A stretch of DNA of 64,000 nt from Salvelinus alpinus (lineage: Eukaryota > Chordata > Actinopteri > Salmoniformes > Salmonidae): positions 86,849,864 to 86,913,863 of the forward strand of contig NC_092087.1 of the NCBI RefSeq assembly GCF_045679555.1. Reading direction: 5' to 3'. Position 1 is the first letter of the stretch. Every line of letters starts with the position of its first letter. This document shows positions 1-64,000 of this stretch, piece after piece. A program made the position numbers and the translations under genes. The notes below the pieces were generated by a model that was not told where the DNA came from, did no database searches, and saw only the letters and a program-made list of their open reading frames with translations.

Positions 1-3000
1 TGATGTAATCTTAGTATGTTGTAGTCACCATCTGTTACAACTGTTCTGTCTGTTGTATATGATGTAATCTTAGTATGTTGTAGTCACCATCTGCTACAAC
101 TGTTCTGTCTGTTGTATATGATGTAATCTTAGTATGTTGTAGTCACCATCTGCTACAACTGTTCTGTCTGTTGTATATGATGTAATCTTAGTATGTTGTA
201 GTCACCATCTGCTACAACTGTTCTGTCTGTTGTATATGATGTAATCTTAGTATGTTGTAGTCACCATCTGCTACAACTGTTCTGTCTGTTGTATATGATG
301 TAATCTTAGTATGTTGTAGTCACCATCTGCTACAACTGTTCTGTCTGTTGTATATGATGTAATCTTAGTATGTTGTAGTCACCATCTGCTACAACTGTTC
401 TGTCTGTTGTATATGATGTAATCTTAGTATGTTGTAGTCACCATCTGCTACAACTGTTCTGTCTGTTGTATTTGATGTAATCTTAGTATGTTGTAGTCAC
501 CATCTGCTACAACTGTTCTGTCTGTTGTGTATGATGTAATCTTAGTATGTTGTAGGCACCATCTGTTACAACTGTTCTGTCTGTTGTATATGATGTAATC
601 TTAGTATGTTGTAGTCACCATCTGTTACAACTGTTCTGTCTGTTGTATATGATGTAATCTTAGTATGTTGTAGTCACCATCTGCTACAACTGTTCTGTCT
701 GTTGTATATGATGTAATCTTAGTATGTTGTAGTCACCATCTGCTACAACTGTTCTGTCTGTTGTATATGATGTAATCTTAGTATGTTGTAGTCACCATCT
801 GCTACAACTGTTCTGTCTGTTGTATATGATGTAATCTTAGTATGTTGTAGTCACCATCTGCTACAACTGTTCTGTCTGTTGTATATGATGTAATCTTAGT
901 ATGTTGTAGTCACCATCTGCTACAACTGTTCTGTCTGTTGTATATGATGTAATCTTAGTATGTTGTAGTCACCATCTGCTACAACTGTTCTGTCTGTTGT
1001 ATATGATGTAATCTTAGTATGTTGTAGTCACCATCTGCTACAACTGTTCTGTCTGTTGTATATGATGTAATCTTAGTATGTTGTAGTCACCATCTGCTAC
1101 AACTGTTCTGTCTGTTGTATATGATGTAATCTTAGTATGTTGTAGTCACCATCTGCTACAACTGTTCTGTCTGTTGTATATGATGTAATCTTAGTATGTT
1201 GTAGTCACCATCTGCTACAACTGTTCTGTCTGTTGTATATGATGTAATCTTAGTATGTTGTAGTCACCATCTGCTACAACTGTTCTGTCTGTTGTATTTG
1301 ATGTAATCTTAGTATGTTGTAGTCACCATCTGCTACAACTGTTCTGTCTGTTGTATATGATGTAATCTTAGTATGTTGTAGTCACCATCTGGCACAACTG
1401 TTCTGTCTGTTGTATTTGATGTAATCTTAGTATGTTGTAGTCACCATCTGCTACAACTGTTCTGTCTGTTGTATATGATGTAATCTTAGTATGTTGTAGT
1501 CACCATCTGGCACAACTGTTCTGTCTGTTGTATATGATGTAATCTTAGTATGTTGTAGTCACCATCTGTTACAACTGTTCTGTCTGTTGTGTATGTTGTA
1601 GTCACCATCTGCTACAACTGTTCTGTCTGTTGTATTTGATGTAATCTTAGTATGTTGTAGTCACCATCTGCTACAACTGGTCTGTCTGTTGTATATGATG
1701 TAATCTTAGTACATTTACATTTAAGTCATTTAGCAGACGCTCTTATCCAGAGCGACTTATGATGTAATCTTAGTATGTTGTAGTCACCATCTGTTACAAC
1801 TGTTCTGTCTGTTGTATATGATGTAATCTTAGTATGTTGTAGTCACCATCTGCTACAACTGTTCTGTCTGTTGTATATGATGTAATCTTAGTATGTTGTA
1901 GGCACCATCTGTTACAACTGTTCTGTCTGTTGTATATGATGTAATCTTAGTATGTTGTAGTCACCATCTGCTACAACTGTTCTGTCTGTTGTATTTGATG
2001 TAATCTTAGTATGTTGTAGTCACCATCTGCTACAACTGTTCTGTCTGTTGTATATGATGTAATCTTAGTATGTTGTAGTCACCATCTGTTACAACTGTTC
2101 TGTCTGTTGTATATGATGTAATCTTAGTATGTTGTAGTCACCATCTGCTACAACTGTTCTGTCTGTTGTATATGATGTAATCTTAGTATGTTGTAGTCAC
2201 CATCTGTTACAACTGTTCTGTCTGTTGTATATGATGTAATCTTAGTATGTTGTAGTCACCATCTGTTACAACTGTTCTGTCTGTTGTATATGATGTAATC
2301 TTAGTATGTTGTAGTCACCATCTGTTACAACTGTTCTGTCTGTTGTATATGATATAATCTTAGTATGTTGTAGTCACCATCTGCTACAACTGTTCTGTCT
2401 GTTGTATATGATGTAATCTTAGTATGTTGTAGTCACCATCTGCTACAACTGTTCTGTCTGTTGTATTTGATGTAATCTTAGTATGTTGTAGTCACCATCT
2501 GTTACAACTGTTCTGTCTGTTGTATATGATGTAATCTTAGTATGTTGTAGTCACCATCTGCTACAACTGTTCTGTCTGTTGTATTTGATGTAATCTTAGT
2601 ATGTTGTAGTCACCATCTGCTACAACTGTTCTGTCTGTTGTATATGATGTAATCTTAGTATGTTGTAGTCACCATCTGCTACAACTGTTCTGTCTGTTGT
2701 ATATGATGTAATCTTAGTATGTTGTAGTCACCATCTGCTACAACTGTTCTGTCTGTTGTATATGATGTAATCTTAGTATGTTGTAGTCACCATCTGTTAC
2801 AATTGTTCTGTCTGTTGTATATGATGTAATCTTAGTATGTTGTAGTCACCATCTGTTACAACTGTTCTGTCTTGTGTATGTTGTAGTCACCATCTGCTAC
2901 AACTGTTCTGTCTGTTGTATATGATGTAATCTTAGTATGTTGTAGGCACCATCTGTTACAACTGTTCTGTCTGTTGTATATGATGTAATCTTAGTATGTT

Positions 3001-3624
3001 GTAGTCACCATCTGTTACAACTGTTCTGTCTTGTGTATGTTGTAGTCACCATCTGCTACAACTGTTCTGTCTGTTGTATATGATGTAATCTTAGTATGTT
3101 GTAGGCACCATCTGTTACAACTGTTCTGTCTGTTGTATATGATGTAATCTTAGTATGTTGTAGTCACCATCTGTTACAACTGTTCTGTCTGTTGTATATG
3201 ATGTAATCTTAGTATGTTGTAGTCACCATCTGTTACAACTGTTCTGTCTGTTGTATATGATGTAATCTTAGTATGTTGTAGTCACCATCTGTTACAACTG
3301 TTCTGTCTGTTGTATATGATGTAATCTTAGTATGTTGTAGTCACCATCTGTTACAACTGTTCTGTCTGTTGTATATGATGTAATCTTAGTATGTTGTAGT
3401 CACCATCTGCTACAACTGTTCTGTCTGTTGTATATGATGTAATCTTAGTATGTTGTAGTCACCATCTGCTACAACTGTTCTGTCTGTTGTATATGATGTA
3501 ATCTTAGTATGTTGTAGTCACCATCTGTTACAACTGTTCTGTCTGTTGTATATGATGTAATCTTAGTATGTTGTAGTCACCATCTGTTACAACTGTTCTG
3601 TCTGTTGTATATGATGTAATCTTA
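1..3624. repeat. 59-bp satellite array, about 60 copies
   Basis: The unit starts TGATGTAATCTTAGTATG and repeats every 59 bp from the first base to the assembly gap, so both true ends lie outside what is seen. Units differ at a few fixed sites: CTGCTACAAC versus CTGTTACAAC, GTATATG versus GTATTTG, and TAGTCACC versus TAGGCACC. Shortened units lacking about 20 bp occur near 1590, 2872 and 3031. The block around 2872-3000 is repeated about 158 bp later, which indicates some higher-order structure. No coding potential is seen. Confidence 0.97.
1695..1775 (-). mobile_element. 47-bp L2-tail insertion with 17-bp target-site duplication
   Basis: Bases 1712-1758 interrupt a satellite unit. They are the reverse complement of the 3' tail of the L2 LINE that ends at 47030 (core CAGACGCTCTTATCCAGAGC). 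The 17 bp ATGATGTAATCTTAGTA stands on both sides, at 1695-1711 and 1759-1775, so the satellite phase restarts after the insert, as a target-site duplication predicts. It is either an extremely 5'-truncated LINE copy or the tail of an L2-tailed SINE. Confidence 0.85.
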
Positions 3625-3724
3625 NNNNNNNNNNNNNNNNNNNNNNNNNNNNNNNNNNNNNNNNNNNNNNNNNNNNNNNNNNNNNNNNNNNNNNNNNNNN
3701 NNNNNNNNNNNNNNNNNNNNNNNN
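3625..3724. other. Assembly gap (100 N)
   Basis: A run of exactly 100 N separates the 59-bp satellite from a 38-bp minisatellite. The round size suggests an unsized scaffold gap, so the true distance and any missing 5' exons of the downstream gene are unknown. Confidence 0.99.
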
Positions 3725-4216
3725 CTCTTTATCATTATCATGAAGACATACCATCCCAGCTGGTCTTTATCATTATCAGAAAGACATACCATCCCAGCTG
3801 GTCTTTATCATTATCATGAAGACATACCATCCCAGCTGGTCTTTATCATTATCATGAAGACATACCATCCCAGCTGGTCTTTATCATTATCATGAAGACA
3901 TACCCATCCCAGCTGGTCTTTATCATTATCATGAAGACATACCATCCCAGCTGGTCTTTATCATTATCATGAAGACATACCATCCCAGCTGGTCTTTATC
4001 ATTATCATGAAGACATACCCATCCCAGCTGGTCTTTATCATTATCATGAAGACATCCCCATCCCAGCTGGTCTTTATCATTATCATGAAGACATACCATC
4101 CCAGCTGGTCTTGATCATTATCATGAAGACATACCATCCCAGCTGGTCTTGATCATTATCATAAAGACATACCATCCCAGCTGCTCTTGATCATTATCAT
4201 AAAGACATACCATCCC
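3725..4216. repeat. 38-bp minisatellite, about 13 copies
   Basis: The unit (core CTTTATCATTATCATGAAGA followed by CATACCATCCCAGCTGGT) is repeated with small changes: CATACCCATCC, TTGATCATT and ATCATAAAGA variants. It ends at about 4216 where ordinary sequence begins. From 4217 to 4572 nothing recognisable precedes the first Ig exon. Confidence 0.95.
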
Positions 4217-4572
4217 ACTCCCATTAGAAGTTCACAACGAGAAGGGCAATATAGAAATAATGACGCTCAAATAAAAAAATCATGAATTAAAATAATGAGA
4301 ATTTATATCAATCTAATTGAGGTGTAGATTACATCTCACATTCCAGTGTTCCAACTTGTAAACAAAGCTGCATGGGATTTCCCTTAATGCGACTCTGTGC
4401 AGCCAATGGCAATGTGCTCTTGAGGTATAGTGCCGGGATTTACGTGTGGATTTGACAGCTCTAATGCAGTTCCAACTACGACACCGCCAAAACAACCGCA
4501 ATGCAGGTGTCGGCTATCGCAGATGTCATAGAATCTAGCCCTTAATGCATTTTTTTTTCAATTATTTACTAG

Positions 4573-4842
4573 ATGGTCCAAAGAACACCTCAGTGTCAGC
4601 CCGTCCCTCTGGTGAAATAGTGGAGGGCAGTTTAGTGACTCTGACCTGCAGCAGTGATGCCAACCCACCTGTGCAGATTTACATCTGGTACAAGATGAAT
4701 GGAGCTGAAACCTCAATGAGACATTCTGGATGGAGTTACAGCATCACTAACATCAGCCCTGAGGACAGAGGAGAATACTACTGTCTGGCAGTGAATGAAG
4801 TTGGATGCCAAAGATCAAAGCTTGTTACTCTAAAGGTTTTGT
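4573..4842 (+). CDS. Gene 1 Ig C2 exon a
   Basis: One C2-type domain with the Cys pair LTCSSD and YYCLAV and a core Trp in IWYKM. Acceptor TACTAG precedes 4573 and donor GTAAGT follows 4842. Both borders are phase 1, so the exon can be skipped without a frameshift. Confidence 0.85.
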
Positions 4843-4958
4843 GTAAGTATTGCAGATCCTCTCCATCTTGTACTCGTGTGGTTTAACAGATATATTTTAA
4901 AAACTCAAAATGAAAGTATTGTGACAGTACCACTTTGGCACATTCATCTTTATATCAG

Positions 4959-5222
4959 GTAAACCAAAGACCACCTCAGTGTCAGTCAGTCCCTCTGGTG
5001 AAATAGTGGAGGGCAGTTCAGTGACTCTGACCTGCAGCAGTGATGCAAACCCACCTGTGGACAAATACACCTGGTACAAGAAGAATGGAGCTTCACTAAA
5101 AGGATCTGAAAACATCTTCCTCCTCACCAACATCAGCTCTGAGGAAAGTGGAGAATACTACTGTGAGGCTGAGAATGAATATGGAGGTCTCAACTCTTCT
5201 ACCATTTCTGTAGATGTTCAGT
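4959..5222 (+). CDS. Gene 1 Ig C2 exon b
   Basis: C2-type domain with LTCSSD, TWYKK and YYCEAE landmarks. Acceptor ATATCAG and donor GTAAGT fix the ends. It is closely similar to the exons at 37192 and 37561 of gene 2. Confidence 0.88.
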
Positions 5223-5294
5223 GTAAGTACGCCTAACCATCTCATCTTTTAATGAGAGAATCACACATATTTATATTTTACTCATATAATCATA

Positions 5295-6746
5295 AACTCA
5301 GCAAAAAAAGGAACGTCCCTTTTTCAGGACCCTGTCTTTCAAGATAATTCGCAAAAATCCAAATAACTTCACAGATCTTCATTGTAAAGGGTTTAAACAC
5401 TGTTCCCCATGCTTATTCAATGAACCATAAACAATTGATGAACATGCACCTGTGAAACGGTCGTTAAGACACAAAGAGCTTACAGACAGTAGGCAGTTAA
5501 GGTCACAGTTATGAAAACTTAGGACACTAAAGAGGCCTTTCTACTGACTCTGAAAAACACCAAAAGAAAGATGCCCAGGTTCCCTGCTCATCTGCGTGAA
5601 CATGCCTTAGGCATGCTGCAAGGAGGCATGAGGACTGCAGATGTGGCCAGGGCAATAAATTGTGATGTCCGTACTGTGCGACATCTAAGACAGCGCTACA
5701 GGGAGACAGGATGGACAGCTGATCGTCCTCGCAGTGGCAGACCACGTGTAACAACACCTGCACAGGATCGGTACATCCGAACATCACACCTGCGGGACAG
5801 GTACAGAATGGCAACAACATCTGCCCGAGTTACACCAGGAACGCACAATCCCTCCATTAGTGCTCAGACTGTACGCAATAGGATGAGAGAGGCTGGACTG
5901 AGGGCTTGTAGGCCTGTTGTAAGACAGGTCCTCACCTGACATCACCGGCAACAACGTCACCTGTGGGCACAAACCCACTGTCGCTGGACCAGACAGGACT
6001 GGCAAAAAAGTGCTCTTCACTGACAAGTCGCGGTTTTGTGTCACCAGGGGTGATGGTCAGATTCGCTTTTATCGTCAAAGGAAACAGCGTTACACCGAGG
6101 CCTGTACTCTGGAGTGGGATCAATTTGGAGGTGGAGGGTCCGTCATGGTCTGGGGCAGTGTGTCACCGCATCATCGGACGGTTTTTAACACTTTGTTGTC
6201 ATTGCAGGCAATCTTAACGCTGTGCGTTACAGGGAAGACATCCTCCTCCCTCATGTGGTAACCTTCCTGCAGGCTCATCCTGAGATGACCCTCCAGCATG
6301 ACAATGCCACCAGCCATACTGTTTGTTCTGTGTGTGATTTCCTGCAAGACAGCAATGTCAGTGTTCTGCCATCCCAGCACGTCTGGGACCTGTTGGATCA
6401 GAGGGTGAGGGCTAGGGTAATTCTTTCCAGAAATGTCCGGGAATTTGCAGGTGCCTTGGTGGAAGAGTCGGGTAACATCTCACAGCAAGAACTGGCAAAT
6501 CTGGTGCAGTCCTTGAGGAGGAGATGCACTGCAGTACTTTATACAGCTGGTGTCCACACCAGATACTGACTATTACTTTTGAGTTTGACCCCCCCTTTGT
6601 TCAGGGACACATTATTCAATTTCTGTTAGTCACATGGCTCTGGAACTTGTTCAGTTTATGAATCTCAGTTGTTGAATCTTATGTTCATACAAATATTTAC
6701 ACGTTAAGTTTGCTGAAAATAAATGCAGTTGACAGTGAGAGGAGTT
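5295..6746 (+). mobile_element. Decayed Tc1-like DNA transposon in gene 1 intron
   Basis: The element starts at a TA with AACTCAGCAAAAAAAGG, the inverted-repeat end of a salmonid Tc1-like family, and ends at GAGTT-TA (6747-6748). The right inverted repeat has lost about 18 inner bases compared with the left. The corresponding intron of gene 2 (37456-37560) has no such insert, which confirms the borders. The body encodes a broken transposase. Confidence 0.85.
5571..6569 (+). pseudogene. Tc1-like transposase remnant
   Basis: The N-terminal helix-turn-helix part is readable from 5571 to a stop at 5937-5939 (motifs CDVRTVRHLRQRY and GRPRVTT). The catalytic part continues in other frames: FTDKSRF near 6010, VMVWGSV near 6150 and QHDNATSH near 6290. 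The third acidic site is destroyed: the usual Pro-Ile-Glu before HVWDLLD is missing and Gln stands there after a small deletion. An intact family member has about 340 residues in one frame. The gene cannot make an active enzyme. Confidence 0.85.
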
Positions 6747-6811
6747 TACCTCCAAGTTTTATAATTCTCCTCATGTAAAACACTGTTTTAAAACACTGTA
6801 TTGTCCACCAG

Positions 6812-7075
6812 ATGGCCCAAAGAACACCTCAGTGTCAGTCAGTCCCTCTGGTGAAATAGTGGAGTGCAGTTCAGTGACTCTGACCTGCAGCAGTGATGCC
6901 AACCCACCTGTGCAGAATTACACCTGGTACAAGAAGAACGTAACCTCACCAGTATTGTCAGGACAGAATTACAACATCACTAACATCAGCTCTGAGGACA
7001 GTGGACATTACTATTGTGAGGCCAGGAATAAAATAGCATCTGAGACCTCTACAGATCTGAAGATCATTGTAGCAG
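6812..7075 (+). CDS. Gene 1 Ig C2 exon c (membrane-proximal)
   Basis: C2-type domain with LTCSSD, TWYKK and YYCEAR landmarks and several Asn-X-Ser/Thr sites. Acceptor CCACCAG and donor GTAAAG fix the ends. The next exon is the transmembrane exon, so this is the last extracellular domain. Confidence 0.87.
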
Positions 7076-7248
7076 GTAAAGGTTCATCTTCAATACGCAA
7101 ATACACAATTACATGTTTCAATCTAATCTAAATTTGGCTTATTACACTTTACTTTTGTGTTGTCTTATACGATTCCCAAGCCTTTAATATGGTATTCTTT
7201 TCAGTTTACAACATACCATGTACTCATATCATCCATATTTTATTATAG

Positions 7249-7339
7249 GGAAACATACCTCAATTAAGACAGCAGCTGTAGGAATCATAATTGTTGTTCT
7301 GATTCTCATCCTCTGTCTCTCTGGATTCATGTGGTTCAG
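7249..7339 (+). CDS. Gene 1 transmembrane exon
   Basis: The exon encodes an uncharged hydrophobic stretch (AVGIIIVVLILILCLSGF) ending MWFR. Acceptor TTATAG and donor GTGAGT are clear. It matches the gene 2 exon at 37991 closely. Confidence 0.9.
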
Positions 7340-7422
7340 GTGAGTGAACATTTAGCTTTTTAACACTCTGATTTGTTACTAACTTCATTCATTAATAATT
7401 AATAAATGAATGTCCAAAACAG

Positions 7423-7486
7423 GAAGAAGGCATCCAAATCCACCTCTGGCACAATAGAAACAAGAGACACAGCAGACGAGGGACAG
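7423..7486 (+). CDS. Gene 1 short juxtamembrane tail exon
   Basis: Acceptor AAACAG and donor GTGAGT delimit a basic, Ser/Thr-rich segment beginning RKKASKSTSG. It parallels gene 2 exon 38180-38234 with a 9-bp length difference. Confidence 0.85.
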
Positions 7487-7581
7487 GTGAGTCTGTTGGG
7501 ATCAGAAGATGACTGTGATGACTGTGTATTCTTTGTGGAACATTTCTACTCCTCATGTTGTCTATACTCTTTCCCTATCAG

Positions 7582-7779
7582 GGAGACTCTACTTTCCTGT
7601 ATGACAACGTCATAGGCATGGCCATGCAGGAGAGACAGCATTCACCGTCGAGTCAGGATGACGTTCACTACACCAGCGTCCACTTCTCTCCCTCCAAAAA
7701 CCAGGAAGAGCTTTGTACTCCATCGTCCAACTGCCTCAACCCCAGAAACAGGACAAAGATGTCCAGTACGCTGCTGTGA
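7582..7779 (+). pseudogene. Gene 1 ITIM exon with frameshift
   Basis: The exon opens GDSTFLYDNV and carries one canonical ITIM, VHYTSV. Beyond it the gene 2 paralogue reads GAA GTG CCT CTG TAC, while here one base is missing (GAA GAG CTT TGT). The frame then ends at 7777-7779. The DNA beyond still matches the paralogue up to the donor CCG-GTGAGC near 7808. Confidence 0.85.
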
Positions 7780-7915
7780 AATTCAACCCCCCCCAGTGCT
7801 ACCACCCGGTGAGCATATTCTGCATTAAGGTCATTCATATGCTGCTCCTTATTGTAGTAGATGTCATCAATAACCAAAACAGTGACCCCTAGTGATGTCA
7901 TTTCCATCTTCTTAA

Positions 7916-9469
7916 GGATCGGCGTTCCGTCAACGGGACAGTTGTAAATCATGCAGCGCATTATATCAAGATCACAGATTTTAGAAAAACAACACATTTC
8001 GGTACATAGAAGTCTCTAATATCGACTGAAAGCCTTCATTCTTGTTAATATAACTGCACTGTCCAATTTACAGTAGCTATTACTGTGAACAAATGCCATG
8101 CTATTGTTTGAGGAGAGCTCCTAACAACAAAACCCTTTTTCAACGCGATAGGTTTTATAAATTCACCTCTGAAGGTGAAATGTGTACTTACATTCTGAAA
8201 TCTTGCTCTGATTTATCATCCAAAGGGTCCCAGAGATAACATGAAGTGTCGTTTTGTTAGATAAAATCCTTTTTCATATCCTAAAAAGGTCCATATAGCA
8301 CACACTATCTGTCACGTTCGTCTTCCTTCTCGTCTGAGGAGGAGAAGTTTGAAGGATCGGAGGACCAATATGCAGCATGGTATGTGTTCATCTTGATATT
8401 TATTAACACAGAGAACACTTAACGAAACTATACAAAAATAACAAACGAACAACGAACGTGAAGCTATAATAAGAAATGTGCTGACACAAGCAACTAACAT
8501 AGACACATACAAAGCAAACTATGGTCAGGGCGTGACAGTATCGACAGTATTTCCACTCGTTCAATTTGCAAAGAAAATAATCTGTGAACATCTCACCCTA
8601 AACGTTGTTTGAACGAGTCAAATCACGTTCGTAAATTTTCCTCAGAGATCCTAGAAGGTAACAAGATTTTATTATTTCATTAGGGGTCTAGTATATCCTA
8701 TAGGACACCATATTTGGTCACGTTCAAGTGATGGCCGCCCACAACTGTACCTTTGTCAAATAAGCACCAATCAGGGTCAAAAGAGCTAGCTAGATAGGCA
8801 ATGAGCTGGGCTTCATGGGAGTATCCGGAAACCATATATATGTTGTAAAATGTAGCTTCTAACCTTGTACGACAGCATGCCTTTTCATTTTGGACAAAAA
8901 TTATAAGGATATTCAGAGTTATGAAGTTATGAAAACTGGTTGTTTTGCAAATGTTGAACTTATAATATGGCTACTAATACTTGGAAAGCTAAATCAAAGT
9001 CCAAGCATACAGATTGGATGATATTCTTGCAGAAAAATGGAATATGAATGCGAACGTCTCCTTCACGATTTGCCCAAATGTACCTGGGGACTTCACACTA
9101 AAAGTCTTGAGGATCAGTCATACTCCAAGGTATCCATCTGAAACTTTGCACATACACTGCTGCTATCTTGTGGACTCTATCGGAATTACAACCAGAGTGA
9201 TGGATTTAACAGTGACCTTTCTCTTGCATTTCAAAGATGGTGGCAAAAAAAAAACTGGTTGGTGTTTTCTTTGTATTTTCTTCTACCAGATCTATTGTTT
9301 TATATTCTCCTACATTCAATTCACATTTCCACAAACTTCAAAGTGTTTCCCTTCAAATGGTACCAAGAATATGCATATCCTTGCTTCAGGGCCTGAGCTA
9401 CAGGCAGTTAGATTTGGGTATGTCATTTAGGTGAACATTTGAAAAAAGGGGGCTGTCCCATAATATTTT
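7916..9469. mobile_element. TTAA-flanked piggyBac-like non-autonomous element
   Basis: TTAA stands at 7912-7915 and 9470-9473, and removing the stretch joins sequence that matches the uninterrupted gene 2 intron (CTAGTGATGTCATTTCC then TTTTGAGGAACTG). The left end reads GGATCGGCGTTCCGTC. The right end is degenerate, so the inverted repeats are no longer convincing. No long reading frame is present. A short solo LTR sits inside. Confidence 0.55.
8310..8537 (-). mobile_element. Short solo LTR, antisense
   Basis: The stretch starts TGTCACGTTCG and ends GGGCGTGACA, so it has TG...CA ends with a 6-bp inverted repeat. The flanks CTATC and GTATC agree at four of five bases, consistent with a worn 5-bp target-site duplication. 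Its end sequence resembles the LTR at 59686-60066, but it is much shorter and probably internally deleted. Confidence 0.65.
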
Positions 9470-9572
9470 TTAAACTACCAACCCAATAATGAACATCTCA
9501 TGACAAGGTCATTGCTATGACCTGTCTATAATGACGGAGTGATGTGATGATGATTTTGAGGAACTGTTCTCT

Positions 9573-9682
9573 GTGCGTTCCAAATGGTACCCTATTCCTT
9601 CTTTAGTGCACTACTGAGCCCTATAGGCTCTGGTCAAAGGTAGTGCACTATAAAGGGTATAGGGTGCTGCCATTTGGGACAC
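9573..9682. repeat. Palindromic salmonid interspersed repeat
   Basis: The two halves are inverted copies: CCAAATGGTACCCTATTCC at the left and GGTATAGGGTGCTGCCATTTGG at the right, with TAGTGCACTA in each arm. The same palindrome recurs at 39454-39545 in the matching intron of gene 2, so it was present before the two genes duplicated. A half copy lies near 47085-47130. Confidence 0.7.
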
Positions 9683-9715
9683 AGATTTGCATCATTTCTG
9701 TTTCTCTCTCCTCAG

Positions 9716-9923
9716 ACCCACGGCGGCACAAGCAGCTGAGGAGGACACCTCTGAGATCTACAAAAACAGTCAACAAACCCAGAACCAAGACCACCTGAAC
9801 ACAACAAAACCAAAACCAAGACCACCTGAACACAACAAATCCCCAAACCAAGAAGAACTTAAAACAACAAACCCAGAACCAGGAAGACCTGAACACAACA
9901 AAACCAGAACCAAGAAGACCTGA
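9716..9923 (+). CDS. Gene 1 last exon with coding minisatellite
   Basis: Acceptor CTCCTCAG opens an exon that in the original frame reads PTAAQAAEEDTSEIYKN and then repeats of RPPEHNK-like units, ending with TGA at 9921-9923. Because of the upstream frameshift it would not be read in this frame unless the frameshift is an error. Gene 2 has YSRV where this copy has YKNS. Confidence 0.7.
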
Positions 9924-9965
9924 ACACAACAAAACCAGAACAAAGAAGACCTGAACACAACAAGT
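9770..9965. repeat. Minisatellite across gene 1 terminal exon and 3' UTR
   Basis: Repeats of about 30 bp built on ACCTGAACACAACAAA with AACCAAGA spacers. The stop codon of the last exon is itself part of the unit (ACC TGA), so copy number sets tail length only while the frame is kept. The same array at 39655-40110 in gene 2 is longer. Confidence 0.85.
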
Positions 9966-10035
9966 TCATCAAAAACCTTGTATATCTGGACCAGTATATT
10001 AAAACTTAGTTATTTAATGAAGCAATAAGGTCAAA

Positions 10036-10332
10036 GGGGGTGTGGTATATTGGCCAAAATACTGTATCACGGATAAGCGCTGCTCTTATGCACAACACAA
10101 TGCAGAGTGCCTGGATACAGCCCTTCGCCGTGGTATATTGACCATATTCCACAAACCCCTGAGGTGCCTTCTTGCTATTATAAGCTGGTTACCAACATCA
10201 ACAGAAAAGTTAACAAGTATTTTTGCGTCATACTCGTGGTATATTGTCTGATATACAGTACATACAGCAAAATGCTGTTTCAACCAATCAGCATCCAGGA
10301 CCCAAACTACCTGGTTTATAATAGTATATAAT
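10036..10332. mobile_element. Interspersed salmonid repeat (non-autonomous)
   Basis: The stretch GGGTGTGGTATATTGG ... CCTGGTTTATAATAG has internal inverted copies of the CGTGGTATATT motif. I recall it as a very common non-coding repeat in salmonid genomes. It lies in the 3' flank of gene 1. Its class (MITE or SINE) cannot be settled from sequence alone. Short open frames here are not genes. Confidence 0.55.
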
Positions 10333-11590
10333 AATATATGCCATCTAGCAGGCACTTTTATCCAATGTCATTTACTTTGAGTAGGATTGCTGATCTAGGG
10401 TCAGTTTAGCCTTTTAAACAATGATGAATAAGAGAAGGACCCAGTAAATGTTCTGAAATATTTGTTATGTTAAATAGTTTAATATTTTTTTAAGTAAACT
10501 CTTTTTAAAATTACATTTGTAAACTAAAATTGTAAATATTTTTTACATTACAGGAAACTGAATCTGATTACAAGAACTTTGACATAAAGGTTTTTTTTGC
10601 AAAAAAACTAAACAACTGAAATTGACATTTACATAAGTATTCAGACCTTGGTTGATGCGCCATTGTCAGAGAGCCTTGAGTGTTCTTGGGTATGATGCTA
10701 CAAGGTTATACATTTTTACAGCAAGTATATTTGTTTCATATGTCTGTTACGCAAATAAATTCAATTCATTTATATACAGTTAATATAAATTTGCTAGATT
10801 TTGAAAAATATATTTGTTTCATTGTTTTTATCACAAAGTTAAAGCACAATTTTGACTCAAATTTAAGGAAATAGTTCTGCTTGATTCAACATTTCTTATT
10901 ACTTTTATCGTTTTTGTTTTTTTACTAATGTGTGAAGTGTAAACAAAATCTATCATGAACTTCATTGTCATTGTTTTTACCTTGTTATGACAGTATTTTC
11001 AGTGGAGAGAAAATTAAAAGCTTTTAAAATCACATAAACTTGTACAGTACATACAGTAACTACAAATAATACATTTACATTCGTTTGTAGATCAATAGTG
11101 GTTTATTCACCTTCATAATCATCATGTCTGTACAAAATATATACAGACACTTTCAGAACGAGTAATGTCCAGCACCTAGACACACAACCAGTTACATTAA
11201 ATATTATTTATTGTCATTTTTTCAAATACAGACACAATATGACTCAATAAACCAAGGCAGACCGATAGACCTGTATGCATGGCTGGTTTAAAAAAAGATG
11301 TATTTGGTTAAATACTCTGTAGATCAGTCAGCTGAAGACACCTCTTTCACACAAACACAAAATGGCCGTTCAGACTTTCGGTATCGCTGAATAATGTCTG
11401 CTTTATGTAGCTAACAAGCTGGCTGAGATAGCTAGTTCACTAAATTCATAAGCCACTCCCACGTCAACTCTTAATAACACAGTATTTTTACATGGATGGT
11501 TTACTATTTATTTTACAATATTATTTTACCTTCAATTTTGTGTAAATTCATTGGTATCTTTATCTACTGCCATCTTCTGTTTGAATCAAG
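10333..11590 (+). other. Gene 1 3' flank, duplicated module, no gene
   Basis: An old L2-tail fragment is at 10336-10378. The text GCTGATCTAGGGTCAG and the tract GAATCTGATTACAAGAAC recur downstream of gene 2 (40330-40610) and at 26395-26720. The part 10611-10715 (ACATAAGTATTCAGACC, GGGTATGATGCTACAAG) is a worn Tc1 fragment. The block 11160-11480 (ATGTCCAGCACCTAGACAC) recurs at 61690-62370. A possible poly(A) signal was not assigned. Confidence 0.6.
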
Positions 11591-11591
11591 T

Positions 11592-11780
11592 TTGGGGTGG
11601 CAAGTAGCCTAGTGAATGTTGGGCCTGTAACTGAAAGGTTGCTGGATCAAATCCCCAAGCTGACAAGGTAAAAATCTGTCATTCTGCCCCTGAACAAGGC
11701 AGTTAACCCAGTAGGCTGTCATTGTAAATAAGAATTTGTTCTTAACTGACTTGCGTAGTTAAATAAACGTTCAATTAAAA
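11592..11780 (+). mobile_element. HpaI-type SINE
   Basis: The tRNA-derived head GGTGGCAAGTAGCCTAGTG leads to a worn B-box (GGTTGCTGGATCAAATC). The body is CTGCCCCTGAACAAGGCAG and the tail GAATTTGTTCTTAACTGAC then AGTTAAATAAACG. This order is that of the salmonid HpaI SINE family, whose 3' tail is known to be shared with the RSg-1 LINE. A LINE with a comparable end lies at 58921-61396. Confidence 0.85.
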
Positions 11781-12157
11781 TCCTCCGCTGGTTTTCCCTG
11801 ACTCTGCCCACTTCTTTCTTGATTGGCCATTATCAAAAATAGACCTTGTGAGCATCGTAGATTTACATGTTTCGATCTCAGATTGGATTGTCTGAATTCG
11901 CTAGTCAAGTGTCAATCCTGGAAAAAAGCAACATTGATGAAAGACATTTTGAGAAAATGTGACCCGTTTCAGGAAACTAGTCGTATGTCGCAGGTCACTA
12001 CTTCACAGCCATTTCAACGTAAACTTTTTTTAAAATCAAAATAAATTTTCTGGCAAAAATGCCTTCTTGAACATGTGAACTTTCATGTGCCTTAATAACA
12101 AACTTGTATTCCATCTGTAAATACAAATAAAATTGTTAAATTACGAGCCTAGTTGGT
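11781..12157. repeat. Left part of an older host repeat
   Basis: This stretch (GATTGTCTGAATTCGCTAGTC, AACATTGATGAAAGACAT) resembles 54655-54715 and belongs to an unclassified older repeat. Its continuation at 13589 is separated only by the TTAA element that follows. No gene is seen. Confidence 0.45.
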
Positions 12158-12161
12158 TTAA

Positions 12162-13584
12162 CCTGTTTGGGCTGCAAGGGGCAGTATTGAGTAGCCAGAT
12201 AAAAGGTGTCCATTTCAAACGGCCTCGTACTCAATTCTTGCTCGTACAATATGCATATTATTATTATTATTGGATAGAAAACACTATCTAGTTTCTAAAA
12301 CCGTTTGAATTATTTCTCTGAGTGAAACAGAACTCATTCTGCAGCACACTTCCTGACCAGGAAGTGGAATGTCTGAAATCGATGCTCTGTTCTTCTTCCT
12401 GCCTATAAATGGGCACAAAACCTATTAGTATACATGCACGTCATACACCTTCCTCTGGGTGTCAAGAGGCTGTGAGAGAAAAAATGAGGTGATTATCTTG
12501 GTCTGAGATGGAACACATCATCTTGGAATGACGTGTCCACCATTTTCGGTACTCTGAAGAGCGCGAGCTGGACAGTGGGGTTGCCTTTTGTTTAGCTGCC
12601 GTAATAGGCGACTACAATCTCCGGCTTTGATTTTATTTGATACATGTCACCATATCATCGTAAAGTATGTTTTTTCAATATAGTTTCATCAGATTATTGA
12701 AATTTTTTCGGGAGTTTTGCCGTGTTCCGTTCTCTTCCGTTTGTTGACATGGAGAGTGTCGTGCCACCCGGGTAGCGCGCTTGCTAAATGAAGAGGGAAA
12801 GTTGCCGTTCTGAATCCAAACAACGACTGTTCTGGACAAAGGACACCTTGTCCAACATTCTGATGAAAGATCAGCAAAAGTAAGACCCATTTTATGATGT
12901 TATTTCATATATCTGTCGTAGTCGCCGGCGCCCAAGTGTTTCTGGCTATTGTGCTAAGCTAATATAACGCTACATTTTTTTTCCGCTGTAAAACACTTAA
13001 TAAATCGGAAATATTGGCTGGAATCACAAGATGCCTGTCTTTCATTTGCTGTACACTATGTATTTTTTCAGAAATGTTTTATGATGAGTAATTAGATATT
13101 TGACGTTGGTGCCTGTAATTATTATGGCTGCTTTCGGTGCAATTTCTGACTGTAGCTGCAATGTAAACTATGATTTATACCTGAAATATGCAACATTTTC
13201 TAACAAAACATATGCTATACAATAAATATGTTATCAGACTGTCATCTGATGAAGTTGTTTCTTGGTTAGTGGCTATTTATATCTTTATTTGGTCAAATTT
13301 GTGATAGCTACTGATGGAGTAAAAAACTGATGGAGTAAAAAAAGTGGTGTCTTTTGCTAACGTGGTTAGCTAATAGATTTACATATTGTGTCTTCCCTGT
13401 AAAACATTTTAAAAATCAGACATGTTGGCTGGATTCACAAGATGTGTACCTTTCATATGCTGTATTGGACTTGTTAATGTGTGAAAGTTAAATATTTAAA
13501 AAAATATCTTTTGAATTTCGCGCCCTGCACTTTGAGCTGGCTGTTGTCATAAGTGTACCGACGTCGGGCTGCAGCCATAAGAAG
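12162..13584 (+). mobile_element. TTAA-flanked piggyBac-like element, copy A
   Basis: The 1423-bp element lies between TTAA at 12158-12161 and 13585-13588. Its ends share the inverted motif GGCTGCA: CCTGTTTGGGCTGCA at the left, TGCAGCCATAAGAAG at the right. Excision would restore AGTTGGTTAACCAGAG. No transposase is encoded, so it would need enzyme from elsewhere. A related copy lies in the opposite orientation at 27562-29392. Confidence 0.75.
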
Positions 13585-13588
13585 TTAA

Positions 13589-14893
13589 CCAGAGAAAGTC
13601 AGCAACCTTCCCGCTAGCCATGATTGGCTAAGATAATGAGTGGGATGGACATGCCGAAAGATGAGTTTGGATTGGTCTGCCATAAGCAGACTTCTGTCTA
13701 TTTGAGCTGGTCAATAAATCTAGGTAATCCTGTCTAACGCGGCTTTTATTTTTTTATTGCGTTTTTTATTGTAGTTTTTTATGTAGTTTTACTATTGCGT
13801 AGTAAAACTACATAAACCTAATGTCAAGTTAAAGTGTACTAGTAGCTAGCTAACACTAGATGGCTGGCTCGCTAGCTAACATTATGTGTATGCTCTCCAC
13901 TTTCTGGAGGACCGAGTTTTGAAATCAGTGGAATTCTAGTACTGTATAATAGCGATGGAGAAAACACCTATCTCCGGATTACATCTTCAAACTAAGGGCA
14001 ACCAAATCATCAGGAGACACGTCCAACCATGATGTATAAGGGTAAGAGATTCTAGCTAGCTACATTTTCAGATATTACACGTTTCTAATTTTGACATAAA
14101 GTCTTTTCATTTCAAGTTGAAGTGTCCTGTTGGCTAGCTAACTAATGTTAGCTGGCTGGCTCGCTAACTAACGTTACGTGTATGATCTTAATTCATATCT
14201 CAGAGCCACTAGTTTTAGCCTAAATTTAGCTAGTTAACATTGAACCTGGTTGGTTAGCGACCTGCAGATTCATGCAGGGTAGTAAAGTCATGAGTTGGGA
14301 TTATGGTTCATTGTTTACCTAGGTAGCTAGCTACATGTCATAACAAAATAGTCTCTTAGTGTGCCAGAGCGCGGAATAACTGATGGATTTATGAATGCTC
14401 AACACCCTTTGAATATGGCCGGTGTCCGTAAATGTCAGCAAAAAGCGTAATTAAATTGTTGCAAGCAGCACAGTTACAGTCACCAACGCTCTGGATAACA
14501 TGAAAACAGCCTAACCAGCTCTGCTAGGGACAGTAAAATGGTCAGAGGGGTGTTCTCTCATTATGTGTCTGGAAGTAGCTAACAAGCTAGCTAATGTTAG
14601 CCAGTTAGCTTGGGTGCTTGACTGCCGTTGTGAGGTCAGAACGTTCGGATCAACCCTACTCATCTGCCAGAGTGTCCAGTGTGCGCTCTGAACATGAAAC
14701 GCTCTGAATTTATGAACGGACAATAGGACAGCACAGTTGCAGTCACCAACAGATAACATAACAGGCTAACCAGCTCTGCTAGGGCGAGTAATGTTCAGTG
14801 AGCTGTTCTCTCTCACTTAGATGTCTGAAAGTAGCTAGCAAGTTAGTACAGAACGCTTGGAACAACCCTTAAAGAGATGGGTGGGGCTAAAGC
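13589..14893. repeat. Middle part of older host repeat, with partial tandem duplication
   Basis: AT-rich non-coding sequence with many GCTAGCTAAC tracts. The segment 14470-14610 (ACAGTTACAGTCACC, CTAACCAGCTCTGCTAGGG) is repeated at 14733-14850, about 270 bp on. The stretch ends at the TTAA target of the piggyBac element. No gene is supported. Confidence 0.5.
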
Positions 14894-14943
14894 TTAACCC
14901 TCCCATCGTCCTCGTATTGTGTCTAGTCCCCGCGTCCTCCGGG

Positions 14944-16134
14944 TCACCCTGTCCCGTCCTGGCTAAAGCCCCAATGTGCGCAAGTGTGACAGTATGCGTG
15001 TGAACAGCCTTTGCAGATGTATTTCTTACACCTGCAGCACACCGTGTGTGTATTGGAGTCCTTCTTGGGTGGGCAGAGCTGACACCTCTTCCTCTTACTT
15101 GCCCCGGTGGCCGGGGCAGCGAGCGGGGCAACGGCCGTAGCACTCTGTAGGACTTTGACAAGTGCTGACGCCGCTTCGGTGCGGGGGAGATGCTGCCTTC
15201 TTTGGATCAGCGGCTTCACAAGTGCCTTTCCCAGCTGCTCGAGGAACACCCTGCACTTGTTCCGCTTGTGAGGCATCCAGTCAGGCTTGATCTCTCGCCA
15301 TATGACAAAGGCGTTGTAGGAGGACACGTCGAGGATGTTGTGGAAGACGATCAGGGGCCAGCGGGCAGTCATCCGTCTGCAGCTGTAGGTGCCGACCACC
15401 TTGTCTAGGTTGTCCACGCCGCCCTTGTTGCAGTTGTAGTCTAGGATGAGGGCCGGCTTCCTGTCGCGGCGATCGCTAATGTCGCCCTCTGTGTGCAGCG
15501 TGCTCAAAAGTAGCACGTTCTTGTTTTTCTTTGCCAGGTAGGACACTAGAGTGGCGGTGGGCGTGAAGGCAAACCTGGAGGACAGGACCTATCTGCCCTT
15601 GGACTCGAGCAGCGCGGGCGGGTGCTCGGCCTTGTTCTTTCTCAAAGTGCCCACCATGGTGAGGTTCCTCTCGAGGAGCCGCTGGCCCAGTTCATAGGAG
15701 GTGAAGAAGTTGTCACAGGTGACGTTGCGACCGCTCAGTCCCGTTGTCAGATCGAGGACGACGCGCAACCCTGGTTCTTCTCGGGGCCTCCGCTGGCCGC
15801 CTTGCCGGTGTACACTTGCATCTTCCAAGCGTAGCTGGACTTGGCGTCGCAGGCCACCCACGACTTGATGCCGTATTTCGCCGGCTTGCTGGGGATGTAC
15901 TGACGGAAAGGACAGCGGCCTTTTGGAAAGGGGAGAAGAGATTATCCTCGTTACTGTCTCATTGGGGCCAACGGCCTTTTGTGTTACACACGCTGCTACT
16001 GCTGCTAGTGCTGCCACAGCCGCTGCTACAGCCGCTACAGCTACTACCTCTCTATAGACACACACACACACACACGCACACACACAACCACACACACACA
16101 CCCACACACACACGCACGCACGCGCACGCACACA

Positions 16135-16166
<32 letters not shown>

Positions 16167-16994
16167 CACAGTACCTCTGAACGGGACCAGTTGCTCGTCC
16201 ACCGTCACGTCAGGCCCTGGGTTGTAGAGGGCCGGCAGCCGCGCCTCCCACAGGTCCCAGAACTTTCTGATGGCTGCGAGTTTGTCCGTGGCGAGTCTGG
16301 CGGGTCTCGACTGGCGGTCGTCGAATCGCAGCAGCCTCGAGTACCTGTTAAAGACCTTGAGCAGGATGGTGGCTCGGAACACGGTCCTGCCGCTCTCGGC
16401 GTCCCACAGGCTGGCCACGGCCTCGCCTCGGGACCTGTAGACACCCGCTAGGATCAGCAGCCCTACGTAGGCGCGCAGGTCCGTGGCGTACATGGGTCGC
16501 CAGCCATCGCCGTATTTTCTGGCCCCGTGCAGGTTCGTCATTTCCACAATTATCCTTTCTATCGCCGGTGTGACAAAAAGGTGGAAGGCGGACGCAATGT
16601 CGCGCACCTGCTTCGCGGCATAGGCCGTGGTGCCCGGAGTCTCGTCCGGCCCGGCGTGGCAGATCGCGCGGGCCCTGCGGAGGCGGCCGTAGGCCACGGG
16701 GGACCATTCGACAGCAACGGCGTCTCCCTTTGGTCCGGAGCCGAGGAGATCTCTTCCTCGCGTTGGCCCTCGTGCTCGTCCTTGGGGGCTTCCTCGGGCT
16801 CTTCCTCAGATGAGGGAGGAGAAGCCTCGTCGACCTTGCGGCGCTCGGGGTTGTATTCCTCCCCGTCTTCGTCTTCCGAAACTTCTTCCTCCTCCTCCTC
16901 CTCGGAATCTGAGTTGTCTTCTCGGTCCACGCTGGACAAGATCTGTTCTAGAACCTGCGCGGCATGGCCGCTCGGCTCCTCTGATCGGGGCCAC
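14944..16994 (-). pseudogene. piggyBac transposase (PGBD4-like), inactivated, with one intron
   Basis: Read leftward, it has an acidic N-terminus (poly-Glu near 16880), then VAYGRLRRARAI (16690). Next comes the DDE_Tnp_1_7 core with the three expected Asp contexts: VTVDEQLVPFRG (16200), VTCDNFFTS (15720) and NKGGVDNLDKVVG (15410). It ends in a Cys-rich zinc-binding tail (CQLC, CCRCKKYICKGC, CHTC). An intron at 15920-16174 splits the gene. Lesions are a frameshift near 16730, a 1-bp deletion near 15770 and an in-frame TAG at 15589-15591. The start codon is uncertain because no Met fits the N-terminal frame. In the family the enzyme cuts and pastes at TTAA. Confidence 0.88.
15920..16174 (-). 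other. Predicted intron in the transposase gene, with CA/CGCA microsatellite
   Basis: On the minus strand the exon ends ...CAGAG, followed by donor GTACTG. The stretch ends TTCTCCCCTTTCCAAAAG and then coding resumes. Joining the exons restores VPFRG-RCPFRQYIPSK exactly in frame across the first catalytic motif. Most of the intron is a CGCA/CACA repeat (16060-16170). Confidence 0.75.
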
Positions 16995-17217
16995 TGAGCG
17001 GCGAGGAAGAGCGCACTTGGCACGGTGGGGCGCCGGTCACTTTGTGTGTGTGTGTGTGCCGCTGACAATATTAGTATACACTCTACGGCCGGCCGATCGA
17101 CCGGCTTACGCTGGACACCAAGACCTGAAAATGCACGAGGCTCGTTGCGCGCGTGTGTGTAGCCGTGTGCAGTTGACCCACCCCACCCGAGCCACAATAA
17201 CACTTGGCTGCGCTCTC

Positions 17218-17600
17218 TAGCACACAGCGGAGCATGTCTGGACCTGTGTAGTGGCTGGCTGGGTCGCTCTGACCCACAGAGCACAGAGCACAACAATAAA
17301 ACTTGGCTGCTCTCTAGCACACAGCGGAGCATGTCTGGACCTGTGTAGTGGCTGGCTGGGTCGCTCTGACCCCCGAGCACAGAGCACAGAGCACAGAGCA
17401 CAGAGCGGGGAGCCATGCGCAACCTCGCCACACTCGCAGACTCTCTACACTCAACGGCATACGCCTCGCCAGTGGCTGGCTGGGTCACTCTGACCCCCGA
17501 GCACAGAGCGGGGAGCCCTGGAAACACAGTGCCTGGGTCGCTCTAACCCACGAGCACAGAGCACAGAGCGGGGAGCCCTCCACACAGGGGACCTGGGTCA
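17218..17600. repeat. Subterminal repeats of the piggyBac element
   Basis: A block with AGCACACAGCGGAGCATG and GTGGCTGGCTGGGTC occurs at 17218-17277 and 17315-17373. Shorter GAGCACAGAGCGGGGAGCC copies follow. Such subterminal repeats are often transposase-binding regions, but binding is an inference. The reading frames through here are by-products. Confidence 0.7.
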
Positions 17601-17629
17601 CCCTGACCCGAGGACCACGGGAGGGTTAA

Positions 17630-17701
17630 GAGGGTGTGAACGATGTCGAATGGGTGTAGACAAAGAAGGGCTCTCCAATAGTAGTACCAAAACATTCAAA
17701 G
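17630..17701. repeat. Short remnant of the older host repeat
   Basis: AGAGGGTGTGAACGATGTCG continues the host repeat beyond the piggyBac element. It ends in CAAAG (17697-17701), the target-site duplication of the next element. The host repeat resumes at 20489. Confidence 0.55.
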
Positions 17702-18190
17702 TGTCACGCCCTGGCCTTAGTTATTTACATTTACATTTAAGTCATTTAGCAGACGCTCTTATCCAGAGCGACTTACAAAGTTATCTTTGTTTTCTTTATT
17801 ATTATAGTTAGGTCAGGGTGTGACATGGGGAATGTATGTGTTTTTGTAGTGTCTAGGGGTGTTGTATGTGTATGGGGCAGTGTCTAGTGTAGTTGTCTAG
17901 GTAAGTCTATGGTTGCCTGAAGGGTTCTCAATCAGAGACAGCTGTCATTCATTGTCTCTGATTGGGAGACATATTTAAGGCAGCCATAGGCATTAGGTTA
18001 ATGTGGGTAATTGTCTATGTTGTACGTTTGATGCTTGTGTATGCACTTACGTCATTAGCTTCACGATTGTTTGTTGTTTTGTTTAGTTTGTAAGTGTTTA
18101 GTTCGTGGTTCATCTTCGTCAAATAAAAGAAGATGTATTTTTCTCACACTGCGCCTTGGTCCACTCTCTCACCTCAAGACGACTGTGACA
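17702..18190 (+). repeat. 5' LTR, carrying an L2-tail insertion
   Basis: Ends are TGTCAC and GTGACA. AATAAA lies near 18122, in the position of a poly(A) signal. Bases 17725-17784 are extra compared with the 3' LTR. Confidence 0.9.
17719..17784 (-). mobile_element. 54-bp L2-tail insertion in the 5' LTR
   Basis: Bases 17725-17778 are the reverse complement of the last 54 bases of the L2 LINE that ends near 47030. AGTTAT stands on both sides (17719-17724 and 17779-17784), and the 3' LTR shows the empty site. It must be younger than the LTR element. Confidence 0.9.
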
Positions 18191-19971
18191 GAATTACCCA
18201 CCAGAATCGGACCAAGCAGCGAGAATCAAGGCAGCAACAGCGAACACAGGACTATAGGAATTGGGAGGAAATTCTGGACCGCGAAGTACCAGGAGAATAT
18301 AACCGCCCCAAAGCTGAGCTGGAGGCAGCGAAAGCAGAGAGGCGGCGTTTTGAGGAGCTAGCACGAAAGCAGGAGAAGGATCTGGGCTATAATACCTGGG
18401 AGGAGATCGACAGATGGGCGATCGACCCAAGGAGAGTACCGGAGCCCGCCTGGGATTCGATGGAGCAATGTGCGGAGGGATACCGGCTAATGGAGGCAGC
18501 ACGACGACGCGGTAGGATGCCTGTGAGTCACGCCCAAACATTTATTGGGGGGGGGGGGGGGCTAAAGGGTAGTGTGGCGAAGTCAGGTAGGAGACCTGCA
18601 CCAACTTCCCGATCTTACCGTGGAGAGCGGGAGTACGGGCAGACACCGTGTTACGCAGTAGAGCGCATGGTGTCTCCTGTACGTGTGCATAGCCCGGTGC
18701 GGTACATACCAGCTCCTCGTATCTGCTGGGCTAGATTGAGTATTGAGCCGGATGTCATGAAGCCGGCCCAACGCATCTGGCCACCAGTGCGTCTCCCCGG
18801 GCCGGCATACATGGCACCAGCCTTACGCATGGTGTCCCCGGTTCGCCTGCATAGCCCAGTGCGGGTTATTCCACCTCCCCGCACTGGTCGGGCTACGGGG
18901 AGCGTACAACCAGGTAAGGTTGGGCAGGCTCAGTGCTCAAGGGAGCCAGTACGCCTGCACGGTCCGGTATTTCCGGCGCCACCTCCCCGCCCCAGCCCAG
19001 TACCACCAGTGCCTACACCACGCACCAGGCTTTCTGTGCGTCTCCAGAGCCCTGTTCCTCCTCCACGCACTCTCCCTGTGGTGCGTGCCCTCAGCCCGGT
19101 ACCACCAGTTCCGGTACCACGCACCAGGCCTATAGTACGCCTTGAGAGTCCAGTGTGCCCTGTTGTTGTTCCCCACACTAGCCTGATGGTGCGTGTCCTT
19201 AGCCCGGTACCTCCAGTTCCGGTACCACGCACCAGGCCTACAGTGCGTCTCAGCCGGCCAGAGTCTGCCGTCTGCCCAGCGGCGCCTGAGCTGCCCGTCT
19301 GCCCAGCGGCGCCTGAGCTGCCCGTCTGCCCAGCGGCGCCTGAGCTGCCCGTCTGCCCAGCGGCGTCTGAACTGCCCGTCTGTCCAACGGCGCCTGAACT
19401 GCCCGTCTGCCCAACGGCGCCTGAACTGCCCGTCTGCCCAACGCCGTCTGAACTGTCCGTCTGCCAAGCGCCGCATGAACTGCCCGTCTGTAAAGAGCCT
19501 TCAAAGCCGTCAGCCTGCCATGACCAGCCAGAGCCGTCAGCCGGCCATGACCAGCCAGAGCCGTCAGCCAGCCATGACCAGCCAGAGCCGTCAGCCAGCC
19601 ATGACCAGCCAGAGCCGTCAGCCAGCCATGACCAGCCAGAGCCGTCAGCCAGCCATGACCAGCCAGAGCCGCCAGCCAGCCAGGATCCGCCAGAGCAAGC
19701 CAGCCAGGATCCGCCAGAGCCAGCCAGCCAGGATCCGCCAGAGCCAGCCAGCCAGGATCCGCCAGAGCCAGCCAGCCAGGATCCGCCATCCAGTCCGGTG
19801 CTGCCCCTCAGTCCGGAGCTGCCCCTCATTCCGGTGTTGCCCCTTAGTCCGGTGCTGCCCCTTAATCCAGTGGGGTTAATTTGGAGGGTGGCCATTTGGA
19901 GGAGGCTACCAAAGCGGGTACTGACATTGGTGGAGTGGGGTCCACGTCCCGCACCCGAGCCGCCGCCATGA
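18133..19971 (+). CDS. Gag-like proline-rich protein of the LTR element
   Basis: A 612-codon open frame runs from an ATG inside the LTR to a stop at 19969-19971; the real start may be the interior Met near 18460. The first third is charged and helical (AELEAAKAERRRFEELARK). The middle is Pro-rich with RxxSPVRxxPxPR units. The last third is tandem PELPVCPxA units, then DQPEPSASH and DPPEPASQ units. No zinc knuckle is seen. By position it corresponds to gag, but I cannot match it to a Gag domain. The frame is intact despite repeats, which suggests recent selection or a recent insertion. Confidence 0.6.
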   Translation: MYFSHTAPWSTLSPQDDCDRITHQNRTKQRESRQQQRTQDYRNWEEILDREVPGEYNRPKAELEAAKAERRRFEELARKQEKDLGYNTWEEIDRWAIDPRRVPEPAWDSMEQCAEGYRLMEAARRRGRMPVSHAQTFIGGGGGLKGSVAKSGRRPAPTSRSYRGEREYGQTPCYAVERMVSPVRVHSPVRYIPAPRICWARLSIEPDVMKPAQRIWPPVRLPGPAYMAPALRMVSPVRLHSPVRVIPPPRTGRATGSVQPGKVGQAQCSREPVRLHGPVFPAPPPRPSPVPPVPTPRTRLSVRLQSPVPPPRTLPVVRALSPVPPVPVPRTRPIVRLESPVCPVVVPHTSLMVRVLSPVPPVPVPRTRPTVRLSRPESAVCPAAPELPVCPAAPELPVCPAAPELPVCPAASELPVCPTAPELPVCPTAPELPVCPTPSELSVCQAPHELPVCKEPSKPSACHDQPEPSAGHDQPEPSASHDQPEPSASHDQPEPSASHDQPEPSASHDQPEPPASQDPPEQASQDPPEPASQDPPEPASQDPPEPASQDPPSSPVLPLSPELPLIPVLPLSPVLPLNPVGLIWRVAIWRRLPKRVLTLVEWGPRPAPEPPP

Positions 19972-20054
19972 TGGGGCCCACCCCGGACCCTCCCCTTTCT
20001 GTGTCAGGTTTTGCGGCCGGAGTCCGCATCTTTGGGGGGGGGGGGGGGGGGTAC

Positions 20055-20483
20055 TGTCACGCCCTGGCCTTAGTTATCTTTGTTTTCTTTATTATTTTAG
20101 TTAGGTCAGGGTGTGACATGGGGAATGTATGTGTTTTTGTAGTGTCTAGGGGTGTTGTATGTGTATGGGGCAGTGTCTAGTGTAGTTGTCTAGGTAAGTC
20201 TATGGTTGCCTGAAGGGTTCTCAATCAGAGACAGCTGTCATTCATTGTCTCTGATTGGGAGACATATTTAAGGCAGCCATAGGCATTAGGTTAATGTGGG
20301 TAATTGTCTATGTTGTACGTTTGATGCTTATGTATGCACTTACGTCATTAGCTTCACGGTTGTTTGTTGTTTTGTTTAGTTTGTAAGTGTTTAGTTCGTG
20401 GTTCATCTTCGTCTAATAAAAGAAGATGTATTTTTCTCACGCTGCGCCTTGGTCCACTCTCTCACCTCAAGACGACCGCGACA
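20055..20483 (+). repeat. 3' LTR
   Basis: 429 bp, from TGTCACGCCC to CGCGACA, preceded by a long G-run. It shows the empty site of the L2-tail insertion found in the 5' LTR. Confidence 0.92.
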
Positions 20484-20488
20484 CAAAG

Positions 20489-20934
20489 ACCAAAGTTGAT
20501 CAACTTTCAAAGCAAAATTACTTTCCATTATTCCTTAACTGTACTGTTTGATATACCATTTTGTAGCTTTGAGTCTCTACTTTTATCCAATGTAAAGAAC
20601 ACAATTTCAAATTATGCTACATAAGTCGATTAGAGCCGGTCGATCACAAAAGTGAATCCCTCGCCCGTTTCCATGAACCCTGGCAAAAACATAGACTGTG
20701 TATATGGCAAAGATTTCACCTTTGCCTGTTCCTCTGGCATGGATTCAGCTAACAAATATGGACACTCCAATGTTCACACCAATTCCATACTTTTAAATCC
20801 ATGACGGAAAGTGTGAACTTGCACTCTTGGGAAAGGGTTGGGAATCGGGATCTCAGCCTTAGGTACCTTACTACCAGTTTGTTATTTTCTTATTGATCCA
20901 AGTGGATGAGGACATGATTGTGACATATGAAGAG
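20489..20934. other. End of older host repeat and spacer, no gene
   Basis: Up to about 20650 the text (AAAGCAAAATTACTTTCC, CACAATTTCAAATTATGC) continues the repeat interrupted at 17701. The remainder has no recognisable feature. Confidence 0.5.
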
Positions 20935-21470
20935 AGACAGGAGGCTGCAGTAATGATGAGATGCCAGTAGGAGGAGCTCTAGTCTATAACACTGGAACCT
21001 TCAGTAGCACTTTGATGCAGATGATGAGGAGGGATGGGTCACATTATGTAAGGAAACACATTAAGAAACCATATAGAACAGTCAACACTTTGATGCAGAT
21101 GATGAGGAGGGATGGGTCACATTATGTGAGGAAACACATTAAGAAACCATATAGAACAGTCAACACTTTGTTGTGGATCTGTATTGAAAGGAAAGAGTAC
21201 ATTGAAAATGGGCTGCATTTAGTCTCTTTAGAAAATGTAGGCCCACTCCTCAAATGAAGAAATGTAAATAGCTATGTGGTCTTTAGCAGTACATCCAGTA
21301 CATCCCTTTCTGACATGCTGTTGATGCATGTGACTGTCTTAAATCCCTGACTAGGCTACTTTCTAAATGTGTCAATCACTAAAATAACACTTCTTGTTTC
21401 TATGCACTGCTACGACGGTAAGTTGACTCACTGTACAAGATCTTTCCCCTTCACTATGTAAGTTGACGAT
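20935..21470 (+). promoter_or_regulatory. Duplicated upstream module with first-exon donor (copy 1)
   Basis: GGCTGCAGTAATGATGAGATGCC and later CTGTACAAGATCTTTCCCC followed by donor GTAAGT at 21458 match the DNA before gene 2 (donor at 32210) and other copies. A 78-bp tandem duplication lies at 21008-21163. It is read as promoter plus non-coding first exon of a receptor copy; transcription is inferred. Confidence 0.55.
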
Positions 21471-21489
21471 ATCATATATACATGTTCAC

Positions 21490-21800
21490 CACTCAGAGTA
21501 TCTGTACCTTGAAGGGGTCAACAGTGGAGATGTCCTGCTCTTACACATATCCCAGAGGTTATACAGTCACAACAACCTTCTGGTTCACTAAATATGATGC
21601 TGAGGGGAAACCTGTGACTCTGAGTGATGAACCAGACTACACTGGTCATGTGATGTACTGTAGCAACAAGAAGAATGGTCACACCCTGACGATCAGAGAT
21701 CTGAGAGAGTGTGACTCAGCTACTTACAAGTTTAGATTTATAACAGATCAGACCGTAAGGAAATATAGTGGTGATCCTGGAGTCACTCTGACTGTCATAG
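21490..21800 (+). pseudogene. Truncated Siglec-like V-set exon
   Basis: The translation matches gene 2 V domain 1 from QSICTLKGSTVEMSCSY to PGVTLTV and ends with donor GTACAG. It keeps the KFR motif of the F strand. The first bases of the exon and its acceptor are gone: ATACATGTTCAC is joined directly to the ACTCAGAGTATC homology, just 33 bp after the first-exon donor of the same copy. The signal peptide exon is deleted. It cannot be spliced in the normal way. Confidence 0.8.
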
Positions 21801-22365
21801 GTACAGTTACATTCAATTAAGCTAAACTGTTGAATTCCATTTATTTCAGGAAAATTGTCTTGGTTTGTATTTACATCTGTATAACATAGGATTTCTTCCA
21901 TCTCTGTATTAGAGTGATAACTAAGTGATAAAGGGATTTACAGTGATATTGTTTTTTATTCACACTTTATTTGGATAGTCTGGATAGATGCTCTACAGAT
22001 GGTCATGATATCAACAAACTTCCTGTTGATAAGTTACTGCTTTTTTTTACTCTTTCTACTATTTTCACTGTTACCTTGACACAGCTCTATGTCCACAGAG
22101 TGTCCATCCTGACCCTAACTGGGACACACACACCACTGAAAATGAGGACCAGACACTCTGGCAGTAAGTATGTTATAACATATTCATTAATGTGTTTATT
22201 ATGTATACAGTATTTGTGTTTGTTTGTGTGAGTGGGTAAGTGGGTGAGTGAGAGAAAGACAGAGACAGAGGAGAGAGATGAACACAGAAAGTAGAAGTGA
22301 GAGAGAATGCTATAGAGCAGTGTGTAAAGTGATCATACTGTTTCCTGTGTCGCTGTCTCTCTCAG
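21801..22365. other. Spacer between V exon and tail exon
   Basis: A possible worn exon lies at 22084-22164 (GCTCTATGTCCACAGAG to donor GTAAGT), but its frame and homology are unclear. A short GTGAGTG-rich tract is at 22210-22250. Confidence 0.3.
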
Positions 22366-22473
22366 AGTGTGAAAATCTCCCCCAGTGACACGTTCACATC
22401 TCTTCAGAGAGACGATCAGCCCTCCGTTTATCAGACCATTCAGGGGAGAAAAACACCACAGAACCTGGACTGA
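22366..22473 (+). CDS. Cytoplasmic-tail exon with an ITIM-like motif
   Basis: Acceptor TCTCTCTCAG opens a frame that runs SVKISPSDTF ... QPSVYQTIQG and ends at TGA 22471-22473. SVYQTI fits the ITIM consensus (Ser-x-Tyr-x-x-Ile), and several Ser-Pro/Thr sites are present. It is unlike the tails of genes 1 and 2, so it belongs to another receptor type, or to a former neighbour. Its upstream exons are missing or unrecognised, so it is probably a leftover. Confidence 0.5.
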   Translation, partial: SVKISPSDTFTSLQRDDQPSVYQTIQGRKTPQNLD

Positions 22474-23012
22474 AAGAAGCACCACAGAACCTGGACTGAT
22501 AGAACCACCACAGAACCTGGACTGATAGAACCACCACAGAACCTGGACTGATAGAACCACCACAGAACCTGGACTGATAGAACCACCACAGAACCTGGAC
22601 TGATAGAACCACCACAGAACCTGGACTGAAGAGAACCACCACCGAACCTGGAAGGAAGAGAACCACCACCGAACCTGGAGAGAAGAGAACCACCACAGAA
22701 CCTAGACTGAAGAGAACCACCACAGAACCTGGACTAAAGAGAACCATCACAGAACATGGACTGAAGAGAACCATCACAAAACCTGGACTGATAGAACCAT
22801 CACAGAACCTGGACTGATAGAACCACCACAGAACCTGGAGGGAAGAGAACCACCCCCGAACCTGGAGAGAAGAGAACCACCACCAAACCTAGACTGAAGA
22901 GAACCACCACATAACCTGGACTAAAGAGAACCATCACAGAACATGGACTGAAGAGAACCATCACAGAACATGAACTGAAGAGAACCACCACAGAACATGG
23001 ACTGAAGAGCTA
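22449..23012. repeat. 26-bp minisatellite overlapping the stop codon of the tail exon
   Basis: Units of CACAGAACCTGGACTGATAG plus AACCAC repeat about 21 times, with GGAAGAGAACC and GAGAGAAGAG variants. The exon's stop codon (CTGGACTGA) is the first unit. Confidence 0.9.
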
Positions 23013-24215
23013 TGGCACCAAACCAAATCTAGACCTTACACCTCTATTCTCTTGCTAATATATTGTTATCATATCTTGAAGGTTCACCCAAATTACAAAA
23101 TGACACATTGGTTTCCCTACCCTTTTAGCAGTCTATGAACATGGTGTGACAGGAATCCATGCTTTGGTTAATTTTCCCCTGGCACTGTTTCCACTTGCTA
23201 ACGTTTTAGCATTTGTGGCACAAATCCCATTCGTCATGTGACTGATAAGCGGCATTTCTCGCAAATAATTTCGAAATCAATCAAAAGTTTTAAAAAATGC
23301 GTTGTGAAGCTCAACAAAGTCACTTACAGATGATTTGAACATGATGTGAGAATGTTCTTATGTGAAATCTTAATATCAGTCCCGTGACTTGAATGGAATT
23401 TTTGTAAATGTGGGAGTGTTCAACATTGCAGCTGACTTTATAGGCGAGTCGAGATCTACAAATCACCTTGCATGATAAAAACTACTCAATATTATTTATA
23501 GATCAGTCAGCCACAATTTACCCAATTTACCCATGATACATCACAGTTTTGATGCTCTCGAACGCTGTCTGTGTGACTGAGGAAGGAAGCCCTCTCTGCA
23601 TAAGCTTCTTGGTCCCTAACATAGAGTTGGATAGAGGGTACATCTATGCATCTTTGTCATGACAGCTTCTGTAACAGAATGGGAAGTGCCATTGAGGGCT
23701 TTTTCCATGTTAAAGCAGTTAATGTCTACTTCTTCAACTTCCATAAGTTTAATGATAGTTGGCAAACCAACTGGAAGGGTGTATTCAATGGCTTTAGCCA
23801 TGCTAAAACAGGATTTGAAACAAATGCGCCCTCTATTAAACTCTATGGACACTGACTCATTCAAAGTTTTATCAACCACAGATCTCAAACTTCACACTCA
23901 GTGTCTATTTATTTAGACTGACAGTAAGTTAACTTACAACACGTCTACCCTTTACTCTGTAAGTATGCTTGAGGATATCTTAAAATATGTATCTTTTGTA
24001 ATTTGTTTGTAAACATGAACTTCTGTATCCTGTTATGTACATGGCGATGCTATTGGAATGTATGTTGTATGGTTTTCTGTTATGTACAGTATACTCTGTA
24101 GATATATTTTTGCATATTAATCTGATACAGTATTGTACCTGGGGTTTCACATAAAGACTTGTACATGCTATTTTAAGGACTCAGAGCAATAGGTTGTTGT
24201 GGAGACATTTTGAAA
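23013..24215. other. Non-coding stretch with a partial upstream module
   Basis: From 23040 to 23900 the sequence looks like interspersed repeat but I cannot name it; short frames at 23616-23916 are not convincing genes. At 23915-23965 the text ACGTCTACCCTTTACTCT followed by donor GTAAGT (23959) is another copy of the receptor first-exon donor. Confidence 0.4.
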
Positions 24216-24260
24216 ATGGCCGAAAGTAAGAGTGAGAGTGATTTGGTGGATGCTTCATAA
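24216..24260 (+). other. Small ORF-containing module shared with 63568
   Basis: ATGGCCGAAAGTAAGAGTGA opens a 14-residue frame. The same DNA (TTTTGAAAATGGCCGAAAG) is at 63568-63603, where the frame has 11 residues. The shared block spans about 24150-24290 and 63495-63640. It is most likely part of a repeat, but it is recorded because the ATG context is conserved. Confidence 0.3.
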
Positions 24261-25038
24261 GAGCTTTAGGAGTAGTATTAACATGAGACACAGTGATGGT
24301 GGGTTGTGTTTAGGAGTAGTATTAACATGAGACACAGTGATGGTGGGTTGTGTTTAGGAGTAGTATTAACATGAGCCAGTGACGGTGGGTTGTGGTTAGG
24401 AGTAGTATTAACATGAGACACAGTGATGGTGGGATGTGTTTAGGAGTAGTATTAACATGAGACACAGTGATGGTGGGTTGTGGTTAGGAGTAGTATTAAC
24501 ATGAGACACAGTGATGGTGGGATGTGTTTAGGAGTAGTATTAACATGAGACACAGTGATGGTGGGTTGTGTTTAGGAGTAGTATTAACATGAGACACAGT
24601 GATGGTGGGTTGAGTTTAGGAGTAGTATTAACATGAGACACAGTGATGGTGGGTTGTGTTTAGGAGTAGTATTAACATGAGACACAGTGATGGAGGGTTG
24701 TGTTTAGGAGTAGTATTAACATGAGACACAGTGATGGTGGGTTGTGTTTAGGAGTAGTATTAACATGAGACACAGTGATGGTGGGTTGTGTTTAGGAGTA
24801 GTATTAACATGAGACACAGTGATGGAGGGTTGTGTTTAGGAGTAGTATTAACATGATACACAGTGATGGAGGGTTGTGTTTAGGAGTAGTATTAACATGA
24901 GACACAGTGATGTTGGGTTGTGTTTAGGAGTAGTATTAACATGATACACAGTGATGGAGGGTTGTGTTTAGGAGTAGTATTAACATGATACACAGTGATG
25001 GAGGGTTGTGTTTAGGAGTAGTATTAACATGAGAAACA
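24258..25038. repeat. 44-bp minisatellite, about 17 copies
   Basis: Units of GTTGTGTTTAGGAGTAGTAT followed by TAACATGAGACACAGTGATGGTGG. Variants are GGAGGG for GGTGGG and GATACAC for GAGACAC, the latter clustered at the right end. Confidence 0.95.
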
Positions 25039-25060
25039 TTAGAAACATTAGACTATACAG

Positions 25061-25140
25061 AACATGTTCCTCTGTAACTCAGTTGGTAGAACATGGCACC
25101 TGCAACGTTATGGGTTTGGTTACCAGGACCACCCATAGGT
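25061..25140 (+). mobile_element. tRNA-derived SINE fragment
   Basis: CCTCTGTAACTCAGTTGGTAG keeps an A-box-like motif and GGGTTTGGTTACCAGGACC a worn B-box. I recall a salmonid SINE with this head and an L2-type tail; the tail is missing here. It is not a functional tRNA: there is no acceptor-stem pairing. Confidence 0.55.
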
Positions 25141-26394
25141 AAAATATATGGACACAGGACTGTATATTGATTTGGATTGTTGAGTCGACTAAACTGGATC
25201 ATTTATGGACAGCATACTACTACAGTAGACTTCACGGTCAATACAGGAGGCTATGGTGATGTTCATTGGATTATCTGCTAGCTAAAGCTACTAAAAGTAC
25301 TGTACAACAGAGGAGGCTGGTGGGAGGAGATATAGGAGGATGGACTCATTGTATTGGCTGGAATGAATGGAACACTATCCATTAATTTTATTCATCTTAC
25401 TGCACAAATGATTAAGGACATCAGGACTGGAGCCTGCAGTAATGTTGAGATGCCAGTAGGTGGAGCTCTAGTCTAGAACACTGTTACCAAAGATACTCCC
25501 CTTTCATCTGTTCTTGAACCTTCAGTACCAGCTGATGTGGAGTGATGGGAATGGGCCATAGTTTGTCTCTTTATAAAATGTAGGCCCACTCCTCAAATAT
25601 ACAAATGCAACTATTTTCTGACATGTTGTTTATGCACGTTAATGTCTTAACATCCTGACTAGGCTACTTTTAAAATGTGTCAACCCCAGAACTCACACTT
25701 ACAGTAGGATACTTCCTGTTTCTCTGCGCTGCCAGTAAGTGTTGTTGGTTTAGATGAACTGACTCAGCATCACCTTCCTGTTAACCAGGGTAGGGAGAAG
25801 TGTTGACATCTATACTGTGTAGGAGGTGTGTTAACTTTTCTACATCCATAACAACCAGCTCTCTAGACTTTGATACAGACTCTATGGGCCTTATGTGCCT
25901 TCCCTACAGATAGTGTCTGTACTTGTGTGTGAGGGTGTGTGAGTGTGAGTGAGTCACTTGCTGTTTAGCCCCACAGCTTGGGGATAGGAGCTATCATTGA
26001 ACCTGATGGTCAGTCTTCTAGGACTAGACTGATAGGTAGTAGGGTTGACATCTATACTGTGTAGGATGTGTGTTTTAACATTTCTACATCCATAACAACC
26101 AGCTCTCTAGACTTTGATACAGTCTCCATGGGCCTTATGGACCTTCACTACAGATGGTGTCTGTATTTGTATGTGCGTGTACGTGTACGTGTGCGTGTGC
26201 GTGTGCGTGTGTGTGTGTGTGTGCATGCATGTGCACGTGCGTGTGAATGACACAGTGGATTTATCTGAGGGCCCTTCAGGATCAGACTGATAGGGAGTAG
26301 GGTTGACATCTATAATGTGTAGGTTGTGTGTTTTAACTTTCTACATCCATAACATCCAGCTCTCTAGACTTTGATACAGACTCCATAAACCTCA
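25141..26394 (+). promoter_or_regulatory. Upstream module copy 3 and related spacer
   Basis: 25436-25560 (CTGCAGTAATGTTGAGATGCC, AGATACTCCCCTTTCATC) matches 62490-62600. 25690-25745 (CACACTTACAGTAGGATAC) matches the first-exon region near 62790. Two similar segments at 25800-25890 and 26040-26140 (CTACATCCATAACAACCAGC) form a partial tandem duplication of about 240 bp. A (GT)n tract is at 26161-26243. No coding exon follows. Confidence 0.45.
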
Positions 26395-27010
26395 TATACC
26401 ATCAAGCAGACACTTTTATCCAAAGTCATTCACTCAGTCATTACAGTCATGGGTGCATAAATCCTTCATATGGGAAGTCCCAGCAGGAATAGAACCCGTA
26501 AGTCACGCTGTACTAACTGAGTCACACAGGACTACTGTATTCACACTCAGAGTAGGAGAGCTGATCTAGGGTCAGTTTTGCCTTTTAATATATGATGAAT
26601 AAGAAATGAACCTTGTAAATATTTAATAAGTAACTATTTTTTTTCTAATATTTTTTAAGTTACAGCTCGGAATCTGATGACAAGAACTTCTGACAAAACG
26701 TTCTATATCTGAATTAGGCAGCTGTCACGGCCGTCTACAAGGCTCTCTAAGGTCAGGGGTGACAGCAGCCTGGAGGTTCAGCTATATTTTACATAACTAT
26801 TATTTTGTAATGTTATCTGTCTGAAATAATCATCAGACTTGTGAGACTAAATATGAATGTATTACTTCATATGGTCCTGTAACATGATACACATAATATA
26901 CGTTTGTGTGAATTTTTTAAAAGTTTTTATGACAAAGTTAAGACACAATTTTGTCTCAATGTCCAGGAAATAGTTCTGCTTGATGCAACGTTTCTTATCA
27001 CTTAATAAAT
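26395..27010 (+). other. Orphan receptor 3' flank module
   Basis: Old L2 tail (AGCAGACACTTTTATCC), GCTGATCTAGGGTCAG, GAATCTGATGACAAGAAC and CAGGAAATAGTTCTGCTTG follow in the same order as after gene 1 (10336-10900) and gene 2 (40190-41310). It marks the end of a lost receptor copy. Confidence 0.6.
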
Positions 27011-27557
27011 CTTCTTTGGGCTGAGATCCCACTAACGGGATTGATATGACAACAGCCAGTGAAGTGCAGGGCGCCAAATTCAAAACAACAGAAATCCCCT
27101 AATTAACATTTCTCAAACATACAAGTATTTCACACCATTTTAAAGATACACTTCTTGTTAATCCCACCACAGTGTCCGATTTCAAATAGGTTTTACGGCG
27201 AAAGCACCACAAATTATTATGTTAGGTCAGAGCCAAGTCACAGAAAAACACAGCCATTTTTCCAGCCAAAGAGTCACAAAAATGAGAAATAGAATTAATC
27301 ACTAACCTTTGATGATCTTTATCAGATGACACTCATAGGACTTCATGTTACACAATACATGTATGTTTTGTTCGATAAAGTTCATATTTATATTAAAATA
27401 TCTCAGTATACATTGGCGCGTTATGTTCAGTAGTTCCAAAAACATCTAGGGATTTTGCAGAAAGTCACATCAATTTACAGAAATACTCATTAGAAATGTT
27501 GATGAAAATACAAGTGTTTTACATGGAACTTTAGATACACTTCTCCTTAAAACTTCT
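27011..27557 (-). mobile_element. Truncated relative of the TTAA elements (copy D)
   Basis: TTGGGCTGAGATCCC, CACAGTGTCCGATTTC, GTTTTACGGCGAAAGC and CAGATGACACTCATAGG follow the order seen in copies B and C. No right end is seen before copy B starts. Non-coding. Confidence 0.6.
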
Positions 27558-27561
27558 TAAC

Positions 27562-29392
27562 CTGTTTTGCGTGCAAGCCCGACATCGGTACACTTATGAC
27601 AACAGCCAGCTCAAAGTGCAGGGCGCGAAATTCAAAATATATATTTTTTAAATATTTAACTTTCACACATTAACAAGTCCAATACAGCATATGAAAGGTA
27701 CACATCTTGTGAATCAAGCAAACATGTCCGATTTTTAAAATGTTTTACAGGGAAGACAAAATATGTAAATCTATTAGCTAACCACGTTAGCAAAAGACAC
27801 CACTTTTTTTACTCCATCAGTTTTTTACTCCATCAGTAGCTATCACAAATTTGACCAAATAAAGATATAAATAGCCACTAACCAAGAAACAACTTCATCA
27901 GATGACAGTCTGATAACATATTTATTGTATAGCATATGTTTTGTTAGAAAAATGTGCATATTTCAGGTATAAATCATAGTTTACATTGCAGCTACAGTCA
28001 GAAATTGCACCGAAAGCAGCCATAATATTTACAGACACCAACGTTAAATACCTAATTACTCATCATAAAACATTTCTGAAAAATACATAGTGTACAGCAA
28101 TTGAAAGACAGGCATCTTGTGATTCCAGACAATATTTCCGATTTATCAAGTGTTTTACAGCGAAAACACAATATAGCGTTATATTAGCGTAGCCACAATA
28201 GCCAAAAACACAAGCAATTTCCCAGTAGCAAAAGTAAGCGATCGTAACAAACAGGCAAAAGATATCTAATTTTTGACTAACCTTGATTTTCTTCCTCAGA
28301 TGACAGTCCTATAACATCAGGTTATACATACACTTATGTTTTGTTCAAAAATGTGCATATTTAGAGCTGAAATCAGTGGTTACCCATTATGCTAACGTAG
28401 CTACTATTTCCCACAACGTTCAGATATTTTACTGACACTTTTTCTGACACACATATTCTGACCAAATAGCTATTCATAAACATAACTAAAAAATACATGT
28501 TGTATAGGAAATGATAGATCCATTAGTTATTAATGAAATCAGTGTTAGAATTCTAAAAATAACTTCATTACGTTATGCAGCTTCGGTATAGCTTAGAGTA
28601 GCCAAAACGTTGGCCGCCCACGACTAGTACACAGTTCGACAGATATATGAAATAGCATCATAAAATGTTTCTTACTTTTGCTGATCTTTCATCAGAATGT
28701 TGGACAAGGTGTCCTTTGTCCAGAACAGTCGGTGTTTGGATTTAGAACCTTCATTTTCCCTCTCGATTTAGGAAGCGCACTTGCCAAGTGGCACGGATCT
28801 CTCCAACGTAAACAAAGTCAGAGAACGGAACACGGCAAAACTCCCGAAAAAATGTCAATAATCTGATTAAACTATATTGAAAAAACATACTTACGATGAT
28901 ATGGTCACATGTATCAAATACAATCTAAGACGGAGATGTTAGTCGTCCATAACGAGAGCAAAACAGAAGGCAAATCCATGTCCTCTTTCGCACGCTCCAG
29001 AAACAGGAAGTGGACGGTCACGTCAAACAAAGAGCTTTAATTCCACCTCAGACCAAGATAAACACGAAATGTTTTCTCTCACCGCCTCTTGACAACCAGG
29101 GGAAGGTGTATGAAGTGTATGTAGACTCTTACGTATCATGCCCATGTATAGGCAGGAAGTTGAACAGAGCATTGATTTCTGACATTCCACTTCCTGGTCA
29201 GGAAGTGTGCTGCAGAATGACTTCTGTTTCACTCAGAGAAATAATTCAAACGGTTTTAGAAACTAGAGAGTGTTTTCTATCCAATAGTAATAATAATATG
29301 CATATTGTACGAGCAAGAATTGAGTACGAGGCCGTTTGAAATGGGCACGTTTTAACTGGCTACTCAATACTGCCCCTTGCAGCCATAAGAAG
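27562..29392 (-). mobile_element. TTAA-flanked piggyBac-like element, copy B (inverted to A)
   Basis: Between TTAA at 27558-27561 and 29393-29396. The left end CCTGTTTTGCGTGCAAG and right end TGCAGCCATAAGAAG are those of copy A in reverse; landmarks such as GCATATTGTACGAGCAAG correspond. At 1831 bp it is about 400 bp longer than copy A. It has no transposase. Short frames at 28678 and 29010 are mirror images of frames in copy A and are not genes. Confidence 0.75.
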
Positions 29393-29396
29393 TTAA

Positions 29397-30271
29397 GACT
29401 AGGGGGCGTTTTTGGCTAAAAAACGTACCCATTTGAAACTACCTATTTCTCAGCCCCCGAAACTAGAATATGCATATAAGTGTCAGATAAGGATAGAAAA
29501 CACTCTGAAGTTTCCAAAACTGTAAACATTTTGTCTGTGAGTTAAACAGAACTGATATTGCAGGCTAAAACCTGGGGAAAATCCAATCAGGAAGTGACCC
29601 TGTTTTTGAAACCTCTCTGTTCCTCTGCATCCCTATTGCCCATTGAAAGGGATATCAATCAGACTTATTTTTCTATGGCTTCCCTAAGGTGTCAACAGCC
29701 TTTAGACATAGTTTCAGGCTTTTATTTTGAAGAATGAGCGTGAAAGGGCACATTGCGTAAGTAGATAGGTGGGGGCTCTCAGAGTGAGTTCTACATAACA
29801 GAGAAAGGCGGCCATTGTTCCTCCCTGTCCTAGTGAAAAGCCAACTGCCCCGGTTGATATATTATCGAATAGATATTTGATAAACACCTTGAAGATGGAT
29901 TATAAAAAACGTTTGACATGTTTCTGTGGACATTATGGATATCATTTGGGATTTTTGTCGGCTTTGTCGCGAGCGCTCTTTCCGGTGGATTCCTGGGCAT
30001 AACGCACCAAACTAACGGAGGTATTTGGATATAAAAAATATCTTTATGGAACAAAAGGAACATTTGTTGTCTAACTGGGAGTCTCGTGAGTGAAAACATC
30101 CGAAGATCATCAAAGGTAAACGATTAATTTGATTGCTTTTCTGATTTTCGTGACCAAGTCACCTGATGCTAGGTGTACTTATTGTTTTGTCGAGCGATCG
30201 ATAAACTTACACAAACGCTTGTATTGCTTTCGCTGTAAAGCATAATTTCAAAATCTGAGACAACAGATGGA
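29397..30271 (+). mobile_element. Half copy of a related TTAA element (copy E)
   Basis: GACTAGGGGGCGTTTTTGGC is a left end directly after a TTAA. The body shares GATAGAAAACACTC and CAGAACTGATATTGC with the A family. It stops at the TTAA at 30272-30275 where copy C begins, so its right half was lost or replaced. Confidence 0.55.
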
Positions 30272-30275
30272 TTAA

Positions 30276-32060
30276 CCTGTCTAGCCCCCGGGTTCCGCAA
30301 TCCCCCCCACATTCCACTGAAAAGGCAGCGCGCGAAATTCAAAAAATATTTTTTTGAAATTTTTTACTTTCACACATTAACAAGTCCAATACAGCAAATG
30401 AAGGATAAACATCTTGTGAATCCAGCCAACATGTCCGATTTTTTAAATGTTTTACAGCGAAAACACCACGTATATTTATGTTAGCTCACCACCAAATACA
30501 AAAAAGCACAGACATTTCTTTCACAGCACAGATAGCTTGCACAAAACCCCCAAATAGAGATAGAATTAGTCACTAACCAAGAAACAACTTCATCAGATGA
30601 CAGTCTTATAACATGTTATACAATAAATCTATGTTGTGTTCGAAAAATTTGCATATTTCAGGTATAAATCATAGTTTTACATTGCAGCTACAATCACAAA
30701 TATCACCAAAGCAACTAGAATAACTACAGAGAGCAACGTGAAATACCTAAATACTCATCATAAAACATTTATGAAAAATACATGGTGTACAGCAAATGAA
30801 AGACAAACATCTTGTGAATCCAGCCAATATTTCAGATTTTTTAAGTGTTTTAAAAGCGAAAACACAATATAGCATTATATTAGCTTACTACAATAGCCAA
30901 CCACACACATTCACCGCAAAGGTAGCGATAGCGAAAAAACCAGCAAAAGATATACATTTAATCACTAACCTTGACAAACTTCATCAGATGACAGTCCTAT
31001 AACATCATATTACACAATACATATATTGTTTGTTCGAAAATGTGCATATTCAGCGGTACAAATCGAGGTTTTACAATGAGAATAGTAGTCAAAGTGCACA
31101 AAATTGTCCAGAGAAATCTTGGAGATTCACCTAATCTAATCAAATAACTCATCATAAACTTTACTAAAAAATACATGTTGGACAGCAAATGAAAGATACA
31201 CTAGTTCTTAATGCAACCGCTGTGTTAGATTTTTTAAAATAACTTTACCATAACAAACAGCTTACGTTATAGCGAGACAGCGCCCAAAATCAGGGCGGAA
31301 AATATGACTAAACATTTGACAGAAATACGAAATAACATCATAAATGGTTCCTACTTTTGACGAGCTACCATCAGAATGTTGTACAAGTTGTCCTTTGTCC
31401 AGAATAATTGTTGTTTGGTTGTAGAATGTCCTCTTCTCCTGTCGAATTAGCAACCAAAGCTAGCCTTGTGGCGCAAACGTGCCTAACTTCACATAACGCA
31501 AAGAAAAGAAAATGCCGAAAATCGCAATAAACGTTCAATAAACTGATATAACTCGGTTTAAAATAACTACTTTATGATGTTTTTAACACATATATCAAAT
31601 AAAATCAGAGCTGGAGATATCTAACGTCTATACCGAAAGCTTTTCAGAACACAATCTGGAGTCCCTTCTCGCACCTTCCAAGACAATGAAAATTCTGGTC
31701 ACGTCATTCCAAAAGCTCTTGTTCGGCCTCAGATCAAGCTAGACACCCCATTCCACTTCTCACTGCTTGGTGACATCTAGTGGAAGCGTAGGCAGTGCAT
31801 GTAGATCCATAGATTTCAGGCAAATTGATAGGAAGGCCCTGGAACAGAGCCTTGATTTCAGATTTTTCTGAAGTTTGCTGCAAAATGAGTTCTGTTTTAC
31901 TTACAGATATAATTCAAACGGTTTTAGAAACTAGAGAGTGTTTTCTATCCAATAGTAATAATAATATGCATATTGTACGAGCAAGAATTGAGTACGAGGC
32001 CGTTTAAATTGGGCACGTTTTTCCCCAAAAGTGACAACAGCGCCCTCTGTCCTCATCAGG
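30276..32060 (-). mobile_element. TTAA-flanked piggyBac-like element, copy C
   Basis: Between TTAA at 30272-30275 and 32061-32064. The ends CCTGTCTAGCC and CCTCATCAGG form a short imperfect inverted repeat. The interior shares CAACATGTCCGATTTTTTAA, TTTTACAGCGAAAAC and GCATATTGTACGAGC with copies A and B. It lies just before the gene 2 promoter module. Confidence 0.7.
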
Positions 32061-32064
32061 TTAA

Positions 32065-32220
32065 AGAAGAAGGAAAGGACAGTTCTGCAACAGCTACTTG
32101 TGTCTTAACTACTATAAATATGTATCAACCACAGAACTGACACTTACTAGCAGTTCCCACTCACTACCAGTCAGTTGACTCACTGTACAAGACCTCTCCC
32201 CTTCAGTCTGTAAGTACTCT
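32065..32220 (+). promoter_or_regulatory. Upstream module and non-coding first exon of gene 2
   Basis: TCAACCACAGAACTGACACT, GTTGACTCACTGTACAAGAC and CTCTCCCCTTCAGTCTG run into donor GTAAGT at 32210. Five other copies of this donor region occur in the window, but only this one is followed by an intact signal-peptide exon. No clear TATA box was found. Confidence 0.6.
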
Positions 32221-32412
32221 TGATATCTTGAAATATATTTTTTGGTTTCTAGCCACATAATTATGATCTAAATGGGAAGACAAATCCTGGATCCTCCTCT
32301 GAGACACTTGGTGAATACAGACACTATCTTATAATGATGATATAAAAGGTATGTGTGACTTGCTGTTTGTCCTCACAGCTTGGGGATAGGAGTTATCATT
32401 CAAGCTGGTGGT

Positions 32413-32521
32413 AACTGCCTTGCTCAAAATGGCAGATTTGTCCACCTTGCCAGCTCTGGGATTTGAACCAGTAATGTTTCAGTTACTGGCCCAACTCTCT
32501 TAAACACTAGGCTACCTGCCG
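32413..32521 (-). mobile_element. SINE fragment, antisense (HpaI-related)
   Basis: AACTGCCTTGCTCAAAATGG and ACTAGGCTACCTGCC are the reverse complement of a salmonid tRNA-derived SINE body and head. It lies in the first intron of gene 2. Confidence 0.65.
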
Positions 32522-32634
32522 ATACCACTGACACACTCCATATTACCAAACCATTATGATGTTATTTACACACCATCCACTCAAGGCTGTGATGATGATG
32601 TGTTATATCTGCATCCCAAATTACACCATATTCC

Positions 32635-32930
32635 CTATAGAGTGCACTACTTTGACTAGAGCCCTACCTGCTGCCCCTGATGGTGTGTATGTAGTTATTC
32701 ACCAGCTATAGAGTGCACTACTTTGACTAGAGCCCTACCTGCTGCTCCTGATGGTTTGTATGTAGTTATTCACCAGCTATAGTGTGCACTACTTTGACTA
32801 GAACCCTACCTGCTGCCCCTGATGGTTTGTATGTAGTTATTCACCAGCTATAGAGTGCACTACTTTGACTAGAGCCCTACATGCTGCCCCTGATGGTTTG
32901 TATGTAGTTATTCACCAGCTATAGAGTGAG
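32635..32930. repeat. 71-bp minisatellite, four copies
   Basis: Units of CTATAGAGTGCACTACTTTG then ACTAGAGCCCTACCTGCTGC and so on, in the first intron of gene 2. The unit includes an arm of the palindromic repeat found at 9573. Confidence 0.9.
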
Positions 32931-32957
32931 TTGTTGTTTATGTTTCTAAGACTGCAG

Positions 32958-33028
32958 GGTGGGAGATGCAACAATGGCCTTGAGAACAGCAGGGAGTGTG
33001 TTGGTGGTCTTTCTCTGGTCTGTAGCAG
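32958..33028 (+). CDS. Gene 2 exon with start codon and signal peptide
   Basis: Acceptor CTGCAG at 32957, then 16 untranslated bases and ATG at 32974. It encodes MALRTAGSVLVVFLWSVA, a typical signal peptide. Donor GTATGG, phase 1. Confidence 0.88.
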
Positions 33029-36000
33029 GTATGGTCTCATTCTTATCTTTTAGTTGCTCTGTTTATTAATCTACATACATTTATAAAAGGATAAGAATCA
33101 TAATGTTATTCTGGTGTGTTCTGTTAGGCGTCTCCACTTCACTTTAAATAGTTATCTTTCACACCTCACTGAGTGATGCTTATCTGGGGTTTCCATTCAC
33201 GCTCAAATCAGGAACTATGGCAACAAAGTGTGGACAAATCCTACCTTCAGTGTGAGCCAATAGACCTTGTCTTAATTCTTATACCATTGTGTTGTGTGAC
33301 TGTGTTTCAGTGGTACTGGGTCAGTATGGCTGGAGTGTGAAATACACAACTCAGAGTATCTGTACCTTGAAGGGGTCAACAGTGGAGCTGTCCTGCTCTT
33401 ACACATATCCCAGTGGTATAGTCACATCAACCTACTGGTTCACTGAATGGGAGACTGGTGTAGAACCTAAAGATCTAGGTCAGGACCCAGAGTATGCAGG
33501 TCGTCTGGAGTATCATGGGGATAAGGAGAAAGACTGTACCCTGAGAATCACAGACCTGAGAGAGAGAGACTCAGCTACGTACAAGTTCAGATTATTAACA
33601 GATCAGACCAGAGGGAGATATTATGGAGATCCTGGAGTCACTCTGTCTGTAACAGGTACAGTAATATGCTTTATACTGCTAGTCTGTTCAATTAATATCT
33701 ACTGTCCATTTAGGTCTAGAAATTGGATTTGTATTTATGAAACAGATTTGAGAATTAAATGTGTTTGAGAAAGTCTTGCATCATGTGATTAAACTATAGA
33801 ACAGGTGATTCAGGGTTTTAATGTTGTTATCTACTACAGCTCTACAGGTGAAGGCGACTCCTTCACATTCATTACAGAGGAATACACTGACCTGTATCAA
33901 CACCTGTACTCTGACTGGTAACCCCACCTACATCTGGTACAAGAACGGACAATATCTAGATGAGAGAACCTCCCCCCAGTACAAATATGCAGTCTTCAGT
34001 AACAGTAAAGACAGTTTTTCCTGTGCTGTAAAGGGCCATGAGGATCTCCACTCTCCTGCAGTGTGTGAGTATGAATTCAACTCAGTATTCTAGTATAACT
34101 TTTCAGATATAACTCTTCTGTCTGCTAAACAGCCTCACAGTTGTCTAACCAAACTGCAACACTTTGACAAGACAGGATGGCATAACTATTCTGGATTACT
34201 GAAACTCACGATTCCACTGTGGAAATAATGTCCTCTTTATGTTTCAGGTGTTCAGGGTCAGAGCTGCAACAGAGTGACTTACACCAAGAGGAGAATCTGT
34301 GTCTTGAAGGGGTCAACAGTGGACATATCCTGTACTTATGTTGGTAATTATTCCACCACATCAACATTCTGGTTTAGAAGTGATAAGTCGACCCCTGAAG
34401 ACCTAACCAGAGACCCAGGGTATGCAGGTCGTGTGAAGTACACTGGAAAATACAAAGGTCCCTTCACCCTGAGAATCTCAGATCTGAGAGAGGAGGACTC
34501 AGCTGAGTATCGCTTCACTTTTAAAACTCACAACTTTGAATGGGGTCATAGTTTCCCAGGAACAACTCTGTCTGTCACAGGTAATACACTACACTGTATG
34601 ATACAACTGTAAATAATATTGAACTACAGGAGAAAATAAATGAACCATCCTGTTAACACAGAGGTGTATGTGGTTTTATACATATTGTTTCAGGTCTGCT
34701 GGTGAAGGTGACTCCTGCTACAGAGGGACAGAAAACACTGACCTGTATCACCACCTGTACTCTGACTGACAACCCCACCTACATCTGGTACAAGAACGGA
34801 CAACGTCTTGATGAGCCTACTTCCCAACAACACTCTAGTAATACCCTAGTAGTGTTGGGTCATTCTGTGGACAGTTACTCCTGTACTGTAGAACACCATG
34901 AGGACCTCCACTCTCCTGCAGTGTGTGAGTGTTAATTTAATACAGTATACTGTGTGTTGGTTTCACTTTGTCCTTTGAGAACTTTTGGCATTTCTAGAAA
35001 GAACTGAGAATATAATCCAGTTGACCTCTTGTTATGTCACTGTGTTTCAGGTGTTCAGGGTCTGAGCTGCAACAGAGTGACTTACACCAAGAGGAGAATC
35101 TGTGTCTTAAAGGGGTCAACAGTGGACATATCCTGTACTTATGACAGTGGTTATGATACTGTCACATCATCACTCTGGTTTAGTCCAAAACAGAGTGACA
35201 ACTGGAAGGATGAGTTGATCCCTGAGGACCTAACCAGAGACCCAGGGTATGCAGGTCGTGTGAAGTACACTGGAACATACAAAGATCCCTTCACCCTGAG
35301 AATCTCAGATCTGAGAGAGGAGGACTCAGCTGAGTATCGCTTCACTTTTAAAACTCACTACTTTGAATTGGGTCTTAGTTTCCCAGGAACAACTCTGTCT
35401 GTCACAGGTAAGACTGCAGTGTTTGATACAACTGTATATCATATTGAATTACAGGAGAAAATATATTAACCATCCTGTTAACACAGAGGTGTATGTGGTT
35501 TTATACATATTGTTTCAGGTCTGCAGGTCAAATCAAATGTTATTTGTCACATACACATGGTTAGCAGATGTTAATGCGAGTGTAGCAAAATGCTTGTGCT
35601 TCTAGTTCCGACAATGCAGTAATAACCAACAAGTAATCTAACCTAACAATTCCACAACTACTACCTTATACATACAAGTATAAAGGGATAAAGAATATGT
35701 ACATATAAATATATCATTGAGTGATGGTACAGAACGGCATAGGTGTAGTATCTGGGATCTACATCTGTTTATATTAGTTACTATGCTGTTACTAAGCGGT
35801 GATGTATTACGACAGTGTTACGTTACTACACCTAATAGGAAATGCACACGCGCACTAGGGTGCCCGGGAACTGTAGAGCACGAGAGCTTTAGACTAAACA
35901 AAAACTAACTACTCCTGTCTCCTGCCTGGTCATTTCTCCACAACACAAATATTACAATAGGCAAGATGCAGTAGATGGTATAGAGTACAGTCTATACATA

Positions 36001-39000
36001 TGAGATGAGTAATGTAGGGTATGTAAACATTATATTAAGTGGCATTGTTTAAAGTGGCTAGTGATACATTTTTACATAATTTCCATCAATTCCCATTATT
36101 AAAGTGGCTGGAGTTGAGTCAGTATGTTGGCAGCGGCCACTAATTGTTAGTGGTGGCTGTTTAACAGTCTGATGGCGTTGAGATTGAAAAACAGCTTCTG
36201 TCTCTCGGTCCCTGCTTTGATGCACCTGTACTGACCTCGCCTTCTGGATGATAGCGGGGTGAACAGGCAGTGGCTCGGGTGGTTGTTGTCCTTGATGATC
36301 TTTATGGCCTTCCTGTGACATCGGGTGGTGTAGGTGTCCTGGTGAAGGTGACTCCTGCTGCAGAGGGACAGAAGACACTGACCTGTAGCACCACCTGTAC
36401 TCTGACTGACAACCCCACCTACATCTGGTACAAGAACGGACAGGTTGTAACTGAGAAGATGTCCCTCTATTCAGTCCTCCCTAATGCTGTAGACAGCTAC
36501 TACTGTGCTGTAAAAGGCCCTGTAGTGCTCAGCTCTCCTGCAGTGTGTGAGTACAGTACAATAGTACAGTATTCTACTCAGCAAGTATCATGTATTCAAG
36601 CAAAAGAAAAAGGTCTTACTTTATCAATCATTTTAGACAAAATCATTGTTTTACTCATTGAATATATTACTTTGACAAAATGTTTGGTATTTTACATCAG
36701 ATAAACCGAAGAACACCTCAGTGTCAGTCAGTCCCTCTGGTGAAATAGTGGAGGGCAGTTCAGTGACTCTGACCTGCAGCAGTGATGCCAACCCACCTGT
36801 GCAGAGTTACATCTGGTGGTTCAAGAAGAATGGAGGTGGCTGTCAGAGTATGACAGGACCAGAGCATGTCTTCAATCAAATCCAGTCATCTGACACTGGA
36901 GAGTACTACTGTGAGGCCCAGAATGAGATGGGGACAGACAGGTCTAGGACCATAAACATGGATGTGAAGTGTGAGTAAAGTACAGCTCAGTGTTTGAATG
37001 ATGAGTTAGTAAAACAATTATAATTAAATGAATTAGTCCTAAAGCATAACATCTCCAAATGAGTATTTGTTAACGTTTTGTGTGAGTTAGAGTTTTAGAT
37101 AGTTTTATGATATTAACAGAGAATATATTTTTGACATGTAATTTGTAAATATACTACTGTCCTACCCCTCTGACAAATTCTCCTTTACCAGATGTCCCAA
37201 AGAACACCTCAGTGTCAGTCAGTCCCTCTGATGAAATAGTGGAGGGCAGTTCAGTGACTCTGACCTGCAGCAGTGATGCCAACCCACCTGTGGACAAATA
37301 CACCTGGTACAAGAAGAATGGAGCTTCACTGACAGGATCTGAAAAGACATACAATTTCACAACCATCAGCTCTGAGGACAGAGGAGAATATTACTGTGAG
37401 GCTGAGAATAAATATGGACGTCTCAACTCTTCTTCTGTCTCTGTGGACGTTCAGTGTTAGTACACCTAACCTCATCTTTTGATCACAGGATCACATTTAA
37501 ATTCATATTTCAATCACAAGTAAAATACAATTTAAAACAATGTTACATATTGTTCACCAGATGACCCAAAGAACACCTCAGTGTCAGTCAGTCCCTCTGG
37601 TGGAATAGTGGAGGGCAGTTCAGTGACTCTGACCTGCAGCAGTGATGCCAACCCACCTGTGGACAAATACACCTGGTACTTTCAAAATGAGACTTTTCTA
37701 AATGGATTCGGACAGATGTACAACATAAGTAACTTCAAGTCTAAGGACAATGGACATTACCACTGTGAGGCCTGGAATGGAAGAGGATCTAGGAACTCTA
37801 CAGCTCTGATGATCATTTTACCAGGTGAAGAGTCATCTTATATAGTTCAACACAAAATTACATTTCAATCTCATATTAATAATTACACTTCGGCTTATCA
37901 TACTTTGTTTTATAATTATATATACATTGAGATTAGATCACATAACAAATATTGTACTATTGTACTCATATCATCCATATTTTATTATAGGGAAACAAAC
38001 AGTTCTGACTGCAGCTGTAGGAGTCATAGTGGTTGTTCTGGTTCTCATCCTCTGTCTCTCTGGACTCATGTGGTTCAGGTGAGAGATTCTTTAAAATATT
38101 ATTTCACTCTAACTTCATTTGCATTTATTCATTAATTCTTTCAATAATAAATTCATTAATTCATTAATGTGCAAACCAGGAAGAAGGCCTCCAAATCCAC
38201 CTCTGACACAAGAGACACATCAGAGAATGTACAGGTGAGTCTGTTACTATCATATTATTTGTATTGCTTTGTGGATCATTTCTACTCATTATGTCTGTTC
38301 TCTCTTTCCATCAGGGAGACTCTAGTCCAGTGTATGAAAACATCTCAGGTATGACCATGACCTCTACTGCAGCACAGACAGCAGCCACAGTCGACCAGGA
38401 TGACGTTCACTATGCCAGCGTCCACTTCTCTCGCTTCAAAAACCAGGAAGTGCCTCTGTACTCCACCGTCCAGCTGCCTCAACCCCAGAAACAGGAAGAG
38501 GATGTCCAGTACGATGCTGTGAAATTCAACTGCCCCAGTGCTGCCAACCGGTGAGACTATTCTGCCATTACAACAGCAGAGACAATTTTAGAGCATTGTG
38601 AAAACACCACATTAAAGGAGGAGTATTCATTTTTACAACCAAATTTCTATTTTTTATGTAAATGCATTGTTATAGAAAGGTCCAGACACCTTTTATTGTG
38701 ACTTCACTTGTTTTAGAGAAACTTTCCCCAACCAGCAATTCACTTCCTCATCCTCGTTGTGCAGTAGAGGCTCTGAAAAAAGATGAACAAATGCTCCAAA
38801 AACACCCAAATACGTCTTTTAGAAACAGAAAGCTCTCAGTATAGTGATGCAGGACTTTAGATGTAACAGTTGTACACATGAAAGTGTCATTCCAAACTTT
38901 ATCCACAACGTTATATTCCATTGTGTGACTCGTGCTGTTTCCCCGTCCAACTGTTCCATTCTCAGTGTATCATGCTGCTAGAACGGACGAGAAGCATCGT

Positions 39001-39704
39001 TCAAGTCTCAACAACATGGAACATAACGTTGTGGATTAAGTTCTGAATGACACATTTCATGTGTACAACATGTAAAGACCTGCATCACTACAGACTACTT
39101 AGAGCTTTTAGTTTCTAAAAGGATGTTTTGGGGTGTTTTTGGAGCCACTTACTGAACAACGAGGATGAGGAAGTGAATAGATGCTTGGGGTAAGTTTCTC
39201 TAAAACAAGTGTATTCGCCCAAAGAAAATCTGACCCTCCTATAACATTCCAGTTACATATGTTTTTAGATTTGGTTGTAAACAAGCTTTATTCTTGATTA
39301 CAGCTCATTCATATGCTGCTGCTTATTGGACGAGAAGACCATGACATCATTAATAAGTGAAAGAGTTGACCCCTAGTGGCCACTAGTGATGTCATTTCCT
39401 TACAAACCCAACAATATAATGAGAGAGTGGTGGTTTTGAGGAACTGTTCTGTGTTCCAAATGGAACTCTATTCCCTATTTAGTGCACTACTTTTCACCAG
39501 AGCCATATAGGCCTTGGTCAAAGTAATGCACTATAAAGAGTATATGAAGTTTTTTTTGAGGGGATGCAGATTCTGTTTAATTTCTGTTTCTCTCTCTTCA
39601 GACCCACGGCAGCACAAGCAGCTGAGGACTCCTCTGAGATCTATAGTAGAGTCAACAAACCCAGAAGACCTGATCACAACAAATCCAGATCCCAGAACAC
39701 CTGA
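32974..39704 (+). CDS. Siglec/CD22-like inhibitory Ig receptor (gene 2)
   Basis: A type I surface receptor, likely on leukocytes. Coding exons: 32974-33028, 33311-33655, 33840-34064, 34248-34580, 34694-34924, 35051-35407, 36334-36546, 36701-36970, 37192-37455, 37561-37824, 37991-38078, 38180-38234, 38315-38550, 39602-39704. They encode a signal peptide, three V+C2 pairs, three further C2 domains, a transmembrane helix and a tail. With these borders all phases agree and the length is 1012 residues. The tail has two canonical ITIMs (VHYASV, VQYDAV) plus YENI, YSTV and YSRV sites, implying SHP phosphatase recruitment. V domain 1 has Siglec marks: a Cys in strand B paired in position with a Cys in strand E, and Arg in KFR of strand F. 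Exon 7 is disrupted by a LINE fragment and is counted here from an acceptor inside it; skipping it also keeps frame. CD22-like is a family call, not orthology. Confidence 0.8.
33311..33655 (+). CDS. Gene 2 V-set domain 1
   Basis: Landmarks are SICTLKGSTVELSCSY, TYWFTEW, DCTLRITDL and DSATYKFRLL. B-strand and E-strand Cys plus the F-strand Arg are the Siglec pattern; the A-strand Cys could bond to the next domain. Acceptor GTTTCAG, donor GTACAG. Confidence 0.9.
33840..34064 (+). CDS. Gene 2 C2-set domain 1
   Basis: Landmarks are LTCINTCTL, PTYIWYKNG and FSCAVKG. The extra Cys (third of the domain) is suited to the interdomain disulfide known in Siglecs. Acceptor CTACAG, donor GTGAGT. Confidence 0.88.
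34248..34580 (+). CDS. Gene 2 V-set domain 2
   Basis: Landmarks are RRICVLKGSTVDISCTY and AEYRFTFKTH. The E strand reads PFTLRI without Cys, and Thr replaces the Siglec Arg, so it should not bind sialic acid in the classical way. Acceptor GTTTCAG, donor GTAATA. Confidence 0.88.
34694..34924 (+). CDS. Gene 2 C2-set domain 2
   Basis: Landmarks are LTCITTCTL, TYIWYKNGQ and YSCTVEH. It repeats the three-Cys pattern of C2 domain 1. Acceptor GTTTCAG, donor GTGAGT. Confidence 0.88.
35051..35407 (+). CDS. Gene 2 V-set domain 3
   Basis: Nearly identical to V domain 2 (RRICVLKG, DISCTY, AEYRFTFKTH) with a short loop insertion around SPKQSDNWKDE. The V2-C2 pair was therefore duplicated as a unit. Acceptor GTTTCAG, donor GTAAGA. 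Confidence 0.88.
35529..36341 (-). mobile_element. Antisense non-LTR retrotransposon 3' fragment splitting a C2 exon
   Basis: The old exon starts normally (acceptor GTTTCAG, GTCTGCAGG) and at about 35529 gives way to TCAAATCAAATGTTATTTG, the antisense end of a salmonid LINE 3' region as I recall it. It ends at about 36341 in GGTGGTGTAGGTGTCCTG. The C2 coding sequence resumes with GTGAAGGTGACTCCTGC. A solo LTR is nested inside. Reading through from the old acceptor meets a stop within 20 codons. Confidence 0.75.
35744..35956. mobile_element. Solo LTR nested in the LINE fragment
   Basis: 213 bp from TGTAGTATCTGG to AATATTACA (TG...CA, TGTA/TACA inverted ends). ATAGG is duplicated exactly at 35739-35743 and 35957-35961. 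It is the youngest of the three layers here. Confidence 0.85.
36334..36546 (+). CDS. Gene 2 C2-set domain 3, start inside LINE sequence
   Basis: The domain is intact from VKVTPAAEGQKTLTC through WYKNGQ to YYCAVKG, donor GTGAGT. Its own acceptor is separated by the 813-bp insertion. An AG in the LINE (GGTGGTGTAG at 36333) gives phase 1 and the residues GVLVKV, almost the same as GLLVKV of C2 domain 2. The pyrimidine tract is weak, so use is uncertain. Confidence 0.55.
36701..36970 (+). CDS. Gene 2 C2 domain 4
   Basis: Landmarks are LTCSSD, IWWFKK and YYCEAQ. Acceptor ACATCAG, donor GTGAGT. It is of the same subtype as the gene 1 Ig exons. Confidence 0.87.
37192..37455 (+). CDS. Gene 2 C2 domain 5
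   Basis: Landmarks are LTCSSD, TWYKK and YYCEAE. Acceptor TTACCAG; the donor is the weaker GTTAGT. Closest to gene 1 exon 4959-5222. Confidence 0.86.
37561..37824 (+). CDS. Gene 2 C2 domain 6 (membrane-proximal)
   Basis: Landmarks are LTCSSD, TWYFQN and YHCEAW. Acceptor CACCAG, donor GTGAAG. Closest to gene 1 exon 6812-7075. Confidence 0.87.
37991..38078 (+). CDS. Gene 2 transmembrane exon
   Basis: AVGVIVVVLVLILCLSGL is uncharged and hydrophobic, followed by MWFR. Acceptor TTATAG, donor GTGAGA. The absence of a charged residue argues against pairing with an ITAM adaptor. Confidence 0.9.
38180..38234 (+). CDS. Gene 2 short juxtamembrane exon
   Basis: RKKASKSTSDTRDTSENVQ, basic then Ser/Thr-rich. 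Acceptor AACCAG, donor GTGAGT. It ends at a codon border. Confidence 0.87.
38315..38550 (+). CDS. Gene 2 ITIM exon
   Basis: Contains PVYENISG, DDVHYASVHF, LYSTVQL and DVQYDAVKF. VHYASV and VQYDAV match the ITIM consensus fully, YENI could bind a Grb2-type SH2 domain. Acceptor CATCAG, donor GTGAGA. Confidence 0.9.
38555..39601. other. Last intron of gene 2
   Basis: Contains an imperfect inverted pair: AACTTTCCCCAACCAGC ... near 38720-38830 is mirrored at 39090-39210 (AACGAGGATGAGGAAGTG). The palindromic repeat is at 39454-39545. No gene is present. Confidence 0.5.
39602..39704 (+). CDS. Gene 2 last exon
   Basis: Acceptor TCTTCAG opens PTAAQAAEDSSEIYSRVNKP; the frame ends at TGA 39702-39704, inside the minisatellite that follows. 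YSRV is a further tyrosine site. Confidence 0.85.
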
Positions 39705-40112
39705 TCACAACAAACCCAGAACACCTGAACACAACAAACCCAGAACACCTGAACACAACAAACCCAGAAGACCTGAACACAAAAAACACAGAACCAAGAG
39801 GACCTGAACACAACAAACCCAGAAGAGCTGAGCACAACAAAGCAAGAAGACCTGAACACAACAAGCCCAGAACCAAGAAAACCTGAACACAACAAACCCA
39901 GAACCAAGAGGACCTGAACACAACAAACCCAGAAGACCTGAACACAACAAACCCAGAACCCAGAAGAGCTGAGCACAACAAAGCAAGAAGACCTGAACAC
40001 AACAAGCCCAGAACCCAGAAGAACTGAACACAACAAACCCAGAACTCAGAAGAGCTGAGCACAACAAAGCAAGCAGACCTGAACACAACAAACCAGAAAC
40101 AAGCAGACCTGA
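39655..40112. repeat. Minisatellite in gene 2 terminal exon and 3' UTR
   Basis: Units of AACACAACAAACCCAGAA plus GACCTG or CCTG, about 19-29 bp, about 20 copies. The stop codon is in an early unit, so most copies are untranslated. Confidence 0.9.
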
Positions 40113-41330
40113 ACACAACAAGTTTGACAGAAACCCTGTATATCTGGACCTGTCTAGTCCAACTAAGTGTTATAATAATATATCATGATATGCCATTTAG
40201 AAACACTTTTATCCAAAGTGACTTATTCTGTGTGGATCCATCTTTCATGCCGGAGGCCTCATTGGGAATTGAACCCATACACCAGGCTCTACCATCTGAC
40301 ACACAGGACTACTGTATTCACACTTAGTTGGAGAGCTGATCTAGGGTCAGCACCATGCTCTACCAACACACAGGACTACTGTATTCACACTTAGTTGGAG
40401 AGCTGATCTAGGGTCAGCACCATGCTCTACCAACACACAGGACTACTCTATTCACACTTAGTTGGAGTGCTGATCTAGGGTCAGTTTTGCCTTTTAAACT
40501 ATGATGAATAAGAGGGGGAACCTTTTAAATAATTTTTATGTTAAATATTTTTCCATTCATTTTTTAAGTAACATGGAACAGAATCTGAAGACAATAACTT
40601 TGATTTGCATTTCTGAAATAGCCTCGATGTCCAGTTATATTTTATATGAAGGCTGAGAACATTATAAATATATGTTCTAATTTCTTCTTGATGTTCGCTC
40701 ACAGGAACAATACTTATATTCTACAGTACTGCACCATTCTGTTACATTATACAGTACTGTACTATTCTATTACATTATACAGTAATATTCTGATACATTC
40801 TACAGTCCTGTACTATTCTATTACAGTATACAGTACTGTGCTATTCTATTACAGTATACAGTCCTGTACTATTCTATTACATTATACAGTATTGTACTAT
40901 TCTATTACATTATACAGTACTGTACTATTCTATTACATTCTACAGTATTGTACTATTCTATTACAGTATACAGTACTGTACTATTACAGTATACAGTATT
41001 GTACTATTCTGTTACATTCTACAGTACTGTACTCTTCTATTACATTCTACAGTACTGTACTATTCAATTACATTCTACAGTAATATTCTGATACATTCTA
41101 CAGTACTGTACTATTCTATTACATTCTACAGTCCTGTATTATTCTATTACATTATACAGTACTGTATTATTATATTACAGTACTGTAAGATGATACACAT
41201 AATATATGTTTATTTGATATTTTCATATACATTTATTATTGGTTTTATGACAAAGTTATGGTAATATTTTGCCTCAATGTTCTGATGCAACGTTTCTTAT
41301 CACTTTGTAGTGTCTGTGAATGTAATTACT
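40113..41330 (+). other. Gene 2 3' flank module with a tyrosine-codon-like minisatellite
   Basis: An old L2 tail (CATTTAGAAACACTTTTATCC), two tandem copies of a 68-bp segment at 40310-40445 (GGACTACTGTATTCACAC) and the GAATCTGAAGACAATAAC tract follow the gene. 40725-41185 is a minisatellite of TACAGTACTGTACTATTCTA units. Its long open frame is an artefact of the repeat. Confidence 0.65.
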
Positions 41331-42370
41331 GTGATGACATGCTATTTTATTAAATCGATTACCTAACGTTTAATTGATCACGTGATTGAATTAAAACATG
41401 CAACAATTAACTCACTAATAACCTGGGGCACCATGGAAAAGCTTATTTAAAGGAGTTCCGTCTTCCGAATTAACTCTTACAGATCTAAATCTCTTCCATT
41501 TCAGTCATCTATTATTCTTTACCTCATTCAGTCTCATCTGAACTTCGTAACATTATTGGTTGTCCGCACGAACTCTGGTTTCCATAATGAATCAGCAATA
41601 TACAAATTGGCTTATTTGTTTATTTACTAAATAAATAATCACACAGAATTACATAAACAATAGATATTGGTTACTAACAATGATAGAAAAGTCCCTAGTG
41701 CACTAAGCCGATATGACAGCTTGGTAGACAAAGGAAAGGGGCGGGAAAGACAAAATGGATTCACTACACACAGTCTATAATTATATTCATTGAAATGCTA
41801 ATCCTTTGCACATGACCGGCCGCTCATTCAAGAATAATTGCAATGTTTATATATATATATTTACTCCCCTATGTCATTGTCATCTTCTCTATTTGAATCC
41901 TCGATCTTCCTATAGGGTTCCTCACAGTCTAATTTTGTCCAACTAGTAGTTGAAGAATAAATTACATTATTGTATAGTGAGAATGTGATGTCATATAGAA
42001 TGAGTGCTATGGTCTCCAATATGGTGCGGCTCTTGAGCCCCTAACTGTTGCCTGACCTTCCCAGGTAGGGGTGTCTCTATTGGGGGGCAGAGATGGGCTA
42101 GAGGTGGATGAGAGAGTGGAGACCCATGGAGGTGTACCTATTGCCCACCTAACTGTTGTCTGATTTTTTAAAACACTTTGTGGAAAACACAGGATGTAGA
42201 CGTATCTAACCCTGGGGCCTGGATCCAATTAGAAACCGTGCTAAAGCATTTAGAAGGTCATTTCCAATTGAGCCGACATCTGCTGTGTTTACCTTGAATG
42301 TGATCTCCACTAACGCAGGAACTCTGCCTTTAAATAAAAGCATTGTCTACAAGCACATTAGGATTGAATC
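41331..42370. other. No gene seen; possible old LTR
   Basis: Ordinary AT-rich sequence. 41330-41640 has a promoter-like run (CTTATTTAAAGGAGTTCC) that may belong to an old LTR, but no ends or target duplications were found. Confidence 0.3.
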
Positions 42371-42371
42371 A

Positions 42372-42595
42372 AGGCCCACATTGGATTCAGAAAGTATTCA
42401 GACACCTTGGCTTTTTCCACATTTTGTTAACTTACAGCCTTATTCTAAAATCAATGAAATTGTTTTTTCCCCCCTCAATGGACACACAAAACCCATTAAT
42501 GACAAAGCAAAAACACGTTTAAAAATGTTTGCAAACGTATAAAAAAAATATACTGAAATACCACGTTTACATAAGTATTCAGACTTGTGGTTAGT
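42372..42595. mobile_element. Tc1-like end fragment
   Basis: GAAAGTATTCAGACACCTTGG, CATTTTGTTAACTTACAGCC and TACATAAGTATTCAGAC are the end region of a salmonid Tc1 family. The transposase body is absent. A smaller piece of the same family is at 10611-10715. Confidence 0.7.
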
Positions 42596-42664
42596 TCTGT
42601 TACCTGGAATAAGTTGTCGACATGCTCCATGGGTAAATTGTTCTGCATACAGGGGTACGTTTTT

Positions 42665-42811
42665 TATATTAAACCAAGTAAGTTGACTGAACACATTCTC
42701 ATTTACAGCAACGACCTGGGGAATAGTTACAGGGAGAGGGGGATGAATCAGCCAATTGGAAACTGGGGATGATTAGGTGACTGTGATGGTATGAGGGTGA
42801 GGTTGGGAATT

Positions 42812-42845
<34 letters not shown>

Positions 42846-43110
42846 CTGATAAGTGGCATGGGATCTTTAGTGACCAGAGAGTCAGGACACCCGTTTAGCA
42901 TCCAATCTGAAAGACGGCACCCTACACAGGGCAATGTCCCCAATCACTGCCCTGGGACATTGGGATATTTTTTTAGACCAGAGGAAAGAGTGCCTCCTAC
43001 TGGCCCTCCAACACCACTTCCAGCAGCATCTGGTCTCCCTTCCAGGGACCAACCCTGCTTAGAATCAAGCCAGCAGTGGGATGCAGGGTGGTATGCTGCT
43101 GACAAACACA
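42665..43110. mobile_element. LINE 3'-region fragment (RSg-1-like)
   Basis: AAGTTGACTGAACACATTC, CACCAGGGTTAACACCCC and GACATTGGGATATTTTTT form a segment I recall as a common salmonid LINE-associated repeat. No reading frame longer than the spurious 121-codon frame is present. Confidence 0.5.
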
Positions 43111-43323
43111 TTCCCATCATACTGTATCATAGAACTTCCGGGTTGGAGCGAGTAGTCGCATTTCGCTTCGCTCCACAGGTAGTATTACATTTAATTTCAT
43201 TTCATTACAGTACAACGGTTTGATTTGTTTGATCTTAGCACTTTTTTCTTAGCTAGCTACATAGCAGTCTTTGTATCAAAGATAATTGTGTAGTTTAGAT
43301 TATTATCGAATTATCAAATCTTC

Positions 43324-43790
43324 TAACGTTGTCAACACTGCTAGCTAGCCAACTAGCCAACTTCTACCGAAACAGTACAACGGAACGATTTGATTAGTGT
43401 AGTGTTAGCTAGCTACATAGTTGTCTTTGCTGTCTTTGTATCTAAGATAATTGTGTAGTTTAGAGTAATTATCTAGCCAGTTATCGAGGTTACCTAGCCA
43501 GCTCCACTTTCAAACAAAGTCAGCTAGCCAGCTATTTTCGCCGTCCTAACGTTGTCAACACTGCTAGCTAGCCAACTAGCCAACTTCTACCGAAACAGTA
43601 CAACGGAACGATTTGATTAGTGTAGTGTTAGCTAGCTACATAGTTGTCTTTGCTGTCCTTGTATCTAAGATAATTGTGTAGTTTAGAGAATTATCTAGCC
43701 AGTTATCGAGGTTACCTAGCCAGTTATCGAGGCTACCTAGCCAGCAACACTTTCAAACAAAGTCAACAACGCAGCCACTGCTAGCTAGCC
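43324..43790 (+). promoter_or_regulatory. Tandem 5' UTR units of the L2 LINE
   Basis: CTAACGTTGTCAACACTGC and CGAAACAGTACAACGGAACG recur 223 bp apart, and a shorter partial unit precedes them. Tandem 5' UTR monomers act as internal promoters in some LINEs; that role is inferred here. Confidence 0.6.
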
Positions 43791-43946
43791 TACTTCACCA
43801 GTCAGCAGTACTGCATCACTTTAATCATTTTAGTCAATAAGATTTTTGCTACGTAAGCTTAACTTTCTGAACATTCGAGACGTGTAGTCCACTTGTCATT
43901 CCAATCTCCTTTGCATTAGCGTAGCCTCTTCTGTAGCCTGTCAACT

Positions 43947-46880
43947 ATGTGTCTGTCTATCCCTGTTCTCTCCTCTCTGCACAGACCATACAAACGCTTC
44001 ACACCGCGTGGCCGCTGCCACCCTAACCTGGTGGTCCCAGCGCGCATGACCCACGTGGAGTTCCAGGTCTCCGGCAGCCTCTGGAACTGCCGATCTGCGG
44101 CCAACAAGGCAGAGTTCATCTCAGCCTATGCTTCCCTCCAGTCCCTCGACTTCTTGGCACTGACGGAAACATGGATTACCACAGATAACACTGCTACTCC
44201 TACTGCTCTCTCCTCGTCTGCCCACGTGTTCTCGCACACCCCGAGAGCTTCTGGTCAGCGGGGTGGTGGCACTGGGATCCTCATCTCTCCCAAGTGGACA
44301 TTCTCTCTTTCTCCCCTGACCCATCTGTCTATCGCCTCCTTTGAATTCCATGCTGTAACAGTTACCAGCCCTTTCAAGCTTAACATCCTTATCATTTATC
44401 GCCCGCCAGGTTCCCTTGGAGAGTTCATCAATGAGCTTGACGCCTTGATAAGTTCCTTCCCTGAGGATGGCTCACCTCTCACAGATCTGGGTGACTTTAA
44501 CCTCACCACGTCTACCTTTCACTCATTCCTCTCTGCCTCCTTCTTTCCACTCCTCTCCCCTTTTGACCTCACCCTCTCACCTTCCCCCCCTACTCACAAG
44601 GCAGGCAATACGCTTGACCTCATCTTTACTAGATGCTGTTCTTCCACTAATCTCATTGCAACTCCCCTCCAAGTCTCCGACCACTACCTTGTATCCTTTT
44701 CCCTCTCGCTCTCATCCAACACTTCCCACTCTGCCCCTACTCGGATGATATCGCGCCGTCCAAACCTTCGCTCTCTCTCCCCCGCTACTCTCTCCTCTTC
44801 CACCCTATCATCTCTTCCCTCTGCTCAAACCTTCTCCAACCTATCTCCTGATTCTGCCTCCTCAACCCTCCTCTCCTCCCTTTCTGCATCCTTTGACTCT
44901 CTATGTCCCCTATCCTCCAGGCCGGCTCGGTCCTCCCCTCCTGCTCCGTGGCTCGACGACTCATTGCGAGCTCACAGAACAGGGCTCCGGGCAGCCGAGC
45001 GGAAATGGAGGAGAACTCGCCTCCCTGCGGACCTGGCATCCTTTCACTCCCTCCTCTCTACATTTTCCTCTTCTGTCTCTGCTGCTAAAGCCACTTTCTA
45101 CCACTCTAAATTCCAAGCATCTGCCTCTAACCCTAGGAAGCTCTTTGCCACCTTCTCCTCCCTCCTGAATCCCCCCCCCCCCCCCTCCTCCCTCTCTGCG
45201 GATGACTTCGTCAACCATTTTGAAAAGAAGGTTGACGACATCCGATCCTCGTTTGCTAAGTCAAACGACACCACTGGTTCTGCTCACACTGCCCTAACCT
45301 GTGCTTTGACCTCTTTCTCCCCTCTCTCCCCAGATGAAATCTCGCGTCTTGTGACGGCCGGCCGCCCAACACCCTGTCCGCTTGACCCTATCCCCTCCTC
45401 TCTTCTCCAGACCATTTCCGGAGAACTTCTCCCTTACCTCACCTCGCTCATCAACTCATCCTTGACCACTGGCTACGTCCCTTCCGTCTTCAAGAGAGCG
45501 AGAGTTGCACCCCTTCTGAAAAAACCTACACTCGATCCCTCCGATGTCAACAACTACAGACCAGTATCCCTTCTTTCTTTTCTCTCCAAAACTCTTGAAC
45601 GTGCCGTCCTTGGCCAGCTCTCCTGCTATCTCTCTCAGAATGACCTTCTTGATCCAAATCAGTCAGGTTTCAAGACTAGTCATTCAACTGAGACTGCTCT
45701 TCTCTGTGTCACGGAGGCGCTCCGCACTGCTAAAGCTAACTCTCTCTCCTCTGCTCTCATCCTTCTAGACCTATCGGCTGCCTTTGATACTGTGAACCAT
45801 CAGATCCTCCTCTCCACCCTCTCCGAGTTGGGCATCTCCGGCGCTGCCCACGCTTGGATTGCGTCCTACCTGACAGGTCGCTCCTACCAGGTGGCGTGGC
45901 GAGAATCTGTCTCCTCACCACGTGCTCTCACCACTGGTGTCCCCCAGGGCTCTGTTCTAGGCCCTCTCCTATTCTCGCTATACACCAAGTCACTTGGCTC
46001 TGTCATAACCTCACATGGTCTCTCCTATCATTGTTATGCAGACGACACACAATTAATCTTCTCCTTTCCCCCTTCTGATAACCAGGTGGCGAATCGCATC
46101 TCTGCATGTCTGGCAGACATATCAGTGTGGATGACGGATCACCACCTCAAGCTGAACCTCGGCAAGACAGAGCTGCTCTTCCTCCCGGGGAAGGACTGCC
46201 CGTTCCATGATCTCGCCATCACGGTTGACAACTCCATTGTGTCCTCCTCCCAGAGCGCTAAGAACCTTGGCGTGATCCTGGACAACACCCTGTCGTTCTC
46301 AACTAACATCAAGGCGGTGGCCCGTTCCTGTAGGTTCATGCTCTACAACATCCGCAGAGTACGACCCTGCCTCACACAGGAAGCGGCGCAGGTCCTAATC
46401 CAGGCACTTGTCATGTTCCGTCTGGATTACTGCAACTCGCTGTTGGCTGGGCTCCCTGCCTGTGCCATTAAACCCCTACAACTCATCCAGAATGCCGCAG
46501 CCCGTCTGGTGTTCAACCTTCCCAAGTTCTCTCACGTCACCCCGCTCCTCTGCTTTCTCCACTGGCTTCCAGGTGAAGCTCGCATCCGCTACAAGACCAT
46601 GGTGCTTGCCTACGGAGCTGTGAGGGGAACGGCACCTCCGTACCTTCAGGCTCTGATCAGGCCCTACACCCAAACAAGGGCACTGCGTTCATCCACCTCT
46701 GGCCTGCTCGCCTCCCTACCTCTGAGGAAGTACAGTTCCCGCTCAGCCCAGTCAAAACTGTTCGCTGCTCTGGCACCCCAATGGTGGAACAAACTCCCTC
46801 ACGATGCCAGGACAGCGGAGTCAATCACCACCTTCCGGAGACACCTGAAACCCCACCTCTTTCAGGAATACCTAGGATAG
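43947..46880 (+). CDS. L2 LINE polyprotein: endonuclease and reverse transcriptase
   Basis: 977 residues with no interruption. The N-terminal third is an APE-type endonuclease: LTETWIT, GGGTGILIS, YRPPG, LGDFNLT and VSDHYLVSF supply the expected catalytic Glu, Asn, Asp and His sites. A Ser-rich linker follows, then reverse transcriptase: NNYRPVSLL, DLSAAFDTVNH, GVPQGSVLGPLLF and CYADDTQL (YADD catalytic motif). The C-terminus is the usual L2 thumb region. One ORF, with no ORF1, fits the L2 group. ATG at 43947 is the first Met; a start at MTHVEF is also possible. It nicks target DNA and primes reverse transcription there. Confidence 0.92.
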   Translation: MCLSIPVLSSLHRPYKRFTPRGRCHPNLVVPARMTHVEFQVSGSLWNCRSAANKAEFISAYASLQSLDFLALTETWITTDNTATPTALSSSAHVFSHTPRASGQRGGGTGILISPKWTFSLSPLTHLSIASFEFHAVTVTSPFKLNILIIYRPPGSLGEFINELDALISSFPEDGSPLTDLGDFNLTTSTFHSFLSASFFPLLSPFDLTLSPSPPTHKAGNTLDLIFTRCCSSTNLIATPLQVSDHYLVSFSLSLSSNTSHSAPTRMISRRPNLRSLSPATLSSSTLSSLPSAQTFSNLSPDSASSTLLSSLSASFDSLCPLSSRPARSSPPAPWLDDSLRAHRTGLRAAERKWRRTRLPADLASFHSLLSTFSSSVSAAKATFYHSKFQASASNPRKLFATFSSLLNPPPPPSSLSADDFVNHFEKKVDDIRSSFAKSNDTTGSAHTALTCALTSFSPLSPDEISRLVTAGRPTPCPLDPIPSSLLQTISGELLPYLTSLINSSLTTGYVPSVFKRARVAPLLKKPTLDPSDVNNYRPVSLLSFLSKTLERAVLGQLSCYLSQNDLLDPNQSGFKTSHSTETALLCVTEALRTAKANSLSSALILLDLSAAFDTVNHQILLSTLSELGISGAAHAWIASYLTGRSYQVAWRESVSSPRALTTGVPQGSVLGPLLFSLYTKSLGSVITSHGLSYHCYADDTQLIFSFPPSDNQVANRISACLADISVWMTDHHLKLNLGKTELLFLPGKDCPFHDLAITVDNSIVSSSQSAKNLGVILDNTLSFSTNIKAVARSCRFMLYNIRRVRPCLTQEAAQVLIQALVMFRLDYCNSLLAGLPACAIKPLQLIQNAAARLVFNLPKFSHVTPLLCFLHWLPGEARIRYKTMVLAYGAVRGTAPPYLQALIRPYTQTRALRSSTSGLLASLPLRKYSSRSAQSKLFAALAPQWWNKLPHDARTAESITTFRRHLKPHLFQEYLG

Positions 46881-47030
46881 GATAAAGTAATCCTTCTAAC
46901 CCCCCCCCCCCCTTAAAAGATTTAGATGCACTATTGCAAAGTGGTTGTTCCACTGGATATAAGGTGAATGCACCAATTTGTAAGTCGCTCTGGATAAGAG
47001 CGTCTGCTAAATGACTTAAATGTAAATGTA

Positions 47031-47206
47031 GATGGAGTATATGATGTCAGTCATCCCCTGGAACGAACCCCCCCCCCCCCCCCAGTCAAAAGTATTGCAC
47101 TATATAGGGATTAGGGTGCCATTTGAGACAGAAACAGTGTAACAGAATATGACATTGACATGTTGTACCAATACAGACATCAGTTTGTAGCAGTGTTGTT
47201 AGAGAG
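47031..47206. other. Spacer with half palindromic repeat
   Basis: After a C-run at 47070-47083, CAAAAGTATTGCACTATATAG and GGTGCCATTTGAGACAG match one arm of the palindrome at 9573. Confidence 0.5.
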
Positions 47207-47672
47207 AGGTGCCAGGCAGGTGTTAACCTGCTGAACTGAAAAGAGTAGAATAGATAGAGAACCACTACCAGACAGGTATTAAGCTGCTGAACTGAAAAGA
47301 GTAGGATAGATAGAGAACCAGTACCAGACAGGTATTAACCTGCTGAACTGAAAAGAGTAGAATAGATAGAGAACCAGTACCAGACAGGTCCCAGACAGGT
47401 ATTAACCTGCTGAACTAGAGTAGAATAGATAGAGAACCAGTACCAGACAGGTATTAACCTGCTGAACTGAAAAGAGTAGGATAGACAGAGAACCACTACC
47501 AGACAGGTATTAACCTGCTGAACTGAAAAGAGTAGGATAGATAGAGAACCACTACCAGACAGGTATTAACCTGCTGAACTGAAAAGAGTAGAATAGATAG
47601 AGAACCACTACCAGACAGGTATTAACCTGCTGAACTGAAAAGAGTAGGATAGATAGAGAACCACTACCAGAC
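47207..47672. repeat. 56-bp minisatellite, about eight copies
   Basis: Units of ACCAGACAGGTATTAACCTG then CTGAACTGAAAAGAGTAGAA and TAGATAGAGAACCAGT. Confidence 0.93.
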
Positions 47673-48619
47673 ACATTAGCAGAAGAGACTGTCTATAGGG
47701 TAGCCTGTTGGCCAGATAGCCAGTGGGGAGGAAGGAGAAGACAAGTCACAGCACAGGGGTAACCCAACCAATAATAACTCATACAAGATTAATGGCAAAG
47801 CAATTCAAAGGCAACTTCCTAGAAACAATGGACAAGAAAGAACGCAGTCATAGAACTTAGAGAATTTGCAATATTCTGTATTACCTCCAAGTGGAGGAGG
47901 GAGGGGGTATGAATGGGTGTGTGTAGGTGTGTTCATAGACAAAAAAGGACTTAAAAATGTCCAAATGTCTGTTGTCCCACACAAAATCAATAAAGTTCAA
48001 AACACCCTCCCTTTACCTAAAATGTCAAACAGTCCTAAAGTGCATTATTAGTTCACTGAAGGCTCGGAACATGAAGAGAGAGCAGCACTAAGAGAGCACA
48101 TATTTCACTGAAGAAGGAGATAGAAAGAGAGAGATGGGCTTAGCTGTTGTGTCCAGGCTTGAACGTCTATTTGTCCGTCCGACACAATCCTTGGTTGTTC
48201 GTTTGACAAAAGCTTGCAACAATGTTGCTAGTAATCGATGAGATCAGAGGCCAGAACGCTTCCAACTCGTCAGGAGTATAGCGCGATAACAACAGCGATC
48301 ACACTTAGAAATGTTATAAACTAAGCAAGCTGAAACCAAACAAGACGTAAGCGGAGTTGAACACACCCGTCAAAACTGCCCCGCCAATCGAGAGCTCCGA
48401 CACTGAGCCGGAAGAGCCGTCTTGATTTCCTCCTTCCTGACTGCTGCTGCGCTCTTAAAGTGCACGGTGAAGACTCCATGCAGGATTTCACTACACGTGT
48501 TTGTGTGCTTATTAAATGTGACTTTGTCAAGTACTAGACAGTGTTGTTTTTCACCATTCTATCTGATTCATTTCCAGTTTGTAATGTTGTTATTAGCCCA
48601 ACATTATTGAGAACATTAT
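47673..48619. other. No gene seen; unclassified repeat-like sequence
   Basis: 47840-48560 has the look of an old LTR or regulatory segment (AGGCTTGAACGTCTATTTG, GCTCTTAAAGTGCACGG), but no TG...CA ends with matching flanks were found. Frames of about 60 codons are not supported as genes. Confidence 0.3.
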
Positions 48620-49240
48620 TATTAGGAGGCTGCAGTAATGTTGAGATGCCAGTAGGAAGACCTCTAGTCTAGAACACTGCAGTAATGTTGAGATGTCACT
48701 AGGTGGAGCTCTAGTCTAGAAAACTGGAACCGTCACGAGCACTTTGATGCAGCTGATGAGGAGTGTAAATTGAATGGTTTTGTAGAATAGAATGAATGAC
48801 ATCATGGAACTGACCAAATGTAAATGGAACTTTGACCTGTTCCATGTAGAACTTAGAGGGGGGCTATAGTGAAATAGTAGGCTATAGTAAACATGATTCT
48901 GTATTTAGTCAATATAATACACTGTAAATGGGCCACATTTAAAACAATGTAAGCCCAGTACTCAAATGAAGAAAGGCAACTAGATATGCAGTCTGTTGTA
49001 CATTTTCTATTGAAATACAGTGACCTCCCCTTTCTATGTGCTGGTCTGGTCCTCATGCATGTTAATGACTTAAAGAGGAAGGAAGTTCTGCATCAGCTAC
49101 TTGTGTCTTAACTACTTTAAATATGTATCAACCACAGAACACACACTTAATGTCAGTGTCCATGCACTACCAGTAAGTTGACTCATTGTACAAGACCTCT
49201 CCCCTTCACTTCACTCTGTAAGTACTCTTGACAATATCTT
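48620..49240 (+). promoter_or_regulatory. Upstream module copy with first-exon donor (orphan)
   Basis: GGAGGCTGCAGTAATGTTGAG, CTAGTCTAGAACACTG and CATTGTACAAGACCTCTCC lead to donor GTAAGT at 49218, as before gene 2. The downstream receptor exons are absent; a minisatellite of another gene follows at 49432. Confidence 0.6.
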
Positions 49241-49431
49241 GAAATATAGTTTTGGGATATTTGTTTTTAGTCATAAGTCATATTCTTGAGGGTAATGTAT
49301 CAATTTACTTATTATGTTTTGATCTGTGTTTTGGTTGTTACATCAGGGTCAGTATTCATAAAGTGTCTCAGTGTAGGAGTGTTTATCTACATAGTGATGA
49401 GATGATTAACTAGGGGAAAATAGACAAGCAA

Positions 49432-50246
49432 TGGTGCAGCAACTCTCCCCTCCCTTTTCCCCCTCTCTTCCTCCCCTCTTCTCTCTCCAGCAGTATGGTG
49501 AGGCAACTCTCCCCTCCCTTTCTCCCTCTCTTCCTCCCCTCTTCTCTCTCCAGCGGTATGGTGAGGCATCTCTCCCCTCCCTTTTCCCCCTCTCTTCCTC
49601 CCCTCTTCTCTCTCCAGCAGTATGGTTAGGCAACTCTCCCCTCCCTTTTCCCCCTCTCTTCCTCCCCTCTTCTCTCTCCAGCAGTATGGTGAGGCAACTC
49701 TCCCCTCCCTTTTCCCCCTCTCTTCCTCCCCTCTTCTCTCTCCAGCAGTATGGTGAGGCAACTCTCCCCTCCCTTTCCCACCTCTCTTCCTCCCCTCTTC
49801 TCTCTCCAGCAGTATGGTGAGGCAACTCTCCCCTCCCTTTTCCCCCTCTCTTCCTCCCCTCTTCTCTCTCCAGCAGTATGGTGAGGCATCTCTCCCCTCC
49901 CTTTTCCCCCTCTCTTCCTCCCCTCTTCTCTCTCCAGCAGTATGGTGAGGCAACTCTCCCCTCCCTTTCTCCCCCTCTCTTCCTCCCCTCTTCTCTCTCC
50001 AGCAGTATGGTGAGGCATCTCTCCCCTCCCTTTTCCCCCTCTCTTCCTCCCCTCTTCTCTCTCCAGCAGTATGGTGAGGCAACTCTCCCCTCCCTTTCTC
50101 CCCCTCTCTTCCTCCCCTCTTCTTTCTCCAGCAGTATGGGGAGGCAACTCTCCCCTTCCTTTTCCCCCTCTCTTCCTCCCCTCTTCTCTCTCCAGCAGTA
50201 TGGTGAGGCAACTCTCCACTCCCTTTCCCCCCTCTTCTCTCTCCAG
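49432..50246 (+). repeat. Minisatellite made of a splice acceptor and the first bases of the next exon
   Basis: Twelve units of about 63 bp, each with a pyrimidine tract (CTCCCTTTTCCCCCTCTC, CTTCTCTCTCCAG) then CAGTATGGTGAGGCA. The thirteenth acceptor is the one that belongs to the exon at 50247. Long frames on both strands here are repeat artefacts. Confidence 0.92.
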
Positions 50247-50351
50247 CAGTATGGTGAGGCAGAGAGGGCCATGCAGCAGTTGTTGAAGCTGGATCAGGAC
50301 TGTGAGGAGGCCTCCACTGAGCTCTTCTACTGCGAGGTCCTGCAGCTCATG
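50247..50351 (+). CDS. Single exon of an unidentified helical (TPR-like?) protein
   Basis: Acceptor CTCTCCAG (a CAGCAG tandem acceptor) and donor GTGAGG enclose exactly 35 codons: QYGEAERAMQQL ... CEEASTELFYC ... VLQLM. The Y-G-E-A-E-x-A spacing resembles a tetratricopeptide helix pair. The rest of the gene is not in the window unless 55033-55073 belongs to it. Product not recognised. Confidence 0.5.
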
Positions 50352-51476
<1,125 letters not shown>

Positions 51477-51965
51477 CACTGAGTATACCAATCATTAAGA
51501 ACACATTCCTAATATTGAGTTGCACCCCCCACTTTTGCCCTCAGAACAGCCTAAATTCATCAGGGCATGGACTCTACAAGGTGTCAAAAGCGTTCCACGG
51601 GGAAGGCTTGCCCATGTTGACTCCAATGCTTCGTACAGTTGTGTCAAGTTGGCTGGATGTCCTTTGGGTGGTTGACCATTGTTGATGCACCAGGGAAACT
51701 GTTGAGCAAGAAAAACCCAGCAGCGCTGAAGTTCTTGACACAAACCGGTGCGTCTGGCACAAACTACCATACCCCGTTCAAACGCACTTAAATCTTTTGG
51801 CTCATTCATTCACCCTCTGAATGACACACATACACAATCCATTTCTCAAGGCTTAAAAATCCTTCTTTAACCTGTCTCCAATCAATAAGGGATCATAGCC
51901 TTCACCTGGATTCACCTGGTCAGTCTGCCATGGAAAGGTGTTCCTAATGTTTTGTACATTCACTG
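51477..51965 (-). mobile_element. Tc1-derived MITE-like element
   Basis: Starts at a TA with CACTGAGTATACCAATCATT and ends TTCCTAATGTTTTGTACATT, worn inverted repeats of one family. Minus-strand frames keep Tc1-like pieces (LCQELQRCW, GHPANLTQL). It is not able to encode a transposase. Confidence 0.7.
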
Positions 51966-54373
51966 TCTGTTCCATGGACTAATACATGTATGTTCAGTGG
52001 ACTAATACATGTCTGTTCAGTGGACTAATACATGTCTGTTCAGTGGACTAGTACATGTATGTTCAGTGGACTAATACATGTCTGTTCAGTGGACCAGTAC
52101 ATGTATGTTCAGTGGACTAGTACATGTATGTTCAGTGGACTAGTACATGTATGTTCAGTGGACTAATACATGTATGTTCAGTGGACTAATACATGTCGTT
52201 CAGAGGACTAATACATGTCTGTTCAGTGGACTAATACATGTCGTTCAGAGGACTAATACATGTCGTTCAGAGGACTAATACATGTCTGTTCAGTGGACTA
52301 ATACATGTCTGTTCAGTGGACTAATACATGTCTGTTCAGTGGACTAGTACATGTCTGTTCAGTGGACTAGTACATGTATGTTCAGTGGACTAATACATGT
52401 ATGTTCAGTGGACTAGTACATGTATGTTCAGTGGACTAGTACATGTATGTTCAGTGGACTAATACCTGTATGTTCAGTGGACTAATACATGTCTGTTCAG
52501 TGGACTAATACATGTATGTTCAGTGGACTAATACATGTCTGTTCAGAGGACTAATACATGTCTGTTCAGTGGACTAATACATGTATGTTCAGTGGACTAA
52601 TACAAGTCTGTTCAGTGGACTAATACATGTCTGTTCAGTGGACTAATACATGTATGTTCAGTGGACTAACACATGTCTGTTCAGTGGACTAATACCTGTA
52701 TGTTCAGTGGACTAATACATGTCTGTTCAGAGGACTAATACATGTCTGTTCAGTGGACTAATACATGTATGTTCAGTGGACTAATACATGTCTGTTCAGT
52801 GGACTAATACATGTATGTTCAGTGGACTAACACATGTATGTTCAGTGGACTAATACATGTCTGTTCAGTGGACTAATACATGTATGTTCAGTGGACTAAT
52901 ACATGTATGTTCAGTGGACTAATACATGTCTGTTCAGTGGACTAATACATGTATGTTCAGTGGACTAATACATGTATGTTCAGTGGACTAATACATGTCT
53001 GTTCAGTGGACTAATACATGTATGTTCAGTGGACTAATACATGTATGTTCAGTGGACTAATACATGTCTGTTCAGTGGACTAATACATGTATGTTCAGTG
53101 GACTAATACATGTCTGTTCAGTGGACTAGTACATGTCTGTTCAGTGGACTAATACATGTATGTTCAGTGGACTAATACATGTCTGTTCAGTGGACTAGTA
53201 CATGTCTGTTCAGTGGACTAATACATGTCTGTTCAGTGGACTAATACATGTATGTTCAGTGGACTAGTACATGTATGTTCAGTGGACTAGTACATGTCTG
53301 TTCAGAGGACTAACACATGTCTGTTCAGTGGACTAATACGTGTCTGTTCAGTGGACTAACACATGTCTGTTCAGTGGACTAATACATGTCTGTTCAGTGG
53401 ACTAATACATGTCTGTTCAGTGGACTAATACATGTCTGTTCAGTGGACTAATACATGTCTGTTCAGAGGACTAATACATGTCTGTTCAGTGGACTAATAC
53501 ATGTATGTTCAGTGGACTAATACATGTATGTTCAGTGGACTAGTACATGTATGTTCAGTGGACTAGTACATGTCTGTTCAGTGGACTAATACATGTCTGT
53601 TCAGTGGACTAATACATGTCTGTTCAGAGGACTAATACATGTCTGTTCAGTGGACTAATACATGTCTGTTCAGAGGACTAATACATGTCTGTTCAGAGGA
53701 CTAATACATGTCTGTTCAGTGGACTAATACATGTCTGTTCAGTGGACTAATACATGTCTGTTCAGAGGACTAATACATGTATGTTCAGTGGACTAGTACA
53801 TGTATGTTCAGTGGACTAATACATGTATGTTCAGTGGACTAATACATGTATGTTCAGTGGACTAATACATGTCTGTTCAGTGGACTAATACATGTATGTT
53901 CAGTGGACTAATACCTGTCTGTTCAGTGGACTAATACATGTATGTTCAGTGGACTAATACATGTATGTTCAGTGGACTAATACATGTCTGTTCAGTGGAC
54001 TAATACATGTCTGTTCAGTGGACTAATACATGTCTGTTCAGTGGACTAATACCTGTCTGTTCAGTGGACTAATACATGTATGTTCAGTGGACTAATACAT
54101 GTATGTTCAGTGGACTAATACATGTATGTTCAGTGGACTAATACATGTATGTTCAGTGGACTAATACATGTATGTTCAGTGGACTAATACATGTCTGTTC
54201 AGTGGACTAATACATGTATGTTCAGTGGACTAATACATGTATGTTCAGTGGACTAATACATGTATGTTCAGTGGACTAATACATGTCTGTTCAGTGGACT
54301 AATACATGTCTGTTCAGTGGACTAATACATGTCTGTTCAGTGGACTAATACATGTATGTTCAGTGGACTAATA
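51966..54373. repeat. 23-bp minisatellite, about 104 copies
   Basis: Unit GTTCAGTGGACTAATACATG plus TAT or TCT. Two main variants (GTATG, GTCTG) mix along the array, with rarer AGAGGACT, CTAGTACATG and CTAACACATG forms. It begins directly at the end of the Tc1-derived element. Confidence 0.96.
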
Positions 54374-55003
<630 letters not shown>

Positions 55004-55032
55004 GCGGTGTTAACTGAGATGTCTCATTTCAG

Positions 55033-55175
55033 GTGGAGAGTTCAGAACCTGTGAAGAGGAGTCTCACTAACAGGTGAGAATCTAACCTTACTCTCTCTCG
55101 ATCTCTCCCCCCCCCCTCCCTCCCTCCTCCCCTCTTCTCTCCAGCGGTATGTTGAGGCAGACAGGGGCATGTAAC
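55033..55175 (+). other. Exon-like piece and a worn copy of the tandem acceptor
   Basis: CTCATTTCAG-GTGGAGAG ... ACTAACAG-GTGAGA outlines a 41-bp exon-like segment. After another pyrimidine tract, CTCTCCAG-CGGTATGTTGAGG is a diverged copy of the acceptor and exon start found at 50247, then sequence diverges at GGGGCATG. It may be a leftover of exon duplication. Confidence 0.35.
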
Positions 55176-55825
55176 ACAGTGGAGGCTCCTCTGAGGAGGA
55201 AGGGGAGGACCATCCTCCTTAGTGACTTTCATAAAAATATTTTTTTTTAAACATTTAAAAAGTTATCCTTTTAAGAAAAAACTGTCATCAAATAAAAAAA
55301 AATAAACAAGCTACAGGTAGATAGCACTGCAGTGCATACAATGTGGTGAGTAGTTGACTCAAAGAGAGAGAAAGACAATAGTTGAACAGTTTTGAACAAA
55401 CACAGTACTTCCAAAATGAAGGAAAAGCAGGAAAGAGATAGAAAGAGATATTTAGATTTTTTTTCACTTTCACTTACTTAGCTAGCAAATGCAGCTATCT
55501 AGTTTAGCCTACTCAAACACCCTGCTCAAACAGAGGGATGCGATATTAGCTAGCTGGCTATGATTATCCAACACAACACTGGAACTCTTCCAAGTCAATG
55601 GAAGCTTTTGGTTTTACTAATTAATTGCCACCGGGGCTCACCTGTGTAAGTGCTAAACTGCTTACTGACTGTTCACAGTAACTTTACCTCATGATTTTAG
55701 CGGGTTTACTAACGCTTTAGTTCTATTAGCTATTCTGACTATGACGTTACTTTAGCTAATATGGTGACAACAATATAGGGTGTGTGTAGTGGTTTGGTTT
55801 GGAAAGGTTTTTTCGCCTTGTCACA
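55176..55825. other. No gene seen
   Basis: Repeat-like text (GGAGGCTCCTCTGAGGAGG) followed by AT-rich sequence; short frames only. Confidence 0.4.
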
Positions 55826-55989
55826 TACAGTGGGGAGAACAAGTATTTGATACACTGCCGATCTTGCAGGTTTTCCTACTTACAAAGCATGTAGAGGTCT
55901 GTAAAAATCCAGAAAATCACATTGTATGATTTTTAAGTAATTCATTTGCATTTTATTGCATGACATAAGTATTTGATACATCAGAAAAT

Positions 55990-57425
55990 CAGAACTTAAT
56001 ATTTGGTACAGAAACCTTTGTTTGCAATTACAGAGATCATACGTTCCCTGTAGTTCTTGACCAGGTTTGCACACACTGCAGCAGTGATTTTGGCCCACTC
56101 CTCTATACAGACCTTCTCCAGATCCTTCAGGTTTCGGGGCTGTCGCTGGGCAATACGGACTTTCAGCTCCCTCCAACGATTTTCTATTGGGTTGAGGTCT
56201 GGAGACTGGCTAGGCTACCCCAGGACCTTGAGATGCTTCTACCGGGCCACTCCTTAGTTGCCCTGGCAGTGTGTTTCGGGTCGTTGTCATGCTGGAAGAC
56301 CCAGCCACAACCCATCTCCCATCTACTGAGGGAAGGAGGTTGTTGGCCAAGATCTGGCAATACATGGCCCCATCCATCCTCCCCTCAATACGGTGCAGTC
56401 ATCCTGTCCCCTTTGCAGAAAAGCATACCCAAAGAATGATGTTTCCACCTCCATGCTTCACGGTTGGGATGGTGTTCTTAGGGTTGTACTCATCCTTCTT
56501 CTTCCTCCAAACACATGGCGAGTGGAGTTTAGACCAAAAAGCTCTATTTTTGTCTCATTAGACCACATGACCTTCTCCCATTCCTCCTCTGGATCATCCA
56601 GATGGTCATTGGCAAACTTCAGACGGGCCTGGACATGCGCTGGCTTGAGCAGGGGGACCTTGCGTGCGCTGCAGGATTTTAAACCTGTCCACCGGACGTG
56701 CTACCTGTCCCAGACCTGCTGTTTTCAACTCTCTAGAGACCGCAGGAGCGGTAGAGATACTCTTAATGATCGGCTATGAAAAGCCAACTGACATTTACTC
56801 CTGATTATTATTTGACCATGCTGGTCATTTATGAACATTTGAACATCTTGGCCATGTTCTGTTATAATCTCCACCCGGCACAGCCAGAAGAGGACCGGCC
56901 ACCCCTCATAGCCTGGTTCCTCTCAAGGTTCCTTCCTAGGTTTTGGCCTTTCTAGGGAGTTTTTCCTAGCCGCCGTGCTTCTACACCTGCATTGCTTGCT
57001 GTTTGGGGTTTTAGGCTGGGTTTCTGTACAGCACTTCGAGATATTAGCTGATGTACGAAGGGCTATATAAAAATAATTACTTGATTTGATTAATCCATGA
57101 CGGCGTAGTGTGTTACTAATGGTTTTCTTTGAGACTGTGGTCCCAGCTCTCTTCAGGTCATTGACCAGGTCCTGCCGTGTAGTTCTGGGCTGATCCCTCA
57201 CCTTCCTCATGATCATTGATGCCCCACGAGGTGAGATCTGCATGGAGCCCCAGACCGAGGGTGATTGACCGTCATCTTGAACTTCTTCCATTTTCTAATA
57301 ATTGCGCCAACAGTTGTTGCCTTCTCACCAAGCTGCTTGCCTATTGTCCTGTAGCCCATCCCAGCCTTGTGCAGGTCTGCAATTGTATCCCTGATGTCCT
57401 TACACAGCTCTCTGGTCTTGGCCAT
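55990..57425 (-). pseudogene. Tc1-like transposase, broken
   Basis: Starts [19 protein letters not shown] at 57425. Helix-turn-helix motifs follow ([24 protein letters not shown]) in two frames, so a frameshift lies near 57250. After [10 protein letters not shown] a 412-bp insertion interrupts it. The catalytic part reads [13 protein letters not shown]: Asn stands where the first Asp is expected. Further frame breaks occur near 56340 and 56220. Not functional. Confidence 0.85.
56681..57092 (+). mobile_element. LINE/SINE 3' end with TTGAT tail, inserted in Tc1
   Basis: CAGACCTGCTGTTTTCAAC, TTGGCCATGTTCTGTTAT, TTTCTAGGGAGTTTTTCC and GCACTTCGAGATATTAGC end in CTTGATTTGATT. I recall this as a fish non-LTR 3' region. 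It is 5'-truncated and encodes nothing. Confidence 0.7.
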
Positions 57426-57810
57426 TGTGGAGAGGTTGGAGTCTGTTTGATTGAGTGTGCGGACAGGTGTCTTTTTTACAGGTAACGAGTTCAAACAGGT
57501 GCAGTTAATACAGGTAATTAGTGGAGAACAGGAGGGCTTCTTAAAGAAAAACTAACAGGTCTGTGAGAGCCGGAATTCTTACTGGTTGGTGGGTGATCAA
57601 ATACTTATGTCATGCAATAAAATGCAAATGAATTACTTAAAAATCATACAATGTGATTTTCTGGATTTTTGTTTTAGATTCCGTCTCTCACAGTTGAAGT
57701 GTACCTATGATAAAAATTACAGACCTCTACATGTAGGAAAGTAGGAAAGTAGGTAAGTAGGAAAACCTGCAAAATCGGCAGTGTATCAAATACTTGTTCT
57801 ACCCACTGTA

Positions 57811-58885
57811 CAGATGATGTGTTGAGCATTGCTACTATAACAACCTCCACTCTTCTGGGAAGGCTTTCCACTAGATGTTGGAACAATGCTGTGGGGACTT
57901 GTTTCCATTCAGCCACAAGAGCATTAGTGAGGTTGGGCACTGATGTTGGGCGATTAGGCCTGACTTGCAGTCGGCGTTCCAATTCATCCCAAAGGTTTTT
58001 GATGGGGTTGAGGTCTGTGCTCTGTGCAGGCCATTCAAGATCTTCCACACTGATCTCGACAAACCATTTCTGTATGGACCTTGCTTTGTACACGGGGGCA
58101 TTGTCATGCTGAAACAGGAAAGTGTCTTCGCCAAACTTTTGCCACAAAGTTGGAAGCACAGAATCGTCTAGAATGTCATTGTATCCTGTAGCATTAAGAT
58201 CTCTCTTCACTGGAACTAAGGGATTTAGCCCAAACCATGAAAAAGAGCCCCACCAAACCCAGATTCATCCTTCTGACTGCCAGATGGAGAAGCGTGATTC
58301 ATCACTCCAGAGAACGCGTTTCCACTGCTCCAGAGTCCAATGGCGGCAAGCTTTACGCTACTACAGCCAACGCTTGGCATTGCACATGGTGATCTTAAGC
58401 TTGTGTGCGGCTTCTCGGCCATGGAAACCCATTTCATGAAGCTCCCGACAAACTGATCTTGTGCTGATATTGCTTCCAGCAGCAGTTCGTAACTCGGTAG
58501 TGAGTGTTGCAGCCGAGGACACACAATTTATTTTACACGCTAGGCACTTCAGCACTCGGCGGTCCCGTCTTGTGTGGCCTACCACTTCGCGGCTGAGCCG
58601 TTGTTGCTCTTAGACGTTACCACGTCATAATAATAGCACTTACAGTTGACCAGGGCAGAAATTTGATTAACTGACTTGTTGTAAAGGTGGCATCCTATAA
58701 CGGTGCCACGTTGAAAGTCACTGAGCTCTTCAGTAAGGCCATTCTACTGACAATGTTTGTTTATGGAGATTGCATGGCTGTGTGCTCGATTTTTTTTTAC
58801 ATCTGTCAGCAACGGGTGTGACAGAAATAGCCTAATCCACTAAATCGAAGGGATGTTCACATCCTTTTGTATATATTGTGTCCCC
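57811..58885 (-). mobile_element. Second Tc1-like transposon, truncated and internally deleted
   Basis: Its 5' side is at the right (TTCACATCCTTTTGTATATA, TCAGCAACGGGTGTGAC) and reads leftward to 57811, where it abuts the TA of the other Tc1; the 3' inverted repeat is missing. About 90 bp is deleted near 58240-58260 compared with the family as I know it. Confidence 0.75.
57830..58620 (-). pseudogene. Tc1-like transposase remnant
   Basis: Readable pieces are [61 protein letters not shown] and [18 protein letters not shown]. Two catalytic Asp contexts remain, but the third is PIKN in place of PIEN, a Glu-to-Lys change. The glycine-rich segment between them is deleted. Confidence 0.85.
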
Positions 58886-59368
58886 CAAAAAATATATATA
58901 TTTCCTGAGCTTTGTTATATATCCTAGATATTTTATTTATTTTATTTATTTAACCTTTATTTAACCAGGTAGGCAAATTGAGAACACGTTCTCATTTACA
59001 ATTGCGACCTGGCCAAGATAAAGCAAAGCAGTTCGATACATACAACAACACATAGTTACACATGGAGTAGAACAAACATACAGTCAATAATACAGTGAAA
59101 AAATAAGTCTATATACAATGTGAGCAAGTGAGGTGAGATAAGGGAGGTGAAGGCAAACAAAATATATATAAAAATAAATAAAAATATAAAAAGGCCATGG
59201 TGGCGAAGTAAATACAATATAGCAAGTAAAAAAAAACACTGGAATGGTTGGTTTGCAGTGGAAGAAAGTGCAAAGTAGAGATAGAAATAATGGGGTGCAA
59301 AGGAGCAAAAATAAATAAATGAATACAGTAGGTAAAGAGGTAGTTGTTTGGGCTAAATTATAGATAGG

Positions 59369-61396
59369 CTATGTACAGGTGCAGTAATCTATGAGCTGCT
59401 CTGACAGCTGGTGCTTAAAGCTAGTGAGGGAGATAAGTGTTTCCAATTTCAGAGATTTTTGTAGTTCGTTCCAGTCATTGGCAGCAGAGAACTGGAATGA
59501 GAGGCGGCCAAAGGAAGAATTGGTTTTGGGGGTGACCAGAGAGATATACCTGCTGGAGCGCGTGCTACAGGTAGGTGCTGCTATGGTGACCAGCGAGCTG
59601 AGATAAGGGGGGACTTTACCTAGCAGGGTCTTGTAGATGACCTGGAGCCAGTGGGTTTGGCGACGAGTATGAAGCGAGGGCCAGCTGTAAAGGTTTTCTT
59701 CCAGGGGTGAAGGAGAGGACCAAAGTGCAGCGCGGCTAGTGTTCAACATGTTTAATAAAATAACAAGTGAAACACTACAAACAACATACAAAATAACAAA
59801 ATGTGCAGAAACCGAGACAGACCTATCTGGTGCAGACAATCACAGAGACAGGTAACAAACACCCACAAAATCCCAACACAAAACAAGCCTCCTATATATG
59901 AGTCTCAATCAGAGACAACGACTACCATCTGTCTCTGATTGAGAACCCACACTAGGCTGACATAAAAACAGACAAACTAGACACACAACATAGAATTCCC
60001 ACCCAGCTCACGTCCTGACCAACTAAACACATACAAAACAACAGAAAACAGGTCAGGAACGTGACACCAGCCAACGAGAGTGTACAGGTCGCAGTGGTGG
60101 GTAGTGTAAGGGGCTTTGGTGACAAAACGGATGGCACTGTGATAGACTGCATCCAATTTATTGAGTAGGGTATTGGAGGCTATTTTGTAAATGACATCAC
60201 CGAAGTCGAGGATTGGTAGGATGGTCAGTTTTACAAGGGTATGTTTGGCAGCATGAGTGAAGGATGCTTTGTTGCGGAATAGGAAGCCAATTCTAGATTT
60301 AACTTTGGATTGGAGATGTTTGATGTGAGTCTGGAAGGAGAGTTTACAGTCTAACCAGACACCTAGGTATTTGTAGTTGTCCACATATTCTAAGTCAAAG
60401 CCGTCTAGAGTAGTGATGTTGGACAGGCGGGCAGGTGCAGGCAGCGATCGGTTGAAGAGCATGCATTTAGTTTTACTTGTATTTAAGAGCAATTGGATGC
60501 CACGGAAGGAGAGTTGTATGGCATTGAAGCTCGCCTGGAGGGTTGTTAACACAGTGTCAAAAGAAGGGCCAGAAGTATACAGAATAGTGTCGTCTGCGTA
60601 GAGGTGGATCAGAGACTCACCAGCAGCAAGAGCGACATCATTGATGTATACAGAGAAGAGAGTCGGTCCAAGAATTGAACCCTGTGGCACCCCCATAGAG
60701 ACTGCCAGAGGCCCGGACAACAGACCCTCCGATTTGACACACTGAACTCGATCAGAGAAGTAGTTGGTGAACCAGGCGAGGCAATCATTAGAGAAACCAA
60801 GGCTGTCGAGTCTGCCGATGAGGATGTGGTGATTGACAGAGTCAAAAGCCTTGGCCAGGTCAATGAATACGGCTGCACAGTATTGTTTCCTATCGATGGC
60901 GGTTAAGATATCGTTTATGACCTTGAGCGTGGCTGAGGTGCACCCATGACCAGCTCTGAAACCAGATTGCATAGCGGAGAAGGTATGGTGGGATTCGAAA
61001 TGGTCGGTAATCTGTTTGTTAACTTGGCTTTCGAAGACCTTAGAAAGGCAGGGTAGGATAGATATGGGTCTGTAGCTGTTTGGGTTAAGAGTGTCCCCCC
61101 CTTTGAAGAGGGGGATAACCGCAGCTGCTTTCCAATCTTTGGGAATCTCAGACGACACGAAAGAGAGGTTGAAAAGGCTAGTAATAGGGGTGGCAACAAT
61201 TTCAGCAGATAGTTTTAGAAAGAAAGGGTCCAGATTATCTAGCCCGGCTGATTTGTAGGGGTCCAGATTTTGCAGCTCTTTCAGAACATCAGCTGACTGT
61301 ATTTGGGAGAAAGAGAAATGGGGAAGGCTTGGGCGAGTTGCTGTGGGGGGTGCAGTGCTGTTGACCGGGGTAGGGGTAGGGGTAGATATAGGACTG
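59369..61396 (-). pseudogene. LINE reverse transcriptase, 5'-truncated and split by a solo LTR
   Basis: Read leftward from 61396 the frame is open: LDPYKSAGLDNLD, NSYRPISILPCLSKVF, FIDLAKAFDSVNHH, GVPQGSILGPTLFS and LYADDTILY (YADD active site), then DNYKYLGVWLD. It runs into the LTR after LYTLVG. Beyond the LTR it continues in the same frame (WPSLHTRRQTHWLQ) to the stop at 59369. Apart from the LTR and the missing N-terminus there is no lesion, which suggests a young copy. Confidence 0.85.
59686..60066 (-). mobile_element. Solo LTR in the LINE
   Basis: 381 bp; on the minus strand TGTCACGTTCCTGACC ... AACCTTTACA. CCAGC is duplicated at 59681-59685 and 60067-60071. Removing the LTR and one CCAGC restores the LINE reading frame. 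An inner segment, GTTCTCAATCAGAGACAG, also occurs in the LTRs at 17702 and 20055, so the elements are related. Confidence 0.92.
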
Positions 61397-62480
61397 TCAC
61401 TTCAAAACCTTAGTTCTTATGATACATTTCTCCACTGTCTTTGTTTTTTCCATTTATTAATGTGTTATTCAATGTGTTTATATGGGCTATAGCAGTAAAG
61501 GAGTGTTAATTGCTATAGCAGTATTTTTTCAATTTTTTATGGATATTCTTTTTCCTAAATGGGAACAAAAATTCAAAATCAAATATCTAAATGATCCATG
61601 GTATGACCACCTTAAAACAATTCCATATGTCAGCTAGTAGAAACCCCCAAACGGCTCAGACTTTTAGATGTTCAGAAACCCAGTGTCAGAGGGAGCAATG
61701 TCCAGCACCTAGACACACAAATCACATCAAATTGTATTAGTCACGTGTGAAATGGTTAAGGACACGCTCTTAAGCAACAATGCAGTTTTTATATGTAAGA
61801 AAATATTAGATTTCTTCAATTAAGAAAATGCTAAAAAAAAATATATAAATCACACAATAAAATAACAATAACGAAGTAGCAATAAACAATTACATGAAAG
61901 ATTATTCAATGTTATTTTCAAAAACATGCATCATGCAGATACAGTAGGGCACAATAATCCCAGACAGACAGACAGACTTAGTTATATGCATGTCAGGGTT
62001 CACTTTGGGTCCATTGTTCTGAAGATCAGTGAGCTGAACACATCTCTTTCACACAAGAACACACTGGAAACTCAGAGCAGCTTGCCTTGGCCTTGGCATA
62101 ATGACAGCTCACTGTTGTCTGTTGTTTCTAGCTAGCTAACGTTGATAGCTAAAAGTAAGCTAACTAGCTAGCTCACTAGCTAACGATGGGGTCTTGCTGT
62201 AATTCAGCTGCAGCACATCATATTGTTCACAATCCAGTCCATTCAGAGTAGCTGTGTGATGCACAAAAATACTTGTTTTATCGCCGAATAACAGCAGCTT
62301 CATGTAGCTAACAAGCTAGCTGAGATCACTAGTTCACTCAATTCAAACGCCAGTTCAACATATGTCCAAATGAAACAACATTTTTATGGCTGTGCCTGGT
62401 TTATTCTATATGTATTTTTTACATTTTCTTCCTTAAATGTTGTATATTTTCATCGGACTAGTAGGGACATATGAAGCCTG
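61397..62480 (+). other. Receptor 3' flank module (orphan), no gene
   Basis: 61690-62370 (GTCCAGCACCTAGACACAC, CATGTAGCTAACAAGCTAGC) matches 11160-11480 after gene 1. No exon or other feature was found. Confidence 0.5.
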
Positions 62481-62484
62481 GAAG

Positions 62485-62910
62485 CTGCAGTAATGTTGAG
62501 ATGTCAGTAGGGAGAGCTCTAGTCTAGAACACTGGTACCAAAGATACTCCCCTTTCATCTGTTCTGGAACCTTCAGTACCAGCTGATGTGGAGTGATGGG
62601 AATGTGTCACATTTTGCCTCTTGTAAAACATGAAGGTCCACTCCTCAAATAAAGAAATGGAACTACAGTATTCTGACTTTAGACCATTTTCTATTTAGAT
62701 ACAGTAACATCCCTTATGTGACATGCTGTTCCTGCATGTTAATGCATTGACTAGACTACTTTTAAAATGTATCAACCACAGAACTCACACTTAGGCTATG
62801 CCTGCTTCTACTAATACTTACAGTAGACTACTTCTTGTTTCCACACAGTGACAGTACGTTAACTAACTGTTCAAGACCTCTCCCCTTCACTTCACTCTGT
62901 AAGTACATTT
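62485..62910 (+). promoter_or_regulatory. Upstream module copy with first-exon donor
   Basis: AGCTGCAGTAATGTTGAGATG, CTTCAGTACCAGCTGATG and GTTCAAGACCTCTCCCC run into donor GTAAGT at 62899. The next receptor copy, if any, would lie past the end of the window. Confidence 0.6.
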
Positions 62911-63284
62911 GACGATATCTTGAAATATAGTTTTAGTTTTGATGTTTTTAGCCAAACATCACATGACTTCCTGTATCTTTTTACTTGTTGGTTAATTTTG
63001 AACTGTGTTTTGGTTGTTACATCAGGGCCTGTGTTCATAAATTGTCTCAGACGGTCCGTATAATTATGATCTAAAAGGCTAAACTGAACCCAGATCAGCT
63101 CTCTTACTCTGATACACTTTGTGAATACTGACCCTGGACTGTGGTTTCATGTGTTTAGTTTAGTTCAGTTTATTCATTTACATGTTTAAAACATGATCAG
63201 TAGAGTTTGCCAGGAATACCCAGATCTCCATTCAATAGGGTCATGTTCACTGTCAAAGTATAACAGGGTCAAGTATAACTGTGT

Positions 63285-63365
<81 letters not shown>

Positions 63366-63490
63366 TATAAATGTATTTTGACATATTCATCTGATTGTGG
63401 GATATACAGTCACGACCAAAATCATTGGCACCCTTGACAAATACGGAGCTATATTGTGTGCTACAAAAGACGGGATGTACGTTGTACATG
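62911..63490. other. Possible intron with (GT)n and a Tc1 end
   Basis: 63281-63363 is (GT)n. 63405-63450 (CAGTCACGACCAAAATCATT, GGCACCCTTGACAAATACGG) is the end of a Tc1-like family. No exon is seen. Confidence 0.6.
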
Positions 63491-63494
63491 TGGT

Positions 63495-64000
63495 TTCACA
63501 TGTAAGACTTGTACATGCTATTTTAAGAGCTCTGAGTGCAATAGATTGTTGTGGAGATATTTTGAAAATGGCCGAAAGTAAGAGTGACAGTAAGAGTGAT
63601 TGAGTTGATGTTTCAAAAGAGCTTTAGGAGTAGTATTAAAGCGTTTTATAGCAATTTATATCCGTTTAGTGCGATTTTGGGACATTTATTTCTGAAAGGC
63701 TGTGAATTGCTGGGCACGCTTCCAGTTCATCCCGAACGCAGTTGGCATTTCCACATGGCAAGAGGACAGCTTTCCACCAAAAGACGATTGGACCCAAGAA
63801 AGGATCCTTTGCCCAAGATACCGATGGAAGAACAGCTCAAAGTAGGACATTTTTATTATGATAAATCGTGTTTCTGTCGAAAAGTGTTAGTGCCTTCGGA
63901 CGCCATGTTTTTTGACGTAGCTTCGCTTGGCGCAAGCTGTATTGAAAAGTAAGGATAATTTAAAAAATGTAATTCCGCGATTGTATTAAGAATTAAATTG
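63495..64000 (+). repeat. Interspersed repeat running off the window
   Basis: 63495-63640 matches 24150-24290. From 63640 the text (CATTTCCACATGGCAAGAGG, ACGCCATGTTTTTTGACG) is a repeat I recall as frequent in salmonids. The 122-codon frame at 63584-63952 has no recognisable domain and is probably not a gene. Confidence 0.5.

Follow-up and report, generated by a model that had tools for sequence, protein, structure and literature searches.

A 64-kb stretch of DNA (C2:86849864-86913863 of a 2.37-Gb genome), hereafter the window, carries thirteen 3' splice-acceptor blocks in tandem, and only the last of them opens directly onto an exon. This array is very probably a neutral minisatellite, sitting in a broken fragment of a TPR/RRM gene within the segmental duplications of C2 and free of selection for splicing; it would have arisen when an intron's 3' end was duplicated in tandem, along with the opening 15 nt of the exon behind it, E3. 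Since the gene piece around it looks broken, the array is most likely an unstable repeat within a fossil gene rather than a dial for splicing. The labels C2, C3 and L009-L023 are used below for contigs and loci, and a slash marks an exon boundary.

The acceptor array and the exon behind it

The main features are the following:

49431..50246, + strand: minisatellite of ~64-bp units, forming 12 extra 3' splice sites of E3 ahead of the authentic one (TRF, spacing and unit list)
50247..50351, + strand: exon E3 of a TPR + RRM gene, 105 nt, 35 codons, phase 0, open, without its E2
50710..50798, + strand: exon E4, broken, its acceptor with AT in place of AG (TGTAT/GATCTGGG), with a 2-nt deletion also found in L009 and L010
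55142..55174, + strand: second, truncated E3 fragment with an acceptor and a stop after 9 codons, then repeat-like sequence

TRF reports the repeat at 49431-50235 (period 64, 12.6 copies, 95% matches, score 1480), a unit of minisatellite size, as in the “mirage” class of repeats described from lancelets. The thirteen acceptor blocks, each made of a pyrimidine tract, CCAG and CAGTATGGTGAGGCA, span 49431-50261 at a spacing of 63-65 bp with a final gap of 51; the motif CAGCAGTATGGTGAGGC is found with at most one mismatch at 13 sites (49488 to 50244), and allowing up to three mismatches on both strands of the 64-kb window adds one further site, at 55142. The first exonic bases behind acceptors 1-7 are 49491, 49554, 49618, 49682, 49746, 49810 and 49874, and those behind acceptors 8-13 are 49938, 50003, 50067, 50132, 50196 and 50247, the gaps being, in order, 63, six times 64, 65, 64, 65, 64 and 51. 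Each unit consists of the last 49 nt of the intron and 15 nt from the start of E3 (with these included, the units cover 49442-50261), it is homologous to the single-acceptor E3 of L011, and CAGTATGGTGAGGCA recurs in every unit with few changes. The unit therefore crosses the intron/E3 boundary of the adjacent authentic exon, a second mark of the mirage class. To its left the array is bordered not by the L011 intron but by a block that has relatives at other places in the window.

An earlier note on this DNA, made from its letters, had described thirteen such blocks, had derived them from the acceptor of the exon behind them and had stated that only the last leads into a 35-codon exon with a good donor. 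TRF and the motif positions agree with it on count and location, the composition of the unit (acceptor plus first 15 nt of E3) on origin, and the exon at 50247-50351 on the third point: E3, QYGEAERAMQQLLKLDQDCEEASTELFYCEVLQLM, is followed by the donor ATG/GTGAGG and is entered directly by the last acceptor only. The same note placed a GTGAGG in each unit. Ten of the 12 upstream units of the window have an intact decoy donor, ATG/GTGAGG, with the same nine positions as the true donor; the distance from AG to GT inside the unit is only 7 nt.

The note's further claim, that each unit preserves the frame QYGEA, did not survive translation. Entered at acceptors 8, 10, 12 or 13, the reading frame is open through the end of E3; from the other nine a stop is reached, after 24 codons in six cases. 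The length is divisible by three for acceptors 1, 2 and 5, yet a stop is encountered, and the six remaining closed acceptors are out of frame and run into a stop as well. With units of 64 bp, the frame shifts by one base on passing into the next unit, and a TGA is met (TGG TGA GGC). L009 has a single open acceptor, the last of its 14, the other 13 leading to a stop or into the wrong frame. On paper, acceptors 8, 10 and 12 of the window may thus give rise to an in-frame product; if the locus were transcribed, nine of the 13 acceptors would lead to a stop, six of these after 24 codons. As the unit resembles a small exon with a decoy donor, transcription could give messy RNA, mostly with stops.

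The exon parts downstream are damaged. E4 starts 0.36 kb 3' of E3, its 2-nt deletion shifts its frame, and its acceptor reads TGTAT/GATCTGGG versus TGTAG/GATCTGGG in L011, where E4 has AG and an open frame. The acceptor AG is also gone in L009 (CAT) and L010 (TAT), both with the same 2-nt deletion. Directly 3' of the broken E4 lies a 43-bp minisatellite (50810-51143), and with the array before E3 this means that E3-E4 is flanked by minisatellites on both sides in the window; in L011, sequence similar to the 43-bp repeat begins ~15 nt past the E4 donor. The truncated E3 fragment at 55142-55174 has counterparts with the same structure and the same trailing repeat-like sequence in L022 and L023.

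Other parts of the gene were sought by several routes. With tblastn, E1, E2 and RRM had no match in the 64-kb window at E<=0.01 (E<=10 yields short weak fragments only), nor had E1 and E2 in the 9.9 kb around L009 or L010. Of the E2 matches listed from the genome search, the one closest upstream of the window's E3 on the same strand is at C2:85793634, 1.1 Mb off, and none stands beside L009 or L010. Pfam gave no TPR match in the parts of the window scanned (the plus strand only, beyond 14040, in all three frames to ~58980 and in one of the three from there on), and the best whole-sequence match of E3 to solved structures had an E of 0.022 and was, by name, no TPR protein. E3 is open and its donor GT intact in the window, L009 and L010, and a working exon would look alike; with E4 broken and these searches finding neither E1 and E2 nor RRM, we set aside a working exon in the window as the likeliest reading. 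The E3 copies compared are told apart by 2-6 differences. From their sequence, the array-bearing copies (window, L009 and L010) look broken.

The parent gene and its copies in the genome

A DNA search of the genome with array and exon as the query returned at least 39 rows (all such counts are lower bounds). Among the rows listed, 14 are near-full E3 copies, 4 are truncated or edge pieces and 21 lie elsewhere; 11 of the near-full copies are on C2 (85.9 to 89.0 Mb) and 3 on C3. The C3 locus at 89.61 Mb carries the TPR exons E1 and E2, then E3, E4, an RRM exon and, farther on, a CCCH-like stretch. Its TPR matches in Pfam are weak and under the cut-offs, RRM_1 is over its cut-off, and the CCCH-like finger is a reading of the residues by eye. 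The parent gene can be read from this exon order and the Pfam matches on C3, together with L011; by resemblance it is a candidate TTC31. L011, on C2, is a better-kept copy: it retains E1, E2, E3 and E4 with AG and GT, and two RRM pieces lie ~15 kb farther on.

The single-acceptor C2 copies L012-L018 have a TGA at the identical position of E3 in all seven cases, and some have frameshifts too. Same-strand pieces of the second half of RRM were found downstream of L009 (C2:88563810) and L010 (C2:88962619); these copies consequently retain more of the gene than the window does. C2 holds many scrambled duplicates at ~85.4-89 Mb, and the window is among them. Tc1-type transposase matches were also found in the genome; like its size, they accord with a salmonid origin.

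Copy number, turnover and rival explanations

The note had expected single-copy counterparts among relatives, and single-acceptor E3 copies do exist in the genome. The acceptor is duplicated in three of the 14 near-full E3 copies listed, with 13 units in the window, 14 in L009 and 2 in L010, where the first of the two is shortened. Exactly one match to the unit core (up to four mismatches, in 9.9 kb) is present in each of the seven copies L011-L017; in L018 and the three C3 copies the exon start is too diverged to match the core, and no repeat of their own exon start was seen in the 160 bp upstream. Length instability, a further mark of the mirage class, is thus observed between paralogues only, and such differences in copy number between near-identical paralogues are also what characterises variable internal tandem repeats in segmental duplications. 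Indeed, the window is 93% identical to L009 over 2.2 kb 5' of the array, and 92% identical to L010 over 0.9 kb that include the first array units.

The order of unit types is aataaaatataaa in the window versus aatctactaatcta in L009, the latter with a three-unit rhythm, and the edges differ as well: the last unit of the window is a deviant one of 51 bp, that of L009 is of the common type. We counted changes in the 26 full units out of the 28 pieces listed for these two arrays, leaving out the window's last 51-bp unit, the L009 edge piece and a length-variable stretch of 5-7 nt. They amount to 4/390 in the exon-derived 15 nt, 5/832 in the 32-nt intronic tail and 12/286 in the 11-nt head; in this small sample of 26 units, no excess conservation of the exon-derived letters over the intronic ones is found. 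CCAG is kept in all 26 full units, which counts against reading the array as a relic. The unit pattern looks homogenised, and in so small a sample the exon piece gives no hint of being under selection.

The first duplication would have joined GGCA to CATCTCTCC, perhaps via a shared CA. The intron of L011 ends in CTTCCATCTCTCCCC...CTCTCTCCAG/CGGTATGGTGAGGCAGAG, and in the array units GGCA is joined to (A/T)CTCTCC, a junction that may reflect a joining at the CA common to both. Unequal exchange or slippage would then have expanded and homogenised the array, without selection for splicing. By parsimony, the E4 lesions common to the 2-, 13- and 14-unit copies indicate that the damage to the fragment most likely preceded the divergence in copy number, gene conversion being the alternative.

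One has to weigh this neutral origin against more active roles, in particular the note's suggestion that copy number could tune splicing or add in-frame units to a protein. A working splice regulator would imply a transcribed gene copy in which the number of decoys sets the use of the last AG or adds residues coded by the repeat. Every unit does have the look of a full acceptor, long pyrimidine tract included, most carry the nine-position decoy donor, and acceptors 8, 10, 12 and 13 are in frame; neither tuning nor a general insertion of in-frame units nevertheless finds support, as nine of 13 acceptors in the window and 13 of 14 in L009 are closed or out of frame, no preceding exon E2 was found upstream, E4 is without its AG in all three duplicated-acceptor copies, and lancelet mirages reportedly leave splicing undisturbed in the cases treated in PMC3087553 and PMC3902484. 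We hold such a regulator to be very improbable, and see just as slender a chance that the array is a transcribed vertebrate mirage whose competing acceptors make the RNA outcome dependent on copy number, at the window, L009 or L010. It is unlikely, if by a hair less so, that E3 and the array form a non-coding or chimeric exon of another unit of the cluster, such as the upstream same-strand Ig-domain gene: Ig-domain exons do lie on the + strand at ~33.4-37.8 kb and E3 retains acceptor and donor, but the last Ig match found is ~12 kb upstream, and a retroelement (43134-47030) stands between.

Tandem arrays are prone to mis-assembly, and the window contains a gap of 100 N at 3625-3724; that the copy number is an assembly artefact is extremely unlikely all the same, given the paralogue L009 with a similar array in a different unit order, from which the kind of array is likely real and the exact number uncertain. 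We give practically no credit to a generic pyrimidine-rich satellite resembling splice sites by chance. It is true that 21 of the 39 search rows fall outside the exon family and that the five regions read (7 of these 21 rows) are CT-rich tandem arrays, with TRF periods of 11; 5, 7 and 19; 30; 18, 98 and 116; and, in the fifth, 15 to 112 bp with a loose 65-bp row among them. The unit of the window, however, holds the opening 15 nt of the exon next to it, related copies show its single-copy source, and none of the five regions matches the unit core with up to four mismatches. For the same five regions (7/21 rows, 0 matches), a genome-wide class of splice-acceptor minisatellites was rejected. The neutral minisatellite in a gene fragment is accordingly the reading that we retain.

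Related repeats and other content of the window

Mirage minisatellites have been described in lancelet Adh3 and in the globins BflGb6 and BflGb9; the account of BflGb6 reports that the 3' end of an intron and the start of an exon are repeated, in 6 units in one haplotype and 3 in another, splicing reportedly being undisturbed (PMC3087553), and a comparison of lancelet PGBD5, Adh and TnC is given in PMC3902484. The likeness to the window lies in a tandem repeat over an exon-intron boundary; the differences are that the present array is in a fish, in a broken gene fragment, before an exon without its E2, and with 13-14 units of 64 bp. In human segmental duplications, minisatellite copy number is reported to vary between recent paralogues, also at exon-intron boundaries, and the repeats of De Grassi and Ciccarelli (2009) are described as transcript-supported, with a mean unit of 30 bp and about 4 copies (PMC2812944). 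Copy number in the window likewise differs between paralogues in segmental duplications, but its units are longer and more numerous. A third comparison is with introns gained when AG/GT proto-splice sites are duplicated in tandem (PMC2891723, in the cases it presents): within the unit AG and GT stand close together, and two units could therefore bound an intron, but here the duplicate contains an existing acceptor, only 7 nt separate AG from GT, and the sites are predicted ones.

The array is thus a probable fish member of the known kind of boundary minisatellites (lancelet mirages, human segmental duplications), and a probable vertebrate case of a kind known, in the papers cited here, mainly from lancelets; no salmonid case appears by title among the literature matches listed, which does not imply absence from print. 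Paralogues with one, two, thirteen and fourteen copies in one genome are useful for following the start and turnover of splice-site minisatellites, and intact-looking acceptors with an open 35-codon exon are weak proof of a working gene inside segmental duplications.

As for the rest of the window, Ig-domain matches lie on the + strand at 21.5-21.8, 33.4-33.7, 34.3-34.6, 36.7-36.9 and 37.2-37.8 kb, with the profiles V-set, Ig_2, Ig_3 and CD22-like (those at 21.5 and 34.3 kb under Pfam cut-offs). Both L012 and L015 contain DNA of the same blocks, which suggests that Ig-receptor genes form a duplicated cluster here and that the TPR/RRM gene pieces are its passengers. A retroelement of non-LTR type, with RVT_1 and endonuclease matches, occupies 43134-47030; L009 aligns on either side of it and not across, so the element is present in the window and absent from L009. 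Minisatellites are abundant across the window, and TRF delimits the following ones:

1-3624: 59 bp x 62
3726-4217: 38 bp x 13
22447-23009: 27 bp x 21
24265-25038: 44 bp x 18
47212-47673: 56 bp x 8
51964-54375: 23 bp x 105

A Pfam match to a protease propeptide falls inside the 23-bp array.
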